From positions 620,001 through 684,000 of the forward strand of contig NZ_QFFF01000001.1 in the NCBI RefSeq assembly GCF_003129465.1: 64,000 nucleotides of DNA, in the 5' to 3' direction. Shown piece after piece: positions 1-64,000 of this stretch (its first letter is position 1; every line of letters begins with the position of its first letter). This DNA is from Sphingosinicella humi. Lineage in GTDB: Bacteria; Pseudomonadota; Alphaproteobacteria; Sphingomonadales; Sphingomonadaceae. The position numbers were made by a program, and so were the translations under genes. The notes under the pieces are model-generated. The model ran no database searches and was not told where the DNA came from. It saw only the letters and a program-made list of their open reading frames with translations.

Positions 1-59
1 TCGTGGCCATTCGCATGCGAGCAGCTAAAAGCGGCGAGAGACCTCCGCGTATTCACCCC

Positions 60-90
60 TTGACCTTGTCACTGTGTCAAAGTCCATATC
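60..90 (+). promoter_or_regulatory. MerR-type operator/promoter of the copper regulator
   Basis: A -35 element TTGACC (60-65) and a -10-like CATATC (85-90) are separated by 19 bp, the over-long spacing typical of MerR-family promoters. The spacer holds a palindrome centred on base 73: GAC/GTC outer arms (62-64, 82-84) and TTG/CAA inner arms (66-68, 78-80). It sits directly upstream of the CueR-type gene, so autoregulation and metal-induced transcription of the downstream copper genes are inferred. The -10 to ATG distance also argues that translation starts at 122 and not inside the operator. Confidence 0.7.
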
Positions 91-121
91 CGTTGGTGAG
101 GAAGCGAGGAAGTCCGTTCCG

Positions 122-514
122 ATGAACATCGGCCAAGCATCGAAGCAGTCCGGCGTCAGCCAGCGGATGATCCGCCACTATGAGGCCATCGGCCTCACCC
201 CCAAGGCGGCGCGGCGGGATTCCGGCTACCGCGATTACGACGAGAAGGACGTCCACACGCTCCGTTTCATCCGGCGGGCACGTGATCTCGGTTTTCCGAT
301 CGAAGAGATCGGCCAGCTTCTGGCGTTGTGGCGAGATCGCGATAGGACAAGCGCGGACGTGAAGGCACTCGCCTTGGCAAGGGTCGCAGAACTCAAGCAA
401 AAGGAAGGAGAAATCCGGGCGATGCGCCTTTCACTGGAGGATTTAGCTCGGCACTGTCATGGCGATGAGCGGCCAGACTGCCCGATCCTAGAGGACATGG
501 CGCATGTCGCTTAA
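122..514 (+). CDS. cueR: MerR-family copper-responsive regulator (CueR-type)
   Basis: The product (130 aa) has the N-terminal winged helix-turn-helix of MerR proteins (MNIGQASKQSGVSQRMIRHY) followed by a dimerisation helix. Near the C terminus is a metal loop, HCHGDERPDCP, whose two cysteines and spacing match the Cu(I)-binding loop of CueR. There is no conserved cysteine at the start of the dimer helix, unlike ZntR/CadR types, which supports a monovalent-metal sensor. A GTG start at 74 would lie inside the operator, so the ATG at 122 was chosen. It leads the copper block and overlaps reading frames of the next gene, so it is probably the first gene of a copper-induced unit. Confidence 0.85.
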   Translation: MNIGQASKQSGVSQRMIRHYEAIGLTPKAARRDSGYRDYDEKDVHTLRFIRRARDLGFPIEEIGQLLALWRDRDRTSADVKALALARVAELKQKEGEIRAMRLSLEDLARHCHGDERPDCPILEDMAHVA

Positions 515-581
515 GCTCAGGCATCGCAATCAACCAACGTTCATTGCAAGCTCATCTGCGAAGCCCTACTTGGCCGCCAAC

Positions 582-923
582 ATGTTTCGCTTCCTTGCGT
601 CCCTGCTGGTTGCCTTGGGCCTGATGTTCGCACCGGTAGCGATGGCCCATGGGCAAGCCATGGCTGCGCCGCATAGCTCGGCACCCGCTATGGTGAAAAT
701 CAAAGATGGTGCTGGGAAGCACAGTCCGTCCAGCAGCCATCGATCGGGCATGGATATAAGCTGCGCAATCACCTGTGCGGCGGCGGTCCCGGCAGCAGAG
801 CCGATGGTCAGTGATCGGATCGCACCGCCCAGGGCAGAGCTCACGCCGGCTGGCTTTCAGAAATTGATTGGCATTCAGCCTGAGGGGGAGACTCCTCCTC
901 CCCGTATCACTCCAGAGATTTGA
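582..923 (+). CDS. small exported hypothetical protein of the copper cluster
   Basis: This predicted 113-aa protein starts with a clear signal peptide (hydrophobic stretch FRFLASLLVALGLMFAPVAM, then AHG). The mature part is short, rich in Ala, Pro, His and Met, and contains two cysteines separated by three residues (CAITC). No catalytic domain is recognisable. An upstream ATG at 504 overlaps cueR but would put 26 polar residues before the signal peptide, so 582 is preferred. Such small exported proteins are common beside copper genes in sphingomonads; a periplasmic metal-handling role is only inferred from context. Confidence 0.55.
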   Translation: MFRFLASLLVALGLMFAPVAMAHGQAMAAPHSSAPAMVKIKDGAGKHSPSSSHRSGMDISCAITCAAAVPAAEPMVSDRIAPPRAELTPAGFQKLIGIQPEGETPPPRITPEI

Positions 924-952
924 ACCTCACTCAAAGTTTCTTGGAGTTTACA

Positions 953-1243
953 ATGAAAATGCTTTTGACCGCGATCGCTTTGACGATCGCCACGCCGGCG
1001 CTCGCTCAGACTGCCAACCTTGCAGATGCTCACGCCGGACATGGCCAAATGAGCACAACTAAGGCCAAGCCTTCGACGGACCCGCATGCCGGCCACAATA
1101 TGGGTGGGATGATGAACGCCCAGGCCATGAAGGCTCACTGCGAAAAAATGAAAGCCGAAGGCAAGACGATGGAGGGCTGCGACATGCAGGGCTCCAAGGC
1201 GAAAGCCGACCCGCATGCCGGTCATAATATGAGTCAGAAGTAA
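953..1243 (+). CDS. small periplasmic His/Met-rich metal-binding protein
   Basis: A 96-aa product with a signal peptide ending in PALAQ, followed by a His- and Met-rich mature region containing DAHAGH once and DPHAGH twice. A ribosome binding site (TTGGAG, about 941) precedes the ATG at 953; the longer frame from 920 adds residues before the signal peptide. A Met/Cys stretch (MKAHCEKMKAEGKTMEGCDM) adds further soft-metal ligands. It lies between the small exported gene at 582 and copA. Binding of copper in the periplasm is inferred from composition and context; the same hexapeptide appears in the CopB proteins downstream. Confidence 0.7.
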   Translation: MKMLLTAIALTIATPALAQTANLADAHAGHGQMSTTKAKPSTDPHAGHNMGGMMNAQAMKAHCEKMKAEGKTMEGCDMQGSKAKADPHAGHNMSQK

Positions 1244-1328
1244 TGGCTCCTGGGAGGCGGTGCACGCATCGCCTCCCAGTTTTCTAGAGCCGAAACCCAG
1301 CTCCTTCGGAGCAGTCAGGGATCCCAAA

Positions 1329-3122
1329 ATGAATCAGCTTATCGAACGACGCGCGCTGCTGCGCGCGGGCGCGATCGGCGCCGCCGGCGTCGGTCTCTCA
1401 AGCCTCTTTCCGGCTTGGGCTCAGAGCGGAAGTGCTGGCCTCGCGCCGACCCTGCCCACACTCTCGGGCGAAGACATCCGCCTGAAGGTTGCGCACAGCC
1501 CCTTCACCGTTGGCGGCCGCACCGGCCACGCGATCACGATGAACGGCGTGCTCCCGGCCCCCCTCATTCGCCTGCGCGAAGGACAGAATGTCCGCATCCA
1601 TGTCGAGAACACGCTCGATGAGGACACGTCCATCCACTGGCACGGCTTCATCCTGCCCTTCCACATGGACGGCGTGCCGGGCATCAGCTTCCCCGGCATT
1701 CTGCCGAAGACCACATTCACCTACGAATTCCCGATCGTCCAGAACGGCACCTATTGGTATCACAGCCATTCCGGTCTTCAGGAGCAGGTCGGCCATTACG
1801 GCCCGATCGTCATCGATCCCGCCGAGCCCGACCCGGTCGCCTACGACCGCGAGCATGTGATCGTCCTCAGCGACTGGACTTTCCTCCATCCACACCAGCT
1901 CTTCGGCAAGCTCAAGAAGCAGGGCGGCTATTTCAACCGTCAGAAGCAAACGCTCTCAGGTCTCGTTGGAGGTGATGACGATCTTGCGCGGAACATGTCT
2001 CTTTCAGACAGGCTGATGTGGGGCAAGATGCGTATGGACCCGACCGACATCGCCGACGTCACGGGCTCGACCTACACCTACCTCATCAACGGCCACGGTC
2101 CCGCCGAGAACTGGACTGGCCTCTTCCGTCCCGGCGAGCGGGTGCGTCTGCGCTTCATCAACGCCTCGGCCATGTCAATTTTCAACATCCGCATTCCCGG
2201 CCTGCCGATGACCATCGTCCAGGCCGACGGCCAGAATGTACGTCCCGTCGAGACTGATGAATTCCAGATATCGGTGGCTGAGACCTATGACGCCATCGTC
2301 ACGCCGACCGAGGACAAGGCCTTCACCCTCGTCGCGGAATCGATCGACCGCTCAGGCATGGGACGAGCAACCCTGGCGCCGCGCATGGGCATGCAGGCGC
2401 CGGTCCCTCCGCTGCGTCCAAAGCCCCTCCTCGGCATGAAGGACATGGGCATGGGCGGCATGGACCATGGAGCGATGGGCCACGGCTCGATGCAGCACGG
2501 CTCCACCTCAGATATGAACAACGGGGCCTCCAGCGAGGCGATGGCCGGCATGAGTCATGACATGCGGGACAAGTCGCTGGTCCCGCCGGATGTGAAGGTG
2601 GGCGTTGGCGTCGACATGATTGCGCCGATGCCGGTCGACCGCACCGGCGACCGACCCCTCGGGCTTGAGGAGGTGCCGCACCGAGTCCTCACCTATCACG
2701 ATCTCGCCCCGCTGACGGCCTTCCACGACAAGCGCCAGCCGACCCGCAGCGTCGACATCCACCTCACCGGCAACATGGAGCGTTTCATGTGGTCGTTCGA
2801 CGGGGTGAAGCTCAACGAAGGCGCCGAGCCGATCCGCTTCGCCCGCAACGAACGTGTTCGGGTTAACCTCATCAACAATAGCATGATGAGTCACCCCATC
2901 CACATACACGGCCATTTCTTCGAGGTCGTGACGGGGATGCCGCACGGCAATCCGGTCAAGCACACGGTGAACGTCATGCCCGGCGGCAAGGCGAGCTTCG
3001 ATCTTACCGCCGACGCCCCCGGCGACTGGGCGTTCCACTGCCACCTCCTCTACCACATGCATGCCGGCATGATGAACGTGGTCAAGGTCCGGCCCATGGA
3101 TGATGAAGGAGAGGTCGCATGA
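1329..3122 (+). CDS. copA: multicopper oxidase CopA, copper resistance (first copy)
   Basis: The 597-aa protein has a twin-arginine signal (RRALLRAG at residues 7-14) and is therefore probably folded with copper before export to the periplasm. Three cupredoxin domains carry the copper ligands: IHWHG (H103, H105), YWYHSHS (H145, H147), HPIHIHGH near residue 525 and HCHLLYHMHAGMM near the C terminus. A Met/His-rich insertion (MKDMGMGGMDHGAMGHGSM) lies between domains 2 and 3, as in plasmid-borne PcoA/CopA. It likely oxidises Cu(I) and binds copper. The ATG at 1329 places the Tat motif at the normal distance; the longer frame from 1260 does not. The stop overlaps the copB start (ATGA). Confidence 0.95.
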   Translation: MNQLIERRALLRAGAIGAAGVGLSSLFPAWAQSGSAGLAPTLPTLSGEDIRLKVAHSPFTVGGRTGHAITMNGVLPAPLIRLREGQNVRIHVENTLDEDTSIHWHGFILPFHMDGVPGISFPGILPKTTFTYEFPIVQNGTYWYHSHSGLQEQVGHYGPIVIDPAEPDPVAYDREHVIVLSDWTFLHPHQLFGKLKKQGGYFNRQKQTLSGLVGGDDDLARNMSLSDRLMWGKMRMDPTDIADVTGSTYTYLINGHGPAENWTGLFRPGERVRLRFINASAMSIFNIRIPGLPMTIVQADGQNVRPVETDEFQISVAETYDAIVTPTEDKAFTLVAESIDRSGMGRATLAPRMGMQAPVPPLRPKPLLGMKDMGMGGMDHGAMGHGSMQHGSTSDMNNGASSEAMAGMSHDMRDKSLVPPDVKVGVGVDMIAPMPVDRTGDRPLGLEEVPHRVLTYHDLAPLTAFHDKRQPTRSVDIHLTGNMERFMWSFDGVKLNEGAEPIRFARNERVRVNLINNSMMSHPIHIHGHFFEVVTGMPHGNPVKHTVNVMPGGKASFDLTADAPGDWAFHCHLLYHMHAGMMNVVKVRPMDDEGEVA

Positions 3123-4351
3123 AGCGCGCACTTCTGCTTGCTGCAGTGTCGGTGCTGACACTCGCGTCACCCGCTTGGGCCCAACAGGCCGGCCATAGCG
3201 GTGCGGCCCCCGATCCACATGCGGGTCACGTGACGCAGCCAAGGGCCAATACGCCCGCGCCGGCGGACAGCTGCACGCCCGAGCACGCTGCGATGGGTCA
3301 CTGCACCCTACAGCCGATGACGGCAGCGCCACCGACTGGCGATCCGCATGCCGGGCATGAGATGCCCGCCGACCGGTCCGTCGATCCGCATGCAGGCCAT
3401 AGCGCGGAGCCGGAGACCTTACCTACGGATCCTCATGCGGGCCACGGCCAGTCGTCAGCTCAACAGCCGGACCCGCATGCGGGACACAGTATGTCGGAGC
3501 CTCAGACGCAGGATCCGCACGCGGGCCATGCGATGCCGGGGCAGTCGTCCGACCCCCATGCCGGTCATGCCATGCCAAGCATGTCGCAAACCCAAGCCCC
3601 GCCGGTAGCGCCGCCTCCGCCGGAAGCGTTCTCGGGGCCAGAGCATGCCGGAACCACGATTTTCGATCCGGAGCTGTTCCTCCGCAAACGGGAAGAAGAG
3701 CTCATCAGGGAGCATGGCGGCTATGTCACCTGGATGGTCTTGGCCGACCAGCTCGAGTACAGGGCGCAAGAGGGCCGCGATGGTTATAAATGGGATATTC
3801 AGGGCTGGTATGGCGGCGACTATGACAAGCTCTGGCTAAAGAGTGAGGGCGAAGGTGAGTTCGGCCATTCTCCCGAGCAGGCCGAGGTCCAAGCCCTTTA
3901 CAGCCGGGCGCTCGATCCCTGGTTCAATCTCCAGGCCGGTATCCGACATGATTTCCGGCCGAACTCCGATCGGACGCATCTTGTCGTCGGCATCCAAGGG
4001 TTGGCGCCTTACTGGTTCGAAGTCGATGGTCAGCTGTTCCTGTCCAACAAGGGCGACGTGACCGCTCGCTTTGAGGCGGAATATGACCAGCGCATTACCA
4101 ACAAGCTGATCCTCCAGCCGCTGGTTGAGTTCGACCTCGCGGCACAGGATATCCCGGAGCTCGGCATCGGCTCAGGCCTTTCCTCGGCCGAGATAGGTGC
4201 GAGGCTGAGATATGAGTTCGTGCCCGAATTCGCTCCTTACGTCGGCGTCGAATATGAGCGCTCTTTTGGGGACACGGCCCGGTTCGCACGCGCGGCCGGC
4301 GAAGACGTCGGTGGCTGGAGCTTCCTAGTAGGCCTCCGGAGCTGGTTCTGA
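3119..4351 (+). CDS. copB: copper resistance outer-membrane protein CopB (first copy)
   Basis: The 410-aa product has a signal peptide (ends PAWAQ), then about 150 residues dominated by seven copies of DPHAGH separated by low-complexity linkers, and a C-terminal CopB/PcoB domain of about 230 residues ending in an aromatic residue (LRSWF), as expected for an outer-membrane beta barrel. CopB works with CopA in copper sequestration or export across the outer membrane. The start overlaps the copA stop by four bases, indicating translational coupling. The repeated His linker is much longer than in the second copy. Confidence 0.92.
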   Translation: MKRALLLAAVSVLTLASPAWAQQAGHSGAAPDPHAGHVTQPRANTPAPADSCTPEHAAMGHCTLQPMTAAPPTGDPHAGHEMPADRSVDPHAGHSAEPETLPTDPHAGHGQSSAQQPDPHAGHSMSEPQTQDPHAGHAMPGQSSDPHAGHAMPSMSQTQAPPVAPPPPEAFSGPEHAGTTIFDPELFLRKREEELIREHGGYVTWMVLADQLEYRAQEGRDGYKWDIQGWYGGDYDKLWLKSEGEGEFGHSPEQAEVQALYSRALDPWFNLQAGIRHDFRPNSDRTHLVVGIQGLAPYWFEVDGQLFLSNKGDVTARFEAEYDQRITNKLILQPLVEFDLAAQDIPELGIGSGLSSAEIGARLRYEFVPEFAPYVGVEYERSFGDTARFARAAGEDVGGWSFLVGLRSWF

Positions 4352-4405
4352 GGGTAGCTCAAGCCTGAACGTGTGGCTGGTAAATCGTGTCCGAACGCGC
4401 TTACC

Positions 4406-4438
4406 GCTGAGGCTGGCTCCTGACGAGCCAGCCTCAGC
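4406..4438 (+). terminator. perfect 14-bp hairpin after first copAB pair
   Basis: GCTGAGGCTGGCTC (4406-4419) and its exact reverse complement (4425-4438) enclose a 5-nt loop. It lies 55 bases after the copB stop in a 271-bp gap and separates the two copAB pairs. There is no T-run after it, so it may act as a Rho-dependent or bidirectional terminator or as an RNA-stabilising hairpin. The remaining bases up to 4622 hold no gene. Confidence 0.5.
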
Positions 4439-4622
4439 ACGGCGATTTGATCGAGTCCGCGCCAAGGATAGCCTTTGAGCCGATCGCGCTCGCGCTCTTA
4501 ACAAGACTCATCTCGGCCGAATAACAGCGGCAGGCCTGCCCCCGCGAGGGGAACGCTGCGGGTGCGCGTATAGTTCTAGAGGAAAAGAACAGACTCAACT
4601 GCCTCAAAGGGGAGAACCCGTC

Positions 4623-6446
4623 ATGGCTGACTTCGTGGACCGGCGTAAACTGCTGCAAGCCGGGGCGTTGGGAGCCGCGAGTCTTAGTCTCTCCGGCCTT
4701 TTCCCCTCCTGGGCTCGAAGCGGCACCCAAGGGGTCTTACGAGATCCTAAAGCCCTCTCAGGCGACAATATCGCTCTCACCATAGGTCCGGCACCCTTCT
4801 CCGTCGGCGGCAGGACCGGCCGTGCCATCACTGTCAACGGAACGCTTCCTTCGCCGCTCATCCGCCTTCGCGAAGGAGAAACCTTCCGGGTCGCGGTTAC
4901 GAACACCGTCGAAGGCGAAGACGCATCCATCCATTGGCACGGTGTGCTAGTGCCATTTCAGATGGATGGCGTTCCCGGCGTGAGCTTTCCCGGCATCAAG
5001 CCAGGCGAGACGTTCGTCTATAAGTTTCCCATCCGGCATTCCGGCACCTTCTGGTACCACAGCCACTCGAATTTTCACCTCGCGCTCGGTCAAGTCGGAC
5101 CTTTGATCTTCGATCCTGCCGGCCCCGATCCGGTGGAATATGATCGCGAGCACGTGATCGTGCTCTCCGATTGGAGCTTCATGCATCCGCACACGATGAT
5201 TGCCAAGCTCAAGAAGGCGGAGGGTTATTTCAACTATCAGAAGCAGACACTAGCTGGCCTGCTTCGCGATGGCGATCCCGAGCAGATGATGCCGCTCAAG
5301 GATCGGTTGATGTGGGGGCGGATGCGCATGGATCCCACCGACATCGCAGATGTGACTGGCTCCACCTACACCTATCTCGTCAACGGGCATGGACCCGATG
5401 AAAACTGGACCGGCCTCTTTCGTCCAGGCGAACGAGTGCGCCTGCGCTTCATCAACGCCTCGGCAATGTCGATCTTCAATGTCCGCATCCCTGGTCTGCC
5501 GATCACTGTGGTGCAGGCCGATGGCAATAATGTTCGGCCAGTTACGGTCGACGAATTCATGATCTCCGTTGCGGAAACCTATGATGTGATCGTTCAGCCC
5601 ATGGAGGACAGGGCTTTCACCATAGTCGCGGAGTCCACCGACCGGTCCGGAATTGGCCGGGGAACACTGGCGCCGCGCCTGGGAATGTCCGCCGAGGTGC
5701 CGCCGCTTCGCCCCCGGCCGACGCTCGGCATGGACGATATGGGAATGGCCGGAATGTCGCACGGATCGATGGGCGGCATGAGTTCCGGGTCCATGGCCGG
5801 GATGGACCATGGTGCGATGGGCACGGGTCAGGGCGCTGGCGACGCCATGAGTGGCATGGACATGGGGTCGATGGACATGGGCGGCATGAACATGCGGGAT
5901 GAATCCTTGGCTCCGCCCGACATGAAGGTCGGAGTGGGCGTCGACATGATCGCGATGAACCCTCAGGATTCAGCGGGAAAACCTCCGCTTGGTCTCGAAA
6001 ATGTGGGGCATAGGGTGCTCGTCTACACCGACCTCGTCGCGCTCGAGCCGAACCCCGATCCTCGTCAGCCGACGCGTTCGATGGAAATCCATCTCACCGG
6101 CAACATGGAGCGCTTCATGTGGTCGTTCGACGGCCGCAAGTTCAGTTCGATCGTGGAGCCAATCCGCTTTGCTCGCGATGAGCGTGTCCGGGTGACGCTG
6201 GTGAATGACACGATGATGCAGCACCCGATCCATCTCCACGGGCACTTCTTCGACGTGGTGAACGGTCACCCCGGGCATTATCCAAGGAAGCATACCGTCA
6301 ATGTTCTGCCGGGCACCAAAATCAGCTTCGATCTGACGGCGGACAATCCCGGTGATTGGGCGTTTCACTGCCATCTCGACTTTCACATGCATGCGGGGAT
6401 GTTCAACGTCGTCACCGTTCGCCCCCTGGACGGAGAAGCGGCATGA
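4623..6446 (+). CDS. copA: multicopper oxidase CopA, copper resistance (second copy)
   Basis: The 607-aa protein is a close paralogue of the product at 1329 and shares the Tat signal (DRRKLLQAG), the four copper-ligand blocks (IHWHG, FWYHSHS, HPIHLHGH, HCHLDFHMHAGM) and long identical stretches in domain 2. Its Met-rich insertion is different and longer, with repeated MSHGSMGG- and MDMG-type units, consistent with fast-evolving copper-binding loops. An AAGGGGAG ribosome binding site precedes the ATG. It overlaps the next copB by four bases, so the whole copA-copB pair has been duplicated and has since diverged. Confidence 0.95.
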   Translation: MADFVDRRKLLQAGALGAASLSLSGLFPSWARSGTQGVLRDPKALSGDNIALTIGPAPFSVGGRTGRAITVNGTLPSPLIRLREGETFRVAVTNTVEGEDASIHWHGVLVPFQMDGVPGVSFPGIKPGETFVYKFPIRHSGTFWYHSHSNFHLALGQVGPLIFDPAGPDPVEYDREHVIVLSDWSFMHPHTMIAKLKKAEGYFNYQKQTLAGLLRDGDPEQMMPLKDRLMWGRMRMDPTDIADVTGSTYTYLVNGHGPDENWTGLFRPGERVRLRFINASAMSIFNVRIPGLPITVVQADGNNVRPVTVDEFMISVAETYDVIVQPMEDRAFTIVAESTDRSGIGRGTLAPRLGMSAEVPPLRPRPTLGMDDMGMAGMSHGSMGGMSSGSMAGMDHGAMGTGQGAGDAMSGMDMGSMDMGGMNMRDESLAPPDMKVGVGVDMIAMNPQDSAGKPPLGLENVGHRVLVYTDLVALEPNPDPRQPTRSMEIHLTGNMERFMWSFDGRKFSSIVEPIRFARDERVRVTLVNDTMMQHPIHLHGHFFDVVNGHPGHYPRKHTVNVLPGTKISFDLTADNPGDWAFHCHLDFHMHAGMFNVVTVRPLDGEAA

Positions 6447-7525
6447 AAATTCTCCTGATCGCCCTAGGCGCTTCCACTTTCGCGACACCCGCTCTGGCCC
6501 AGCATACGGGCCACGAAATGCCTCCGCCCCAGCCGCCAAGCGCAAGCGAGACGGAACCTGTTCCTTCCTCACCGCAAGCGCAGCCGGCCCCCCAATCCCA
6601 AACCGCCGATCCTCACGCCGGGCACGATATGAATGCCATGCCGCAGCCAGTGCCCCCCGCTGAGCCGGACCCCCATGCGCAGCACGAGATGCCAGGCATG
6701 CAGCCTGCCCAGCCGGCCTCTCCAACCATCCATGGCACTGGGTCCAACAGGATCCCAGGAGCCGCGCCGCCGCCTCCGCCGGAAGCTCCGCCTCCACCGG
6801 CAGCTTTCTCCGGTCCCAGACACGCCGCTGACACCATTTTCGATGATGCCGAGATGGCCGCCGCTCGCGAGGATTTGCGCTCCGACCAGGGCGAAATCAA
6901 AACCTTCTGGCTCATGATCGATCAGCTGGAGGCACGGATACGCGACGGCGAGGATGGCTATCTCTGGGACGCTCAAGGCTGGTACGGCGGCGATATCAAC
7001 AAGTTCTGGTTCAAGACGGAGGGCGAAGGGAATCTCGGCGAGAGTCCTGAGCAGGTTGAAGTGCAGGCGCTCTGGAGCCGCGCCATCACGCCATGGTTCG
7101 ATTTCCAAGCCGGCATTCGCTACGACTTTCGACCGGACCCCGAGCGCGGTCATCTGGTCGTCGGATTACAGGGTCTTGTCCCCTATCAATTCGAGATCGA
7201 TGCCGCCGCCTTTCTTTCGGACGAGGGTGATCTCACCGCGCGCTTCGAAGCGGAATATGACCAGCGCATCACTCAGCGGCTGATCCTGCAGCCCAGGATT
7301 GAGTTCGACCTGGCCGCTCAAGATGTCCCGGAAATCGGCATCGGTTCCGGCCTATCCACAATCGAAGCAGGCCTGCGGCTCCGCTACGAGATCGTTCGCG
7401 AATTCGCACCCTACATTGGCGTCGAATATGAACGACGGCTCGGCAACACGGCAGACTTCGCCAGAGCGGCGGGTGAAGACGTAGGAGGCTGGAACCTTCT
7501 GCTCGGCATACGGGCCTGGTTCTGA
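6443..7525 (+). CDS. copB: copper resistance outer-membrane protein CopB (second copy)
   Basis: The 360-aa product has a signal peptide (ends PALAQ), a shorter Pro/His linker with one DPHAGH and one DPHAQH, and a C-terminal barrel domain closely similar to the first CopB, ending in IRAWF. The start was placed at the ATG overlapping the copA stop (ATGA); the longer frame from 6356 lies inside copA. It is the last gene of the copper block and converges on arsH with only 17 bases between the stops. Confidence 0.92.
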   Translation: MKILLIALGASTFATPALAQHTGHEMPPPQPPSASETEPVPSSPQAQPAPQSQTADPHAGHDMNAMPQPVPPAEPDPHAQHEMPGMQPAQPASPTIHGTGSNRIPGAAPPPPPEAPPPPAAFSGPRHAADTIFDDAEMAAAREDLRSDQGEIKTFWLMIDQLEARIRDGEDGYLWDAQGWYGGDINKFWFKTEGEGNLGESPEQVEVQALWSRAITPWFDFQAGIRYDFRPDPERGHLVVGLQGLVPYQFEIDAAAFLSDEGDLTARFEAEYDQRITQRLILQPRIEFDLAAQDVPEIGIGSGLSTIEAGLRLRYEIVREFAPYIGVEYERRLGNTADFARAAGEDVGGWNLLLGIRAWF

Positions 7526-7542
7526 GCGGTGGTGGACCGATC

Positions 7543-8304
7543 CTAGATCGAAGATCGATTATCGAACGCGCGTCGTCGCAACGTTGAGGTATCCGTCGCC
7601 GCCTCGATCTCCAACCCCGCCGCCTTACGCTCCGAATAGCGATCGACAAGCTGCTGGGCGTGAGGGCGCAGCAAGATGGTGAAGCGGATCAGCTCCTCCA
7701 TCACGTCCACTATGCGATCATAGTAGCTCGAGGGCTTCATCCGGCCGGCCTCATCGAACTCATTGAACGCCTTGGCGACGCTGGACTGGTTGGGGATCGT
7801 GAACATCCGCATCCACCGGCCGAGGACGCGAAGCGTGTTGACGCTGTTGAAGGACTGCGAGCCTGCCGACACTTGCATGACTGCGAGCGTTCGGCCTTGG
7901 GTGGGCCGCAGTCCGCCCATGTTAAGCGGCAGGTGATCGACCTGAGACTTCATGATGCCCGTGATCTGGCCGTGGCGCTCGGGGCTGCACCAGACCTGCC
8001 CTTCCGACCACATCGAATGCTCACGCAGCTCGTGGACGGCAGGATGATCGTCACCCTTCACTTGGTCGGGTAGCGGCAGATCGGACGGGTCGAACATCCG
8101 GGTCTCCGCGCCGAAAAATTGCAGCAGCCGCGCCGCCTCCTCGACGCAGAGGCGGGAGTAGGACCGTTCGCGAAGGGAACCGTAGAGCAGCAGAATGCGC
8201 GGCGGCGGTTGATCATCGCCAAGGCCAATGGCAAGCCGCCGGTGGACGTATCTCGGATCGAGCGCCGGTAGATGGTCTGGATCGACAAGGGTGCGCAGCC
8301 TCAT
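7543..8304 (-). CDS. arsH: ArsH, NADPH-dependent FMN reductase/organoarsenical oxidase
   Basis: The 253-aa product belongs to the flavodoxin-like ArsH family: the FMN phosphate-binding loop is visible as [11 protein letters not shown] (near residue 41) and the conserved middle segment as [20 protein letters not shown]. ArsH oxidises trivalent methyl- and aromatic arsenicals to less toxic pentavalent forms in the cytosol. It is the last gene of the arsR-arsC-acr3-arsH operon and overlaps acr3 by four bases. Confidence 0.93.
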
Positions 8305-9371
8305 GCCATCGCCCCCTGCTCGTACCAGCCGCGCGACCGCTTCACGATGGCGACCACGGAGAGCATCACGGGCACCTCCACGAGGACGCCGACCACCGTC
8401 GCCAGCGCCGCGCCGGAGTTAATGCCGAAGAGCGAGATCGCCGCCGCGACGGCGAGTTCGAAGAAGTTGGATGCGCCAATAAGGGCAGCCGGCGCCGCTA
8501 CACACCAAGCGACGCCGAAGCGCCGGCTCAGCCAGTAAGCGAGGCCCGCGTTGAAGTAGACTTGGATCAGGATCGGCACCGCGAGGAGCGCGATCACCAG
8601 CGGCTGGGCCAGGATCTGCTCGCCCTGGAAGCCGAACAGCAGGACGAGCGTGGTCAGCAGCGACACCAGCGAGATCGGCCCGAGTGTCTTCAGCAAGCTG
8701 TCGAGCGCGGGCTGACCGCCACCTGCCAGCGTGGCCTTGCGAAGCAACTGCGCGACGATGACCGGGATGACAATATAGAGCACGACCGACAGCAGGAGCG
8801 TGCCCCAAGGGACGGTGATCGCGGCGACGCCCAGCAGCAGGCCGACGATGGGCGCGAAGGCGAACACCATGATGAGATCGTTGAGCGCCACCTGGCTCAA
8901 CGTGTAGTTCGGCTCGCCCTCGCACAGGTTCGACCAGACGAACACCATGGCCGTGCACGGCGCGGCGGCGAGGATGATGAGGCCGGCGATGTAGGAGGGG
9001 ATCTCCGCCGATGGCAGCATCGGCGCGAACAGCCAGCCGATGAAGAAGGTGCCGAGCGCGGCCATCGAGAAGGGCTTCACCGCCCAATTGATGAAGAGCG
9101 TGACGCCGACTCCCTTCCAGTGCTGCTTCACCGAACCGAGCAAGCCGAAATCGATCTTGAGCAGCATCGGGATGATCATCAGCCAGATGAGGACCGCCAC
9201 CGGCAGATTGACCCGCGCCACCTCAGCCGAGGCGATGATGGCGAAGAGGCTGGGGAACATATGGCCGAGCCCGATGCCCACGGCGATGCAGAGCACCACC
9301 CATAGCGTCAGATAGCGCTCGAAGAAGCTGATCGCCGGCTTGGCCGGCGCAGCCGCAGCTGCTGTGCTCAT
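8301..9371 (-). CDS. acr3: Acr3-family arsenite efflux permease
   Basis: The 356-aa integral membrane protein has about ten hydrophobic segments and the Acr3 hallmarks [15 protein letters not shown] (with the essential Cys) and the segment around [12 protein letters not shown]. It exports As(OH)3, driven by the proton motive force, from the inner membrane. Its gene lies between arsC and arsH in one transcript. The length and the Cys-containing fourth membrane segment identify it as Acr3 and not ArsB. Confidence 0.94.
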
Positions 9372-9381
9372 GTATATTCCT

Positions 9382-9813
9382 TCAGATCAGTCGTTCGCCG
9401 CCGGTGCCGATAACCCACTCGCCATCTTCCTTGGCGAAGGCGCCCTGCTGAGGCGTGGGCAGGAGATCCAGCACTGCCTCGGATGGTCGGCACAGCTTCA
9501 CGCCCAGGGGCGATACGACGATGGGGCGGTTGATGAGGATCGGATGCTCCATCATCGCATCCACGAGTTGCTCATTGGTCAGGCGCTCGTCGTCCAAGCG
9601 CAGCTCGGCGTATGGCGTTCCCTTCTGGCGCAGCAGGTCACGCGGCGTGATGCCCGCGCGCTCGATCAGCTGGTCAAGCATGGCGCGGCTGGGCGGCGCC
9701 TTCAGATATTCGATGACGTGGGGCTCGATGCCGGCGTTGCGGATCATCGCGAGGGTGTTGCGGGACGTTCCGCAATCCGGATTGTGGTAGATGATTACGT
9801 CGATCGCGGTCAT
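9382..9813 (-). CDS. arsC: arsenate reductase ArsC, glutaredoxin-dependent
   Basis: The 143-aa product starts with VIIYHNPDCGTSRNTL, the thioredoxin-fold active-site segment of E. coli plasmid R773-type ArsC, with the catalytic Cys followed by GTSR. Conserved ILINRPIVVSPLG follows near residue 95. It reduces arsenate to arsenite for Acr3. The ATG at 9813 is chosen because the longer frame adds 14 unrelated residues and runs to the arsR stop. Confidence 0.93.
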   Translation of the reverse strand: MTAIDVIIYHNPDCGTSRNTLAMIRNAGIEPHVIEYLKAPPSRAMLDQLIERAGITPRDLLRQKGTPYAELRLDDERLTNEQLVDAMMEHPILINRPIVVSPLGVKLCRPSEAVLDLLPTPQQGAFAKEDGEWVIGTGGERLI

Positions 9814-9829
9814 TGCACTTCCTCTTGGC

Positions 9830-10162
9830 TCAGCAGCAGGGCACGAGCTCGGCAATGAGAGACTCGCACAGCTCGGCTTCGCCGCCGCAGCAGTCCTTCA
9901 CCAGGAATAGGGTGAGCGACCGGAGCCGGTCCAGGTCAGCGCGATAGACGATAGAACGGCTCTGCCGCTCGGAGACTACAAGCCCAGCCCGCGCCAGACC
10001 CGCGAGGTGCGTCGACATCGTGTTTTGGGGGACGTCCATCCGCCGCGCGATATCGCCCGCCGGCAAGCCATCAGGCTGATGCCGGACCAGAAGGCGGAAG
10101 GTGTCGAGCCGCGTCCGTTGCGAAAGGGCCGCGAGTGCACTCAATGCCGAGTCTATATCCAT
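9830..10162 (-). CDS. arsR: ArsR-family arsenite-responsive repressor
   Basis: The 110-aa product has the ArsR winged helix (ALSQRTRLDTFRLLVRHQ; recognition region VPQNTMSTHLAGLARAGLV). It lacks the CxC motif in the recognition helix and instead carries a C-terminal cysteine group, KDCCGGEAELC, plus a terminal CC, as in the Acidithiobacillus-type ArsR sensors. It is the first gene of the ars operon. The longer frame extends through the operator, so the ATG at 10162 is used. Confidence 0.92.
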   Translation of the reverse strand: MDIDSALSALAALSQRTRLDTFRLLVRHQPDGLPAGDIARRMDVPQNTMSTHLAGLARAGLVVSERQSRSIVYRADLDRLRSLTLFLVKDCCGGEAELCESLIAELVPCC

Positions 10163-10182
10163 ATATCGAGAATATATGATAT
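10163..10182 (-). promoter_or_regulatory. putative ArsR operator
   Basis: AT-rich sequence just upstream of arsR, in an otherwise GC-rich context, with ATATC (10163-10167) and GATAT (10178-10182) as inverted arms. ArsR repressors bind such AT-rich dyads at their own promoters. The assignment rests on position and symmetry only. Confidence 0.45.
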
Positions 10183-10328
10183 ACCTCGGCAGCCGCAAGC
10201 CTGTGCCGTCAGACGTCATGAATCCGAGCAAGGCGGCATCAACATCGGGAGCGCGTAGGAAGCTCCTTGACTCCGATACTGTGGCAAATGGTCTGATTGC
10301 GCCCATGCCTAGTCTGAGGAATGATCGA

Positions 10329-10532
10329 ATGGATTGGCATGGCAGCCTCGAAGAGACGGTACTGGAGGCCTTCCAGCACGCGTGCGACAGCGGCCGGCTG
10401 GATGTAGCCGAGCATCTCCTGTGTGCCTTGGAAAGGCTTGAGGGCGGCTCCCTCTTGGAGGACGTAGAAGGCGGCGCGGCGAGCCGCCTCGCTGCCGCCT
10501 ATTTGCGGATCGTTGGGGGCGACAGGAACTAA
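10329..10532 (+). CDS. small hypothetical protein between arsR and the FkbH-like gene
   Basis: A 67-aa acidic, mostly helical product starting MDWHGSLEETVLEAFQHACD and containing a pattern that could form two helical hairpins (LDVAEHLLCALERLEGG). The family is not recognised. Support for a real gene is its codon bias and a strong intrinsic terminator 10 bases after its stop. The same frame is open back to 10101, but that part runs through the ars promoter and looks non-coding. No function can be assigned. Confidence 0.5.
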   Translation: MDWHGSLEETVLEAFQHACDSGRLDVAEHLLCALERLEGGSLLEDVEGGAASRLAAAYLRIVGGDRN

Positions 10533-10542
10533 AGCAAATCGG

Positions 10543-10579
10543 AGGGGCGTCCGCTCTCTTGAGCGGGCGCCCCTTTCTT
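10543..10579 (+). terminator. Rho-independent terminator
   Basis: A 13-bp stem (10543-10555 with 10560-10572, one G-T pair) and a 4-nt loop are followed by TTTCTTT. It ends the transcript of the 67-aa ORF and isolates it from the FkbH-like gene. Confidence 0.85.
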
Positions 10580-10769
10580 TAGCCGCTGCCTCTGCGCGCC
10601 TCGTGAGCCGTGGTGGCAGTGGACAATGCCTGTCCAGATTAATCTCCCTCCGGCTTTCTGTCTGAATCCGGGAAAGCTGATTGCGCTCAGTCACCGTCGC
10701 TGCGGGAATAGACCGCAAGCCGCGTATCCATATGAGCGGGGCGAACGGACTGTCTCGCGCGGAGGCGGG

Positions 10770-12635
10770 ATGTTCGAGTTCGACAAATATGATCGAGAAG
10801 CAGCGCACCAGCCGGCTTCACCTAAAATATCCTATACCCCCTTCGAAGGCGGTCGGAAGCGCGCCCTATTGCTGTGGGGCGAACATTGCATCGAGTGTGC
10901 GGCTCCTGATTGCTTCGTCTCATGCGATTTGTATCAGGCGCGGCCCGATCGGCGCTGCAGACGCTTCCGTTTTGGCGCGTTCAAGAACACTGCCTTCCAG
11001 TCGTCCTCCGGCTATGGCGCGGAGGTCATCTTCAAACGCTGGGCCAAGCTTGAAGCGCGCGGAAATGCTCTACTTCTGCGCAATGAGGTCGTGGGCCTGC
11101 TCGAACGTGGGATCGAGCTGTTGGCGCCAATCACCAATCGGATCGGCACTGCTGGCGCCAAGCTCCTTGGGGACATCCGTTGGTCCTACCTCACACATTC
11201 CCTGCTGGAGCGGATGAATGCTTCGCTGCATCGCCGCCATAGCCCGCACGATCTTCCTGATGCGTTCGTCATCGAAATCTACAATCCGGGAACTGCTGAC
11301 GTCGTCCTGATGCTCACGATGGGAATCGACCGGACGAAGCTCACGCCCGGGATAACCGCCGCCGACCTTCCAAGGCCGGTAGTGGCGAAGCTCACACTCC
11401 CGCCAGGCTATTTTCGCGAAGACATCGCCCGCGAAACATACGCCGAGCTGATCGGCTCCGGCCTCCCGTTCAACCTTGCGCTTACACCTGAGGCCGACGA
11501 GGGGACGCACCTCATATTCCTCAGCCTCGATTTCGTTAGCTACGCCCAGGCAGCCGGCGGATTAACCGCGAAACACCAGCAACGAGTCAAGCGCCCTCCG
11601 GCGAAGTGCGTGATATTCGATCTGGATAATACCCTTTGGGACGGTGTCCTGCTCGAGGGCGACGTGACGCTGCGACCAGCCGTCACCAACGTGATTAGAC
11701 AGCTGGACGAGAGGGGCATCCTCATTTCCATCGCTAGCAAGAACGCCCATGACGACGCCATGGAGCGGCTGCGCGTGTTCGGACTTGATCAATATGCGCT
11801 CTATCCAGCCATCGGCTGGAGCGCCAAATCCGAGAGCGTGCGACAAGTCGCTGAGCGATTGGGCCTTGGCCTGGACTCGGTCATCTTCGTCGATGACAGC
11901 CCTTTCGAGCGCGACGAAGTGTCTCGGTCGCTACCGGAGGTGGACGTTCTGCCAGACAGCGCAATTCCCACCCTTCCGGAACATCCCCGCCTTCAGGGCA
12001 GCGTAACAGAAGAGTCGAAGCGTCGCCGCCTCATGTATCGGCAATCGATGGAACGCCAGACTGCCGAAGCGGCGCTCGGCTCCGATTACATGGAGTTCCT
12101 CGCCTCATGCGACATCCGCGTAGATATCCGCCCCAGCGAACCCGAAGACTTCGACCGGGTAGCAGAGCTTGTCCAGCGCACGAACCAGCTAAACTTCTCG
12201 GGGCGAAAATATCAGCGAACCGAACTCGAGGAGATCATGCTCGACCGAACTGCCGAGCGCCACGTCATTGACTGCTCCGACAGATACGGATCCTACGGGA
12301 CTGTGGGCTTCTGCCTGGCGAGGCGTGTTGATGATGGCATCAGGATCGAAGACCTGATGCTCTCCTGCCGGATCCAGGGCAAATTTATTGAGAATGCACT
12401 GCTGCATCACCTTTGCACGCGTCCGGAATGGTGCGCCTCATTCGTCGAGATCGTTTTCAACCCGACCGACAGAAATGCAGCGGCTGGATCCGTCCTGAGG
12501 CAGCTCGGATTTGCACCGGCCGAGCCAGATCTCCTCAGAACCGATGCAGTTCCCGGCCAATTCCATCCCAAGTTCATGACGATCGTAGGCACTCACGGGA
12601 TCCAGCGAGTCTTCTGGGGTAAGCAAATCGGATAG
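10770..12635 (+). CDS. FkbH-like HAD-superfamily protein
   Basis: The 621-aa protein has an N-terminal Cys-rich segment (EHCIECAAPDCFVSCDLY, residues about 38-55), a long middle domain, a HAD phosphatase-type domain with the motif FDLDNTLWDG (nucleophile D284, D286) and IFVDDSPFERDE, and a C-terminal acyltransferase-like region (RTNQLNFSGRKY ... LMLSCRIQGK). This order matches FkbH-like proteins, whose best-known members load glyceryl units from 1,3-bisphosphoglycerate onto acyl carriers. No carrier protein or synthase is nearby, so the substrate is unknown. A GGAGG site precedes the ATG at 10770. It is an unusual neighbour for arsenic and copper genes. Confidence 0.8.
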   Translation: MFEFDKYDREAAHQPASPKISYTPFEGGRKRALLLWGEHCIECAAPDCFVSCDLYQARPDRRCRRFRFGAFKNTAFQSSSGYGAEVIFKRWAKLEARGNALLLRNEVVGLLERGIELLAPITNRIGTAGAKLLGDIRWSYLTHSLLERMNASLHRRHSPHDLPDAFVIEIYNPGTADVVLMLTMGIDRTKLTPGITAADLPRPVVAKLTLPPGYFREDIARETYAELIGSGLPFNLALTPEADEGTHLIFLSLDFVSYAQAAGGLTAKHQQRVKRPPAKCVIFDLDNTLWDGVLLEGDVTLRPAVTNVIRQLDERGILISIASKNAHDDAMERLRVFGLDQYALYPAIGWSAKSESVRQVAERLGLGLDSVIFVDDSPFERDEVSRSLPEVDVLPDSAIPTLPEHPRLQGSVTEESKRRRLMYRQSMERQTAEAALGSDYMEFLASCDIRVDIRPSEPEDFDRVAELVQRTNQLNFSGRKYQRTELEEIMLDRTAERHVIDCSDRYGSYGTVGFCLARRVDDGIRIEDLMLSCRIQGKFIENALLHHLCTRPEWCASFVEIVFNPTDRNAAAGSVLRQLGFAPAEPDLLRTDAVPGQFHPKFMTIVGTHGIQRVFWGKQIG

Positions 12636-12742
12636 GTGCTTCCGCGATACGCGACATCTTTCGACGGTACGATCCGGATCAATAGAGAAGAGTCAGTCGA
12701 TCTCGATTGGAGCGATGCCTCCTTCATTCCGAGGTCGCGTCA

Positions 12743-13300
12743 TCACTCCACCGCGTTCCTAATCTCCGGCAACATATCCGGCGTGACTTCGGCGGGACGC
12801 GCGGGCAGTGGAGCCGTCCCACGCTCTCTGTTCCGATCGATGTCTTGGATGAGAAGCTTCATCTCGGCGATCTCTCGGATTTGGCTCGCGATGATCTCAT
12901 CGGCGAGGTCACGGACGCGCGGATCACTGATATCGGCTCTGCGCGCATTATTGATGGCGATCGAATGGTGAGGGATCATCGCCTTCATGAAGAGGACGTC
13001 GCCGACCAACGCCTGACTCCTGTTGATCGCCAGCAGCGCAACACCCAGGATCAGGGCTCCGACCAGAATGCCGACCTTGAAAGCCATGCCCTTGTACATC
13101 GACCACATAAAGCCAAGCATGACGATCGTCATCACACAGCCCATGATAAAAGCTGCGATCAATCGATTTAGGCTGAACATTAGATGTTCAGCCGAATAGA
13201 CCAGCTGGTACATGAGGAAAAACATGATGAAGGTGGAGACCGCGATCATCGCGGCAAATCTTCCCCATCCCATTGTTTCCATTTTCTTCCCCTGTTCCAT
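12743..13300 (-). CDS. membrane protein with DUF305 domain
   Basis: The 185-aa product has three or four hydrophobic segments (for example [20 protein letters not shown]) and then a DUF305 segment, [18 protein letters not shown], with the characteristic Met and paired His. DUF305 proteins are found beside copper genes and are thought to bind metals through these Met and His residues; function here is inferred. It is transcribed on the minus strand; the next minus-strand gene upstream lies 120 bases away, so it probably has its own promoter. Confidence 0.75.
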
Positions 13301-13420
13301 GCCAGTGTCCTTTCTTGTCAGTTTGAACGACCTCTCTTGGATTTTACGACTACGACCGTTTGCGGGAGCGAATTCGTTCGGTCGCTTCGATACGTAACAC
13401 CCTCACTCTTCTACCGCTGG

Positions 13421-13918
13421 CTAGGAGCCCCTCGGCCGCCGCGCCGAATTGTGCATATTGAGGATCTTCCACTCGCCATCGACCTTTTTCAGCACACTGG
13501 TCGCGACGCCTTGGCGCTCGGCAACCTCGCCCGACTCTGTTTCAATCCGATAGCGATACGTCTCCGTTGCAAGAGCAACAGGCCCCTCGAAGCGCACATC
13601 CACCTTGTAGTCAGAGAATTTGAAGGATCGAAAATGATCCAACTCAGGCCCCAAATGATGGGCGTGATAGTTCTGGTAGGTGCCTTCAACGCCTCCCGTC
13701 TCGAAAATCTGGGAATCGGCCGCGAACAACTCCTCGGTCCCGCTGGCATCCAGCCGCTCGATCGCCGCCTTGTAGTTCGCCAAGACGACCTTGATCGCCT
13801 CTCGGTCGGCGGCGCGCGCATCCGACGCACTCTGCGTCGTCGGCTGGTTCTGCTGGCCATAGGCCGCCGCAGGCACAAGCATCAGCCCGGCAATCACCGC
13901 ACCACACAATCTCTTCAT
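13421..13918 (-). CDS. exported SnoaL-like/DUF4440 protein
   Basis: A 165-aa product with a signal peptide (GAVIAGLMLVPAAAYGQ) and an NTF2-like alpha+beta fold typical of the DUF4440/SnoaL family: long helix DREAIKVVLANYKAAIERLD, then strands ending in VDGEWKILNMHNS. The AGGAGGGG ribosome binding site lies nearest the ATG at 13918; a GTG at 13924 is also possible. No catalytic role can be read. It heads towards the DUF305 membrane protein and may share in the metal-stress envelope response by context only. Confidence 0.7.
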   Translation of the reverse strand: MKRLCGAVIAGLMLVPAAAYGQQNQPTTQSASDARAADREAIKVVLANYKAAIERLDASGTEELFAADSQIFETGGVEGTYQNYHAHHLGPELDHFRSFKFSDYKVDVRFEGPVALATETYRYRIETESGEVAERQGVATSVLKKVDGEWKILNMHNSARRPRGS

Positions 13919-13952
13919 TCTCACTCTCCCCTCCTGTTACCCAGCGGAATGG

Positions 13953-14495
13953 CTAGGCTTTGTAGATCGAAGTCCTCCCGGTCGCGTCGAATGCGATGAC
14001 CTGGAAGGGTTCTTTCGTGCCGTCCGGCACTTCCATGCCGGGCGATCCGAGCGGCATTCCGGGAACAGCAATGCCCTTGATGTCGGAGGGCCGCTCGCGC
14101 AGGAGGCGATCCACCTCTTCCAGCGGCACATGGCCCTCGATGACATAGTCGCCGACAACAGCCGTGTGGCAGGAGGCGAGCTCGGCAGGAACGCCGAGCC
14201 TCTGCTTCACCGCCGTCATGTTGTTGTCGTCCAGGAGCGTGACTTGGTAGCCGGCATCTTCGGCAATCTTCGCCCACGCTTCGCAACAGCCGCAGCTCGG
14301 ATCGCGATAAACGGTCATAGCTGCCTTTTGGACTGTAGCGGGTGCTCCGCCAGCGCTCCCGCCCTTCGGATCTGTCGCAGCCCGTTCGTCGCTGGACGGA
14401 GAGCAGCCGACCAGCGCAAGCCCTCCGAACGCTAGGCCGCCATAGATGAATTCACGCCTCGATCTGGGCCGAACGCTCATCCGGTCGATAGTCAT
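13953..14495 (-). CDS. DUF411 metal-binding lipoprotein
   Basis: The 180-aa product has an N-terminal SRREFIYGG twin-arginine-like motif and a lipobox (ALVGC), so it is probably exported and lipidated. The DUF411 domain follows, with CGCCEAW near residue 70 and a downstream Cys/His pair (ELASCHTA). DUF411 proteins occur with copper and silver resistance genes and are thought to bind metal through the CxCC segment. The ATG at 14495 removes an unrelated N-terminal extension; an alternative is the ATG at 14480. It follows the DUF2231 gene by 17 bases, so the two are co-transcribed. Confidence 0.8.
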   Translation of the reverse strand: MTIDRMSVRPRSRREFIYGGLAFGGLALVGCSPSSDERAATDPKGGSAGGAPATVQKAAMTVYRDPSCGCCEAWAKIAEDAGYQVTLLDDNNMTAVKQRLGVPAELASCHTAVVGDYVIEGHVPLEEVDRLLRERPSDIKGIAVPGMPLGSPGMEVPDGTKEPFQVIAFDATGRTSIYKA

Positions 14496-14512
14496 GCTAA
14501 ATACTCCAGAAC

Positions 14513-15181
14513 CTAGAATGCCAGATGGTCGACGCCCCCGTGCATGAACGTCCCGCCCATCCACCCCTGAATGGCGATTGCGACCGTCACGGCTCCCAGT
14601 AATGCCCAATAAACCCGTCTGGGCTTATCGGGGGCTCGCCGAGCCGTGACCGACAGGTAAAGCAGCAGTAACCCGGCAACGGCGATCGCTGTTCCCAGCC
14701 ACCGATGGGCCATCAAAACAGTATTCCGGTCGGTCAGATAGAAGCCGCCGGCGAACCATCCAAGGAATGCGGCCGCGACAGCCCCGATTGCTCCTACGAC
14801 GAGCATCACTTGGGCGGCACGTTCATAATTCCGGCGCCCCTTCCAGAGGCCGAACAACTCCACGCCAAGAGCGCCCAGGAACATCGCTATCGGAAAGTGG
14901 ACGACGAGCGAGTGAAGACGGCCGAGCCAGCTTAACAATCGCTGCGCGAATGTTTTGTTCTCCTCGGCCGCCTCCATATGTTGGCCCATCGCCTCGCCAT
15001 GCGCGGTGGCCATTTCGCTATGCATTTCGACAGCCTCCGCCTTCTCGGTGGCGGCGACATTCTGTTCGACCACCGGTCCGGGGCCGGCGCCCAGTTCCTC
15101 ATGATTTTCATGGGCCATGGCTGGCGACCCAAGCATCAGCCCCGTCAGGACCGCTAAACGCAACGCAACTCGCTTGAACAT
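14513..15181 (-). CDS. DUF2231 membrane protein with Met/His-rich periplasmic segment
   Basis: The 222-aa product has a signal peptide (VLTGLMLGSPAMAHE), a His/Met/Glu-rich stretch (AVEMHSEMATAHGEAMGQHM) and four hydrophobic helices, the first starting SLVVHFPIAMFLGALGVELF, which is the DUF2231 signature. The Met/His-rich segment suggests copper contact in the periplasm. The ATG at 15181 directly precedes the signal peptide and has a GAGG site; the longer frame does not. It is the first gene of the minus-strand pair with DUF411. Confidence 0.75.
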   Translation of the reverse strand: MFKRVALRLAVLTGLMLGSPAMAHENHEELGAGPGPVVEQNVAATEKAEAVEMHSEMATAHGEAMGQHMEAAEENKTFAQRLLSWLGRLHSLVVHFPIAMFLGALGVELFGLWKGRRNYERAAQVMLVVGAIGAVAAAFLGWFAGGFYLTDRNTVLMAHRWLGTAIAVAGLLLLYLSVTARRAPDKPRRVYWALLGAVTVAIAIQGWMGGTFMHGGVDHLAF

Positions 15182-15338
15182 AGTGAATGAGCCTCCCTCA
15201 ACCGCTATACGCGCGCCGGATCGTTTCCCCTTACCCATGAGCCATTTCATCGCTGCTCAGCGAATATCATGAGGCCTCGGGCGAGGGCGCGCGTATCTTT
15301 GAGAGAGCGGGGATCACATCAACTTAGGGAGATGCCTC

Positions 15339-15785
15339 ATGCACCACATGCGCGAAATGATTTCCGCCCATCCCGACGTCCAGGGAAATACAAACGACGT
15401 CCTCATCCGCTGCATCGAGGAGTGCTACTCTTGTGCGCAGAGCTGCACATCCTGTGCCGATGCCTGTCTCGCCGAGGAGATGGTCGATCAACTCCGGCAA
15501 TGCATCCGCCTCAATCTCGACTGCGCCGACATCTGTGTCGCCTCAGGCGCCCTCGCAACGCGCCGGACGGGCAGCAATGAAAGCGTGATCCTCGCCACCC
15601 TCGAAGCTTGCGCTCAGGCTTGCCGGGTGTGCGCGGAAGAATGCGAGCGCCATGCCAGCAAGCATGAGCATTGCCGGATCTGCGCGGAATCGTGCCGTCG
15701 CTGCGAAAAGGCTTGTCGCGAGGCGATGCAGTCTATCTCGGCAGGAGCCGGGTCTCGCACCGAAAGCCTAGTTGAGCCGGCCTGA
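15339..15785 (+). CDS. cytosolic copper-storage protein, Csp3-like four-helix bundle
   Basis: The 148-aa product has 18 cysteines spaced mostly three or four residues apart along four predicted helices (for example CIEECYSCAQSCTSCADAC, and CRICAESCRRCEKAC), so the Cys side chains would line the bundle core. This is the pattern of Csp/DUF326 proteins that hold many Cu(I) ions. It has no signal peptide, which matches the cytosolic Csp3 type. It likely buffers cytosolic copper. It is a single gene followed by a hairpin and is preceded by a GGGAG site. Confidence 0.9.
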   Translation: MHHMREMISAHPDVQGNTNDVLIRCIEECYSCAQSCTSCADACLAEEMVDQLRQCIRLNLDCADICVASGALATRRTGSNESVILATLEACAQACRVCAEECERHASKHEHCRICAESCRRCEKACREAMQSISAGAGSRTESLVEPA

Positions 15786-15795
15786 CGGGATTCTA

Positions 15796-15820
15796 GGCGG
15801 TGTCTTCCATAGGCACCGCC
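15796..15820 (+). terminator. hairpin after the Csp gene
   Basis: GGCGGTG (15796-15802) pairs with CACCGCC (15814-15820), extendable by a G-T and a G-C pair. It lies 11 bases after the stop of the copper-storage gene. There is no T-run, so it is a weak or Rho-assisted terminator. Confidence 0.4.
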
Positions 15821-15946
15821 CACCCATCGTCAGCGGTCAGCACGCTCCCGCCGAGGAAAAGTCGAAACGACATTCCTTCGAATTCTCTTTTCAGTGAGGG
15901 CTTCAGGTGCTTCGCGCGTATTTGAGACTGGAATGCGGGGAATCGA

Positions 15947-16231
15947 ATGATGAACGAGATTGATGCAGCGCTGCTGCGACTATCGCAGGACCAAGTCCCC
16001 TCCCGTCTCGCCGCGACCGAGGCGTTGGTCTTGGACCGAATTACGGGTGGAAGTCCTCGAAGCCACGACGCCTCGCGCCCTTTTCGGATCGCGGCCGTCG
16101 CGGCCGCACTCATGATAGGAATCCTCGGAGGCCTCATGCCTGGTGAGTCCGCGACAGCGAAGCCATCGCTTTCACCCCTGGGCGGCGCGGCCGATCTTGC
16201 GCCATCTACCTTGCTGGCGGAGGGATGGTGA
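15947..16231 (+). CDS. CnrY-like anti-sigma factor
   Basis: A 94-aa product with an N-terminal cytosolic part (MNEIDAALLRLSQDQVPSRL) and one transmembrane helix (FRIAAVAAALMIGILGGLM). Size, single membrane span and position directly before a CnrX-like sensor and an ECF sigma factor match CnrY, the membrane anti-sigma factor of nickel/cobalt resistance in Cupriavidus metallidurans. It would hold the downstream sigma factor inactive until metal binds the periplasmic sensor. Sequence similarity is not obvious by eye, so the call rests mainly on gene order. Confidence 0.65.
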   Translation: MMNEIDAALLRLSQDQVPSRLAATEALVLDRITGGSPRSHDASRPFRIAAVAAALMIGILGGLMPGESATAKPSLSPLGGAADLAPSTLLAEGW

Positions 16232-16671
16232 GCGTCGGCGCCCGCCGTATATGGCTGCTTGCTCTCGTTGCCTTCCTGGCGGCGATCGCCGGCGTGCTCG
16301 TGGGGCGGAGCATCTCCGACCAACGCCCTCAAGAGCCCCATGCGTTGCATGAGTTGCTCCATGAGGAGCTCGGCCTTGACGATCGGCAGCTGGCCCAGAT
16401 CGAAGAGCTGGAGAGGGAGTTCGCGATTAAGAAGCGGGCTCTCGAGTTCGAGCTCCGCGCCGACAATGCGCGGCTCGCCGCCGCCATACAGGCGGAACAT
16501 GGCTACGGCCCACGGGTCACCGCCGAGATCGACCGGTCGCACCAGGCTATGGGCGAGCTCCAGAAGGAAACGATGTCGCATATCTTTGCGATGCGAGCGA
16601 TCCTTCGGCCCGATCAGGCGCAGAAGTTCGATCGCGCCGTGGTGAAGGCCCTGACCGCCGATGCGAAATGA
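16225..16671 (+). CDS. CnrX-like periplasmic metal sensor
   Basis: The 148-aa product has one N-terminal membrane helix (IWLLALVAFLAAIAGVLVG) and a helical periplasmic domain with HALHELLHEELGLDD and, later, SHQAMGELQKETMSH, giving His and Met ligands in two helices like CnrX and the CpxP/Spy-related heavy-metal-resistance family. It overlaps the upstream CnrY-like frame and the downstream sigma gene (ATGA-type), so the three are translated together. Which metal it senses cannot be told from sequence. Confidence 0.75.
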   Translation: MVSVGARRIWLLALVAFLAAIAGVLVGRSISDQRPQEPHALHELLHEELGLDDRQLAQIEELEREFAIKKRALEFELRADNARLAAAIQAEHGYGPRVTAEIDRSHQAMGELQKETMSHIFAMRAILRPDQAQKFDRAVVKALTADAK

Positions 16672-17237
16672 AGTGCGGCACTGCGGATTGCTCGGACGGC
16701 GAGCTGGCCGCGCTGACTCTGGTTGGTCGACAGGACGCCTTCGCCGAAATCATGCGGCGGCACAGGGAACCGATCTACCGTCTCATTCGAGGCTACACCG
16801 GAGATCCGGAGGAATCCGTTGATTTGGTCCAGGACTGCTTCACCTCCGCCTTCAAGGCTCTCGATCGGTATGATCAGGCGCGTCCGTTCCGCGCCTGGCT
16901 CTCCCGCATCGCGATCAACAAATGCAGGGATTGGGCAAGGCGGCGTGCGGTCCGGCGCTTGCTCCTCTCCTCGAGCTCGGCGTCTCAGGCAGCGGATGTG
17001 CCCGATCCGACCCCTCCCGCCGACGAGGCTGCTGGCGACCGGCAGGAACTCGAGCGGCTGTGGCAGGCCATCGCCGACTTGCCTCGCACGCTCAAGGAGC
17101 CGCTCATCCTGCGAACCATCGAAGGCCTTTCCCAGGCCGAGGCCGCGATTGTCCTTCGGATCAGCGAGAAAGCCATCGAAACCCGCCTCTACCGCGCGCG
17201 ACAGAAACTCATGACCCTCCGCGATGCCAGTCACTAG
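16668..17237 (+). CDS. ECF sigma factor (CnrH-like)
   Basis: The 189-aa product has sigma-70 region 2 (DAFAEIMRRHREPIYRLIRG, then DLVQDCFTSAFKALDRYD) and region 4 (LILRTIEGLSQAEAAIVL), with no region 3, as in ECF sigma factors. It is the last gene of a Y-X-H-type module and overlaps the sensor gene by four bases. It is expected to activate metal-efflux or metal-binding genes, perhaps the DUF305 gene 84 bases downstream or the czc genes, but no matching promoter could be assigned. Confidence 0.88.
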   Translation: MKCGTADCSDGELAALTLVGRQDAFAEIMRRHREPIYRLIRGYTGDPEESVDLVQDCFTSAFKALDRYDQARPFRAWLSRIAINKCRDWARRRAVRRLLLSSSSASQAADVPDPTPPADEAAGDRQELERLWQAIADLPRTLKEPLILRTIEGLSQAEAAIVLRISEKAIETRLYRARQKLMTLRDASH

Positions 17238-17320
17238 CAGCCATCGCCGCCCCATTTTGCCTGTCGCCCGATCCTTCTCCATCACATGTTGAAGCCGATC
17301 ATCAAGCCACGGAGTTCGTC

Positions 17321-18142
17321 ATGAAATCAATTCGAAGCACGCTCGCGGTGACGGCCGCGTTGATCCTCGCCAGCGGATGTTCGCAAGAAGCCGAGGTGCC
17401 TACCAATCAGCAGGAGACCGCAGACGCCAACGTTATGATGGCCAATCCGTCCAACATCTATGTGCAGGCCGAGATGCAGATGATGGAGCGGATGGAGGCC
17501 GCGCGAGGCGCCAACCCATCGGAGACTTGGACGCGCAAGATGATCGAACATCATCGGGGCGCCATAGCCATGTCCGACATCCTCCTCGCTCAAGGCGGAG
17601 ATCCCCAGGTGCTGGAGAAGGCCCGAATGACATCCGAAATGCAGCGCAAGGAAATCGCGGAACTCGAGGCGCTGCTTCCCGCCGGAAGCTCCCAGACGTC
17701 TGCTGGTCGAGAGAATCCCTATGCTCAGGCGGTAAGCCAGATGCACGAACGGATGATGGCGGCAACGGGTGCGAACCCGTCCGAAACATGGATGCGCAAG
17801 ATGATCGAGCATCATCGTGGCGGCGCAGAAATGTCGAACGTCCTGCTGGGCCTAGGCGGCGACCCTAGGGTGCTCGAGAAAGCTCGGATGACAGCCCAAA
17901 AGCAGACGCAGGAAGCCAACGAGCTCGAGCAGATGCTCCAAGGCGGCGGCGTTCCTGCTCCCGCTACCTCGAACGACGCGCCCGCACCCACCACGCCGGC
18001 CCGCGAACCGCAGGCGAAGACCCAGCCGGAGGCAAAGGCCGAAACGGAGACGCCCAAGGCGCCGGCGAAGACGCCGGAGGCGCCGCCTGCCGATCCTCAT
18101 GCCGGGCATGACATGGGGAATATGAGCAATATGTCGCACTGA
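17321..18142 (+). CDS. lipoprotein with two tandem DUF305 domains and His/Met tail
   Basis: The 273-aa product has a lipoprotein signal (LILASGC) and two consecutive DUF305 repeats of about 85 residues, each with the core RKMIEHHRG and a Met-rich helix before it. The second half of the protein is an Ala/Pro/Lys linker ending in DPHAGHDMGNMSNMSH, the hexapeptide also seen in CopB. It likely binds metal at the membrane surface. The start at 17321 has a GGAG site; the much longer frame from 16922 is out of register with the sigma gene it overlaps and is rejected. Confidence 0.82.
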   Translation: MKSIRSTLAVTAALILASGCSQEAEVPTNQQETADANVMMANPSNIYVQAEMQMMERMEAARGANPSETWTRKMIEHHRGAIAMSDILLAQGGDPQVLEKARMTSEMQRKEIAELEALLPAGSSQTSAGRENPYAQAVSQMHERMMAATGANPSETWMRKMIEHHRGGAEMSNVLLGLGGDPRVLEKARMTAQKQTQEANELEQMLQGGGVPAPATSNDAPAPTTPAREPQAKTQPEAKAETETPKAPAKTPEAPPADPHAGHDMGNMSNMSH

Positions 18143-18265
18143 GATGCACGGTAACCCCGGGCGGGCGCAGCTTGAAAAAGACCGCACAACCCCGCCAGAA
18201 CATGCCACGTCGCCTTCAGCGTTTGAGGAATCCGTGACGCTCTGTAGGCGTTGATATCTCGGCGA

Positions 18266-18287
18266 AACCCCTTCTATACAAGGGGTT
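18266..18287. repeat. 8-bp inverted repeat upstream of PepSY genes
   Basis: AACCCCTT and AAGGGGTT flank a 6-nt AT-rich loop, 24 bases before the first PepSY gene. It could be an operator or an RNA hairpin in the leader. The surrounding 169-bp gap holds no gene. Confidence 0.4.
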
Positions 18288-18311
18288 ACCGACTTGATCT
18301 GGAAATTGGCA

Positions 18312-19019
18312 ATGACGAATATTCGCTGGCCGCTTGTTATTAGAAGAACGCATAAATGGCTGGCGCTCTTCGTCGGCATTCAGGTCGTGCTGTGGACCCT
18401 AACCGGATTCTACATGGTCACGGTCCACATCGACTACATTCATGGAGATCATCTGGTCCGGGCGCCGGCGGTGAGTCCTTTCGAACTGGATCAGCTGATC
18501 GAAGCGCCCCGCGTGGTTGCGACGCACCCGCATGCAGAGGAAGTCAAACTGCAGCGCCTCCTGGGCCAACCAGTCTGGCGCGTTCGCTCGGCCGATGGGG
18601 CCTTCTTGGTGGACGCCGCCACCGGGAAGAAGCTTCCCCCCCTAACTGAGGAACGGGTTCACCAGGTCGCGCGGCGGATCTACACCGGCGATCCGACTAT
18701 CGTTTCAAGCCGCTTGCTGACCGAAGCCCCGATGGAAATGCAGACGGCGAAGCCGCCATTTTGGCAAATCGAGTTCAAGGGCTGGAACCGTCCCACGCTC
18801 TATATCTCGCCGGCGACTGGCGAACTCATCTCGAGGCGACATAATCTGTGGCGAGTCTTCGACTTCGCCTGGATGATTCACATCATGGATTATGAGAACC
18901 GTACGGACGTGAACAACCCGCTGCTGCGCGTGGCGACGTGGAGCGCCGTCTTTATGGCGATCAGCGGAGCTTGGCTGCTGTTATGGTCCTTCCCACGCCG
19001 GAAGAGGAAAAAGGCATGA
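18312..19019 (+). CDS. PepSY-domain membrane protein
   Basis: A 235-aa product with an N-terminal membrane helix (WLALFVGIQVVLWTLTGFYM), a periplasmic PepSY-like region, and a second membrane helix near the C terminus (AVFMAISGAWLLLWSF). The HKW motif before the first helix and the terminal helix match the PepSY-associated TM family, often linked to metal- or iron-dependent reductase systems. The ATG at 18312 is preferred to a TTG at 18294. It overlaps the next gene by four bases (ATGA). Confidence 0.75.
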   Translation: MTNIRWPLVIRRTHKWLALFVGIQVVLWTLTGFYMVTVHIDYIHGDHLVRAPAVSPFELDQLIEAPRVVATHPHAEEVKLQRLLGQPVWRVRSADGAFLVDAATGKKLPPLTEERVHQVARRIYTGDPTIVSSRLLTEAPMEMQTAKPPFWQIEFKGWNRPTLYISPATGELISRRHNLWRVFDFAWMIHIMDYENRTDVNNPLLRVATWSAVFMAISGAWLLLWSFPRRKRKKA

Positions 19020-19756
19020 GGATCGACCTCAACATTCAAAAAAGGAAGCACTTCCGGATCTCTCCAATCCTATTCCGCCGCATCCACAAGTGGGTCGGGT
19101 TGGTTTTGGGAATCCAGTTCGTGCTCTGGACCGTCAGCGGTGCCACGATGGCGCTATTGGACATGGAGAAGGTCGGCGGACATAGCGCCGCACCCGCGAG
19201 TGTCGCTGCGGCTCCTTGGCCCCAAGATATCGCTGCGCCCAAAATAGCCGGACCGGTCGATGGCCTTACGCTTCGTAGGATTCTGGATCGGCCGATTTAT
19301 GAGCTCCGAGGCCAAGGCGGTCTGCGCCTCCTCGACGCGCGTAGCGGCGAGCCGATCGTGATCGACAAGAATCTAGCGGCGCGGCTCGCTCGGTCGGCAT
19401 ATCACCATGATGCGCCAGTCCGCTCAGTCACGTACTTGGAGGAGCCCAACATCGAGGCGCGGGATTTTTCCGGTCCGATGTGGCGTGTCGACTTCGCCAA
19501 CGAAGACAATAGCAGCAGCTATATCTCGGCCGAGACGGGACTGCCGCTGGTCGATCGCTCCGACACCTGGCGCGTCTGGGACTTCTTCTGGATGCTGCAC
19601 AACATGGATTATGTAAACCGGACGAGCTTCAATCACCCGCTGATAATCTTCGCCGGTTTCAGCGCGCTCTGGCTCTCGCTCACCGGCTTCTACCTGCTCT
19701 TCAAGAGCTTCCGTCGACGGGAGTTTCGATGGATCATCGGGCGCGGCAAGCCCTGA
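19016..19756 (+). CDS. PepSY-domain membrane protein (paralogue)
   Basis: The 246-aa product has the same layout as the preceding gene: HKWVGLVLGIQFVLWTVSG as the first membrane helix, a periplasmic part containing DTWRVWDFFWMLHNMDY (compare LWRVFDFAWMIHIMDY in the neighbour), and a C-terminal helix. The two are tandem paralogues, translationally coupled by an ATGA overlap, and may form a heterodimer. A role in redox or metal handling is inferred from the family and island context. Confidence 0.75.
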   Translation: MRIDLNIQKRKHFRISPILFRRIHKWVGLVLGIQFVLWTVSGATMALLDMEKVGGHSAAPASVAAAPWPQDIAAPKIAGPVDGLTLRRILDRPIYELRGQGGLRLLDARSGEPIVIDKNLAARLARSAYHHDAPVRSVTYLEEPNIEARDFSGPMWRVDFANEDNSSSYISAETGLPLVDRSDTWRVWDFFWMLHNMDYVNRTSFNHPLIIFAGFSALWLSLTGFYLLFKSFRRREFRWIIGRGKP

Positions 19757-19794
19757 AGGCGCTACCCACCTTAGCTTTATGGCAAGACCTAAGC

Positions 19795-20214
19795 TCAGCC
19801 TGATACGCTCTCGTCTTGCTGCCGTTCGACGTCGGCAAGCGCCTCGATAATCCGGCAATCGGCGACCACGCCGTGTCCACACTGACCGATGAGCCTATCG
19901 AGCTCGTCGCCGAGCGCCCGGAGTTCGGCCATTTTCCGCTTCACCGTCGCCCGGTGAGCCCGCGCGATTTCGTCGACAGCTTCACAAGACCGGTCCTTAT
20001 CGTCGGCTAAGCTAAGAAGCTCTCGCACCTGATCCAGGGGGAACCCAAGGTCGCGGGCGCGCCGAATGAATGCAAGGCGTTGCAGATGCTCCGGTCCATA
20101 CGACCGATAGTTCGACGGAGACCGCGCTGGCGGCGGCAGCAACCCGATCTGCTCGTAATAGCGGATCGTCTCCACCTTCGTGACGGTTGCCGCGCCGAGT
20201 TCGCCGATCTTCAT
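19795..20214 (-). CDS. MerR-family divalent-metal regulator (ZntR/CadR/PbrR-type)
   Basis: The 139-aa product has the MerR DNA-binding domain (MKIGELGAATVTKVETIRYY), a conserved cysteine at the start of the dimer helix (DDKDRSCEAVDEI, residue near 77) and a C-terminal loop CGHGVVADCRII. The extra helix cysteine separates Zn/Cd/Pb sensors from the Cu(I) type at 122. It is divergent from a CDF transporter with a MerR-type operator between them. Confidence 0.87.
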   Translation of the reverse strand: MKIGELGAATVTKVETIRYYEQIGLLPPPARSPSNYRSYGPEHLQRLAFIRRARDLGFPLDQVRELLSLADDKDRSCEAVDEIARAHRATVKRKMAELRALGDELDRLIGQCGHGVVADCRIIEALADVERQQDESVSG

Positions 20215-20224
20215 AGGGCCCTTC

Positions 20225-20255
20225 TTGACCCTCTAGTTGCTACAGGGTGCATATC
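20225..20255 (+). promoter_or_regulatory. MerR-type operator/promoter for the CDF transporter gene
   Basis: TTGACC (-35, 20225-20230) and CATATC (-10, 20250-20255) are separated by 19 bp. The spacer region holds the dyad ACCCT-C-TAG / CTA-C-AGGGT centred on 20238. This is the layout of promoters activated by ZntR/CadR-type proteins and it points towards the gene at 20290. Confidence 0.75.
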
Positions 20256-20289
20256 TGCAGGTGAATGAAACGAATCGAAGGCGATCCTA

Positions 20290-20928
20290 GTGGCTGACCA
20301 TTGCTGCGGTAGTGCGAATCTGAGCGCGGGCCCGTCAGGTGGGTCGTGGCGCCGCGCCCTTTGGATCGCGTTAGGCGTGAATGCCGCAATGTTTCTCGTC
20401 GAAATGGTCGCGGGCGTGGCAGCCGATTCCCGCGCGCTCCAGGCGGACGCGCTCGACTTCTTCGGTGACTCGGCAAATTACGCCATCAGCCTTGGAGTCG
20501 CCGGAATGGCCCTGGCATGGCGAGCCCGCGCGGCCCTCGTGAAAGGCGCTACCCTCGTTCTACTCGGCGTCTGGGTGCTTGCCTCGTCCCTCTGGGCGTT
20601 ATGGGTTGGAACGTCGCCTGAGCCGATCGCAATGGGCGCCATCGGCGTGCTGGCGCTCGCCGCCAATGTCTTCGTGGCGCTGATGCTCTACCGCTTCCGA
20701 ACCGGCGACGCGAACATGCGCTCCGTCTGGATATGCTCCCGCAACGACGCCATCGGCAATTTAGCGGTCGTCGCGGCGGCGTTGGGCGTATTCGGCACCG
20801 GGACCGCCTGGCCCGACATCATCGTTGCCTCAGTGATGGCCCTACTCGGGATTTCGGGCGGCTGGCAGATCATGAGCCTCGCCCGCCGCGAGCTTCGCTC
20901 CGTTCGTGAGCAAGAAGCATGGACATGA
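20290..20928 (+). CDS. short cation diffusion facilitator (Zn/Cd/Co efflux)
   Basis: The 212-aa product starts at GTG and has five or six membrane helices; helix 2 carries DALDFFGDSANYAIS, the CDF metal-site segment, and helix 5 carries SRNDAIGNLAVV. The N terminus begins with HCCGS, a possible soft-metal ligand. It lacks the C-terminal cytosolic domain of longer CDF proteins. The upstream operator and divergent ZntR-like regulator indicate induction by divalent metals. Confidence 0.82.
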   Translation: MADHCCGSANLSAGPSGGSWRRALWIALGVNAAMFLVEMVAGVAADSRALQADALDFFGDSANYAISLGVAGMALAWRARAALVKGATLVLLGVWVLASSLWALWVGTSPEPIAMGAIGVLALAANVFVALMLYRFRTGDANMRSVWICSRNDAIGNLAVVAAALGVFGTGTAWPDIIVASVMALLGISGGWQIMSLARRELRSVREQEAWT

Positions 20929-21395
20929 GCGCTCCCGATGATGCGGGCGTCCGGTTCCCGCCGCCACTCATTTTTCTAAGCTTCATCCTTCTCGGCATGG
21001 GGCTCGATCATCTATTCGCCATCGCGCCGCTCCCACTTTCGACGTGGCTGCGGTGGAGCCTGGCCACGCTGTTCGGCGCTACGGGTCTCACACTCGTCGT
21101 CGGCGCATTGTCACTCTTCCGCCGTGCGGGGACGCCGCCGGAGCCCTGGCGGCCGACGAAGACGATTGCCGAGAGCGGCATCTACGGCCGCACCCGTAAT
21201 CCGATGTATCTCGGCATGGCGTGCCTTCATCTCTCGGCCGCGATCGGATTTGAAAGTCTTGGCGCTCTCATCCTTCTGTTGCCGGCGATGATCATCATCG
21301 ATCGGGCCATCGTCAAGCGAGAGGAAGCCTATCTCTCCCGTCGCTTCGGCGAGAGCTACACGGCCTACAAAGAGCGCGTGCCGCGATGGTTTTGA
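20919..21395 (+). CDS. isoprenylcysteine carboxyl methyltransferase (ICMT)-family protein
   Basis: The 158-aa membrane protein has four hydrophobic stretches and the conserved C-terminal ICMT/PEMT features: SGIYGRTRNPMYLGMA and RRFGESYTAYKERVPRW. Bacterial members often sit beside metal efflux genes (compare the isoprenylcysteine methyltransferase-like genes near czc loci); the substrate is unknown. It overlaps the CDF gene by 10 bases. Confidence 0.82.
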   Translation: MDMSAPDDAGVRFPPPLIFLSFILLGMGLDHLFAIAPLPLSTWLRWSLATLFGATGLTLVVGALSLFRRAGTPPEPWRPTKTIAESGIYGRTRNPMYLGMACLHLSAAIGFESLGALILLLPAMIIIDRAIVKREEAYLSRRFGESYTAYKERVPRWF

Positions 21396-21441
21396 GCTTG
21401 CGCCCTTTCGCCGCCCACGGCTTTCAGGTAAGGGGCCGCTA

Positions 21442-21819
21442 ATGTCGGGGGCAGCCTTCTCCATTGGAAAGATCATCAGGACGGCGCTGGCCGTGCTGAT
21501 GATGCTGGCGGCCTTCACCCCGGCACTTGCCGAAGTCGGGTGCCTGGAGGACAGCATCTCCCACATGGAAGTCGCCGGCGACGCCCATGATGAGGGCGGC
21601 CAAGTCATCGAGAATTCCTTTCCGGATGACGGTGATCGAGGATCGCAGCCGCAACCGGCACACTGCGCCTTCAACCACGGCGCGCATGGATCTGCTATCC
21701 CAGTGACAGCCGCCACCAGCGTCGATCACTCCACCGACAAAGAGACACATCTCTGGTCCGATGCGCGTCCGCTCACGGCGACCGCTCCCGACGGACCTTA
21801 CCACCCTCCGCAAGCCTGA
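21442..21819 (+). CDS. small exported protein preceding czcC
   Basis: The 125-aa product has a signal peptide (TALAVLMMLAAFTPALA) and a mature region rich in His, Asp and Glu with two cysteines (GCLED, HCAFNHGAHG). No family is recognised. Similar small His-containing exported proteins precede czcCBA in other alphaproteobacteria, so a periplasmic metal-binding role is likely but inferred. Opposite-strand frames over the same bases are judged shadows. Confidence 0.6.
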   Translation: MSGAAFSIGKIIRTALAVLMMLAAFTPALAEVGCLEDSISHMEVAGDAHDEGGQVIENSFPDDGDRGSQPQPAHCAFNHGAHGSAIPVTAATSVDHSTDKETHLWSDARPLTATAPDGPYHPPQA

Positions 21820-21880
21820 AGACCAACGTCGCCGCCCTTAGCCGGGCGATCCTGCACGTCCATGGTTTTCAGGATTCAAT

Positions 21881-23329
21881 ATGCCACTTGCTCAAAATGG
21901 GGGGCGCTCCGCTAGCGGCGCGACCCTAACTGCCTCGTCCACCGATAGTGGGCGGAAGGCGTCGACACGTCGCGCGGCGATGTTCTCGCCGGCGCGGTCG
22001 CCGCTGCGACGCTACGGAATATTCTTCACATTCGCTTTGGCGGTGCCTGCAACTTCCGTCGCTCAGATCGACGATGCTGCTACGCCCCGCGTCGGAGCTG
22101 TAAGCGGAGCAGAGGCTCGACCCAAGGCACAGGTAATGGGCCCGCCCGCGCCGCCGCCGGTCGTCGCGCCTCGGACCGGTCCCCTACCATCGTCGCTGAC
22201 GCTCGACCAGGCGCTGGAGGAAGCCGCATCCCGGTCGCCCGCTATCGTCGCGGCACGCGCTGAGGTGGACGCGGCGCGCGCCCGGGTCGGACAGGCCGGG
22301 GTACGCTCCAATCCCGAGCTAAGCGTGGAAGTCGAGAACTTCGCCGGCACTGGCCCCTATTCTGGCATCTCCGGAACCGAGACGACCGTCTCCATCAACC
22401 AACGTCTCGATCTTGGCGGTAGGCGACGGGCCCGTGTCTCGGCAGCGGAAGCGCGGCTCGCCGCGCAGGAGCTCCGGCTGGCTATCGCCGAAGCCGATCT
22501 TGCTCAATCCGTGCGCGAGCAATTCGCGGTGGCCGTCGCGGCACGCGAACGGCTCCGGCTGGCTAGGGAAAACGAGGAGCGCGCGCGCGAGCTCGCCCGC
22601 ATAGCCGGAGTGCTGGTCGATGTCGGCCGCGAACCGCCGCTTCGCGCAATCCGTGCCCGGTCCGCCGCCGCGCAGGCGACCGCCGCCCTTCGGGCAGCGG
22701 AAGCCGCAGAGGAAGCGGCCAGACGAACCCTGGCGTCGTTCTTCGGTGTCGACACTAGCCCATCGTCAGTCCTCGGCGGTCTCGGGGAGATCCGGCCGGC
22801 CGAAATAGTCGCGAGCCAAACTCTCGAAGCCAGGCTCGCCGCCGCCGAAATCGCGGTCGCGGAAGCCGGAGTGGGACAGGAGCTGGCGGCCCGCCGGCTC
22901 GATCCTTCCGTGGGGATCGGCGTCCGCCGAATCGAAGAGACGGGAGACCAAGCCTTCGTCGCCGGCTTCTCAATGCCGCTCCCGATCTTCGACCGGAACA
23001 GAGGCAATATCGAAGCGGCTCGCGCAGAGGCGCGCTCAGCCGAGGCGCGGCTCAACAATGTCCTCGCCCAGGCCTCGGCCCGCATCAACAATGCGGAGGC
23101 CAATCTCGTCGCCGCTGATGCGAGGGTGGAAGCCTTGGAAGAGGCCGCCATTCCCGAGGCCGGCGAGGCGCTGCGGCTGGCGCAGCTCGCCTATCAGGCG
23201 GGGAAGATCGACCTGATCGAGCTTCTCGACGCTCAGGAAGCCTTCGCCTCCGCCCAAACCGAACTCATCGAGGCGCGCCTCGCCAGAGCGCAGGCCGCCG
23301 CCGCGCTCGCCCGCGCCGCCGCTCAATAA
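21881..23329 (+). CDS. czcC: CzcC outer-membrane factor, TolC family
   Basis: The 482-aa product contains two TolC-like repeats: LTLDQALEEAASRSPAIVAA with NPELSVEVENFAG, and a second half with PLPIFDRNRGNIEAARAEAR and the closing YQAGKIDLIELLDAQEA. It forms the outer-membrane channel of a tripartite metal efflux pump with CzcB and CzcA. The ATG at 21881 has an AGGA site, but the signal peptide begins at a second in-frame ATG (21980), so the first 33 residues may not be used. Confidence 0.93.
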   Translation: MPLAQNGGRSASGATLTASSTDSGRKASTRRAAMFSPARSPLRRYGIFFTFALAVPATSVAQIDDAATPRVGAVSGAEARPKAQVMGPPAPPPVVAPRTGPLPSSLTLDQALEEAASRSPAIVAARAEVDAARARVGQAGVRSNPELSVEVENFAGTGPYSGISGTETTVSINQRLDLGGRRRARVSAAEARLAAQELRLAIAEADLAQSVREQFAVAVAARERLRLARENEERARELARIAGVLVDVGREPPLRAIRARSAAAQATAALRAAEAAEEAARRTLASFFGVDTSPSSVLGGLGEIRPAEIVASQTLEARLAAAEIAVAEAGVGQELAARRLDPSVGIGVRRIEETGDQAFVAGFSMPLPIFDRNRGNIEAARAEARSAEARLNNVLAQASARINNAEANLVAADARVEALEEAAIPEAGEALRLAQLAYQAGKIDLIELLDAQEAFASAQTELIEARLARAQAAAALARAAAQ

Positions 23330-23341
23330 GGATTCCCGAAC

Positions 23342-24526
23342 ATGGAACTCACGCAAGACAACAAGAAGCTCCTCGCGGGCGGAACGGCCATAGCGCTCGT
23401 CGCAGCCATTGGCGGAATCGTAATCGGTCAATCGATGTCGCCCTCTCAGCCGGACCAGACAGCCGCTGCCGAAGCGGGCGAAGAAGGCGAGGAAGAGGGT
23501 CACGGCCGCGAAGGCTTCGTCGAGATGACGCCGACGCGGCTCCAGTCCAGCGGCATCCGCACGACTGAGGTGGAGGCAGGGTCGCTCGCGTCCGAAATCA
23601 TCGCGCAGGCGACTGTGGCCGCGCCGCCGGAAGGTGAAGCGGCGCTCACTGCGCGCGCCGACGGTGCCGTCGTGCGGATAAACAAGCGCCTCGGCGACCC
23701 AGTCAAGGCCGGAGAAACGGTAGCGCTGATAGAAAGCCGCGACGCCGCGTCATTTGTCGCCGAACGAAGCGCGGCGGCGGCCCGGGCGCAGGCTGCCCGC
23801 GCCGCTTATGCCCGAGAAAAGCGACTGTTCGAAGCCAAGATCACGGCTCGGCAGGATTTGGAAGCGGCTCAAGCCGCGTTGGCTGAAGCCGAGGCTGAGC
23901 TCAGGCGCACGCAGGCCGCGACGGCGGCGGCGAACGTCACCGGGAACGGCCGCTATCTCGCCGTCACCAGCCTCATCAGCGGCCGCATCACCGAGGTCAG
24001 CACTCAGCTCGGCGCATATGTGCTGGCGGGAGCAGAGCTGTTCCACGTCGCCAATCCGAACCGGATACAGATCGAAGCATCGGTCCCCTCCGTCGATGCC
24101 CAGCGGATCCGACCCGGCGATCCGGCCATCATCGAGCTGCCCGGCGGCGGCTCTGTCGACGCCGTTGTGCGTTCGGCGACCCCGTCGCTCAATCCGGAAA
24201 GCAGAGCCGCGACCCTGGTGCTCGCGCCTTCGGGAACGCCGGCCGGCCTGACCCAGGGCCAGGCCGTCCGCGTCCGCATCATGCCGCGCGGGGCGCCCAC
24301 GGATGGGCGGATCGTCCTGCCGGAAGAAGCGGTGCAGTCGGTAGAAGGCCGCGACGTGGTCTTCGTGCGGGTCAAAGGCGGATTCCAGGCGGTGCCGGTC
24401 ACCGTCGGATCAAGAAGCGGCGGCCGCATCGAAATCCTGGAAGGGCTGAAGCCCGGTCTTCAGGTCGTGACCCAGGGGGCGTTCGTTCTCAAGTCGCAGC
24501 TCGGCGCCAGCGAGGCCGGCCATTAA
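23342..24526 (+). CDS. czcB: CzcB periplasmic adaptor (membrane fusion protein)
   Basis: The 394-aa product has one N-terminal membrane helix (AIALVAAIGGIVIG), an acidic His-containing stretch (EEGEEEGHGREG), a lipoyl half-motif (GAVVRINKRLGDPVKAGETV), a coiled-coil hairpin rich in Ala/Glu/Arg (residues about 135-195), and a beta-barrel region. It links CzcA to CzcC. It has an AAGGA site 12 bases after the czcC stop. Confidence 0.93.
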   Translation: MELTQDNKKLLAGGTAIALVAAIGGIVIGQSMSPSQPDQTAAAEAGEEGEEEGHGREGFVEMTPTRLQSSGIRTTEVEAGSLASEIIAQATVAAPPEGEAALTARADGAVVRINKRLGDPVKAGETVALIESRDAASFVAERSAAAARAQAARAAYAREKRLFEAKITARQDLEAAQAALAEAEAELRRTQAATAAANVTGNGRYLAVTSLISGRITEVSTQLGAYVLAGAELFHVANPNRIQIEASVPSVDAQRIRPGDPAIIELPGGGSVDAVVRSATPSLNPESRAATLVLAPSGTPAGLTQGQAVRVRIMPRGAPTDGRIVLPEEAVQSVEGRDVVFVRVKGGFQAVPVTVGSRSGGRIEILEGLKPGLQVVTQGAFVLKSQLGASEAGH

Positions 24527-24592
24527 GCGCCCGCGCCCCTTCTTCCATTTTCGAGCCGCCCCTCGTGCGCGCGGCCACAGGACAGCTACACC

Positions 24593-27500
24593 ATGATAGA
24601 CCGCATTCTCGATACCGCCGTCCGCTTCCGCTGGGCGGTGGTCGCCGTCACCCTGATTGTCGCCGCCTATGGCGCATTCCAACTCTTCCGGCTTCCGATC
24701 GACGCCGTTCCGGACATCACCAACAAGCAGGTGCAGGTTAACACGGCCGCGCCCGCCTTCGGCCCGCTCGATATGGAACGGCTCGTCACCTTTCCGATCG
24801 AGACTGCCCTGGCGGGGATTCCAGGCCTCGACCATACGCGTTCCATCTCCCGAAATGGCTTCAGCCAAGTGACGGCCGTCTTCGACGAGGACGTCGACAT
24901 CTACTTCGCCCGCCAGCAGGTGTCGGAGCGCCTCACCCAGGCCGGCGAGAGCCTGCCGGAAGGCGCCGAACCCCAAATGGGGCCGGTATCGACCGGCCTC
25001 GGAGAAGTGCTGATGTGGACGGTCAGCTATGCGCCGACCGCCACCGCCGAGTCTCCAAAGATCGCCGGCCGACCGGGCTTCCAACCCGACGGATCCTATC
25101 TGACACCCGACGGCGACCTGCTTACGACGGAGGTCGCGAAGCTCGCCTATCTCCGCACTATTCAGGATTGGATAGTGCGACCCCAGCTCCGCACCGTCGA
25201 AGGCGTGGCCGGGGTGGACTCGATTGGCGGCTATGAAAAGCAGTTCGTAGTCCAGCCCGACCCTGGCCGCCTCGCCGGCTACGGCATTTCCTTCTCGGAG
25301 CTGGCGGATGCCCTCGAACGCGCGAACATATCGGTCGGCGCGAACTTCATCGAACGGGGCGGCGAGGCGTTCCTCGTCAGGGCCGATGCCCGCATCCGGC
25401 ATATCGACGAGATCGCGCGCACCACGGTCGCGGTGCGCAACGGTGTTCCAGTCACGGTCGGCGACGTCGCGAATGTCACCATCGGTGGCGACCTGCGCAC
25501 CGGCGCCGCGTCAATCGATGGTAAAGAGACCGTGATTGGGACTGCGCTGATGCTGGCGGGCGGCAACAGCCGTATCGTCGCCGAGGACGTCGCGGAGCGG
25601 CTCGAGGAGGTGGCGGGATCGCTGCCGCCAGGTATTTCGGTCACGCCCGTCTACAATCGCTCAACCCTCGTCGAAGCCACCATCGCGACAGTCGAGAAGA
25701 ATCTGGTCGAAGGCGCGCTGTTGGTCATCGCGGCGCTTTTCTGGCTGCTCGGCAATATCAGGGCGGCGATCATCGCCGCGCTCGTCATCCCGCTGTCGTT
25801 CCTGATGATGGCGATCGGCATGAACGAATATGGCGTGTCGGGCAATTTGATGAGCCTCGGCGCGCTCGATTTCGGTCTGATCGTCGATGGCTCGATCATT
25901 ATCATCGAGAACTGTTTGAGACGCCTTGCGGAGCGACAACATCTGGAAGGCCGCGTCCTCAACCTTCCCGAGCGGCTGCACGAGGTGTTCGAGGCCTCCA
26001 AGGAGATGGTGCGGCCGACGATCTACGGCCAGGCGATCATCCTGCTCGTCTTCGCGCCGCTCCTCACCTTCACCGGCGTCGAGGGCAAGATGTTCACGCC
26101 GATGGCGATCACGGTGATGCTGGCGCTGGTCGGCGCGTTCATCCTGTCGCTGACCTTCGTGCCCGCCATGGTCGCTATCCTCATTCGCGGCAAGGTCGCG
26201 GAGAAGGAAGTGAAGGCGATTGGCTGGGTCAAGGAACGCTACGAGCCGGTGCTCCGCCGCGTCGTGGCCCGGCCGTGGCCGTGGATCGGCGCCGGCGTCG
26301 GCACCTTCGTCGTTGCCGCGCTCATCTTCACCACGCTCGGACGCGAGTTCATCCCTCAGCTTAACGAGGGCGATCTGACGGTGCAGGCAATCCGCGTCCC
26401 GTCGACATCGCTCGAACAGTCGCTGGAAATGCAGCTCCAGGTGGAGCGGGCCATCTCCTCGTTGCCCGAGGTCGCCTACATCTACGCCAAGACGGGCACG
26501 GCCGAAGTCGCCACCGATCCGATGCCACAGAACATTTCGGACGCTTTCATCATTCTCAAACCCAAGGAGCAATGGCCGGAGGGGATCGACACCAAGGAAG
26601 AGGTCGTCGAACGTATCGAGGCAAAAATGGCTGGCCTGGTCGGCAATGCCTACGAGGTAAGCCAGCCCATCGAAATGCGCTTCAATGAGCTGATCGCTGG
26701 CGTGCGAGGCGACATCGCGGTCAAGGTGTTCGGCGATGATCTGGACGAGCTGGAGCGGATCGCCGGGCAAATTGCCAGTGCGATGAGCGGGGTGGAAGGC
26801 ACGGCCGACCTCAGGACCGAGCAGACGGCGGGATTCCCCACGCTCGACGTCCAGTTCGATCGGGATGCGATCTCCCGATATGGCCTGTCCATCGAGGATG
26901 TGACCGACACCGTTGCCGCCGCACTTGGCGGGCGGGAAGCTGGCCTCGTCTTCGAGGGGGACCGGCGCTTCGATATCGTCGTGAGGCTGGCGAACGCCAC
27001 CCGCGATGATCTCGGCGCGATCGGCGCCTTGCCAGTGATGCTGCCCGAAACAGGCGCCGCAGGCCCCCGTCAATCCGTCCCGCTGCGCGAGCTCGCCAGC
27101 TTCCAATTCTCCGAAGGCATCAACCAGGTCAGCAGGGAGAACGGCCAGCGCCGCGTGGTGGTCCAAGCCAATGTGCGCGGGCGAGACCTTGGCTCCTACG
27201 TCTCGGAAGCCCAAGCCCGCGTCGCGGAGCAAGTCGACCTGCCGCCTGGCGTCTTCATCGAGTGGGGAGGCCAGTTCGAGAACCTGCAAGCCGCCTCGGC
27301 CCGCCTGGCGGTCGTAATCCCCGCCGTGTTCATCCTGATCTTCGGGATCCTCTTCGTCGCGCTCAGAGGCGTGATGCCCGCGCTCGCGGTCTATTCGGCG
27401 GTTCCGCTCGGCCTTGCCGGCGGGGTCTTCGGTCTAGCGATATCGGGCCTCGCCTTCTCGATATCGGCGGCGGTCGGCTTCATCGTCCTTTCAGGCGTCA

Positions 27501-27853
27501 CGGTCCTAAACGGACTCGTCGTCATGACGAGCATTCGCCAGCGGATCGACGCCGGAAATCCAGTGGATGAAGCGGTGATCGATGGAATGATGGAGCGCGT
27601 CCGCGCGGTCCTCATCACCGGCATCGTGCCCGCCATCGGCTTTATCCCGATGGCGATCGCGACAGGTCGAGGCGCGGAGGTGCAAAAGCCCCTCGCGATC
27701 GTCGTGATCTCCGGCCTCATCGTCGCGACCTTGCTGACGCTGTTCGTGCTGCCCGCGATTAGCCACCTGCTGCTGCGCGTGCGCGGCAAGAAGCACGAGA
27801 CGGGCGAATATGAGGACGTCGACAGGTTCGGCAGTCCGTTGCCGGCGAAGTGA
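24593..27853 (+). CDS. czcA: CzcA heavy-metal efflux RND transporter
   Basis: The 1086-aa protein has the 12-helix RND plan with two large periplasmic loops. Membrane helix 4 carries ALDFGLIVDGSIIIIEN, giving the proton-relay aspartates (D426, D432) of the heavy-metal (HME) group of RND pumps. The N-terminal signature QVQVNTAAPAFGPLDMERLV and the ending around VLPAISHLLLRV are intact. It exports divalent cations such as Zn, Cd or Co across the envelope with CzcB and CzcC. Long antisense frames over this gene are codon-bias shadows. Confidence 0.95.
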   Translation: MIDRILDTAVRFRWAVVAVTLIVAAYGAFQLFRLPIDAVPDITNKQVQVNTAAPAFGPLDMERLVTFPIETALAGIPGLDHTRSISRNGFSQVTAVFDEDVDIYFARQQVSERLTQAGESLPEGAEPQMGPVSTGLGEVLMWTVSYAPTATAESPKIAGRPGFQPDGSYLTPDGDLLTTEVAKLAYLRTIQDWIVRPQLRTVEGVAGVDSIGGYEKQFVVQPDPGRLAGYGISFSELADALERANISVGANFIERGGEAFLVRADARIRHIDEIARTTVAVRNGVPVTVGDVANVTIGGDLRTGAASIDGKETVIGTALMLAGGNSRIVAEDVAERLEEVAGSLPPGISVTPVYNRSTLVEATIATVEKNLVEGALLVIAALFWLLGNIRAAIIAALVIPLSFLMMAIGMNEYGVSGNLMSLGALDFGLIVDGSIIIIENCLRRLAERQHLEGRVLNLPERLHEVFEASKEMVRPTIYGQAIILLVFAPLLTFTGVEGKMFTPMAITVMLALVGAFILSLTFVPAMVAILIRGKVAEKEVKAIGWVKERYEPVLRRVVARPWPWIGAGVGTFVVAALIFTTLGREFIPQLNEGDLTVQAIRVPSTSLEQSLEMQLQVERAISSLPEVAYIYAKTGTAEVATDPMPQNISDAFIILKPKEQWPEGIDTKEEVVERIEAKMAGLVGNAYEVSQPIEMRFNELIAGVRGDIAVKVFGDDLDELERIAGQIASAMSGVEGTADLRTEQTAGFPTLDVQFDRDAISRYGLSIEDVTDTVAAALGGREAGLVFEGDRRFDIVVRLANATRDDLGAIGALPVMLPETGAAGPRQSVPLRELASFQFSEGINQVSRENGQRRVVVQANVRGRDLGSYVSEAQARVAEQVDLPPGVFIEWGGQFENLQAASARLAVVIPAVFILIFGILFVALRGVMPALAVYSAVPLGLAGGVFGLAISGLAFSISAAVGFIVLSGVTVLNGLVVMTSIRQRIDAGNPVDEAVIDGMMERVRAVLITGIVPAIGFIPMAIATGRGAEVQKPLAIVVISGLIVATLLTLFVLPAISHLLLRVRGKKHETGEYEDVDRFGSPLPAK

Positions 27854-27881
27854 TCATGCAGATCAAGAGAGGAGGCAGCCG

Positions 27882-28253
27882 ATGCTGACGATAGAACAAA
27901 GACCCGACGGCATCCTTCACATCGTCGCCGATGGCCAACTCACGACCGAAGAATATGTGGATTTCGTGCCGCGCTTCGAGCGTCTGGCGGACCAACCGAG
28001 ACCGGTGCTGATCGAGCTCGGTCCCGGCTTCACCGGCTGGACGCTGGGTGCACTGTGGCGAGACCTCCAGTTCGATGTCGAGCACCGCAAGCAGTTCGGC
28101 CGAATAGCCATCGTCGGCGACAAAGAATGGGAGAAGTGGGGCACTGAGGCGTCCGCGCCTCTCTTCCCGGCCGAAATGCGCTTCTTCGAGAAAGCTGGGG
28201 CCTCAGATGCCGAGGCCTGGCTCCACAACGCGCCACGGGAGGAGAGGCCGTGA
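27882..28253 (+). CDS. SpoIIAA-like (STAS-related) protein
   Basis: The 123-aa product begins MLTIEQRPDGILHIVADGQL and matches the SpoIIAA-like/DUF3478 fold, with GRIAIVGDKEWEKWG and PAEMRFFEKAGASDAEAWL as the typical C-terminal segments. Members often sit near transporters; one proposed role is in lipid or transport regulation, not established. An AGGAGG site precedes the ATG. It overlaps the next CDF gene (GTGA), indicating coupled translation. Confidence 0.75.
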   Translation: MLTIEQRPDGILHIVADGQLTTEEYVDFVPRFERLADQPRPVLIELGPGFTGWTLGALWRDLQFDVEHRKQFGRIAIVGDKEWEKWGTEASAPLFPAEMRFFEKAGASDAEAWLHNAPREERP

Positions 28254-28855
28254 GCGAAGGGCATTTCGATCTCGGGAGCCAAGACAAACGCAAGATCCTC
28301 TGGATCGTGCTCGCCCTAAACGTCGCCATTGCGGCGGGCTTCTTCGCGACTGGGCTATTGGGCGACTCCAGCGCACTCATCGCCAACGGCCTCGACAACA
28401 GCTCGGACGCGATTGTCTATGCCATCAGCCTGATGGCCCTCTCCCGGCCTCCACGATGGAAGCGGATCGCCGCCCGCTTCTCCGGTATCATGCTGCTCGC
28501 GTTCGCCATCGGTGTCGTCATCGACGCCGGCCGCCGCTTTCTCACCGGCTCCGATCCCCTCGGCATCACTATGATGATCATGGCGCTCGTCGCCGCTGCC
28601 GTGAACCTCCTTTCCCTCTTTCTGCTAAAGCGGCTGAAGGGGAAGGACGTAAACCTTCGCGCCGCGACGACGTTCAGCTTCAACGACTTCATCTCGAACG
28701 GGGGGATATTGATCGGCGGCGCTCTGGTGCTGTGGACCGGACAGAACTGGCCCGACCTCATCGTCGGGATCGGCGTCGCCGCGATCGCGATTTACGGCGG
28801 GATCGATATCCTGCGGGACGCCCACCATGAGGCGGTAAAGGCAAAGGAGAGCTGA
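28250..28855 (+). CDS. short cation diffusion facilitator
   Basis: The 201-aa product starts at GTG inside the end of the SpoIIAA-like gene. Helices include NGLDNSSDAIVYAISLMAL (CDF helix 2 metal site) and FSFNDFISNGGILIGGALVL (helix 5). Like the protein at 20290 it lacks the cytosolic C-terminal domain. It is followed immediately by the full-length CDF, so the two may act in sequence or as partners. Confidence 0.8.
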   Translation: MSEGHFDLGSQDKRKILWIVLALNVAIAAGFFATGLLGDSSALIANGLDNSSDAIVYAISLMALSRPPRWKRIAARFSGIMLLAFAIGVVIDAGRRFLTGSDPLGITMMIMALVAAAVNLLSLFLLKRLKGKDVNLRAATTFSFNDFISNGGILIGGALVLWTGQNWPDLIVGIGVAAIAIYGGIDILRDAHHEAVKAKES

Positions 28856-28858
28856 GAC

Positions 28859-29773
28859 ATGGGCGCAGGACATGATCATGGCGAACGCAACATGAGTGAT
28901 GGCCGCCTCGTCGGCGCGGTCGTGGTCAACCTCCTCCTGACAGTCGCCCAGATCGTGGGCGGCGCGGTCTCGGGGTCGCTCGCGCTGATCGCGGACGCTC
29001 TTCACAACCTCAACGATGCCGCTTCGCTGGGCCTCGCGCTATTTGCACGCCGCGTAGGGCGACGGCCGGCGGACAAGCTGATGACGTTCGGATACGGCCG
29101 CGCCGAAATCGTCGCGGCGCTCATCAACCTTACGACCCTGGTCATCGTGGGCCTTTATCTTCTCGTCGAGGCAATCAACCGGTTCCTGGACCCGCAGCCG
29201 GTCGGCGGCTGGATCGTTGTGATCGTCGCCGGCATCGCGTTGGTGATCGACATCATCACAGCCCTGCTCGTCTATGCGGGATCGAAACACAGCCTCAACA
29301 TCAAGGCCGCCTTTCTGCACAACGTTTCCGATGCGCTGGCTTCGGTGGGCGTGATCATCGCGGGAACGCTCATTCTGCTCTACGACCTCTACATCGCCGA
29401 CCTCGTGATGACGGTGCTCATCGCCAGCTACGTGCTCTACCAAGGCTTCTCGCTGCTGCCGCAGACGATCAAGCTTTTGATGGGCGCGGTTCCCGACGAC
29501 GTCGAGTTCGATGCGATCGTGAAGGCATTGCGCGAGACCGATGGCGTCAAGGATTTGCACCATGTGCACATTTGGAGCCTCGACGAGCATGAGCGTGCGC
29601 TTGAGGCGCACCTCGTGCCCGCCGTATCCTCGCTGGAAGCGTTCGAGCAGGTGAAGGCCGACGCGCGTGGCATGCTGCGACAGCGCTTCTCTATCGGGCA
29701 CGCGACCCTCGAAGCCTGTCTCGACGAGCAGGGTGGCGATCACGCCGCCGCCCCACATAGTCATCCGAAATAG
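28859..29773 (+). CDS. czcD: CzcD-like cation diffusion facilitator
   Basis: The 304-aa product has six membrane helices, HNLND in helix 2 and HNVSDALAS in helix 5 (the two halves of the transport metal site), and a full cytosolic C-terminal domain (VKDLHHVHIWSLDEHE) ending in a His-rich tail. An N-terminal HDHGERN adds ligands. It exports Zn/Co/Cd to the periplasm, where CzcCBA can take over. It ends the czc block three bases after the preceding gene. Confidence 0.92.
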   Translation: MGAGHDHGERNMSDGRLVGAVVVNLLLTVAQIVGGAVSGSLALIADALHNLNDAASLGLALFARRVGRRPADKLMTFGYGRAEIVAALINLTTLVIVGLYLLVEAINRFLDPQPVGGWIVVIVAGIALVIDIITALLVYAGSKHSLNIKAAFLHNVSDALASVGVIIAGTLILLYDLYIADLVMTVLIASYVLYQGFSLLPQTIKLLMGAVPDDVEFDAIVKALRETDGVKDLHHVHIWSLDEHERALEAHLVPAVSSLEAFEQVKADARGMLRQRFSIGHATLEACLDEQGGDHAAAPHSHPK

Positions 29774-29844
29774 GAGGCGACGAGCACGAAGAGGCTATTT
29801 CGCAGATCAAACCGAAGCTGGGCAGCTTCCATGGTTGGCAATCA

Positions 29845-30189
29845 TCAGTCGAGGCTATCGATTACCCATCTGCCATCCGCTCGCCGGATATGGATGGTCT
29901 GCTCCTCACTTCGCCGGGCCGCCTTGGTCTCGTAGATGACCCTGATGCGGCAATCGAAATGTCCACTCCCGTCCGATGAACATTCCGGTTCCTGGTTGGG
30001 AATGACCGCAGGCGGCTCCTTTGCCTTCAAACCTACTTCATGGACAGGATCGCTCTCCATGTGCTGCGCATAGGCATGGCGGATGTCGTCAGTAGTGGGT
30101 GGGTCGGCTGCGCATCCGACCATCGCCGCCAACGGGGCGATGATAGGACATCGCGCAGCAAATACTCGAGTTCGCGTTGCCACCATCAC
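29845..30189 (-). CDS. small predicted lipoprotein
   Basis: The 114-aa product has a short hydrophobic start and a lipobox-like AAMVGC, then a beta-rich region with two cysteines (PECSSDGSGHFDCRIRVIYE). The family is not recognised. It stands alone on the minus strand between the metal-efflux block and the transposition module, and could be part of either. Confidence 0.55.
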   Translation of the reverse strand: MMVATRTRVFAARCPIIAPLAAMVGCAADPPTTDDIRHAYAQHMESDPVHEVGLKAKEPPAVIPNQEPECSSDGSGHFDCRIRVIYETKAARRSEEQTIHIRRADGRWVIDSLD

Positions 30190-30254
30190 CGCTATCTACC
30201 GATACCGCGCTGAAGCCGCGAGTCTCTCTCGATTTGAATAACAAAATGAATGAC

Positions 30255-30273
30255 TCCGATGGACCTCATCGGA
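30255..30273 (+). promoter_or_regulatory. hairpin overlapping the ribosome binding site of a short ORF
   Basis: TCCGATG (30255-30261) and CATCGGA (30267-30273) form a perfect 7-bp stem with a 5-nt loop. The second arm ends in the GGA of the GGAGG ribosome binding site (30271-30275) of the ORF at 30280. The loop and arm contain GACCTCAT, which also occurs in the inverted repeat before tnsA. Confidence 0.4.
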
Positions 30274-30279
30274 GGAAAG

Positions 30280-30366
30280 ATGATCAACGAGATTATCGAA
30301 CTGCTCGTAGAGCTGCCTCCCAATCGGTCGGCGCAAGCCTTTGTCGTGCCGTCCCTCAGATGCTGA
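30280..30366 (+). CDS. 28-aa ORF with strong ribosome binding site (possible leader peptide)
   Basis: MINEIIELLVELPPNRSAQA begins this 28-residue frame, which has a GGAGG site at ideal spacing. It ends at 30366, overlapping the start region of the next gene in another frame. It could be a leader peptide controlling that gene, or the original N terminus of it cut off by a frameshift. Confidence 0.35.
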   Translation: MINEIIELLVELPPNRSAQAFVVPSLRC

Positions 30367-31465
30367 AGAAGACCAACTGAACGGAACTCCCGCCCGCCGA
30401 CAGGTGGTGAAGACACTCCGACGATATTCGTTGGAGAAGGAAATGGCTGAAGCCTTTGAAGAGCAGCTGGTAGGGGTGCCGCCGCATCTCTGGCCACAGA
30501 CGCTTGAGCGCGCAGCTATCATCGCCAAGTACCTGAAAATAGCGAACCCGACCGTGGCAGATGTCGACGAACATGCCCGTAAGCTAGGCATTCGCCGTCG
30601 ATATTTTTACGTGCTCGTCCGCATCTTTCGGGAACGTCGCGCCGCCCGGACGATCGACATCGATAAGCAATACAAACGGGCGGTCATCGACCCGGAGGCT
30701 TCCGCCACTGTCGAAGAAGTCATTGCCGAACTTGGACCCGATGCCAAGCTCGCTCACGTCAAAGAAGAAGTTCAGCGGCGATGCCGCGACAGGGGAATCA
30801 CCTTGCCATCATCCACGACGATCAGAACGCGCCTTAACGCGGCCCGTGTCGTGAATCCGGGGACGAATTTCCTTCCAGACCTGATTGTCGATCATTGCGG
30901 TCTCAAGCTTCAGGCAACTGACCCTAATGGGGTGGTTGAAACGGCCGTCCTCACCGCGCTGATCCACACGCCCACCGGCCGGGTTATGGGTCACTATCTC
31001 GGCCTCGGATCCCCCGGCGCAACCGCTATGATCAGCGCCATAAACAATGCCTTGAGCCAACCCGCTGGTGCGGGGTGTCGCGCACGACTGCCGGTCGAAC
31101 TCAGGTTCCATGCAGGCCAAGAGCCCATCTGGGATACCATCATCGATGCGCTTCAACAGGGAGGCATCAAGCCGCTTCCTCGAGAAATATCAGACCGCTC
31201 CGCTGGACGGAGCATCACTCGAGTCTTGGGCTTGAAACTAGGGCGAATCCCGTTCGCCCCGAGAGCGACCTTCAAGGCGCCACAATCGGTTCGGGGATTT
31301 GGCACGGCGGTTTCACTCGACCAAGTCAGGCTTACGGTCGCTGAAATTCTCGACCAGCGCAACGCGTCGCTGCCCTCCAACGACGTGGCGTCGCTCCGCG
31401 ACCTCTTGGGCAGGAATGCCGCCCGGCAGCTGGAGAAATCATTGGCTGGTCTCCCTAACGGCTAG
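30341..31465 (+). CDS. TniA/TnsB-like protein lacking catalytic residues (first of a convergent pair)
   Basis: The 374-aa product has an N-terminal helical region with ARKLGIRRRYFYVLVRIF (HTH-like), a second HTH-like segment (LPSSTTIRTRLNAARV), and an RNase-H-like core comparable to the transposase TniA at 33943. First Asp is present (LIVDH, D184). The second Asp is replaced by His (H257 in ELRFHAGQE) and the Glu by Thr (T293 in SITRVLG), still with 35 residues between the two positions as in DD(35)E enzymes. It therefore looks catalytically dead. The TTG at 30341 gives N-terminal length equal to the paralogue at 31462; an ATG at 30443 with GGAGAAGG is an alternative start. Function unknown; regulation or target choice for the neighbouring transposon is a guess. 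Confidence 0.7.
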   Translation: MSCRPSDAEEDQLNGTPARRQVVKTLRRYSLEKEMAEAFEEQLVGVPPHLWPQTLERAAIIAKYLKIANPTVADVDEHARKLGIRRRYFYVLVRIFRERRAARTIDIDKQYKRAVIDPEASATVEEVIAELGPDAKLAHVKEEVQRRCRDRGITLPSSTTIRTRLNAARVVNPGTNFLPDLIVDHCGLKLQATDPNGVVETAVLTALIHTPTGRVMGHYLGLGSPGATAMISAINNALSQPAGAGCRARLPVELRFHAGQEPIWDTIIDALQQGGIKPLPREISDRSAGRSITRVLGLKLGRIPFAPRATFKAPQSVRGFGTAVSLDQVRLTVAEILDQRNASLPSNDVASLRDLLGRNAARQLEKSLAGLPNG

Positions 31466-32694
31466 GTGGGCAACACAACCCGGAATAAATTCCGCATTTC
31501 CGCCCCCATGCGCAGCAGCCGGGGATTGAGATTCTTCCACCTGGTGAGGTTCCCCGCTCGCTGGTCAGCATCGCCGCCTTCTTGTGCCCCTTCACGAGCG
31601 CGAACGATCTCGTAGTTCCAGTCATCAACCGCACCCGCGAGCAAGGTGCGGGCCTGAACCGCGTCAACAGGGGGCGGGAGTCCCTCACGTCGTTTGATCT
31701 GAGGCGACGCCGTCAAACGCGGCATCAGTTCATATCCGCCAAATTTCGCTCCCAGAAGCCGCAACAGTCTTTGCCCGTGGCGGCGCTCACCTTGGGCGCT
31801 GAAGCTACCCAAGATGCCGTTCGTCGCCGCGTCGCGCGCCCATCGTTCAGCTGTATCTTCCAAGCTGTCTGGCACCACCCAATGAAGCTCCTCCAGCACC
31901 TCTGCAATCGGGAAGGAGCCGGTGGCTATCGTTCCATGTCGAGCCTCAATGTCCTCTATCGCGTGCTCAAGGCCCGCCCCGGGGGTCTTCGAAAGGGTAA
32001 GGCCGAGCCCCAGAACAAGTCGCGTTTCTGTGTCCACGACAAAGGTGCCAACGACAAAGCTGGACCCTTCGGCCCCTTCGACCGGAAGGGAGAGCGCCGC
32101 TTGGTCGACAAGAAAGGACCGTCCAAACGTGCGCTCGGCCTTGTCCGCCGCAGGCTCCGGTGCGCTCGCCGGCGAACGCAGAGCATTTAACCGTCGCCTG
32201 ATCGCCGCGTCCGAGGGTGCTGCAGAGCCCTTTCGCTTACATGCCTGAATGACAGATGCTCGAACTTCGCTCAGAGAAGCTGTCGGATGATCTGCCAGTA
32301 TGTCGAAGATAGCGTTATCGGCGACATCGCCCAATCCCTCGGCCGCAGAAGGCGGCCGCCGCGTCCGATAGCCAGGAGCGAGGCCTGCCACCGGACCGTG
32401 TCGACGCAGCTTATCCAAAAGGCGATAAAAATTGCGCTGTTGCATCCCGAGATCAGCGGCGGCCTTCTGAGCATCCCCTGCTCGAGGTGCGTCGATCCGA
32501 AGATAGCGGTCGATCACCGCTAAGCGTGAAAGAACCGCTTCCTGCTTCTCGCGCGGCAGCGTGGAAAGCGCCCTGAGCTCTGACGACGCAGAGACACCCT
32601 CCAAGAGGTGGTCACCAACTAAATCAATCCTGGGATCATCCGACACGCGTGCCCTCCTAGGCGCGCTGATAACGGCGCCGGAGGAGATCGACAA
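31462..32694 (-). CDS. TniA/TnsB-like protein lacking the catalytic Glu (second of the pair)
   Basis: The 410-aa product resembles the convergent gene: YLRI/YLKI at residue 64-67, FY at residues 89-90 within an HTH-like segment (AADLGMQQRNFYRLLDKL), then SAAPSDAAIRRRLNALRS and an RNase-H-like core. The first Asp (D197, FLVDQAAL) and a possible second Asp (D276, VVPDSLED) are present, but the Glu position holds Leu (L311, QRLLRLLG). The stops of the two genes overlap by four bases. It is divergent from the tnsA unit and shares its intergenic operator. It is probably a non-catalytic accessory protein; no named family was recognised. Confidence 0.68.
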   Translation of the reverse strand: MSISSGAVISAPRRARVSDDPRIDLVGDHLLEGVSASSELRALSTLPREKQEAVLSRLAVIDRYLRIDAPRAGDAQKAAADLGMQQRNFYRLLDKLRRHGPVAGLAPGYRTRRPPSAAEGLGDVADNAIFDILADHPTASLSEVRASVIQACKRKGSAAPSDAAIRRRLNALRSPASAPEPAADKAERTFGRSFLVDQAALSLPVEGAEGSSFVVGTFVVDTETRLVLGLGLTLSKTPGAGLEHAIEDIEARHGTIATGSFPIAEVLEELHWVVPDSLEDTAERWARDAATNGILGSFSAQGERRHGQRLLRLLGAKFGGYELMPRLTASPQIKRREGLPPPVDAVQARTLLAGAVDDWNYEIVRAREGAQEGGDADQRAGNLTRWKNLNPRLLRMGAEMRNLFRVVLPT

Positions 32695-32727
32695 TCAATT
32701 TATGTTCGGCAGATTGAACAATAGGAT

Positions 32728-32784
32728 TTGACATAAGCCTGCACCGACCTCATGTTCATTGCACAACAGCCCGAACATGAGGTC
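32728..32784 (+). promoter_or_regulatory. tns operon promoter with 12-bp inverted-repeat operator
   Basis: TTGACA (32728-32733) and CATGTT (32751-32756) are 17 bp apart, a good sigma-70-type promoter. GACCTCATGTTC (32746-32757) overlaps the -10 element and its exact inverse GAACATGAGGTC lies at 32773-32784, 15 bp away. A dimeric repressor bound here would block the tns genes and possibly the divergent gene at 31462. The inner arm also carries the GAGGT ribosome binding site of the next ORF. Confidence 0.65.
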
Positions 32785-32787
32785 ACA

Positions 32788-33003
32788 ATGTCGTCCAACC
32801 TGCCCCCAGCCACCTGCGATGAAAAAGCACCGCAGGATGACGAGAATCCGCCGCACGAGCCCGTGCAGGAAATAGTAGGGGACGTGCCAGCCGGCGTCCC
32901 GGCATGGATCGGCTCTATGGCCTCCTACCGTCGGGGAACATGGCGTCGTCGTTCGTCTCGGCCGTGGATGTCTTCTCGTCAGCGCTCAGCGGTGGCCGCG
33001 TGA
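32788..33003 (+). CDS. 71-aa ORF upstream of and coupled to tnsA
   Basis: The frame begins MSSNLPPATCDEKAPQDDEN, is acidic and Pro-rich in its first 40 residues and Arg-rich at the end. It has a GAGGT site five bases before the ATG. Its TGA overlaps the tnsA ATG as TGATG. From about 32904 the tnsA frame also has coding-like codon use, so the tail may be an accidental overlap or the two frames may derive from one longer protein. No family recognised. Confidence 0.45.
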   Translation: MSSNLPPATCDEKAPQDDENPPHEPVQEIVGDVPAGVPAWIGSMASYRRGTWRRRSSRPWMSSRQRSAVAA

Positions 33004-33833
33004 TGGAAGCCGACGACACGATCGAGCGGCTCGTGAGGGCGCCTTTGGCGGCATTCGCGGATCCGAGGCCCGGCATTATGCGCCAGCTTATCGACCCAGC
33101 GGTGACGCCTGATCGGACTCGCCTGCGGCGCCTCGATCAATTGCCGGAGGCTGGCGACGAACTCGTCAGCATGGGCGACATGTTCGTCACCAAACATGGC
33201 GGCTCGATCCGGACCTTCACCGGCAACCTTGCCCACGAGAATGGTTGGTGGCCGTCCTTCAAGCGCCGCCGCCTCCAATATTGGGAGGGGATGACGCAGC
33301 GCGCCTACCTGCTGCGGTGCGAGGTCGATCCCGATGTCGACTGGGCACAAAGCGAGGCCCGTCGCTTCGAATTCCCTCTCGGCGGCCGCAGGCACCGCTA
33401 CACATGCGACGTCGAGGTGCGGAAAACCGATGGCTCCACGGAGATCGTCGAGCTCAAGCGCGACGAACGTGATCTCGACGACGATGATTATCGCCTGACC
33501 CTTGCTGGCGTGGCCGAAATCTGTCGACGGTGCGGGTGGACGTTCAAGATCGTCCTCGCCGGCGAAATCTTCACCGGTCGTCATCACCGGCAGAACGTCG
33601 AACTCTTCCAGTCCCGGCGCTTCGCCCGCGTCGGCCCCGAACATCTCCGGCGCCTCGAAGACTTCGCATACCGCCATGGTCAGGAAAGCACCTATGGCGA
33701 GCTCTCGGAGGTTCTCGAACCGGACTTCGCTCCTGCAGGCAAAGCCGTCCTTCAGGCTCTGCTCGTGCGGCGGCGGGTGAACATCGATCTGACCCAGCTT
33801 CTCTACGAAGAGACGCCTGTGCAGATCATCTAA
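33003..33833 (+). CDS. tnsA: TnsA-like transposon endonuclease
   Basis: The 276-aa product has the restriction-endonuclease-like TnsA core: E95 (QYWEGMTQRAY), D136 (RYTCDVEV) and ExK at E150-K152 (EIVELKRDE), then a C-terminal winged-helix-like region. In Tn7, TnsA cuts the 5' ends of the element while TnsB cuts the 3' ends, allowing cut-and-paste movement. The ATG at 33003 gives a protein close in length to Tn7 TnsA (273 aa); an ATG at 32904 in the same frame would add 33 residues. It is the first large gene of a four-gene tns operon. Confidence 0.87.
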   Translation: MEADDTIERLVRAPLAAFADPRPGIMRQLIDPAVTPDRTRLRRLDQLPEAGDELVSMGDMFVTKHGGSIRTFTGNLAHENGWWPSFKRRRLQYWEGMTQRAYLLRCEVDPDVDWAQSEARRFEFPLGGRRHRYTCDVEVRKTDGSTEIVELKRDERDLDDDDYRLTLAGVAEICRRCGWTFKIVLAGEIFTGRHHRQNVELFQSRRFARVGPEHLRRLEDFAYRHGQESTYGELSEVLEPDFAPAGKAVLQALLVRRRVNIDLTQLLYEETPVQII

Positions 33834-33942
33834 CCGCACCACCCAAACAAGGAGACAGCCAAGGCGCCTGCAAGCGCCTGAATCCTCGCTGCGCCCTCGG
33901 CGCAGCGATCGAGAAAACTATTGCCAACAGGGGAAACACAAC

Positions 33943-36135
33943 ATGGCACACTATAACTATCCGCGAAACGCCATCATCGAGATCGATGGGGCTCCATACA
34001 AATATTTGGGCGCGACCATTCCTGGTCGTGTCCACCTTATGCATCTCCATTCCGGCGAGCCGTATCGCATCACCGGTCCGACCGGCCAGCTCGAACTCCT
34101 GACGCCTGAGGCCTACGACGAGCTGCTGCTCGATGGTCGCCTGATCGTTAAGGAGCCGGAAAGCGCCATTCTGGCTCGGAAGATCGCCTCCGACGCCGAA
34201 TGGGACATGGCCGACTGCGAAGCTCTTGATCCCAACGCTCGCAAAATGCTGGTCCAGTGCCAGATCCTGGATGACCATGGGGTCAAGAACGGCGTGAAGG
34301 CCATCACGATAGGCCTCACCGACCATTGGACCGATGAGCTTCGCCAGAAGTTCGGCGAACATGATAACCCCCACACGATCAAGCGGTGGCGCTCCGAGCG
34401 CGGCGCTATCGGCAATCGCAACGGCCGCGACATGGTCCGGATGTGGGGCAAGGTGCCGCGCGCTCCCTACTCCGACGATGTCGTTGAGGAGACGAAGCAA
34501 AAGGCGGCGCTTCGCTACTACACGTTGCAAACGAGCTACGTCGATGCCCATGCCGAGGTCTCTGACGAGATCCAGGCGATCAACGAAGGCCGGTCAGAAC
34601 AGTATCCGAAGCCCGAACGGCCCTATCGCTGCCCTTCGTATGACACCGTCCGCCGCGCCTGCATCGCGCTTGAATGCGCGGACACGGTCGAAGCCCGCGA
34701 CGGCAAGGAGGGCGTCAAGGCCGACTGGCGCGGCTCTGGAAAACCGCTCACAGCGAGCCGGGCGCTTGAGCTCTGTATCATCGATCACACGCCGCTCTCT
34801 GGCTACTTCGTTGTCGATCCCGAGCGCGAGATGATTGCGGGCCAGCCGTGGTTGTCAGTCATGATCGACGTCCACTCTGACGCCATTCTCGCCCACTTGA
34901 TTTCCTACCTTCCACCGTCGGTCTGGACGGTCGGCGAGCTGCTTCGGCGGGCGAGTCTTCCGAAGCGGCCGCCGCCTTGCTTCATCGAGCGCTACCCTAT
35001 CCTCCGGCGTATTTGCGGAAAGCCCGCCGAGGTCATCGTCGACAATGCGGCGGAATTTCGCAGCCAGGCCTTCGAGGACGCAGCGAAGGCGGCCGGCTTT
35101 GCCGTTCGGCGCTGTCCGATCAAGAAGCCGACCTATCGCGCCATCGGGGAACGGGTTTTCCCCACTCTCCAGCTGAAGATGACAAAGTCAATTCCAGGTG
35201 CAATCAAGCCAATCGCGCTCGCGCGAAAGCTTGGTCACAATCCGGAGAAGGAAGCCCTTGCCACTACCGGGGAGCTGGAGGCATTGGGGAACTACGCGGT
35301 CGCCGAATACCACATCGAGACGCATGAAGGACTGCACGGGCGACAACCCGCCCTCGTCTTCGAAAAGAGCGTCAACAAGCATGGCATAGACCTTATCCAT
35401 GACCTCAGGGGCTTTCAGCTCGAGTGCCTCGATGTCCGTCTCGGAGTGCAGATTTCCAAGTCCGGGGCGCGCCTCTTCAGCCTCCGTTACCAATGCGCTC
35501 GTGCCGTGCCGGCGTTGCTCAACGACCTCGTGCCAGTGGAGCCCCGGCGACAGCGGCGGGACGAGGCGACGGCCACCGTCAAGGTAAAGTTCGACCCGCA
35601 GGACATCTCCGTCATCTACGTCTGGAACCGCGTCACCAAGAAGTATGTGACGCTCCGCTGCGCCGACGAAACCTACGCCGACGGCATGCCGTTGTGGTTC
35701 CACGAGCAGATCCAGCAGGCTGCCCGCGCCGAGGCTGAGGCCTTCAACACCGAGGAAGAACGGCTCGCTGCCCGCGCCAAGCGCATCAAGGCGATCCGCA
35801 ACATCTCGCCCGAGGCAAAACAGCGCGAACGGAAGCTTGTGGCGCGGCTCTACGAGATTCCGCGTCTTCGTCAGATCACCGGCAACCTCGTTCATCTGCA
35901 CACCGACGAACCAGAGGCCGTCTCGCTCGAGGATTTCATCTCTCACGACCTCGCCGCAACCACGATGCTCGACGACGAGATTCTCGCGCCACGCCTTCCC
36001 GTCGCCGAACCTCGCAAGCGCAAGCGCAAGGACCGCGACAGCCGCGATGCAGGCCAACCGCATCAATCGGCGCAGCAGTCCACCCAAACGCCCCAGCGGC
36101 CCCGCACTCGCCGGGTCAGCGGCAGCTATAATTAA
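33943..36135 (+). CDS. tniA: TniA/TnsB-like DDE transposase
   Basis: The 730-aa product has N-terminal DNA-binding regions, an RNase-H-like catalytic core and a C-terminal beta-barrel plus basic tail (EPRKRKRKDRDSRDAG) for contact with the ATPase. The triad is D281 (CIIDHTP), D367 (VIVDNAAEF) and E403 (AIGERVF), giving exactly 35 residues between the last two, the classic DD(35)E. It cuts and joins the 3' ends of the element. The segment RPYRCPSYDTVRRACI resembles the HTH segments of the two inactive relatives upstream. Length is close to Tn7 TnsB (702 aa). Confidence 0.92.
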   Translation: MAHYNYPRNAIIEIDGAPYKYLGATIPGRVHLMHLHSGEPYRITGPTGQLELLTPEAYDELLLDGRLIVKEPESAILARKIASDAEWDMADCEALDPNARKMLVQCQILDDHGVKNGVKAITIGLTDHWTDELRQKFGEHDNPHTIKRWRSERGAIGNRNGRDMVRMWGKVPRAPYSDDVVEETKQKAALRYYTLQTSYVDAHAEVSDEIQAINEGRSEQYPKPERPYRCPSYDTVRRACIALECADTVEARDGKEGVKADWRGSGKPLTASRALELCIIDHTPLSGYFVVDPEREMIAGQPWLSVMIDVHSDAILAHLISYLPPSVWTVGELLRRASLPKRPPPCFIERYPILRRICGKPAEVIVDNAAEFRSQAFEDAAKAAGFAVRRCPIKKPTYRAIGERVFPTLQLKMTKSIPGAIKPIALARKLGHNPEKEALATTGELEALGNYAVAEYHIETHEGLHGRQPALVFEKSVNKHGIDLIHDLRGFQLECLDVRLGVQISKSGARLFSLRYQCARAVPALLNDLVPVEPRRQRRDEATATVKVKFDPQDISVIYVWNRVTKKYVTLRCADETYADGMPLWFHEQIQQAARAEAEAFNTEEERLAARAKRIKAIRNISPEAKQRERKLVARLYEIPRLRQITGNLVHLHTDEPEAVSLEDFISHDLAATTMLDDEILAPRLPVAEPRKRKRKDRDSRDAGQPHQSAQQSTQTPQRPRTRRVSGSYN

Positions 36136-36146
36136 GGATCATCACC

Positions 36147-37118
36147 ATGGCACAAAAATCAAACATCCAGTCCGCTGACACCATCTGCATTGATGACGAG
36201 GAGGGGCGCCCTGAGCGCCCCTCCGACCGGTCCCGCCGGGTCGCCGAAGCGCGGGCGAGTTTCCGGGACATCCTCCTCCCTTATCCTCGTCAGGACGAGC
36301 TTGTAGCGGCCTTGGACGAACTCCGCCTTACGGGCCTGCTCACCAAAGGTAAGCCACAGGGCGGCGTCCGCCTGATCGCCGAGACTGGCTCTGGAAAAAC
36401 GATCGGCGCGGAGCGTTTCAAAACCTATGTCGAAGCCGCCGAGGAGCATGATCCTCGCTCCAAGCCGATCGTCATCGCCACCATCGATGGCAGCGGCACC
36501 ACCAGGTCCATTCCGGCCAGCATCCTCAAGGCTATGGAAGTGCCCCGGCCCGAGCAGGGCACGGAGCCGGTGCTGTGGATGCGGGCAATCGACGCGCTCC
36601 GCCGCTCCGAAACGCAAATCCTGATCATCGACGAGTTCAATCGCGCGGCGCGGCGGCCCACAATGAGCTCGGCAATCGCGACCGCTCTTCGCGACCTCAT
36701 GGACCAGGGCGTTGCGCCGCTTGCGTTCCTCGCGACCGAGGAGGCCCGCGACGTTTTCAGGCGCAGCCCTGATCTTGCAGGCCGCCTCGATGCTCCGGTG
36801 ACAATGAATCCGTTGGACTGGCTGATCGAGGAGGATCGCGACCTCTTTATGGATTTTCTCGCCGGCCTGGACGAGGAGATGGTCGAGCGCGGTATTCTTC
36901 GCGTCAGCTCCGGCCTGGCAGAGCCGGAGTTGGCTCGTCTTCTGTGCGAGGCCTCAAACGGCAATATCCGGCAAATTTCTCACATCGTTGAAACCGCCAT
37001 GGCGGCCGTCGTTCGCCGGGACGATGACGCGATCAGCCGCGACGACCTGTCGGTGGCAGTGGATGAATGGTCCATCCCGAACCAGTGCATCGGCTACAAC
37101 CCGTTCGAGGCGGCCTAA
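36147..37118 (+). CDS. tniB: TniB/TnsC-like AAA+ ATPase
   Basis: The 323-aa product has Walker A LIAETGSGKT (about residues 76-85) and Walker B ILIIDEFNRAAR (about 158-169), with sensor segments downstream. TnsC/TniB ATPases form filaments on DNA, connect the target selector to TniA and give target immunity. It starts 11 bases after tniA and runs into tniQ (two bases apart). Confidence 0.92.
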   Translation: MAQKSNIQSADTICIDDEEGRPERPSDRSRRVAEARASFRDILLPYPRQDELVAALDELRLTGLLTKGKPQGGVRLIAETGSGKTIGAERFKTYVEAAEEHDPRSKPIVIATIDGSGTTRSIPASILKAMEVPRPEQGTEPVLWMRAIDALRRSETQILIIDEFNRAARRPTMSSAIATALRDLMDQGVAPLAFLATEEARDVFRRSPDLAGRLDAPVTMNPLDWLIEEDRDLFMDFLAGLDEEMVERGILRVSSGLAEPELARLLCEASNGNIRQISHIVETAMAAVVRRDDDAISRDDLSVAVDEWSIPNQCIGYNPFEAA

Positions 37119-37119
37119 T

Positions 37120-39000
37120 ATGGGGGTCTATACCAGCATCACCAAAGCGCCCTGGCGTGTCGAGGCTCCCCTCCAGCCCATTGGAGGGGAGTCGCTGGAC
37201 GGCTTCATTGCCCGCGTCGCCGCTGCGAGCTGGATCGATAACGCGCTCACCATCACCAACCTGGCGGGCGTCACCTACGGGCACAAGCCGACACTCGCTA
37301 CGCACGGCTGGGACGGCTTGCCGATACTTGCCGACTGTCTCCAGGTCGATGTGGAAGAACTCCGTTGCCGCTCCTATCCCGCGATCGAGGGCACGGACCG
37401 GCGGCAGTTCTTCGGTGTGGAAGTTGAACGGCGAGACATCGAGACCCGCGTGCGCCGGTTCGCTCCAGCCTCGTTGGCGTTATCACCCCATCATCGCGCC
37501 ATGTGGCAGCTGAGACCTTTCCCATTCTGCTCGGAGACCTGGCAGTATCTCGTCGACCAGTGCCCGCGATGCGGTGCCGTTCAGCGCTGGTATCACGCCA
37601 ATGGCATCGACCGGTGCGATCAATGCGTCGAAGAGCTCTCCCTGGCACCAGCAGAAACTGTTCCGGATGAGGAACGGCCTGCCCTGCGATTTGCGATCGG
37701 GCTGGTTCATGCGGACCCAGCGCTTCGGCAGCGGAGTCTTTTCGAACTTCCGGCCGAATTGCAGGCGCTCGGACCGGCGGCTGCCTTCGAACTCCTGGTG
37801 CGCCTGACGACCTTGGTCGACGGAGAGATGGCCAAGAACCGTGTGGGCACCTTCTCGACTTGGTCGCTCCCCGCAGCAAGGATAACGTCAGCAATAGCGC
37901 GAGCCTGGCCGCTCTTGGCCGGCTGGCCAGGTGCCGTGACCGAGTTCATGGGCGAGCGCATTCAAACGGCGCCAACTCGGCACGTCGACGGCAACGAAGG
38001 ACTGTCGGTCCGCTTCCTGAAGCTCCCGCGAGTGCCTGGCCTTCGCCAAGACGTGGCTGATGCGATCGCTCGCCTGAGGCTGTCCGTCCAACTCGACGGC
38101 CCCGAACAATGTCTTTTCAAGGAACGCACCATGGGCATCAAGGAGGTCGCCGCCGCGCTCGGCCGTGGAACAAAGGAAACCGCTGAAATTCGCCGGCAAG
38201 GTGGGCTGAAAACGATCTTCGCTATCAAGGAGAAGCGGCCCGTGGCTCTCTTCGACGCCGCCGAGGTGCGCTCCATTTCGTCCTTCATCAAGGAACGGCT
38301 AGGCTTCGCTGCCGCCTCTTGGCGCATCGGGATTTCGTATCATGGTGTCGAGCAACTGGTCACCATGCGACTGTTGGCGACCACAGAGGATCGCTACTGC
38401 CAAGTTCGTTATGGTTCTCGTCAGACCACCGAAACCGCGATGGACGACTTCCGTTGTCGCTTGCAGCGCGCAAGTGAAGACATCCCCTGCACGGCCCCGA
38501 TCACGCTTCGGAAGGCAGCCCTGGCAATCGGTGGGCGGCTAAAGCCTTGGGGGCCAATATTTCATGCCCTCCTCACCGGCGGCATTCCGTTTCAGCTGAA
38601 CGATGAAGATGGTCCACTGACGGAACGGATCATCGTTGACCGATCTGCCATTTCGCAGCTTATTGCCCTCGAGTTCGCCGCCTCCGACTATCCCGAGTCG
38701 ACGTTCGAATACTCGATGACGCGCTTCGACGCCGGCGAAACCCTCAACGTCGGGCCTAAGGCATACACTCCCGTGATCAACGCGATCATCGGCAGGTCGG
38801 CCGAGGCGAAGTTCGTCCGCGTCCACGATGTCCTTCAACTCGCAACGACGCACATCAGCGCGCCAGAGATCGGTGCACGGCTCGGCATCAGTTCACGATC
38901 CGCCTTCAACTTGGCTAGCAGAATCGGTGTCACGTTCCTTGGCGAGGCAGGCTGGTGCCGCCGGGATGCCGAGAAGCTCATCTTCGCCGACGCGGCCTGA
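37120..39000 (+). CDS. tniQ: TniQ/TnsD-like target-selection protein
   Basis: The 626-aa product starts with the TniQ domain (LQPIGGESLDGFIARVA) and a zinc-binding group (C137, C148-x2-C151, C166-x2-C169; QCPRCG ... RCDQC). The C-terminal half has two or more HTH-like segments (MGIKEVAAALGRGTKETAEI; ISAPEIGARLGISSRSAF). It is longer than Tn5053 TniQ and Tn7 TnsD, so it probably reads a specific chromosomal site directly. The ATG at 37120 overlaps the end region of tniB; the longer frame from 36988 lies within tniB. Confidence 0.9.
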   Translation: MGVYTSITKAPWRVEAPLQPIGGESLDGFIARVAAASWIDNALTITNLAGVTYGHKPTLATHGWDGLPILADCLQVDVEELRCRSYPAIEGTDRRQFFGVEVERRDIETRVRRFAPASLALSPHHRAMWQLRPFPFCSETWQYLVDQCPRCGAVQRWYHANGIDRCDQCVEELSLAPAETVPDEERPALRFAIGLVHADPALRQRSLFELPAELQALGPAAAFELLVRLTTLVDGEMAKNRVGTFSTWSLPAARITSAIARAWPLLAGWPGAVTEFMGERIQTAPTRHVDGNEGLSVRFLKLPRVPGLRQDVADAIARLRLSVQLDGPEQCLFKERTMGIKEVAAALGRGTKETAEIRRQGGLKTIFAIKEKRPVALFDAAEVRSISSFIKERLGFAAASWRIGISYHGVEQLVTMRLLATTEDRYCQVRYGSRQTTETAMDDFRCRLQRASEDIPCTAPITLRKAALAIGGRLKPWGPIFHALLTGGIPFQLNDEDGPLTERIIVDRSAISQLIALEFAASDYPESTFEYSMTRFDAGETLNVGPKAYTPVINAIIGRSAEAKFVRVHDVLQLATTHISAPEIGARLGISSRSAFNLASRIGVTFLGEAGWCRRDAEKLIFADAA

Positions 39001-39010
39001 CCCCTCATAA

Positions 39011-39040
39011 CGGCGCGGTCCTCGTTAAGGGGCCGCGCCG
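39011..39040 (+). terminator. hairpin after tniQ
   Basis: CGGCGCGG (39011-39018) pairs with CCGCGCCG (39033-39040), and CCCCT/AGGGG bases nearby could extend it. It starts 10 bases after the tniQ stop and lacks a T-run. It probably ends the tns transcript. Confidence 0.5.
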
Positions 39041-39130
39041 ATGCGCCCCGCCCGCTGGGCTATCTCACCTCCAGATCCCATATTTGCCTCAGTCGCGGCC
39101 GCGCGACGACTGACTGCTAAGCGCGAAGGA

Positions 39131-39240
39131 GCAAACTTCTGCAATCAACCCTGGGGATAGGCGCAAGCTTGTGCATGCTCCCGGATGCAAGTTAGACCAT
39201 CCCCCAGAGGCGCGAGGTGCAATCATATCGACGCGTCACA
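39131..39240 (-). repeat. putative transposon end with TTGC repeats
   Basis: Read on the minus strand from 39240 the sequence begins TGTGACGCG and contains repeated TTGC cores (GATTGCAC, ACTTGCAT, GCTTGCGC, GATTGCAG) spaced 22-32 bp. Tn7-family ends begin TGT and carry an array of TnsB-binding sites. An imperfect inverted repeat CTGGGGAT / ATCCCCCAG also lies here (39150-39208). The array is weak and no matching second end was found, so this is a candidate only. No other gene is visible between 39001 and 39240. Confidence 0.4.
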
Positions 39241-39411
39241 TTCCGCCACTCGCTGCGAAACGTCGTCGGGCTGACCGGAGCGGGTGAGCGCCTGACGCTG
39301 ATGGTCCTGCGCTCCGTCGAGCGCGAGGAGATTTCGGTGACGGTCGCCCATGATCCTGCCCTGCTCGTCACGCGCGTTCATAGGGTCAGATGGACAGAAT
39401 TTGGCCGATGA
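39241..39411 (+). pseudogene. possible truncated chromosomal ORF next to the element end
   Basis: An open frame of 56 codons (FRHSLRNVVGLTGAGERLTL onwards) has strong coding-like third-position GC up to about 39385 but no credible start or ribosome binding site, and no recognisable family. It begins at the putative element end, so it may be the 3' remnant of a gene interrupted by insertion. The following 60 bases up to the TonB-receptor gene hold nothing evident. Confidence 0.3.
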
Positions 39412-39474
39412 TCTAAGGGCCCCAGTCATCGCGCGCCGAAGCCTTGAGGCCGTGCCGAATAGTTGGGAGTAGCC

Positions 39475-41517
39475 GTGCCGCGCCGCCTGATCTCGGCATT
39501 GTGCCTTTCCGCCGCGGCGCCGCTTTACGCCCAGCCTGCCGACATCGTCGTCACCGGACGCGGGCTCGATGAGAGCCTGGGCGACGCGGTCTATTCCACC
39601 GTCGTCATCGATCGGGCACGGCTGACCGATTCCGCCTCGGGGCGAATGGACGAGATATTGAAGGATGTGCCGGGGCTGCAGCTGTTCCGGCGGTCCGACG
39701 CGCGCTCGGCCAATCCGACCAGCCAGGGCGTGACCCTGCGCGCGCTCGGCGGCAACGCGTCGAGCCGGGCGCTGCTGATCCTCGACGGCGTGCCACAGAC
39801 CGATCCGTTCGGCGGCTGGATCAGTTGGCCGGCCTACGACCCGGAACGGCTTGGCGAGGTGCGAGTGACGCGCGGCGGCGGCAGCGGTGTCCATGGCTCC
39901 GGTGCGCTCGCCGGCACGATCGAGCTGCTGAGCGCCGACCCCGAGGATCTGGACGGCACACGGGCGAGCCTCGCTTACGGCAGCCGCGACAGCATCGACG
40001 CGTCCGCCGGCATCGGCGTGGAACTGGGAAGCGGCTTTCTGACGCTTTCGGGCGACTATGGCCGGGGCGACGGCTTCATCCCCATTGTGGAAACACAGCG
40101 CGGGCCGGTGGACCGCCCCTCGCCTTATGAACAGGCGAGCGCGAGCCTGCGGGCGGTGGCGCCGCTTTCGGCCGGAGTGGAGCTGCAGGCGAACGGCCTC
40201 CTCTTCCGCGACGAGCGCGAGCGCGGCGTGCCGTTCACCGGCAACAGCACGACCGGGGCGGACGCGTCGCTGAGGCTGGTCGGCGAGCGCTGGTCGGCGC
40301 TCGGCTACGTCCAGACGCGCGACTATTATAACAGCTTCGCGAGCGTCGAGGACGATCGCAGCGCGGCGGCGCGGGTGGCCGAGCAATATTGCGTGCCTTC
40401 GACGGGCGTCGGCGCGCGGGCCGAATATCGCCCGCCGCTCGGCGACCATATCGAGCTCCGCCTCGGCGGCGACTGGCGCGAGACGGAGGGGCGGACGGAG
40501 GAGCGATTCCTGTTCGTCGACGGCGTCGGCACGCGCGGTCGGGTCGCCGGCGGCCGGACCCGCACCTTGGGCGGCTTCGCGGAGATCGGCTGGGAAAACG
40601 GATCGCTTACCCTGACCGGCGGCGCCCGGATCGACCGCTGGTGGATCGAGGACGGCGCGCTCCTCGAGCGGGTGTTCGCCACCGGGGAGATATTGAACGA
40701 TGTCGCCTTCACAGATCGCGCCGGCTGGGAGCCGACCGGCCGGGCCGGGGTTGCCTGGCGCGCTGCCGAGGCGGTGACGGTGCGGGCGGCGGGCTATCTC
40801 GGTTGGCGCCTGCCGACCCTGAACGAGCTCTTTCGTCCCTTTCGGGTCGGCGCCGACGCGACGGCGGCCAATGCCGAGCTGGCACCGGAGCGGCTGCGCG
40901 GGGCCGAGCTGGGGATCGACGTCCGGCCAGTGCCGAACGCGCGGATCGGCGCCACCTTATTCGTCAATCGCCTCGAGGATGCCATTGCCAATGTGACGCT
41001 TGGCCGGGGACCTGGAATGTTCCCGGGCGTCGGCTTCGTCGGCCCGAGCGGGACCTTCAGCCAGCGCCGCAACTTGGGCGCCATCGATGCGCGCGGCGTG
41101 GAGATAGATGGCGCGGTCAATTTTGGCGCATGGTCGCTTTCGGCCGGCTATGCATTCGTCGATGCCGAGGTGAGCGCCGGCGGTCTGGCCCGGCCGCTCG
41201 ATGGTCTGAGACCCGCGCAGACGCCGAGGCACAGCCTGGCCTCGACGCTGGCATGGCAAGATGGCGGCGGCGCCCGCGCCTCCCTCACCGCCCGCTATGT
41301 CGGCGCCCAGTTCGAGGACGACCTCAACACCCAGAGCTTGCCCGACGCGCTGACCTTCGACGCCGCTGCGAGCTTGCCGGTGACGCCGGCGCTAACCGTC
41401 GAGGCGCGGGCGGAGAATCTGACCGACGCGCGCGTCCTGGCGGGGATCTCGGGCGATGGTCTCATCGAACGTGCGACTCCGCGCACCTTGTGGATCGGCC
41501 TCCGCTACAGCCGCTAG
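39475..41517 (+). CDS. TonB-dependent outer-membrane receptor
   Basis: The 680-aa product has a signal peptide (LISALCLSAAAPLYAQ), a plug domain (VYSTVVIDRARLTDSASGRM, then VTLRALGGNASSRALLILDG) and a C-terminal beta barrel ending in WIGLRYSR. It imports a ligand with TonB energy; the ligand is not evident and no cobalamin riboswitch or Fur-type gene is adjacent. The GTG at 39475 follows a GGGAG site; a TTG at 39463 would lie on that site. Confidence 0.9.
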   Translation: MPRRLISALCLSAAAPLYAQPADIVVTGRGLDESLGDAVYSTVVIDRARLTDSASGRMDEILKDVPGLQLFRRSDARSANPTSQGVTLRALGGNASSRALLILDGVPQTDPFGGWISWPAYDPERLGEVRVTRGGGSGVHGSGALAGTIELLSADPEDLDGTRASLAYGSRDSIDASAGIGVELGSGFLTLSGDYGRGDGFIPIVETQRGPVDRPSPYEQASASLRAVAPLSAGVELQANGLLFRDERERGVPFTGNSTTGADASLRLVGERWSALGYVQTRDYYNSFASVEDDRSAAARVAEQYCVPSTGVGARAEYRPPLGDHIELRLGGDWRETEGRTEERFLFVDGVGTRGRVAGGRTRTLGGFAEIGWENGSLTLTGGARIDRWWIEDGALLERVFATGEILNDVAFTDRAGWEPTGRAGVAWRAAEAVTVRAAGYLGWRLPTLNELFRPFRVGADATAANAELAPERLRGAELGIDVRPVPNARIGATLFVNRLEDAIANVTLGRGPGMFPGVGFVGPSGTFSQRRNLGAIDARGVEIDGAVNFGAWSLSAGYAFVDAEVSAGGLARPLDGLRPAQTPRHSLASTLAWQDGGGARASLTARYVGAQFEDDLNTQSLPDALTFDAAASLPVTPALTVEARAENLTDARVLAGISGDGLIERATPRTLWIGLRYSR

Positions 41518-41699
41518 TTCAGCGGAGAGACACAAGCTTATCCGGAAGACGACAGTCGAATTTTCACCATCGTTAGTCTTTATCCGACGTTAACCAATGC
41601 CCCCCATACAAAGTCTCGTCACACGGAAGAGCCGTGAACGGGGGGAATGAACTTTGATGTGTCGCGTTCAGCGCTCCAGGCAGAAGAGCGCGTAAACCA

Positions 41700-42794
41700 A
41701 TGTCAGTCGCGTTCAATCCCGTCGCCCAAGGGGCGGCCAGCGTCGAAAGCCTGATCGTCGGCGAGAGCCCGGCCATCGTCGAGCTCCGCCGGCTGGTCCG
41801 GCAGGTTGCGCCCAGCTCCGCCTCGGTCATCGTCACCGGACCCTCCGGCAGCGGCAAGGAAATGGTGGCCCGCGCCATCCACGCCGAAAGCCAGCGGGCG
41901 TCCAAAAATTATGTGGCGGTGAACTGCGGCGCGATCCCCCGCGACCTCCTGGAATCCGAGCTGTTCGGCCATGAGAAGGGCTCCTTCACCGGCGCCGTCA
42001 CCCAGCATCGCGGCCGTTTCGAGGAAGCCCATGGCGGCACCCTTTTCCTCGACGAGATCGGCGACATGCCGGCCGACATGCAGGTGAAGCTGCTGCGCGT
42101 CCTCGAGGAGCGCGCCATCCAGCGCGTCGGCGGCCGCGGCCAGATCGCGGTCGACAGCCGCATCGTCTCGGCCACGCATCGCGACATCGACGAGGCGATC
42201 ACCCACCAGCGTTTCCGCGAGGACCTGTTCTATCGCCTCGCCGTCTTTCCGATCGACCTGCCGAGCCTCGCCGAACGGCGCGAGGACGTGCCCCTTCTGG
42301 TCCGCCATTTCCTCCGCCAGATCGCCGACAGCAAGCGCACGGTCCGCTTCACGAAGGAGGCGATGGACCGACTGGTCGCCCATCCCTGGCCCGGCAACGT
42401 CCGCGAGCTGCGCAACGTCATCGAGCGCGCCGCCATACTCTTTCCCGGCCAGACGGTGAGCGCCGAGGAAGTCGAGCTGCTCCTCCACCGCCGCACCCGC
42501 GTCAATCGCGCCGAGCGCGCGGCCGTCTGGGAAGCGAGCGAGCGCGCCGCGCCGACTGCGCCCCTTTCCTCGCCCGCCCCGGACGCCGCGCCGGCCAAAT
42601 CCGACGAGAGCCTGATCAGCGAAGGGCCGGTCGACCTGCGGGCGATGGTCTCCGACCTGGAGCATCGCTACATCACCGAGGCTCTCGACCATGCCCAAGG
42701 CGTCGTCGCCGAGGCCGCCCGCCTCCTGTCGCTCCGGCGGACGACCCTCATCGAGAAGATGCGCAAATACGGCCTCCATCAGGCGGCCGCCTAG
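41700..42794 (+). CDS. sigma-54-dependent flagellar regulator (FleQ/FlbD-like)
   Basis: The 364-aa product lacks a receiver domain. It has the AAA+ core with Walker A GPSGSGKE, the sigma-54 contact loop written GSFTGA (usual form GAFTGA), Walker B TLFLDEIGDM, and a Fis-type HTH at the C terminus (VVAEAARLLSLRRTTLIEKM). It activates flagellar promoters with sigma-54 RNA polymerase. It is convergent with fliS. The 182-bp leader upstream has a CACGG/CCGTG hairpin (around 41632-41650) but no clear promoter. Confidence 0.88.
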   Translation: MSVAFNPVAQGAASVESLIVGESPAIVELRRLVRQVAPSSASVIVTGPSGSGKEMVARAIHAESQRASKNYVAVNCGAIPRDLLESELFGHEKGSFTGAVTQHRGRFEEAHGGTLFLDEIGDMPADMQVKLLRVLEERAIQRVGGRGQIAVDSRIVSATHRDIDEAITHQRFREDLFYRLAVFPIDLPSLAERREDVPLLVRHFLRQIADSKRTVRFTKEAMDRLVAHPWPGNVRELRNVIERAAILFPGQTVSAEEVELLLHRRTRVNRAERAAVWEASERAAPTAPLSSPAPDAAPAKSDESLISEGPVDLRAMVSDLEHRYITEALDHAQGVVAEAARLLSLRRTTLIEKMRKYGLHQAAA

Positions 42795-42795
42795 T

Positions 42796-43188
42796 TCAGC
42801 CGATCTGGTTCCAGGCCGAGGCGATTTCGTTCAGCATCTCGCGCGCCTGGACGATCGGCTCCGCGTCGTTCGCCTGGGCGCCGGCGATGGTGAGGCGGCG
42901 CGCTTCGCGGTAGATGGCCGAGAGTCCCTTGGCGATATCGCCGCCCTTTTCGAAGTCGAGGCTTCCCTCGAGGCCGTGCAGGATGGAGAGCGCCCGCGCC
43001 TGTCGCGTGCCCCGCTGCCCCAGATCGCCGCGGCGGATGGCGGCGGCCATGGCGTCGAGCGCCTTCAACAGCTCGTCGAACAGGATCGCCACCAGCCCGT
43101 GAGGCGAGGCGCCTTCGATGCGACTGGCCATATCGATGCTTTGGTAGCGCGCCCGCGCCGCCCCGAACTGACCATGCCTCATCAACAT
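42796..43188 (-). CDS. fliS: flagellar export chaperone FliS
   Basis: The 130-aa helical product begins MLMRHGQFGAARARYQSIDM and has the FliS pattern SPHGLVAILFDELLKALDAM, which binds the disordered C terminus of flagellin. It follows fliD, as in most flagellar clusters. The ATG at 43188 has a GGGAG site; a GTG at 43197 is an alternative. Confidence 0.87.
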   Translation of the reverse strand: MLMRHGQFGAARARYQSIDMASRIEGASPHGLVAILFDELLKALDAMAAAIRRGDLGQRGTRQARALSILHGLEGSLDFEKGGDIAKGLSAIYREARRLTIAGAQANDAEPIVQAREMLNEIASAWNQIG

Positions 43189-43229
43189 TCCCGTCACTCC
43201 CTTTCCTCAAATCACCGCGCCAGACGACC

Positions 43230-44843
43230 TCAGTCGTTGTCGCCGCTCCACATCTTGATCTGCTGCTCGAGATAGCTCTGCGTCGCCTTGAAGGCCGACA
43301 CCTGACGCTCCATCGCCGTGAACTGGCTTACCAACTGGTCATGATAGGCCTGCGAACGCCGCTCCAGAGCCTCACGGTCCTCGGCGATCTGCTCGGCCTC
43401 GCCATTCAGCCGCTCCTTGCTGGCCGCGAACGGGCCCGAGCTGGCCTTCAGCGCGTCACGGATCGACTGCAGCGCGCCGCCGAGACCCGGATCGATCGTG
43501 ATCGTCGCGCTCGAGACGGAGCCGGACAGCTTCACGACGAGACCGATCGCCGCCGAGCCTACCGGAGCGATCAGGCTCTCGCCGGAGGAGATCATGCTCA
43601 TCCCGTCGATCTTGCCCGTGGCGTCAGTGCCGCCCGCGGCCGCGACCAACTCGGTCAGCGTATAGGTGCCGGGCTTGACCTTGCCCATCTTGCTGGTGAT
43701 CTGAACGAAGGGGCTGCTGCTGTACTGGCCGGGATTGAACAGCGCTTCCACGCCCTCTGGGTCGGACGCGAGCATTTCCGAAAGCCGGGCGCCGTCCACA
43801 CTCAACGTGCCGTCCCGATTGGTCTTGACGCCGATCTCCGCCAGCGTCGAGGGACCGTCGCCCTGCGAATTCAGCACCGTCGAAGGAAGCTTGCTCAGCT
43901 GACGCTGAAGTTCACGAATGCCGAGGTCTCCGCGCAGCGGTCCACCGGCGCCGTTGACGCCGGCGGCGGTGAACTCCGACAGCATCGAGTGCAGCTCATT
44001 ATAGGCGGCGACGAAGTCGTTGACGGCGAGCTCGATCGAAGCCGTCGGACGGGTGATGCCGATCGCGATCGTCGTCCCCGGAACCGCCTTTTTTAGGTTG
44101 AGCTCGACGCCGGCAATCAAGTCGTTGATCAAGTTGGAGGAGCGCTTCACCTGGACGCCGTCCAGGTTGACGATCGCATCCTGCGCCACCTGCGCCCGCG
44201 TCATGCCGCCAGCGACGTTGGGATCGTAGGCGAAGCGCTCCAGGCCGGTCGCCGTGCCGGCGGGGACGCCAAGGGTGAAAGCCGCGGCCTCGCCCGTGGC
44301 GCCCTTCAGCATCAGACGTGCGCCGTTGGCCTGGGTGATGACGGTGGCGGTGACGCCGGCATTCTGGTCGTTGATGGCTTTGGCGAGGCCGTCGAGGCTG
44401 TCGTTGGTGGCATCGATCGTGACCGTGAAGCTGCCGCGCGACGTGACGAGCGTCAGGTCGCCTTGGCCGACCGGCTCGGAAGCGCTGGCCAGCGAGATGG
44501 ATTCGAGAGTCTGCGCCTGGGCGAGCTGCACGACCTCTATCTGCGCCGAGAAGTCGCCGAGCCGCGAGCCGGGCAGCGCCGTGGCGGTGAGGACATTGGT
44601 GTCGGAGACGTTCGGCTGGCTGAAGAGGGTGCCGCCGGCGATCAGGGTCGACAACGCCGTGGCGAAGGAGTCGATCGCCCCCGAGGCCTCGGCGAGCGCA
44701 GAAATCTGCGCCGCGTTCCGCTCTTCGCGCTGGGCGATAAGGGCTTCCTTGGGCGCGCGGACGGCATCCGAGAGGCCCTTGATCAGCGCTTGGGTGTCGA
44801 TGCCCGAACCGATGCCGAGGCTGTATGCGATCGAAGTCGTCAT
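43230..44843 (-). CDS. fliD: flagellar filament cap protein FliD
   Basis: The 537-aa product starts SIAYSLGIGSGIDTQALIKG, the FliD N-terminal signature, and ends with a coiled-coil region (MERQVSAFKATQSYLEQQI). It caps the growing filament and promotes flagellin folding. A sigma-28-type promoter lies 25 bases upstream, so fliD-fliS is a late flagellar operon. Confidence 0.92.
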   Translation of the reverse strand: MTTSIAYSLGIGSGIDTQALIKGLSDAVRAPKEALIAQREERNAAQISALAEASGAIDSFATALSTLIAGGTLFSQPNVSDTNVLTATALPGSRLGDFSAQIEVVQLAQAQTLESISLASASEPVGQGDLTLVTSRGSFTVTIDATNDSLDGLAKAINDQNAGVTATVITQANGARLMLKGATGEAAAFTLGVPAGTATGLERFAYDPNVAGGMTRAQVAQDAIVNLDGVQVKRSSNLINDLIAGVELNLKKAVPGTTIAIGITRPTASIELAVNDFVAAYNELHSMLSEFTAAGVNGAGGPLRGDLGIRELQRQLSKLPSTVLNSQGDGPSTLAEIGVKTNRDGTLSVDGARLSEMLASDPEGVEALFNPGQYSSSPFVQITSKMGKVKPGTYTLTELVAAAGGTDATGKIDGMSMISSGESLIAPVGSAAIGLVVKLSGSVSSATITIDPGLGGALQSIRDALKASSGPFAASKERLNGEAEQIAEDREALERRSQAYHDQLVSQFTAMERQVSAFKATQSYLEQQIKMWSGDND

Positions 44844-44867
44844 GGGGATCCCCTTCCGTCTTGGCTA

Positions 44868-44894
44868 TTGACGGCCGGAGACGAGGTTTCTTTA
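44868..44894 (-). promoter_or_regulatory. sigma-28 (FliA) promoter of fliD
   Basis: On the minus strand TAAAGAAA (44894-44887) and GCCGTCAA (44875-44868) are separated by 11 bp, close to the FliA consensus TAAA...GCCGATAA. It sits just upstream of fliD. Confidence 0.75.
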
Positions 44895-44900
44895 GGGGAT

Positions 44901-45332
44901 TCAGCCGGTCAAAGTGCGCACCGCTCCCCCGGGAAGGTGGGCCTGGGCGCCGAGCGAGCGGCGCGGATCCTCGGCCATGCGCCTGGCGAGCGAAATTACG
45001 CCTTCCAGCGCGACGATATCGAGCGCCGGGGCGGCGGACTTGATGTCTTCGGCGACGGCTTCGAGCCACTCGTCCATCGGCACCCCGGAACGCGCGGCGC
45101 GGATACGCAGTCGATCCAGTTCGGCGACTGCGGCGGCAAGATGACCTGTATGACTGCGGACGGCGCTGGCGGGCGGTGGCGGCGGCTCCGGCTGCGATCG
45201 GGCGAGTGCCTCGAGAGCCAGCCGCCGAGATCCGGGCTCGCTGGAGAAGGCGAGATTGAGCGCCGCCTCGATATGATCGATCGCGGCGCCCAGCTCCTTC
45301 TCCGATATGCCCGATTTTCTCCGGTCCATCAC
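44901..45332 (-). CDS. hypothetical protein within the flagellar cluster
   Basis: The 143-aa product is helical and Ala/Arg-rich, with a Pro-rich linker (SQPEPPPPPAS) between two helical parts (GAAIDHIEAALNLAFSSEPG; HLAAAVAELDRLRIRAARSG). No family is recognised. It lies 52 bases after flhB in the same direction and ends just before the fliD promoter, so it may be the last gene of the fli operon. A structural or chaperone role is possible but not supported by any motif. Confidence 0.6.
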   Translation of the reverse strand: MMDRRKSGISEKELGAAIDHIEAALNLAFSSEPGSRRLALEALARSQPEPPPPPASAVRSHTGHLAAAVAELDRLRIRAARSGVPMDEWLEAVAEDIKSAAPALDIVALEGVISLARRMAEDPRRSLGAQAHLPGGAVRTLTG

Positions 45333-45383
45333 CGCCCCACGCTCTGCCTCGCCGGCAATAGCAACGGCGGCGATCAGAAAAAC

Positions 45384-46523
45384 TTAACTTTCGGGACGAC
45401 CTTTTTCGTCGAAGCGCGCGCCCGGAGGCACCGTGACCGATGGCTGCGCCGCGCCCGCCGCCACGGCGGAATCGAGGTTGAAGACGAAGGCCAGGACCGT
45501 GGCGACGGCGAGATAGAGGTCCTCGCGAATGACCTGACCGGTGCGGGTGGTGAAATAGACGGCGCGGGCGAGCTGCGGATAGCTGAGGATCGGCACCTCA
45601 TGATCCTTGGCGAGCTCGCGGATCGCCTCTGCGGTGGCGCCGCGGCCGCGCGCGACGACCACCGGCGCGCCATCCATCTCAGGCTTGTAACGTAGCGCTA
45701 CGGCGAAATGGGTCGGATTGGTGAGCACGACCGTCGCCTCGGCCACGGCGGCACGGGCCGAAGCGCGAAGCACCTCATGCTGGCGACGGCGGACGGCGGC
45801 CTTGAGCTCGGGCGAGCCCTCGGTCTGCTTATGCTCGTCCTTCACCTCCTGCTTGCTCATGCGCAGGCGGGTGCCGCGCTGCATGATCTGGGCGGGAACG
45901 TCGATGAGGGCGATGGCGGCGAGCGCGAGCGACATGACCAGCACCGCCAGGATGAAGGTCCAGCCGAGCGACGCCAGCGCCGGCCGGATTTCCTGGGCGG
46001 TGAGTCCCATCAGCGTACGCGACTGGTCGATCAGCAGCCAGATACCGACCGCGCCCAGCAGGATCACCTTGGCGAGCGACTTGACGAGCTCGATCAGGCC
46101 CTGCATGCCGAAGATGCGCTTGATACCGGTCAAGGGGTTGAGCTTGCTCCCCTTGAAGCTGAGGGCTTTGGAGCGGAAGCCCAGCGAGCCGAGCATGGCC
46201 GGACCGCCGATCGCCGCCGCGATGGTGAGGGCGAAGAGCCCGATCAAGGGCACGATGATGATGCCGACGAGGCGCAACGTCTCGGAACCGGGATCGAAGC
46301 CGCGCACGTCGGCGGCGCCGAACGTCAGCGCGTCCGACAGCATGACCTCGAGCGTGCCGAGGAAGAGCGGACCCGCCAGCGCGAGCCAGGCCGCGCCGGC
46401 GAGGACGACGAGCGCCGTGCCTAGCTCCTTCGACTGAAGGACGTCGCCCTTCTCGGCAGCGTCGCGGCGCCTCTTTTCGGTCGGCGCCTCTGTTTTCTGG
46501 TCTTTTTCGGGTGCCTCCGACAT
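45384..46523 (-). CDS. flhB: flagellar export switch protein FlhB
   Basis: The 379-aa product has four membrane helices and a cytosolic C-terminal domain with the self-cleavage site NPTH (VVLTNPTHFAVALRYK). FlhB switches the export gate from hook to filament substrates. The polar N terminus (KDQKTEAPTEKRRRDAAEKG) is typical. It begins three bases after fliR. Confidence 0.95.
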   Translation of the reverse strand: MSEAPEKDQKTEAPTEKRRRDAAEKGDVLQSKELGTALVVLAGAAWLALAGPLFLGTLEVMLSDALTFGAADVRGFDPGSETLRLVGIIIVPLIGLFALTIAAAIGGPAMLGSLGFRSKALSFKGSKLNPLTGIKRIFGMQGLIELVKSLAKVILLGAVGIWLLIDQSRTLMGLTAQEIRPALASLGWTFILAVLVMSLALAAIALIDVPAQIMQRGTRLRMSKQEVKDEHKQTEGSPELKAAVRRRQHEVLRASARAAVAEATVVLTNPTHFAVALRYKPEMDGAPVVVARGRGATAEAIRELAKDHEVPILSYPQLARAVYFTTRTGQVIREDLYLAVATVLAFVFNLDSAVAAGAAQPSVTVPPGARFDEKGRPES

Positions 46524-46526
46524 GGC

Positions 46527-47306
46527 CTACCCGCCCCTCGCCAGCCGCGCCGCCTCTTCGAGGCCCTGACGCATCGCCGCGATGATCCCCTCCCCCATGA
46601 TCGGTGCGGCCATGGCCATGAGCACGATGCCGGCGAGCAGGGCGGCCGGGAAGCCGACGGCGAACAGGTTGAGGGCCGGGGCCGAGCGGGCGAGCATGCC
46701 CATGACGAGCTGGACCAGCACGATGGCGAAACCCACCGGCAGCGCGATGGAAAGGCCCGCGGCGAACAGGATTCCGCCGAAGACGACGAGGCCGTAGAGG
46801 CTCTGGGCGCTCATCCACGCATCGCCGGGCGGCAACGCGCGATAGCTTTCGACCACCAGAGCCGCGAGCGCGAGATGGCCGTCGATGGCGAGGAACAGCA
46901 AGGTCCCGACGATCGACAGGAATTGCGCCACGACGGGATTGTTCTGGCCGGTCGAGGGATCGACCATGGCCGCGAAACCGAGGCCCATGGCGTTGCCGAT
47001 CGTCTCGCCCGCGACCAGGGCGGCGGAAAAGCCGATCTGGACCGCGAACCCCAAGGCGAGGCCAGCCATCACTTCTCCCAGCACCAGCATGAAGCCCTCG
47101 ATCGTCGCCAGACCATCGACCGGCAGGGTGAAATCGGTGGCGGCGAGCGACGGAATGCCGATGGCGAGGGCGATGATCAGGCGGAGCTGGACGGGGACGA
47201 AGGATGCGCCGAACACCGGCGCCGCGAGGAACGCCGCGCCGGGGCGGATCATCGCCACCAGCCAGAGCCAGAGCTGCGCCTCCAGTCCTGCGAATCCCGC
47301 CGGCAT
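46527..47306 (-). CDS. fliR: flagellar export gate protein FliR
   Basis: The 259-aa membrane protein has six hydrophobic stretches and the FliR pattern RPGAAFLAAPVFGASFVPVQ near the N terminus and a C-terminal GEGIIAAMRQGLEE. It forms the export gate with FliP and FliQ. Its ATG overlaps the fliQ stop by one base (TGATG). Confidence 0.93.
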   Translation of the reverse strand: MPAGFAGLEAQLWLWLVAMIRPGAAFLAAPVFGASFVPVQLRLIIALAIGIPSLAATDFTLPVDGLATIEGFMLVLGEVMAGLALGFAVQIGFSAALVAGETIGNAMGLGFAAMVDPSTGQNNPVVAQFLSIVGTLLFLAIDGHLALAALVVESYRALPPGDAWMSAQSLYGLVVFGGILFAAGLSIALPVGFAIVLVQLVMGMLARSAPALNLFAVGFPAALLAGIVLMAMAAPIMGEGIIAAMRQGLEEAARLARGG

Positions 47307-47578
47307 CAGCGCGTCAGCTCGGGAATCCGAGCGAATATGTCCTGGGTGAAGTCGGCGATCAGCATCAGGATCGCGCCGCCGAACAGCGCCAGGCAGATGG
47401 CGACGACGATGAGCTTGGGCACGAAGCTCAACGTCGCCTCGTTGATCGAGGTCGCCGCCTGGATCATGCCGAGCACCAGGCCCGCGAGCAGCGCCGGGAT
47501 CAGGATCGGCGCCGCGGCGAGCGACAGGATCCAGAGAGCCTGCTGCGCGATGCCGATGAAATAGTCCGGCTGCTCCAC
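47306..47578 (-). CDS. fliQ: flagellar export gate protein FliQ
   Basis: The 90-aa product has two membrane helices (AAPILIPALLAGLVLGMIQA; PKLIVVAICLALFGGAILML) and the FliQ signature QAATSINEATLSFVPK. It lies between fliP and fliR, spaced one base from fliP and overlapping fliR by one. Confidence 0.94.
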   Translation of the reverse strand: MEQPDYFIGIAQQALWILSLAAAPILIPALLAGLVLGMIQAATSINEATLSFVPKLIVVAICLALFGGAILMLIADFTQDIFARIPELTR

Positions 47579-47579
47579 G

Positions 47580-48425
47580 CTAGACCCCGTTGAAGGAGGC
47601 GGCGAGCGAGCCCATGGTGAGCGCCCAGCCGTCGACGAGCACGAACAGCAGCAGCTTGAACGGCATCGAAATGATCGATGGCGACAACATCATCATGCCC
47701 AGGGCCATCAGGGTTGAGGCGACCACCATGTCGATGATGAGGAAGGGCAGGAAGATCAGAAAGCCGATCTGGAAGGCGGTCTTGAGCTCGCTCGTGACGA
47801 AGGCCGGCAACAGGATCGAGAAGGGCACGTCGCTGGGCGAGGCGAAGGCCGGCGCGTCGGCGAGGTCGGCGAAGAGCTTGAGGTCCGTCTCGCGCGTCTG
47901 CTGGATCATGAAGCCGTGCAATATGTCGCCGGAGCGGCTGACGGCTTCCTCGATCGAGATGGCGCCGTCGCCATAGGGCGTGAAAGCGGTCTCGTTGATG
48001 CGCTCGATGAAGGGGCTCATCACGAAGATCGACAGGAACAGCGCGAGGCCGACCAGCACTTGGTTCGGCGGTGTCTGCTGAAGCCCCAGCGCCTGGCGCA
48101 GGATCGACAGCACGATGATGATGCGCGTGAAGCTCGTCATCATCAGCACCAGCGACGGCAGCACCGTCAGCAGGCTCATCAGGATGAGGATCTGCAGCGA
48201 GAGCGACAGCGGGCGGCCATCGCCGGAGATGGTGTCGAGCGCCCGATCGAGCGCACCCGGCTGCCCGCCGGCGGACTGGGCCAGCGCCGGCGTCGCCAAG
48301 GCGAGCATCAACACGGCGGCAAGGACGAGAAGAAGAATCTTGGTCCCGGGCGAAAGCCGGGATTCAGTCGTGCGGCCGTACTGGGCCCCGGCTTTGGCCG
48401 GGAAGCTGGGAGCGAGGTCACTCAC
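47580..48425 (-). CDS. fliP: flagellar export gate protein FliP with repeat-encoded N-terminal extension
   Basis: The 281-aa product has a signal peptide (ILLLVLAAVLMLALATPALA) and four further membrane helices with FliP motifs (LVLMMTSFTRIIIVLSILR; MMMLSPSIISMPFKLLLFVL). Before the signal peptide are about 24 residues (from PSFPAKAGAQYGRTTESRL) encoded by a palindromic repeat. The chosen GTG at 48425 overlaps the fliO stop (GTGAGTGA); a GTG at 48446 is possible. No start codon suits between the repeat and the signal peptide, so the repeat is translated. Confidence 0.9.
   Translation of the reverse strand: MSDLAPSFPAKAGAQYGRTTESRLSPGTKILLLVLAAVLMLALATPALAQSAGGQPGALDRALDTISGDGRPLSLSLQILILMSLLTVLPSLVLMMTSFTRIIIVLSILRQALGLQQTPPNQVLVGLALFLSIFVMSPFIERINETAFTPYGDGAISIEEAVSRSGDILHGFMIQQTRETDLKLFADLADAPAFASPSDVPFSILLPAFVTSELKTAFQIGFLIFLPFLIIDMVVASTLMALGMMMLSPSIISMPFKLLLFVLVDGWALTMGSLAASFNGV
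48344..48405. repeat. palindromic repeat inside fliP
   Basis: Two near-identical inverted arms of about 17 bp (TCCCGGGCGAAAGCCGGG and CCCCGGCTTTGGCCGGGA) enclose a 26-bp centre. The arms resemble dispersed palindromic units seen in many proteobacteria that encode FPAKAGAQ-like peptides. Here the unit is in frame within the 5' end of fliP. Confidence 0.75.
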
Positions 48426-48690
48426 CGTCGGCAGCTTTCGGCGCACTGGTCTCGGAGAGAAGCTCGATGCGGCCGCGCGAGACGGCGACCAGCAGGCGCT
48501 TCTCGCCGAACTCCACCACGGCGAGACGGCCGACGGCGCCCAGCGGCAGCGCGTCGACGATCTTCAGCGCCCGGTCACGCTGGCCGAGCGCCATGCCCGG
48601 CTGAGCGCACCGCCAGAGCCAGAGCGCGCCGTAAGCGAGCCCCGCCACCAGCGGCAGCATGATGAGAAGCTTCAATATGTAGGCGGTCAT
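48418..48690 (-). CDS. fliO: flagellar biosynthesis protein FliO
   Basis: The 90-aa product has one membrane helix (LLIMLPLVAGLAYGALWLW) and a small cytosolic domain (LGAVGRLAVVEFGEKRLLVA) typical of FliO. It helps assemble FliP. It overlaps fliN by four bases and fliP by eight. Confidence 0.85.
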   Translation of the reverse strand: MTAYILKLLIMLPLVAGLAYGALWLWRCAQPGMALGQRDRALKIVDALPLGAVGRLAVVEFGEKRLLVAVSRGRIELLSETSAPKAADGE

Positions 48691-49013
48691 TTGCGGCGCT
48701 CGAGCCCCGCGAGCCTCGCGTCCGCCGAGACCACGTCGACCACGCGAACGCCGAAGCGGCCGTTGACGGTGACGATCTCGCCCTTGGCGATGAGGGTGCC
48801 GTTGGCCATGATGTCGAGCAGCTCATGCGCCTGGCGGTCGAGCTCGACCACACTGCCTTCGCCGAGGTTCATCAGCTCCGACAGCTTCAGCGCTGTGCTC
48901 CCCACCTCCACCGAAAGGCGGAGCGGAATATCGGCCAGCAAGCCATAGTTGCGGCCGCCCAGGAGCGGATTCTCCCGCTCGTCGGCCAGGACGGCCTCTT
49001 CGACCTTACTCAT
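48687..49013 (-). CDS. fliN: flagellar motor switch protein FliN
   Basis: The 108-aa product is a SpoA-type domain: LADIPLRLSVEVGSTALKL, then VELDRQAHELLDIMANGTLI and GEIVTVNGRFGVRV. It forms the lower C-ring. It overlaps fliM by eight bases. Confidence 0.94.
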   Translation of the reverse strand: MSKVEEAVLADERENPLLGGRNYGLLADIPLRLSVEVGSTALKLSELMNLGEGSVVELDRQAHELLDIMANGTLIAKGEIVTVNGRFGVRVVDVVSADARLAGLERRK

Positions 49014-49983
49014 TGTGGAAACCCCCTTCGACCCTTTCGATTTTGAGCGCGGCGCGCCCGTCCTGGTCGCCGATCCGGCCGACCGCCACCGGACGGCCCG
49101 CGACCAGCAGCGGCACCAGTTGCGGAACGCTGATCGGAATGACGTCGCCCGGCTTCAGCTGAAGCAGCTCGGCGACGGAGATATTGGGGCGGGCGAGGAC
49201 GCTCCGCGCCTCGAGCCTCACATCGGACAAGGCGATCGACATGCGGTCGCGCCAGTGGCGGCTGGCGATGCCGCCGTCGTCGTGCAGATTGGCGTTGAGT
49301 TCCGCCTCCACGGTGCGCAGCGCCGAGACTGGATAAAGGATGTCGATCGTTCCCGTCGCGCTTTGCAGCGGCGGCGTGACCAGGAAGCGGGCGATCGCCA
49401 CCGGCTCCTCGTCGCGGACGAGACTGGCGAAAGCGGTGTTGGTCTCGCGCGAGTTGAGACGAGGCTGGACGGGCTTCACTTCCGACCAGACTTCGGCGAC
49501 GGCCCCGATCAGCGCCTCGCTCAGTCGGCCGACGAGCCGCTCTTCGGTGGCCGTGAACTCCCTCGGCTTGCCCGGGCGCTTGGTGCCGCTGCCGCCGTAG
49601 AAGGTGTCGACCAGGCGGTTGATGAACTCCGGCTCGATCGCGAGCAGGACGCCGCCTTTCATCGGCCTCAGATGATAGAGGCTGAGGCTCATGAATTCGG
49701 GCTGCTCGGCGCGCCAGCTCTCGAAGCGGCGGATCGACACCGTCTCGGCGACGACCTTTGGCTTGGCGCGGGCGAAAGGCTCGATCACCTCGCGCAGCCG
49801 GCGGGCCAGCCGCTCCCCCATCCGCTCCAGCGCCGGCAAGGCCGTCATCGGACGCAGCGACGCACCGCCGAGCTTGTATGGCTTGGCGACGTCGCTGCCC
49901 GGATCGGCGGCGTCATGCTCGCCGAGGCCGGTCATCAGCGCATCGACTTCCTCGCCGGAAAGGGATGAGGTGGTGTCGTTCAT
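49006..49983 (-). CDS. fliM: flagellar motor switch protein FliM
   Basis: The 325-aa product has an N-terminal segment SLSGEEVDALMTGL (the CheY-P/FliN-contacting tail), the CheC-like middle domain with FYGGSGT, and a C-terminal SpoA domain (ARPNISVAELLQLKPGDVIP). It overlaps fliL by four bases. Confidence 0.93.
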   Translation of the reverse strand: MNDTTSSLSGEEVDALMTGLGEHDAADPGSDVAKPYKLGGASLRPMTALPALERMGERLARRLREVIEPFARAKPKVVAETVSIRRFESWRAEQPEFMSLSLYHLRPMKGGVLLAIEPEFINRLVDTFYGGSGTKRPGKPREFTATEERLVGRLSEALIGAVAEVWSEVKPVQPRLNSRETNTAFASLVRDEEPVAIARFLVTPPLQSATGTIDILYPVSALRTVEAELNANLHDDGGIASRHWRDRMSIALSDVRLEARSVLARPNISVAELLQLKPGDVIPISVPQLVPLLVAGRPVAVGRIGDQDGRAALKIERVEGGFHNE

Positions 49984-50543
49984 TGCACCACGAAGCTCGT
50001 GAAATAGACCTGGTCGATGCCGCCGAAGCCTTCGCGGGACTTCAGCGCCTCGTTGACCGCCTTGCGAAGATCCTTCTTCAGCGCCTCCTTGCCCTCGGCG
50101 CTGCTGACGTTCGCCAGGCCCTGCTGCGACAAGGTCGTCAGCACGGCGGAGCGGACCGCCATTTCGTGCAGCTTCACATTGTCGAGGACGCGCTGGTCAT
50201 AATAGGTCGACATGCCGATGCCGACCTGCATGAAGCCGTCCTCGTCCTTGAGGTTGACGGTGAACTGCTCGCCGAGCGGATAGTAGCTGGCGACGAACTT
50301 GGTCGGATCGACCGCCTTGTCGCCCGTGGGCGAGAAATATTTGGCCGCCACGCTGTCGTCGACGCCGTCGCGGAGGACGAGTCGCGGTAGCTTGGGGTCG
50401 ATATGCGAGGCGCCGCCAGCGATGGCCCCGCTGGCGTAAAGGCCCGCACCGACGCCACCGCCCACCATGAGGAGGACCGCGAGGCCGATCACGATCAGCT
50501 TCTTCTTGCCGGGCTTCTTCGCCGCTTTCCGTTCGTCACTCAT
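49980..50543 (-). CDS. fliL: flagellar basal-body protein FliL
   Basis: The 187-aa product has a Lys-rich N terminus, one membrane helix (LIVIGLAVLLMVGGGVGAGL) and a periplasmic domain with EQFTVNLKDEDGFMQVGIGM and the closing GGIDQVYFTSFVVQ. FliL supports stator function. It follows fliK by 10 bases. Confidence 0.92.
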   Translation of the reverse strand: MSDERKAAKKPGKKKLIVIGLAVLLMVGGGVGAGLYASGAIAGGASHIDPKLPRLVLRDGVDDSVAAKYFSPTGDKAVDPTKFVASYYPLGEQFTVNLKDEDGFMQVGIGMSTYYDQRVLDNVKLHEMAVRSAVLTTLSQQGLANVSSAEGKEALKKDLRKAVNEALKSREGFGGIDQVYFTSFVVQ

Positions 50544-50553
50544 TCCATCCCCC

Positions 50554-51801
50554 TCACGCGTACCGTTCAGACGCGTTCGCGGCCGTCCCGGGCGTCTCGC
50601 TCTCGGACGCGGCCCCCGATCGGCTGGTCCTCACGAACCCGTGACCCTGCTCGGCGTCCTGGCGGCGCTGCTCGCCGGACTGCATGTGTCCGCCGGAGCC
50701 GAGATCGACATGCGTCTCCGCGATGCGGACGCCCTGGGCGCGCGCTTCGGCGACGAGGCGCGGCTGGGCATCGGCGATGATGGCGCGCGCCGCTTCCGTC
50801 TCGGCGGTAAGCTTCAGCGACGCACCGGCCTGACCCTGGGTCAGCTCGACATGGAGGGAACCCAGATGCTCGGGATTGAGCCGGAACCGCAGCCCACCCT
50901 CGGCGCCCGCGGTGCGGGCGATGTCGCGGGCGAGACGATCGAGCCACTCGCCTTCATGGGCGAGGTCGAGCTGCTGCTCGAGCGTGACGTCGACAATCTC
51001 CCCAGGCTGGGCGGTCGGCGCTGCGGCTTCGAGCGGCGCCGGCTGTCCGGTCACCGGCTGCAACGCCGCGGACAGGAAACTGTTGAGGACTGTCGGCTGG
51101 ATCGGGCGTGCATCGACACTGGCCGCTTCAACGGGCGCCGCCGAGTCGGCCAGCTGAGGCTGTGAGGCCTTGGCGTCGGCCGGCTTCAGCGAAACGGGCT
51201 GCGCCTCCTCCTGCGCAAGCGGCATCTTGAAATCCATGCCGGGCTTCGCGAGCGGCTCCGCTGTCGGAGCATCATCGCCGGCGGTGCCAGCGGTCACCGC
51301 CTTGCCGGCCACGATCATCGCCGCGGCCGGAGACGTGGCGAAGGCGGATGCGAGCAAGGCGGCGCGGGCATCGCTATTGGTCGCCTGCCCGGCAGCCGGG
51401 GGCAGCGCGAACGAGCCCTCCAGCGTCGGCGGCGCAAGCGGAGTCGGCACGGCGATTCCGATCGACAGCATCGCTGCCGCCTCGGTGCCTTCCGCCAGCT
51501 TGTCTGCCTCTTGCTTGGTCAACTCGTCGTCTCCGGGAGCCGATTGCGGCTCCGTTTCCCCTGAATTGACGGCCAAAAGTTTCTGAAAGGTTTTTATGGT
51601 TAAATTTTCCTGGCCCTCAGCAGCAGGCACGCCCTCAATCGATGGCTCTGCGCCCGTTTCGAGGGTTAATGACGAGTCCATTCCGCACAGCATGCGAAGA
51701 AAAGCATCGCCCATGCCAGCCGCGACGGCGGCGCCATCGGCGGAGCCAGCCTCCAGCGGATTGGACGCGATCCCGATTCTGGGTCCCACTGTCATCATCA
51801 T
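50554..51801 (-). CDS. fliK: flagellar hook-length control protein FliK
   Basis: The 415-aa product is Ala/Pro-rich and poorly conserved for 300 residues, then has the conserved C-terminal FliK domain (LRFRLNPEHLGSLHVELTQG, then AQPRLVAEARAQGVRIAETH). It measures hook length and triggers the FlhB switch. The ATG overlaps the fliJ stop by four bases. Confidence 0.85.
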   Translation of the reverse strand: MMMTVGPRIGIASNPLEAGSADGAAVAAGMGDAFLRMLCGMDSSLTLETGAEPSIEGVPAAEGQENLTIKTFQKLLAVNSGETEPQSAPGDDELTKQEADKLAEGTEAAAMLSIGIAVPTPLAPPTLEGSFALPPAAGQATNSDARAALLASAFATSPAAAMIVAGKAVTAGTAGDDAPTAEPLAKPGMDFKMPLAQEEAQPVSLKPADAKASQPQLADSAAPVEAASVDARPIQPTVLNSFLSAALQPVTGQPAPLEAAAPTAQPGEIVDVTLEQQLDLAHEGEWLDRLARDIARTAGAEGGLRFRLNPEHLGSLHVELTQGQAGASLKLTAETEAARAIIADAQPRLVAEARAQGVRIAETHVDLGSGGHMQSGEQRRQDAEQGHGFVRTSRSGAASESETPGTAANASERYA

Positions 51802-52232
51802 GACCTCTCTTCCTTGATGCCGAAACGCGGACGCGCCGGCCGGATGGCGGACCTTTTCCGCTCCTCCGCCCGGCGCGCCGCCGCAGCGGCCCTTTCCTCA
51901 AGCTTTTCCGCACTTTCCTGATCGCGCCGGGCGGCAAGGCGCACGCCTTCGCGCGCGGCCACCTGGACGCGGGCGCCGTCGATCGTCCGGCCGAGTCCCT
52001 CGCGGGCCTTGTCGAGACGCATCGCCAGCTCGCCGACACTTGCCAGCGCGGAACCGAAAAGCTGTCCCTCGCTCGCCCCCAAACCATGGCGGAGCTGCTT
52101 CAGCCGCTCCTCGCTCTGCTCGAGCGCGCGAAGCTGCGCCGTCGCCTTCGCGGCGGCGGCGGCGGCCAGGTCGTGCTGGACGCGGCGCACGCGAACGATA
52201 CGCGCCCGCTGGCGAAGGCCGGCGCGGTTCAT
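51798..52232 (-). CDS. fliJ: flagellar export protein FliJ
   Basis: The 144-aa product is almost entirely an Arg/Glu/Ala-rich coiled coil (AAAAAKATAQLRALEQSEER onwards), the expected FliJ architecture, and lies directly after fliI with a four-base overlap. FliJ helps couple the ATPase to the export gate. Sequence conservation is weak, so position supports the call. Confidence 0.8.
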   Translation of the reverse strand: MNRAGLRQRARIVRVRRVQHDLAAAAAAKATAQLRALEQSEERLKQLRHGLGASEGQLFGSALASVGELAMRLDKAREGLGRTIDGARVQVAAREGVRLAARRDQESAEKLEERAAAAARRAEERKRSAIRPARPRFGIKEERS

Positions 52233-53560
52233 GACCCAAACGCCTCGATCAGCGCCTTCACCGACTCGGCGTAGGAGACGCGGTCCTTGGGTGTCTGGCG
52301 CAGGAAGGCGAGCAGATCGGGTCGTCGCGCAATGGCCTCGTCGATGATCGGATCGCCGCCGGCGGCGTAAGCCCCCATCAGGATGAGGTCGCGATTCTCC
52401 TCATAGGCGGACCAGATGCGGCGCAGTGTCGCGGCTGCGGCAAGATGTTCCGGCCCCACCACATCGGCCATGACGCGGCTCAGCGATCGGCCGACGTCGA
52501 TGGCGGGGTAGACGCCCTGCTCCGCGAGCGAACGCGACAGGATGATATGACCGTCGACGATGGCGCGGGCCGAATCGACGATTGGATCATCGGTGTCGTC
52601 GCCGTCGGCGAGCACCGTGTAGAGCGCGGTGATGGAGCCGCCGGTGCGGCTGTCGGCGCCGGCCCGCTCGACCAGGCGCGGTATCAGGCCGAGGGCCGAG
52701 GGCGGATAGCCCTTGACCGTCGGCGGTTCGCCCAGGGAGAGGCCGATCTCGCGCTGCGCATGGGCAACGCGGGTCAGGCTGTCCATCAGCAGCAGGACCT
52801 TCTGGCCCCTCGCCCGGAAATATTCCGCGATGGCGGTGGCGCGCATGGCGGCCCGGAGCCGCAGCAGCGGCGCATGATCGGCCGGAACCGCGACGACCAC
52901 CGATTTCTGCCGTACCGGCCCGGGAAGCTTGGTGGCGAGGAAGTCGCTGACCTCGCGGCTGCGCTCGCCGATGAGGCCGACAACGACCACATCGGCCTCG
53001 GCACCGGCGATCATCTGGCCCATCAGCACCGACTTGCCGACACCCGAGCCGGCGATGATGGCAATGCGCTGGCCGACGCCGGCGGTGAGCACCGCATTGA
53101 CCGCGCGGACGCCGATGTCGAACGGCTGGGTGACCCGGTCGCGGTCGAGCGGATTGCCCGGACGCCCGGCGAGCGGCCAATGCTCGGTCGTGGCGACAGG
53201 ACCCAAGCCGTCGAGCGGGGCGCCAAGGGCATCGACGACGCGGCCGAGGAGCTCGGGCCCGACATCGGCGATGCCGCCACTGCTATCGGGCTCGACCCGC
53301 GCGCCGCTGGCGTGCGCGGCATCGCCGTCCAATGCCATCAAGAGCGTGCGGTCGCCGCGAAAGCCGACCACTTCCGCCTTGGCGGCACGGCCGTCGGCGG
53401 CGATCACTCGCGCACCCGAGCCGATCGGGCGGTTGAAGCCGGTCGCCTCCAGCATCAGCCCGTCATAGGCGACGAGCCGGCCGACAAGGCGCGGACGATC
53501 CTCCGACAGATCGATACTGCCCAGCATCGCCCGCGCCCGCTCCGCGATGGAACCGGTCAT
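52229..53560 (-). CDS. fliI: flagellum-specific ATPase FliI
   Basis: The 443-aa product has the F1-beta-like core with Walker A AGSGVGKS, Walker B VLLLMDSLTRVAHAQREIGL and the FliI signature YPALDVGRS-like segment (VYPAIDVGRSLSR). It energises flagellar protein export. It overlaps fliH by four bases. Confidence 0.95.
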   Translation of the reverse strand: MTGSIAERARAMLGSIDLSEDRPRLVGRLVAYDGLMLEATGFNRPIGSGARVIAADGRAAKAEVVGFRGDRTLLMALDGDAAHASGARVEPDSSGGIADVGPELLGRVVDALGAPLDGLGPVATTEHWPLAGRPGNPLDRDRVTQPFDIGVRAVNAVLTAGVGQRIAIIAGSGVGKSVLMGQMIAGAEADVVVVGLIGERSREVSDFLATKLPGPVRQKSVVVAVPADHAPLLRLRAAMRATAIAEYFRARGQKVLLLMDSLTRVAHAQREIGLSLGEPPTVKGYPPSALGLIPRLVERAGADSRTGGSITALYTVLADGDDTDDPIVDSARAIVDGHIILSRSLAEQGVYPAIDVGRSLSRVMADVVGPEHLAAAATLRRIWSAYEENRDLILMGAYAAGGDPIIDEAIARRPDLLAFLRQTPKDRVSYAESVKALIEAFGS

Positions 53561-54189
53561 GGATGGGTCCCGAAGGAATCGAGTGCGGCGCGAAGCCTTT
53601 CAAGCCGCACGGCCGGGCCGTCCTCGACCCAGCCGGAGCCCGTATCGAGCACGATGGATCCGCGGCGAAGGCTGTCGTCGCCGACGATCGTCACCGGAAT
53701 GCGAGCGGCATCGAGCAGCGGCACATCATCCGGATGCACCCTCATCTTCGCCGGCTCCGTATCTTCGCCGATCAGCTTCGCGGCGGTTTCGGCTCGCTGC
53801 TGCAGCAGTGCCCGGTCGATCTCCACCGAGCCGACGATCTGGGTCACCAGCCGCTCGACCGTTTCGGCGATCAGCGCGGCCAGCGCCGAAGTCGGCTCCG
53901 GCCTCAACGCCTCGAGCTGCTCGGCGAGGCGCGCAATGGCCTGGCGCTCGCCCGCAAATTCGAGCTCGGCCGTGCGGCGGCCCGCGTCGAAACCTTGGGC
54001 GAATGAATCGGCGTGGGTCGCGGCGGGATCGGACACGGCGGGCTCGGCGGACTCATCCAGATCGTTCGCCCTGTGCGGAGCGTCTTCCGACGAGCCCCAG
54101 GGCGTGAACATGGTCGTCGATCGATCGACGACGAAGCTGCCGAGGCTGGCGGCGGAGTTGGCGAATTCGCGCGGCCAGAGATTAGACAT
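53557..54189 (-). CDS. fliH: flagellar export regulator FliH
   Basis: The 210-aa product has an acidic N-terminal part, a helical middle (QGFDAGRRTAELEFAGERQA) and a C-terminal domain with MRVHPDDVPLLDAA and GSGWVEDG, as in FliH/YscL. It binds FliI. The ATG at 54189 overlaps the fliG end; the longer frame from 54384 is inside fliG. Confidence 0.88.
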   Translation of the reverse strand: MSNLWPREFANSAASLGSFVVDRSTTMFTPWGSSEDAPHRANDLDESAEPAVSDPAATHADSFAQGFDAGRRTAELEFAGERQAIARLAEQLEALRPEPTSALAALIAETVERLVTQIVGSVEIDRALLQQRAETAAKLIGEDTEPAKMRVHPDDVPLLDAARIPVTIVGDDSLRRGSIVLDTGSGWVEDGPAVRLERLRAALDSFGTHP

Positions 54190-55219
54190 AATCGTCTCCA
54201 CGGCCGGCGAGGATGATGGTGCCGGCGTCGGCGAGGCGACGGGCGATGCCGAGCATCTCGCGCTGTGCCTCGAGCACGTCGGCGAGACGCATCGGCCCCC
54301 GCTCCTCCATCTCGTCCTGGACGGACTGGGCGGCGCGCTGCGACATGCAGGCATACATCTTGTCCCGCAGGACATCGTTGGCACCCTTCAGTGCGACCAC
54401 GAGCACGTCGTTCTCGACGTTGCGCAGCAGGATCCCGAGATTCTTGTCGTCCAGCTCCATGAGGTTGTCGAAGATGAACATCTCCTCCTCGATCGTCTGG
54501 GCGAGACGCTTATCCATCTTGGCGACCGCCTTGATGATGCGCTGATCGGCACCCGGCCGCGTATTGTTCATGATCTTGGCCGCCTCACTCGCACCGCCAC
54601 GATAGGGCGCCGGCGAGGAAGAAGGCTTGGTCGCCTGCTCGGCGAGGATACGCTCGAGCTCGTCGAGCGCTTCGGACGTGACCTCACCCAGCGTCGCCAC
54701 CCGGTAGATGACGTCCGACTGCATGTCGGTCGGGAGAAGCTGAAGCACGTCGGCCGCGATCGCCGATTCGAGATGGGCGAGAACGAGCGCCGCGATCTGC
54801 GGATGCTCGTTCTCTACCAGCATCGCGATCGTCTTGGCGTCCATCCAACGCAGCGAGTTGAAGGCGCGGCTACGGGCCGGCGGGGTGATGCGCGCCAGCA
54901 TCGTCGCTGCCCGCTCCTCGCCCAGCGCATGCTGCATGACCGCCCGGATGCGGGGTGTGGCGCCGAAGCCGATGGTGGTCCGAGCCTTCGCCCTGTTCAA
55001 GAAGAGGTCGAAGACATCCTCCACCTGCTCCTCGCTGACGTCGGCGACGCTGAACATCGCGCTGCCGAGCGATTGGACATCGTCCGGCTCGAGCCGGCTC
55101 AGCACGTCGGCCGCTTCCTCGTCGCCGAGCAGCATCAGAAGGATCGCCGCCGCTTCGCTGCCGTTGGGATGACCGGCTTGACCGGCGACCGGCTCCTTCA
55201 CGGGATCCGCCTCAGCCAT
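54182..55219 (-). CDS. fliG: flagellar motor switch protein FliG
   Basis: The 345-aa product has the three FliG domains: N-terminal (AAAILLMLLGDEEAADVLSR), middle with the EHPQ motif (ENEHPQIAALVLAHLE) and C-terminal charged helix region (MFIFDNLMELDDKNLGILLR). It links the MS ring to the C ring and to the stator. It overlaps fliF by eight bases. Confidence 0.95.
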   Translation of the reverse strand: MAEADPVKEPVAGQAGHPNGSEAAAILLMLLGDEEAADVLSRLEPDDVQSLGSAMFSVADVSEEQVEDVFDLFLNRAKARTTIGFGATPRIRAVMQHALGEERAATMLARITPPARSRAFNSLRWMDAKTIAMLVENEHPQIAALVLAHLESAIAADVLQLLPTDMQSDVIYRVATLGEVTSEALDELERILAEQATKPSSSPAPYRGGASEAAKIMNNTRPGADQRIIKAVAKMDKRLAQTIEEEMFIFDNLMELDDKNLGILLRNVENDVLVVALKGANDVLRDKMYACMSQRAAQSVQDEMEERGPMRLADVLEAQREMLGIARRLADAGTIILAGRGDDYV

Positions 55220-56939
55220 TCTTGACCTCCATCTGGTCGTCGCCGCGGATCAGGTCGCGGACGACCAGCGCCGCGCGGGCCGGGTCCTGCCGGACGAAGT
55301 TGCGGATGAGCGCGGCGCGCGCCTCATAGGTCGGCGCCATTTCGATCATGCCGAGCGTGATCTGCCCCTCCTCGCCCGTCTCCTGGGCGAGCGCGGCGGC
55401 GATCTCGCCGCCCATCTTGGTCTTCGCGGCCTTCGACGCCTCGCTGCGCTTGGCGACGGCGGCACCGGTCTTCCGCAGCAGCGGCCGGGCGACGCCGAAG
55501 ACGACGAGCGCGGCGAGCGCCAGAGCCGTGAGGTTACGGGCCAGCATCGCCACCCAATCGGCCTGCCACCAGCTCTCGGTGACTTCCTCGACCGGCGCGA
55601 AGCTGCGGGCGCTCAGCGCCACCACGTCGCCTCGCTCGGCACTGAAGCCGACCGCGCCCTTGATCAGCGTCTCCAGCGCGGCGAGATCTTCCTTGCTGCG
55701 CGGCCGGCCGCCTTCCGGGTTCTTGAGGGCCACGGCCACGGTCAGGCGCTTTACCTGGCCCGGCTGGCTGTGGGTGACCGACACTTCCCGGCCGACGGCG
55801 AAGCTGCGGTTGTAGTTCTCCGACTTCTTCATCGGGTCGGTAACGGCGGTTGCGCCCGCGGCCACCTCCGGGGTGACGGTGCCGTCAGGCGCCGCGGCGA
55901 CCTGGGCGGCGGGCGGCGCGTCGTTCGACAAGGCGCCGGGAATGCCCATCGCCTCGGCTTCGGGCTGGGCCACCGTGTAGGCGCCTTCCTCGGCCCGGAG
56001 CGTGGTCGCTTCTTCGGGGAAGGCCTCGCGCGTCGCCTGAACTTCGGTGAAATCGACGTCGGCATGGACTTCGGCGGTGAAGTTGTCGGCGCCGACGATG
56101 GGCGTCAGCAGCGACGCGATCGCCTGGCGATAGCGCTCCTCCACCTGGCTCTGGACGGCGATGCGCTTGCTCGACGCTTCGGCGGCGCCGCCCGTGCCCT
56201 CGCTGGAGAGAAGACGGCCATTCTGGTCGACAACGGATACGCCGTCGGTCGAAAGCCCGGGGACCGAGGAGGCGACGAGGTGGACGATTGCCTGGACCTG
56301 AGCATCGCTCAAGGAGCGTCCGGAGGCGAGACGAAGCATCACCGAGGCAGCAGGCTCTGAGCGGTCGCGGACGAACACGCTCGGCTCCGCGACGGCGAGA
56401 TGGACGCGGGCGCTCTGCACCACGTCGATCGCTTCGATGGTGCGGGCGAGGTCGAGCTCGCGGGCGCTGCGCAGCCGCTGATCCTCGACGGCGCGGCTCG
56501 AGCCGAGCGGAAGGTCGCTGATCAGCGAGTTGCCGTCCGGCGCGCTCTTGGGCAGCCCCTGCGAAGCGAGCAGCATCTTCGCCTCGTGATAGCGGGTCTC
56601 GGGGACTGCGACCGCGCCGGTGTCCGGATCGATCGTATAGTCCATGCCCGCTGCCTGGAGGCTCTGGGCCATGGCGGCGCGGTCCGCATCGGGAAGGCCC
56701 GAGAACAGAGGCCGGCTGGGCGGCGCGCTGAACGCCATCCAGACGATCGCGGCGAGGCCGAGAAGGCCGATCATCGCAATCGCCGGCAGGCTCTTGGCGA
56801 CCGCGGGCTGGGCGGTGAACGCCTTCAGCTGCTGGACGAAGCCCTCAAAGCCGGCGCCGCCGCGCGCGGGGCGGGTGGTGGCGACCGAGCGGGTCGGGGT
56901 GGCGACGATATCCGTCGGGGATACTGCGAGTTCGCTCAT
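55212..56939 (-). CDS. fliF: flagellar MS-ring protein FliF
   Basis: The 575-aa product has two membrane helices, near residue 55 (LPAIAMIGLLGLAAIVWMAF) and near 470 (LTALALAALVVFGVARPLL), and the ring-building motifs between them (LFSGLPDADRAAMAQSLQAA; ARVHLAVAEPSVFVRDR). It is the inner-membrane base of the flagellum. It follows fliE by three bases. Confidence 0.95.
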   Translation of the reverse strand: MSELAVSPTDIVATPTRSVATTRPARGGAGFEGFVQQLKAFTAQPAVAKSLPAIAMIGLLGLAAIVWMAFSAPPSRPLFSGLPDADRAAMAQSLQAAGMDYTIDPDTGAVAVPETRYHEAKMLLASQGLPKSAPDGNSLISDLPLGSSRAVEDQRLRSARELDLARTIEAIDVVQSARVHLAVAEPSVFVRDRSEPAASVMLRLASGRSLSDAQVQAIVHLVASSVPGLSTDGVSVVDQNGRLLSSEGTGGAAEASSKRIAVQSQVEERYRQAIASLLTPIVGADNFTAEVHADVDFTEVQATREAFPEEATTLRAEEGAYTVAQPEAEAMGIPGALSNDAPPAAQVAAAPDGTVTPEVAAGATAVTDPMKKSENYNRSFAVGREVSVTHSQPGQVKRLTVAVALKNPEGGRPRSKEDLAALETLIKGAVGFSAERGDVVALSARSFAPVEEVTESWWQADWVAMLARNLTALALAALVVFGVARPLLRKTGAAVAKRSEASKAAKTKMGGEIAAALAQETGEEGQITLGMIEMAPTYEARAALIRNFVRQDPARAALVVRDLIRGDDQMEVKNG

Positions 56940-56942
56940 GGG

Positions 56943-57293
56943 TTAGACCGGCATGCTCATGATGTCCTTGTAGGCGGACAGAAGTTTATTTCTGACTTGC
57001 AGCGTCGCCTCGAAGCCGATCGACGCCTTCTGGCGGGCGAGCATCACCGCGGCGATGTCGGTGGTCTCGCCCGTTTCGTATGCGGTCGTGGCGGTTGAGG
57101 CCTGATCCTGGAGCGCGTTCACCTCGGCGAGCGCGCTCTGGAGCGCATCGCCGAAACCGCTGACACCCTTGGCGTCGGTGGTGCCGGCGATGCCGCCGGG
57201 CATCCCCGCGCCGGCGGCGCGCTGGAGGGCGCTGTTCTGCTCGAGAATGGCTGTCCGCATGGCGAGCAGCTTGCTGCTGTCGATCGATGTCAT
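56943..57293 (-). CDS. fliE: flagellar hook-basal body protein FliE
   Basis: The 116-aa product ends in the FliE signature (IAAVMLARQKASIGFEATLQ, then VRNKLLSAYKDIMSMPV). It joins the MS ring to the rod. It lies 9 bases after the sigma-54 regulator and opens the structural part of the operon. Confidence 0.93.
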   Translation of the reverse strand: MTSIDSSKLLAMRTAILEQNSALQRAAGAGMPGGIAGTTDAKGVSGFGDALQSALAEVNALQDQASTATTAYETGETTDIAAVMLARQKASIGFEATLQVRNKLLSAYKDIMSMPV

Positions 57294-57302
57294 GGGTTCC
57301 CC

Positions 57303-58511
57303 TTAAGCCGCGGCTGCGCGCATATCGGCGAGCCGGTAGCGCAGCGTCCGTTCACTGATCCCGAGCCGTTCGGCGGCGCGAACGCGGTGGCCGCCGGTCG
57401 CGGCGAGCGCGGCGCGAATGACTTCCGCCTCGGCCGAACGGCCGATGTCGCCGAGCCGCTGCGGCTCATTGTCCTGAACGATCGGAAGCGCGTCGATGCT
57501 GAGATCGGCGGCGTCGATGCAGTCGCCTTCACGCAGCAGCAGCGCGCGCTGGAGAACGTTGTCGAGCTCGCGCGCATTGCCGGGCCAGCTATGGGCCATC
57601 AGCCGGTCGAGCGCGGCCGCAGTCGGCCAGGGCACGGCGGCGCCTTCGGGCGCATGGCGAACCAGGATCGCGGCGGCGATGGCGCGGATGTCGAGCCGGC
57701 GGCGCCCCAGCACCTGAAGCTGGAGCGGCAGTACGTTGAGACGCCAGTAGAGATCGGCGCGGAAGCGGCCTTCCGCCACTTCGGCGGCGAGGTCTCGGTT
57801 GGCGCAGGCGATGACGCGGACGTCGATCGGCTCCGGCTTCACCGCACCGACGGGAAGGACTTCCTTCTCCTGGAGCGCGCGGAGCAGCTTCGCCTGGAGC
57901 GCGACCGGCAGCTCCGAGACTTCATCGAGGAGAAGCGTGCCGCCATTGGCGGCGCGGAACAGCCCCTCCCCTTCGGCGCTGGCGCCGGTGAAGCTGCCCT
58001 TCACATGACCGAACAGCATGGCCTCGAGCATCGTGTCCGGCAGCGCGGCGCAATTGACGGCGACGAAAGGCTTGGCGGCACGGGGCGAGGCGGCGTGGAT
58101 GAAACGGGCGAGGCCTTCCTTGCCGGTACCGGTCTCGCCGAGGATGAGGGCGGTGGCGTCGCTGCCGGCGATCCGCTCCGCGAGCGCGAGCAGACGGGCA
58201 CTCTCCGGCTCCCCGCAGGCGGGCCGGTGGGCGGGGCGGACCAGCTCGGCGGCGAGCGCGTGACCGAAAGCCATGTCGTCGAAGCCGAAGCGGAGCTGTG
58301 CCGGCGCATTTGCGTCGCCCAGGGTCAGGGACGGCGCGCCTTCGGCAAATTCGATGAGGAGATCACCGGCGCGCGCCATTGCCTCCTCGCTCGCGTCGAG
58401 AATATTGGGACCGACCGCGGCCGCGATCGGGCCGCAGGGCAATCCCGCTCCGGCGAGCCAGCGGGCGAGCGCCGGGTTCGCGGCCGCCGCCTTTTCGCTC
58501 AATCCGATCAT
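57303..58511 (-). CDS. sigma-54-dependent flagellar regulator (second copy)
   Basis: The 402-aa product has an N-terminal region of about 100 residues with no receiver signature, an AAA+ core with Walker A GETGTGKE, GSFTGA contact loop, Walker B TLLLDEVSEL, and a Fis-type HTH (VRAAERLGISERTLRYRLAD). It is preceded by its own sigma-54 promoter and heads the fliE-flhB operon, so autoregulation is likely. It differs from the activator at 41700 in the N-terminal domain. Confidence 0.88.
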   Translation of the reverse strand: MIGLSEKAAAANPALARWLAGAGLPCGPIAAAVGPNILDASEEAMARAGDLLIEFAEGAPSLTLGDANAPAQLRFGFDDMAFGHALAAELVRPAHRPACGEPESARLLALAERIAGSDATALILGETGTGKEGLARFIHAASPRAAKPFVAVNCAALPDTMLEAMLFGHVKGSFTGASAEGEGLFRAANGGTLLLDEVSELPVALQAKLLRALQEKEVLPVGAVKPEPIDVRVIACANRDLAAEVAEGRFRADLYWRLNVLPLQLQVLGRRRLDIRAIAAAILVRHAPEGAAVPWPTAAALDRLMAHSWPGNARELDNVLQRALLLREGDCIDAADLSIDALPIVQDNEPQRLGDIGRSAEAEVIRAALAATGGHRVRAAERLGISERTLRYRLADMRAAAA

Positions 58512-58549
58512 TCAGACCCCCTTCTTGCCCCGGTTCGCCGGAGGAAGAA

Positions 58550-58565
58550 GCAAGCGACGTGCCAA
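58550..58565 (-). promoter_or_regulatory. sigma-54 promoter (-24/-12) of the fli operon
   Basis: On the minus strand TTGGCACG-TCGC-TTGC matches the sigma-54 consensus TGGCACG-N4-TTGC exactly. It lies 39 bases before the start of the second sigma-54 activator gene and points into the fliE-flhB series. Confidence 0.85.
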
Positions 58566-58670
58566 GCCCTCAAAAGGCCATGTTTCGCGCCTGCAACGCG
58601 CGAGCGTTCACGCGCGCGTCAAAGGATCGACGGGAAAGGGCGTCGGAAAGCCGACGCGAAAAAATGTGAT

Positions 58671-58697
58671 TAAAGCCCCGCTGACCCCTGCCGTTAC
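58671..58697 (+). promoter_or_regulatory. sigma-28 (FliA) promoter of flagellin
   Basis: TAAAGCCC (58671-58678) and GCCGTTAC (58690-58697) are separated by 11 bp, matching the layout of FliA promoters. It lies 62 bases before the flagellin ATG. A small hairpin CGTCGG/CCGACG (58641-58656) sits just upstream. Confidence 0.7.
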
Positions 58698-58759
58698 TGG
58701 TTTCGTGGCTGCCGCGGGAGATACCGGGCCGCCTTGATTGAGCGGGAAAGGAAATTCCG

Positions 58760-59575
58760 ATGACTGTTATCAACACCAATACCGCGGCCCTCCGCGCCCA
58801 GAACGGCAGCCGCGTCGCCAACCAGTCCCTGCAGACCGCCATGGAGCGTCTGTCGACCGGCAAGCGCATCAACTCGGCCAAGGACGACGCCGCCGGCCTC
58901 GCCATTGTCAGTTCGATGACTTCGCAGATCCGCGGCATGAACCAGGGCATCCGCAACGCCAATGACGGCATCTCGATGGCCCAGACCGCCGAAGGCGCTC
59001 TCGGCGAAGTCGAGAACATGCTGCAGCGTATCCGCGAACTCGCGGTTCAGGCCTCGAGCGGCACCTACGACGCTGGCGATATCACCAACATCAACCTGGA
59101 AGTCACTGCGCTCCAGGAGCAGATCACCAGCGTGATCGACAACACGAAGTTCAACGGCGTCGAGCTGTTCACCGGCAATGCCGGCACTACCGGAACGGTC
59201 ACCATTCAGGTCGGTTCGGACGCCACGGACGTTGTGGATCTGGACTTCGCCGCCCTGGACCTGTCGGCGGTTCCAGCGTCGTTCGCGGACGCCGCTGCGG
59301 CCTCCACTGCGCTCGGCACGCTCACGACCGCGCTTGACGCTGTTGCTTCGCGTCGTGCGACGCTCGGCGCTGGCCAGAGCCGGTTGGAGTCGGTCGTCAA
59401 CAACCTCAGCTCGAATGTCACGAACCTCAGCGATGCGCGGTCGCGCATTCAGGACACGGACTTCGCTGCCGAGACGACCAATCTCGCCAAGGCGCAGATC
59501 CTGAGCCAGGCTTCGCAGGCGATGCTGGCCCAGGCCAATCAGAGCCAGCAGGGTGTGCTGAGCCTGCTCCGCTAA
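58760..59575 (+). CDS. fliC: flagellin
   Basis: The 271-aa product has the conserved N-terminal D0/D1 region (NTNTAALRAQNGSRVANQSL; RLSTGKRINSAKDDAAGLAI) and C-terminal D0 (SQASQAMLAQANQSQQGVLS) with a short variable middle, typical of compact alphaproteobacterial flagellins. It is the only flagellin in the window. AAAGGAAA serves as ribosome binding site. Confidence 0.96.
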   Translation: MTVINTNTAALRAQNGSRVANQSLQTAMERLSTGKRINSAKDDAAGLAIVSSMTSQIRGMNQGIRNANDGISMAQTAEGALGEVENMLQRIRELAVQASSGTYDAGDITNINLEVTALQEQITSVIDNTKFNGVELFTGNAGTTGTVTIQVGSDATDVVDLDFAALDLSAVPASFADAAAASTALGTLTTALDAVASRRATLGAGQSRLESVVNNLSSNVTNLSDARSRIQDTDFAAETTNLAKAQILSQASQAMLAQANQSQQGVLSLLR

Positions 59576-59599
59576 GCTTAACCAAGCGGAACAAGAAAG

Positions 59600-59636
59600 C
59601 CCCGGCGCGGATCGATCCGCGCCGGGGTTCTTCTTT
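59600..59636 (+). terminator. Rho-independent terminator of flagellin
   Basis: A 28-base perfect palindrome (CCCCGGCGCGGATC and its inverse, 59600-59627) is followed by TTCTTCTTT. It lies 25 bases after the flagellin stop. Confidence 0.92.
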
Positions 59637-59769
59637 GTCTGATGATCATCAGCGTGACACGGCGGCGGGGTGCATTTGTCGCTCACAAGCTCCAAAAGGG
59701 CTTGCTGCCTGCGGGCGCGCGCGGCAAATTGGGGCTATTGCAGGCCGCCAGAGATTCAACGAGTAAACA

Positions 59770-59922
59770 ATGATTGAGTTCGTAGCCTATTTCTCCGCGG
59801 CCATGGCCGTTGCCGTCGTCGGCGCGATTTCGGCAGTGGCCATTATCAAGCCCAGGCGCCGGCGCGCGCTGGAAAAGCGCCACCACCAGAGCAAGCGGGA
59901 GCAGCTCCGGTCCCAAGGCTAA
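59770..59922 (+). CDS. small single-span membrane protein
   Basis: A 50-aa frame with one hydrophobic helix (FSAAMAVAVVGAISAVAIIK) followed by a basic tail (PRRRRALEKRHHQSKREQL). Codon use is consistent with coding. It is convergent with fliA. No clear ribosome binding site and no known family. Confidence 0.45.
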   Translation: MIEFVAYFSAAMAVAVVGAISAVAIIKPRRRRALEKRHHQSKREQLRSQG

Positions 59923-59954
59923 GGCGGCGCTGGGACGCAGCGTCCTGAAATTCG

Positions 59955-60686
59955 TTACGCCCAGTCGGCGAGGGAGGCGCGGAGCTTGTCCAGCGCGGCT
60001 TTCTTGATCTGGCAGACGCGGGCGGCGCCGACGCCGAGGGTGAGGCCGATTTCCTCGAGGTTCATTTCCTCGACGAAGTAGAGCTGCAGGATCATCGCCT
60101 CTCGCTCCGGCAGGGTCCGGATGCCCTGGGCGATGGCCGCCTTCAGCCCTTCCCGCTCCAGCGCCTCGTCGGCGCGGTCTTCGACATCGGCGAACCAGAT
60201 GGACTGGTCGGAATAGGCGTCGTCCAGCGATTCATGCTGGATCGACTGGGTGTCGTCGACCATCGCGCGGTATTCGGCGGCGCCAAGGTTCATTTCCTCG
60301 GCCATTTCGGCTTCGGTGGCTCCACGGCCCAGCCGCGTTTCGAGCCGCGAGCGCACGGCGGCGAGCTCGCGCCGGCGCGCCATGGCGGATCGGCAGATGG
60401 TGGCATGGCGGCGCAGATGATCGATCATCGCGCCGCGGATGCGGATGGTGGCGTAGGTGGAAAAAGCGTGGCCGCGATCCTCGAAGCCGTTGGCGGCCTC
60501 GACCAGTGCGACCATGCCGACCTGGATCAGGTCCTCCACCTCCATCGCCGAGGAGACGCGGCCGTGGACGTGCCAGGCGATCTTGCGCACCAGCGGCATA
60601 TGCTGGCGCGCCAGCATTTCCGGCGCCGCCTTGGCCGGTTTGCGTTGATAGGTCACCACACCCTCACCGGGATCAACAAGCGCCAT
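59955..60686 (-). CDS. fliA: flagellar sigma factor FliA (sigma-28)
   Basis: The 243-aa product has sigma regions 2 (EVEDLIQVGMVALVEAANGF), 3 (ATEAEMAEEMNLGAAEYRAM) and 4 (LPEREAMILQLYFVEEMNLE), as in FliA. It would read the promoters noted before fliD and flagellin. The ATG at 60686 overlaps the flhG end by 14 bases; the longer frame from 60986 lies in flhG. Confidence 0.94.
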   Translation of the reverse strand: MALVDPGEGVVTYQRKPAKAAPEMLARQHMPLVRKIAWHVHGRVSSAMEVEDLIQVGMVALVEAANGFEDRGHAFSTYATIRIRGAMIDHLRRHATICRSAMARRRELAAVRSRLETRLGRGATEAEMAEEMNLGAAEYRAMVDDTQSIQHESLDDAYSDQSIWFADVEDRADEALEREGLKAAIAQGIRTLPEREAMILQLYFVEEMNLEEIGLTLGVGAARVCQIKKAALDKLRASLADWA

Positions 60687-61494
60687 GGAGGACCTCCATG
60701 CCGAAGAAGCGATCGCCGCCCTCCGTGGCCGGCAGCTCGGCGTCGGCGACGACGCGAGCGATGCGGGTGAAGGCCGCGCTCGCACGGGAGTCCGGATAGG
60801 CCTCCAGGCAGCAGCGCTTGCGGAACACGGATTCGCGGACATGATCGTCGCGCGGGACGGAGCCGAGGTGGCTGAGGCGGATCGGCAGGAAGCGCCGCAC
60901 CACCTCGCTGAAATGCTGGAACAATGCGCGGCCGCTGGTCTCGTCCTCGACCATGTTGGTGACGACCGAGACGGCGTTGCAGCCATGATCGAGCGAGAGC
61001 ACCTTCACCAGCGCATAGGCGTCCATGAAGGCGGTCGGCTCGGCGGAGAGGACGACGAGGATCATGTCGGACGAAGCGACCAGCTCCATCGCCTCGGGAT
61101 AGATGCCGCTCGCCGTGTCGACGATGATATGGTCGAGCTTCCCAGCATAGGGCCGGAAGGCTTCGGCCAGGCGCCGGCGGTCGTTCCGGTCGAGACCGGG
61201 CAAGATGCCGCTGCCGCTATGGCCGGGCACGATCCGGACGCCGGACAGCCCCTGCTGGACGACATCCTCCAGGCCGCAATCGCGCGCCAGCACGTCGGCG
61301 ATGGTGGTCGTCGCGTTCATGCCCAGGAGGATGTTGGCGTTGGCCATCCCCATGTCGCCGTCGACCAGCATGGCGTCCTTGCCGAGGCGGGCGAGCGCGA
61401 CCGAGAGGTTGACGCTGATATTGGTCTTGCCGACCCCGCCCTTGCCGCTGGTGACGGCGATGACGCGGGCACTTCTTTCGCGAAGCGAGATCAT
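60673..61494 (-). CDS. flhG: flagellar number regulator FlhG (MinD-like ATPase)
   Basis: The 273-aa product has the deviant Walker A SGKGGVGKTNISVNL, Walker B-like LDHIIVDTASG and a C-terminal helix. FlhG/FleN limits flagellar number and usually acts with FlhF. No flhF lies here. It overlaps flhA by four bases. Confidence 0.92.
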   Translation of the reverse strand: MISLRERSARVIAVTSGKGGVGKTNISVNLSVALARLGKDAMLVDGDMGMANANILLGMNATTTIADVLARDCGLEDVVQQGLSGVRIVPGHSGSGILPGLDRNDRRRLAEAFRPYAGKLDHIIVDTASGIYPEAMELVASSDMILVVLSAEPTAFMDAYALVKVLSLDHGCNAVSVVTNMVEDETSGRALFQHFSEVVRRFLPIRLSHLGSVPRDDHVRESVFRKRCCLEAYPDSRASAAFTRIARVVADAELPATEGGDRFFGMEVLHGAC

Positions 61495-63599
61495 GCCTGG
61501 GCCTCCGCCGAGAGCATCGGCTTGGCGGCGGCTCCGCCTACGACCGCGATCACATCCACGGGCTTACCATCGGGAATCTCCAGGAAAGACATGACCGGCA
61601 CATCGGGCATGTGCGGCGCGAGCAGCCGGGCGAGCGGCCGGCGCGCGATGGGCGAGGTGACCACGGCGAAGCGTCGCGCCTCGTTGAGGAGCGGACCGGC
61701 GACTTCGCCGACCGCCTGCACGATCTTCCGGCCGAGGCCGGGTTCGATCGGGTGATTGGCCTCCGGGCCCGCGCGGACCGCCTGGTTGAGCAGGCTCTCG
61801 AGGCCGGGATCGAGCGTCAGCACCGGCAGAGGCATCTTCACCGGTACCAGGGTCTGGACGATGAGCGCCCCGATCCGTTGGCGGACGGCCTCGACCAACT
61901 GCACGGGATCGCTCTCCTCGCGGGCGGCGTCGACCATCGCCTCGGCGATACGGCGGAAATCCTTGAGCGGCACGCCTTCGGCGAGCAGCGAGCGGCACAG
62001 CGCGGCGATGGAAGCCAGGGGAAGCGGCTGCGGCGTCAGGCCCGCGACAAGCTGCGGCGCATTGTCCTTGAGCGCGTCGAGTAGCTTCTGCGCCTCGTCC
62101 ATGCCGAACAGCTCGGAGGCGGCCGATTGGACGATCTGGTTGAGATGGGTCGCCACCACCGTCGCGGGATCAACCACGGTGTAGCCGGCGACGACGGCGT
62201 CGGCGCGCTTGGCGGGATTGATCCAGACGGCGTCGAGGCCGAAGGTTGGATCCTTCACGGCCCGGCCTTCGATCTTCTCGAGCAGGTCGCCGGAATCGAG
62301 CGCGAGCAGGTCCTCCGGCCAGATCTCGTCCTCGGCGCAGATCACGCCGGCGACGGTGATGCGGTAGCTGTTGGGCCCGAGCGCGAGATTATCGCGCACC
62401 CGGACCAGCGGAATGACGAACCCAAGTTCGCGCGAGAGCTGGCGGCGTATGCCGGTGATGCGGGTCATCAGCGGCGCACCCTTGCGCTCGTCGACGAGGC
62501 CGATGAGGGCGTAGCCGAGCTCAAGGCCCAGGGCGGCGCCGTCGCTCACTTCGTCCCAGCCGATGGCGCTCGGCGAAGCGACCGGCTCCGGCTCGATCGC
62601 GGCCTCGGCGTCGGCGGCAAGCTTCGCCTTGCGCAGCTTCCACGCCATGAAGCCGGCCAGCGCCGCCGCCGGAAGAATGACGAGGTGCGGCATGCCGGGC
62701 AGGACGCCGAGGAAGGCGAGGATCGCCGCCACCGGAGTCCAGGCGCGGGCCGATCCGAACTGATGGGTGATCTGGCCGGAGAGGTCGAAAGGCGACTTGA
62801 CCCGGGTCACGATCGAGGCCGCCGCGATCGACAGCAGCAGCGCCGGCACCTGCGCGACCAGCGCGTCGCCGATCGCGAGCAGGATGTAGATTTCGGCGGC
62901 CTCGCCGAGCGAGAGGCCGTGGCTGAGCGTGCCGAGCACCAGCCCGCCGACGATATTGATGACGAGGATCAGCACGCCGGCGATGGCGTCGCCCTTCACG
63001 AACTTGGAGGCGCCGTCCATCGAGCCGTAGAAATCCGCCTCCGTCGCGACTTCCTCGCGGCGCGACTTGGCTTCCTCGGGCGTCAGCAGGCCGGCGTTCA
63101 GATCGGCATCGATTGCCATCTGCTTGCCGGGCATGGCGTCGAGGGTGAAGCGCGCCGAGACTTCCGACACGCGCCCGGCGCCCTTGGTGATGACGACCAG
63201 GTTGATGATCATCAGGATGCAGAAGACGAAGAGGCCGACGGCATAGTCGCCGCCGATCAGGAAATTGCCGAACGCCTCGATGACGTGGCCGGCGGCGTCG
63301 GATCCCTCATGGCCCTGCACCAGCACGACGCGGGTGGAGGCGACGTTGAGCGCAAGCCGCAGCAGGGTCGCGAACAGCAACACCGTCGGGAAGGAAGAGA
63401 AATCGAGCGGCTTGGCCGCGTTCAGCGCCACCATCAGCACCGCGAGGCTGATCATGATGTTGGCGATGAAGCCGATGTCGAGCAAAGTCGGCGCGACGGG
63501 CACGACCATAAGCATGACAAGCATCAAGGTCGCGAGCGGGAGAATGGCCCCCTTGCTCGTGCTGATCCAGACGTTGCGGTTTACCGCGGCATTCAGCAT
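61491..63599 (-). CDS. flhA: flagellar export apparatus protein FlhA
   Basis: The 702-aa product has eight membrane helices in the N-terminal half, the FHIPEP-type loop (VSARFTLDAMPGKQMAIDAD) and the cytosolic export-platform domain to the C terminus. It docks export substrates and chaperones. The gene follows a transglycosylase-like gene by three bases. Confidence 0.95.
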   Translation of the reverse strand: MLNAAVNRNVWISTSKGAILPLATLMLVMLMVVPVAPTLLDIGFIANIMISLAVLMVALNAAKPLDFSSFPTVLLFATLLRLALNVASTRVVLVQGHEGSDAAGHVIEAFGNFLIGGDYAVGLFVFCILMIINLVVITKGAGRVSEVSARFTLDAMPGKQMAIDADLNAGLLTPEEAKSRREEVATEADFYGSMDGASKFVKGDAIAGVLILVINIVGGLVLGTLSHGLSLGEAAEIYILLAIGDALVAQVPALLLSIAAASIVTRVKSPFDLSGQITHQFGSARAWTPVAAILAFLGVLPGMPHLVILPAAALAGFMAWKLRKAKLAADAEAAIEPEPVASPSAIGWDEVSDGAALGLELGYALIGLVDERKGAPLMTRITGIRRQLSRELGFVIPLVRVRDNLALGPNSYRITVAGVICAEDEIWPEDLLALDSGDLLEKIEGRAVKDPTFGLDAVWINPAKRADAVVAGYTVVDPATVVATHLNQIVQSAASELFGMDEAQKLLDALKDNAPQLVAGLTPQPLPLASIAALCRSLLAEGVPLKDFRRIAEAMVDAAREESDPVQLVEAVRQRIGALIVQTLVPVKMPLPVLTLDPGLESLLNQAVRAGPEANHPIEPGLGRKIVQAVGEVAGPLLNEARRFAVVTSPIARRPLARLLAPHMPDVPVMSFLEIPDGKPVDVIAVVGGAAAKPMLSAEAQA

Positions 63600-63602
63600 G
63601 CA

Positions 63603-64000
63603 TCAGGCTCCGAGCTGGGCCAGCATCAGATACGCCAGCCTTGCATATTGAGGGGACGGACGGGTCAGCGGCTCGGGCACTTGTGTGAGCGCCGCCATCC
63701 GCACCGTCGGAAATACGGGTTGCTCCACGGGCGCCGGCGCCACCGCCGGGCGCGGCATGGGCACGCCCTCGACGCCGAGCTTGTCGGCGAAGCGCGCGCG
63801 GATCTCCGCGAAGCTGCGCGGGCTGCCGTCACGGTCGTAGAAGACCCAGCGATTGGCGCGCGCCGCGGCGGGAAGAACCGACGCCGCGGGCGCGTTCGGA
63901 TCGGCGTCATGCGCGCCGAGGAACTCGCGCGCGCCGCCCGCACCGAGGAAATGGGCGAGGTAGAGATCGACCGGCTCGACCTGGCGGCCGAGGCGGGATT
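63603..64000 (-). CDS. lytic transglycosylase-like protein, 3' part (runs off window)
   Basis: The visible 131 C-terminal residues include VEPVDLYLAHFLGAGGAREF and WVFYDRDGSPRSFAEIRARF, the pattern seen after the SLT catalytic domain in exported lytic transglycosylases found in flagellar clusters. Such enzymes open peptidoglycan for the rod. The catalytic domain and start lie beyond base 64000, so the call is tentative. It is directly upstream of flhA on the same strand. Confidence 0.6.
   Translation of the reverse strand, partial: SRLGRQVEPVDLYLAHFLGAGGAREFLGAHDADPNAPAASVLPAAARANRWVFYDRDGSPRSFAEIRARFADKLGVEGVPMPRPAVAPAPVEQPVFPTVRMAALTQVPEPLTRPSPQYARLAYLMLAQLGA

Follow-up and report, generated by a model that had tools for sequence, protein, structure and literature searches.

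Inactive TnsB-like paralogues form a conserved and exchangeable gene pair beside Tn7-like operons of Sphingomonadaceae

The closest described relatives of the two proteins reported here, designated X and Y, are the DDE transposases TnsB, TniA, MuA and IstA, with which they have N-terminal helix-turn-helix (HTH) regions and an RNase H fold in common. In contrast to these enzymes, X and Y lack the catalytic Glu, X mostly lacks the first catalytic Asp as well, and both are about half as long, with neither the beta-barrel nor the C-terminal tail. The inhibitor of IS50 is an inactive transposase derivative that serves as a regulator, and the immunity regions of phages comprise a regulator and its cognate sites, which are exchanged as a cassette; X and Y differ from both in being two separate TnsB-descended genes within a Tn7-like element. 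Tn7-like elements are known for swapping their target selectors, whereas here a dead transposase pair is swapped together with the DNA adjoining tnsA. TnsF of Tn6022 is described as a dead tyrosine recombinase that acts as a target selector for comM and is encoded in an operon with a short tniQ (PMC10293859). TnsF resembles the present pair as an inactivated recombinase kept as an accessory part of a Tn7-like transposon, but it has a tyrosine recombinase fold, whereas X and Y are TnsB paralogues located on the opposite side of tnsA and beside a long tniQ. CvkR of the type V-K CAST is a MerR repressor whose motif, a 15-nt inverted repeat, is found in the cas12k and tnsB promoters (PMC9938897). 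It shares with the role proposed below for X and Y that of an element-borne DNA-binding repressor, but is a single protein of the MerR family rather than a pair. The first-pass annotation knew of no Tn7 component of this kind, and inactive TnsB-like paralogues in Tn7-like elements are likewise absent from the titles and abstracts of the literature searched, the scope of which excluded most subscription papers and preprints.

The window is a stretch of 64,000 nucleotides of the Sphingosinicella humi genome. X is encoded on the plus strand by an open reading frame of 374 amino acids (30341–31465, from a TTG at 30341), and Y on the minus strand by one of 410 amino acids (31462–32694, from a TTG at 32694). 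By visual inspection, the likelier starts are an ATG at 30443, behind GGAGAAGGA, for X, and a GTG near 32643, behind AGGAGGG, for Y. The two genes are convergent, with a 4-bp overlap of their stop codons, and Y and tnsA are transcribed divergently, as the first-pass annotation had read the locus. The pair is placed upstream of a single plus-strand operon that consists of tnsA, tnsB, tnsC and tniQ, the gene set by which a Tn7-like element was recognised. TnsA (32904–33833) has a weak match to the Pfam model Tn7_TnsA-like_N and scores 7e-12 with the NCBIfam model TnsA_like, short of its cut-off. The tnsB/tniA gene (33943–36135) encodes a transposase of the active type with the triad D281, D367 and E403, and the tnsC/tniB gene (36147–37118) an ATPase (Pfam TniB, 4e-17). 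The tniQ frame (36988–39000; Pfam TniQ 9e-5, short of its cut-off) probably starts at an ATG around 37120, judging from the translation. Next to X, on the side away from the operon, positions 23342–29773 hold metal-efflux-type genes, CzcB/CzcA- and CzcD-like by eye, that may represent cargo.

Neither X nor Y matched a Pfam or NCBIfam model at cut-off, and the weak Pfam matches were mostly to HTH models. An initial scan of the genome contigs with Y gave no match, and a search within the window's own genome linked Y to X with an E-value of 2e-12. X also matched transposases encoded on plasmids (18 records, best E 3e-6, 21–30% identity); for X and the single-gene form described below, E-values against plasmid transposases are about 1e-6 to 1e-4. 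Profiles were built from 28 Y, 23 X and 35 TnsB sequences (alignments A8, A9 and A10, respectively). The X of L042, L047, L052, L054, L079, L112 and L116, being short, rearranged or cut, was left out of A9; L056, a near-copy of L010, is in none of the three alignments, L127 was added after they were made, and the TnsB tally excludes the split proteins (L010, L056, L083, L113, L114) and duplicates (L078, L085). Profile against profile, X and Y match each other at 4.8e-30 and TnsB at 9e-11 and 1.8e-9, respectively, in line with the kinship to each other and to the TniA core that had been claimed from the window. With the X profile, the solved ShCAST TnsB is retrieved at 5e-7 in a match that begins at the first HTH and extends into the RNase H domain. 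Both alignments to the 753-column TnsB profile end at columns 464–468, just short of the ends of X and Y, and a Mu-transpos_C match was obtained for TnsB only; X and Y are thus without the C-terminal domains of TnsB.

As the first-pass annotation had assigned it, the TnsB triad is D281/D367/E403, the latter two separated by 35 residues; it is invariant in all 35 TnsB sequences. The partners it had proposed in X and Y stood in part. In the hhalign alignments the E403 column is occupied by T293 in X and L311 in Y, and the D281 column by D184 and D197, as predicted; the D367 column aligns with P275 of Y, D276 being one column away, and H257 of X falls in a gapped region. The absence of the catalytic Glu is general: the column is Glu in 35/35 TnsB, 0/28 Y and 0/23 X. 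The first Asp is retained in 27 of the 28 Y proteins, as against 7 of the 23 X proteins.

Structure prediction agrees with the homology. With a shallow input alignment (eight sequences of X and Y), AlphaFold2 produced a model of X (pLDDT 74.5) in which helical HTH regions are followed by strands and helices in the order of an RNase H fold, and a poor model of Y (pLDDT 58.3). The solved structures closest to both are TnsB and MuA; X superimposes on a chain of the TnsABCD transpososome with a Z-score of 12.3 (163 residues, rmsd 3.4), and the best Z-score for Y is 7.5, which is weak taken alone. Judged from profile alignments and predicted models together, X, Y and TnsB are homologues of one another, and X and Y each combine two HTH regions with an RNase H fold. 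In L042 and L054, X appears by eye to be reduced to a doubled first HTH with no RNase H part, which suggests that DNA binding is the retained activity. Omega values of 0.08–0.24 for X and Y in two pairs of elements show at the codon level that the pair is subject to purifying selection; between the near-copies L010 and L056, omega is 0.30 for X, and Y differs at one base only.

A search with TnsB in 397 genomes of the family returned 21 places at E < 1e-70, the window counted, all of which were examined. Sixteen contain both X and Y, L047 has only a rearranged X, L043 and L048 are cut by contig ends, and L041 and L044 lack the pair; in the TnsB tree, the pairless rows L043, L048 and L047 are for these reasons not clean absences. 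Three more distant operons (L058–L060) are also without the pair, and L119, whose TnsB groups with theirs, has it. A search with Y in 296 genomes of the order added ten loci of identical layout in nine further genomes. Three more loci came from named genomes, namely an uncultured Sphingomonas (L079), Sphingopyxis granuli (L080) and a Qipengyuania (L084). With L127, and with L056 counted, Y-bearing loci number 30 and the pair-bearing loci are spread over 16 genus codes. Y is divergent from tnsA, and stands beside it with no other X, Y or tns gene in between, at 30 of 30 loci, sometimes with around 1 kb or a small frame in between. The link of the pair to tns operons in other sphingomonads, which the first-pass annotation had suggested looking for, is therefore present, and its reading of X and Y as a dedicated pair of inactive TnsB/TniA-fold paralogues is supported by the fold, the lost Glu and this distribution. 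Of the outcomes that it had named as refuting, none occurred: the X model has the RNase H fold, the column of the catalytic Glu is never Glu in X or Y, and the distribution follows tns operons. X is present at all 30 loci and convergent beside Y at 28, the exceptions being L051, where both genes are on one strand, and L079, where other genes lie between them. Close convergence within about 110 bp is conserved in 26 of the 28 convergent pairs (269 bp in L052, 1.1 kb in L053), while the exact 4-bp overlap is found in only 6/28.

Complete pairs were seen in the window's own family only, where 21 of 397 genomes have Y matches at 1e-25. In a class sample of 385 genomes, matches outside the family were limited to two long frames of a single genome. 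Viral contigs and phages contained no TnsB relative, and plasmids only distant TnsB. Weak matches at class level occur in long frames of G738, G593 and G615. At L120 (6559–8939; G142, another family of the order), a frame of 300 amino acids, overlapping a same-strand TnsB frame, scores around 1e-11 with both X and Y, and may be either a frame-shifted TnsB or an X/Y-like gene.

X and Y evolve together and apart from the core. Their tree distances correlate at r 0.81 (22 loci), and those among TnsA, TnsB, TnsC and TniQ at 0.67–0.88, compared with -0.18 to 0.17 (all p >= 0.078) between X or Y and any core protein, although the X and Y trees contain long branches. For TnsB against X and Y the values are 0.17 and 0.01, and 0.09 and 0.02 in a repeat analysis. 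Plain identities give the same picture (X–Y 0.71, core 0.57–0.77, between groups -0.15 to 0.14), as do the 17 loci with all six proteins (0.64, 0.62–0.76 and -0.28 to 0.14, respectively); the second X of L046 was excluded from the distances. Individual pairs of elements display the exchange in both directions. L110 and L111, in one genome, are separated by a TnsB distance of 0.48 and a Y distance of 2.94, and have core DNA in common (69–74%) but not X/Y DNA. Conversely, L010 and L055 have a Y distance of 0.28 against 3.85 for TnsC and 5.06 for TniQ, with no core DNA in common and a single common block of 3.2 kb that comprises X, Y, two small neighbouring genes and the intergenic DNA as far as the L055 tnsA start, which lies about 190 bp ahead of the listed tnsA frame of L010. 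The small genes that accompany this cassette (L010, 9309–10105; L055, 13273–14069) look nuclease-like and excalibur-domain-like by eye. L079 and L080 have core DNA, but not X/Y DNA, in common with L084. L010 and L113 likewise have pieces from tnsA to tniQ in common but not X/Y DNA, despite which their X and Y fall in one cluster of the trees. In the control pair L045/L084 the DNA match is unbroken across X/Y and core. That core-sharing pairs have no intergenic DNA in common carries little weight, because non-coding DNA fades fast. Taken together, tree and DNA comparisons show that X and Y co-evolve independently of the core proteins, and that the pair and the Y–tnsA intergenic DNA move between cores as one cassette.

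Within the window, the Y–tnsA intergenic region contains a perfect 12-bp inverted repeat, GACCTCATGTTC-15-GAACATGAGGTC (32746–32784), a candidate operator that was equalled in 0 of 60 shuffles. At 0–1 mismatch its half-site occurs in the window only as these two copies; with 2 mismatches there are 16 matches as against 4.3 in shuffles, so that the half-site alone is not special. Neither a sigma-70-like promoter nor the end motif TGATTGCA described below was found in this region of the window. Among the 27 Y–tnsA regions covered (that of L008 is too short), an inverted repeat is clearly beyond chance in two, the window and L115, and more weakly so in L046 and L084; the repeat as a general trait of these regions is thus unsupported. 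The intergenic DNA of L010 and L055 contains an island of 78 bp at 93.6% identity, compared with 73–75% in the coding parts, that carries TTCTAMATGCCAAYGC twice as a direct repeat, 44 bp apart. Exact copies of TTCTAMATGCCAAYGC were found only in L010, L055 and the near-copy L056 among ten stretches scanned, and a copy with 2 mismatches in the Y–tnsA region of L113, the X and Y of which cluster with those of L010 and L055; the island rests mainly on the one pair of elements, L010/L055. The inverted repeat of the window occupies the corresponding place between Y and tnsA.

We propose, with a probability of about 0.5, that X and Y are a co-evolving, heteromeric dead pair derived from TnsB that constitutes, together with the Y–tnsA DNA, an exchangeable control cassette acting on the tnsA promoter in an immunity-like manner. 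X and Y would form a heteromer, bind sites or repeats in the divergent Y–tnsA promoter region, and thereby restrain the tnsA-B-C-tniQ operon; in this way an element already in the genome would also silence an incoming one of its own X/Y type, much like the immunity region of a phage. The pair tracks neither TnsB, TnsC nor TniQ, which makes action via DNA sites likelier than a tight fit to core proteins, and the nearest sites that travel with it are those of the tnsA promoter region. In the Tn7 of E. coli, repression of tnsAB from the tnsA-side end is attributed to TnsB itself. One end of the present element lies beside tniQ; if the other lies beyond X, tnsA has no adjacent end, and a TnsB-derived pair could take over this repression. 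In a broader form, to which we give slightly less than an even chance, a TnsB-like gene that is single in some elements would have become a two-gene heteromeric dead transposase which, with its own DNA sites beside tnsA, serves as an interchangeable identity cassette and decides, irrespective of the core, to which immunity group or target class an element belongs. It would be a new class of Tn7-like component. Should X and Y repress the operon or define immunity groups, they would show that a transposon can possess an identity module distinct from the machinery that cuts; transposon immunity would then be testable through cassette swaps, and the cassette could offer a natural means of controlling integration tools of the Tn7-like kind.

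Among the roles that the first-pass annotation had listed for the pair (DNA-binding selectors of targets or ends, regulators, immunity factors), regulation or immunity is favoured over selection, with two points in tension. A plain repressor does not account for the retention of the first Asp by nearly all Y proteins (27 of 28), and exchange of a selector module would equally produce the independence of X–Y from the core. The main rival, which we consider unlikely, is indeed a pair of target selectors: the dead transposases would bind target DNA and pass it to TniQ or TnsC, so that exchange of the pair changes the target. Modular exchange and X–Y co-evolution are compatible with this, and with TnsF there is already one dead recombinase that acts as a selector (PMC10293859). 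The same source, however, ties extra selectors to a short TniQ (PMC10293859), a protein that is long here: the TniQ frame of the window has 670 amino acids (~627 from the likelier start), and 606–689 amino acids are found in nearly all other pair-bearing elements with tniQ in view, L049 and L112 being longer and only L119 shorter, with a frame of 315 amino acids that would suit a selector. Moreover, X and Y do not track TniQ or TnsC (r -0.18 to 0.05), the proteins that a selector must touch, and near-identical elements in G083 and G411 occupy two different sites. Neither protein gave a Pfam TniQ or TnsE match at E-values up to 1, their nearest relatives being TnsB.

It is quite unlikely that the pair has a structural part in the transpososome or binds the ends, filling the non-catalytic places of the TnsB tetramer. 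Their fold and HTH pair are those of TnsB, but they lack its C-terminal domains, and fit to TnsB and to the ends would be needed, whereas co-evolution with TnsB is missing and similar pairs adjoin cores with very distant TnsC and TniQ. The pair is also absent from a subclade with TnsB 41–46% identical to that of the window. End binding should track TnsB and its sites too, which speaks against immunity or exclusion by occupation of transposon ends or incoming elements with no control of the tnsA promoter; fast-diverging, exchangeable pairs are what type-specific exclusion predicts, and genome G899 harbours two elements with close cores and different X/Y, but no second genome with two complete pairs was encountered, and this alternative is quite unlikely as well. 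That X and Y are decaying remnants of a transposase, as their lost catalytic residues and C-terminus might suggest, is refuted by the open frames, the omega of 0.08–0.24, the one layout in 16 genus codes and the co-evolution of the pair.

Elements with a single gene or none place the pair in context. Three of the 21 family genomes that match Y at 1e-25 have a lone gene instead of a pair (L128, L129 and L130), with similar scores to X and to Y. In all three it is transcribed divergently from its closest tns neighbour, and by eye it seems to lack the Glu. L128 has tnsA, tnsB, tnsC and tniQ; in L129 and L130, near-copies of one another at 90% identity, the recognised tns frames are limited to TnsB- and TnsC-like ones. 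Possibly, the single gene represents the state before duplication into X and Y. The pairless subclade mentioned above comprises L041/L085, L081, L082 and L083 (Novosphingobium, Actirhodobacter); as it manages without the pair, the pair is not essential. Upstream of tnsA in L085, in the place of the pair, there are by eye a serine-recombinase-like gene and two ParB-like genes.

Two TGATTGCA repeats, 78 bp apart on the minus strand (39140–39225), are candidate TnsB sites and mark a candidate tniQ-side end of the element near 39230. A similar two-repeat layout is found where the DNA common to the G083 and G411 elements ends. The second end was not found by repeat search, by the G083/G411 comparison, by synteny of the TonB flank or through a fragment resembling a PDZ protease. 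The latter, a frame at 39232–39408 that begins right at the transposon end, is like the C-terminus of a PDZ serine protease, and a search near the element gave no N-terminal counterpart. The elements of G083 and G411, with X 10 and Y 1 amino acids apart, end in different DNA, by eye at the 3′ end of a hisE-like gene and upstream of a proB-like gene, respectively. A correspondence of X/Y type to attachment site was rejected by eye, since flanks past the tniQ end differ and no common target gene per type was seen; L045 and L084 are an exception with similar flanks, but they also have core and X/Y in common. A tRNA-Thr(CGT) lies within ~350 bp past tniQ in L052, L110 and L113, and a tRNA-Gly in L050. 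The former was discarded as an X/Y-linked target because the three loci differ in X/Y type.

In four elements TnsB is divided into two overlapping frames (L010, 13585–15983; L056, 7583–9981; L113, 3961–6389; L114, 4115–6569), the first part being 492 amino acids long in L010, L056 and L113 and 383 in L114, and possibly represents a natural split transposase.
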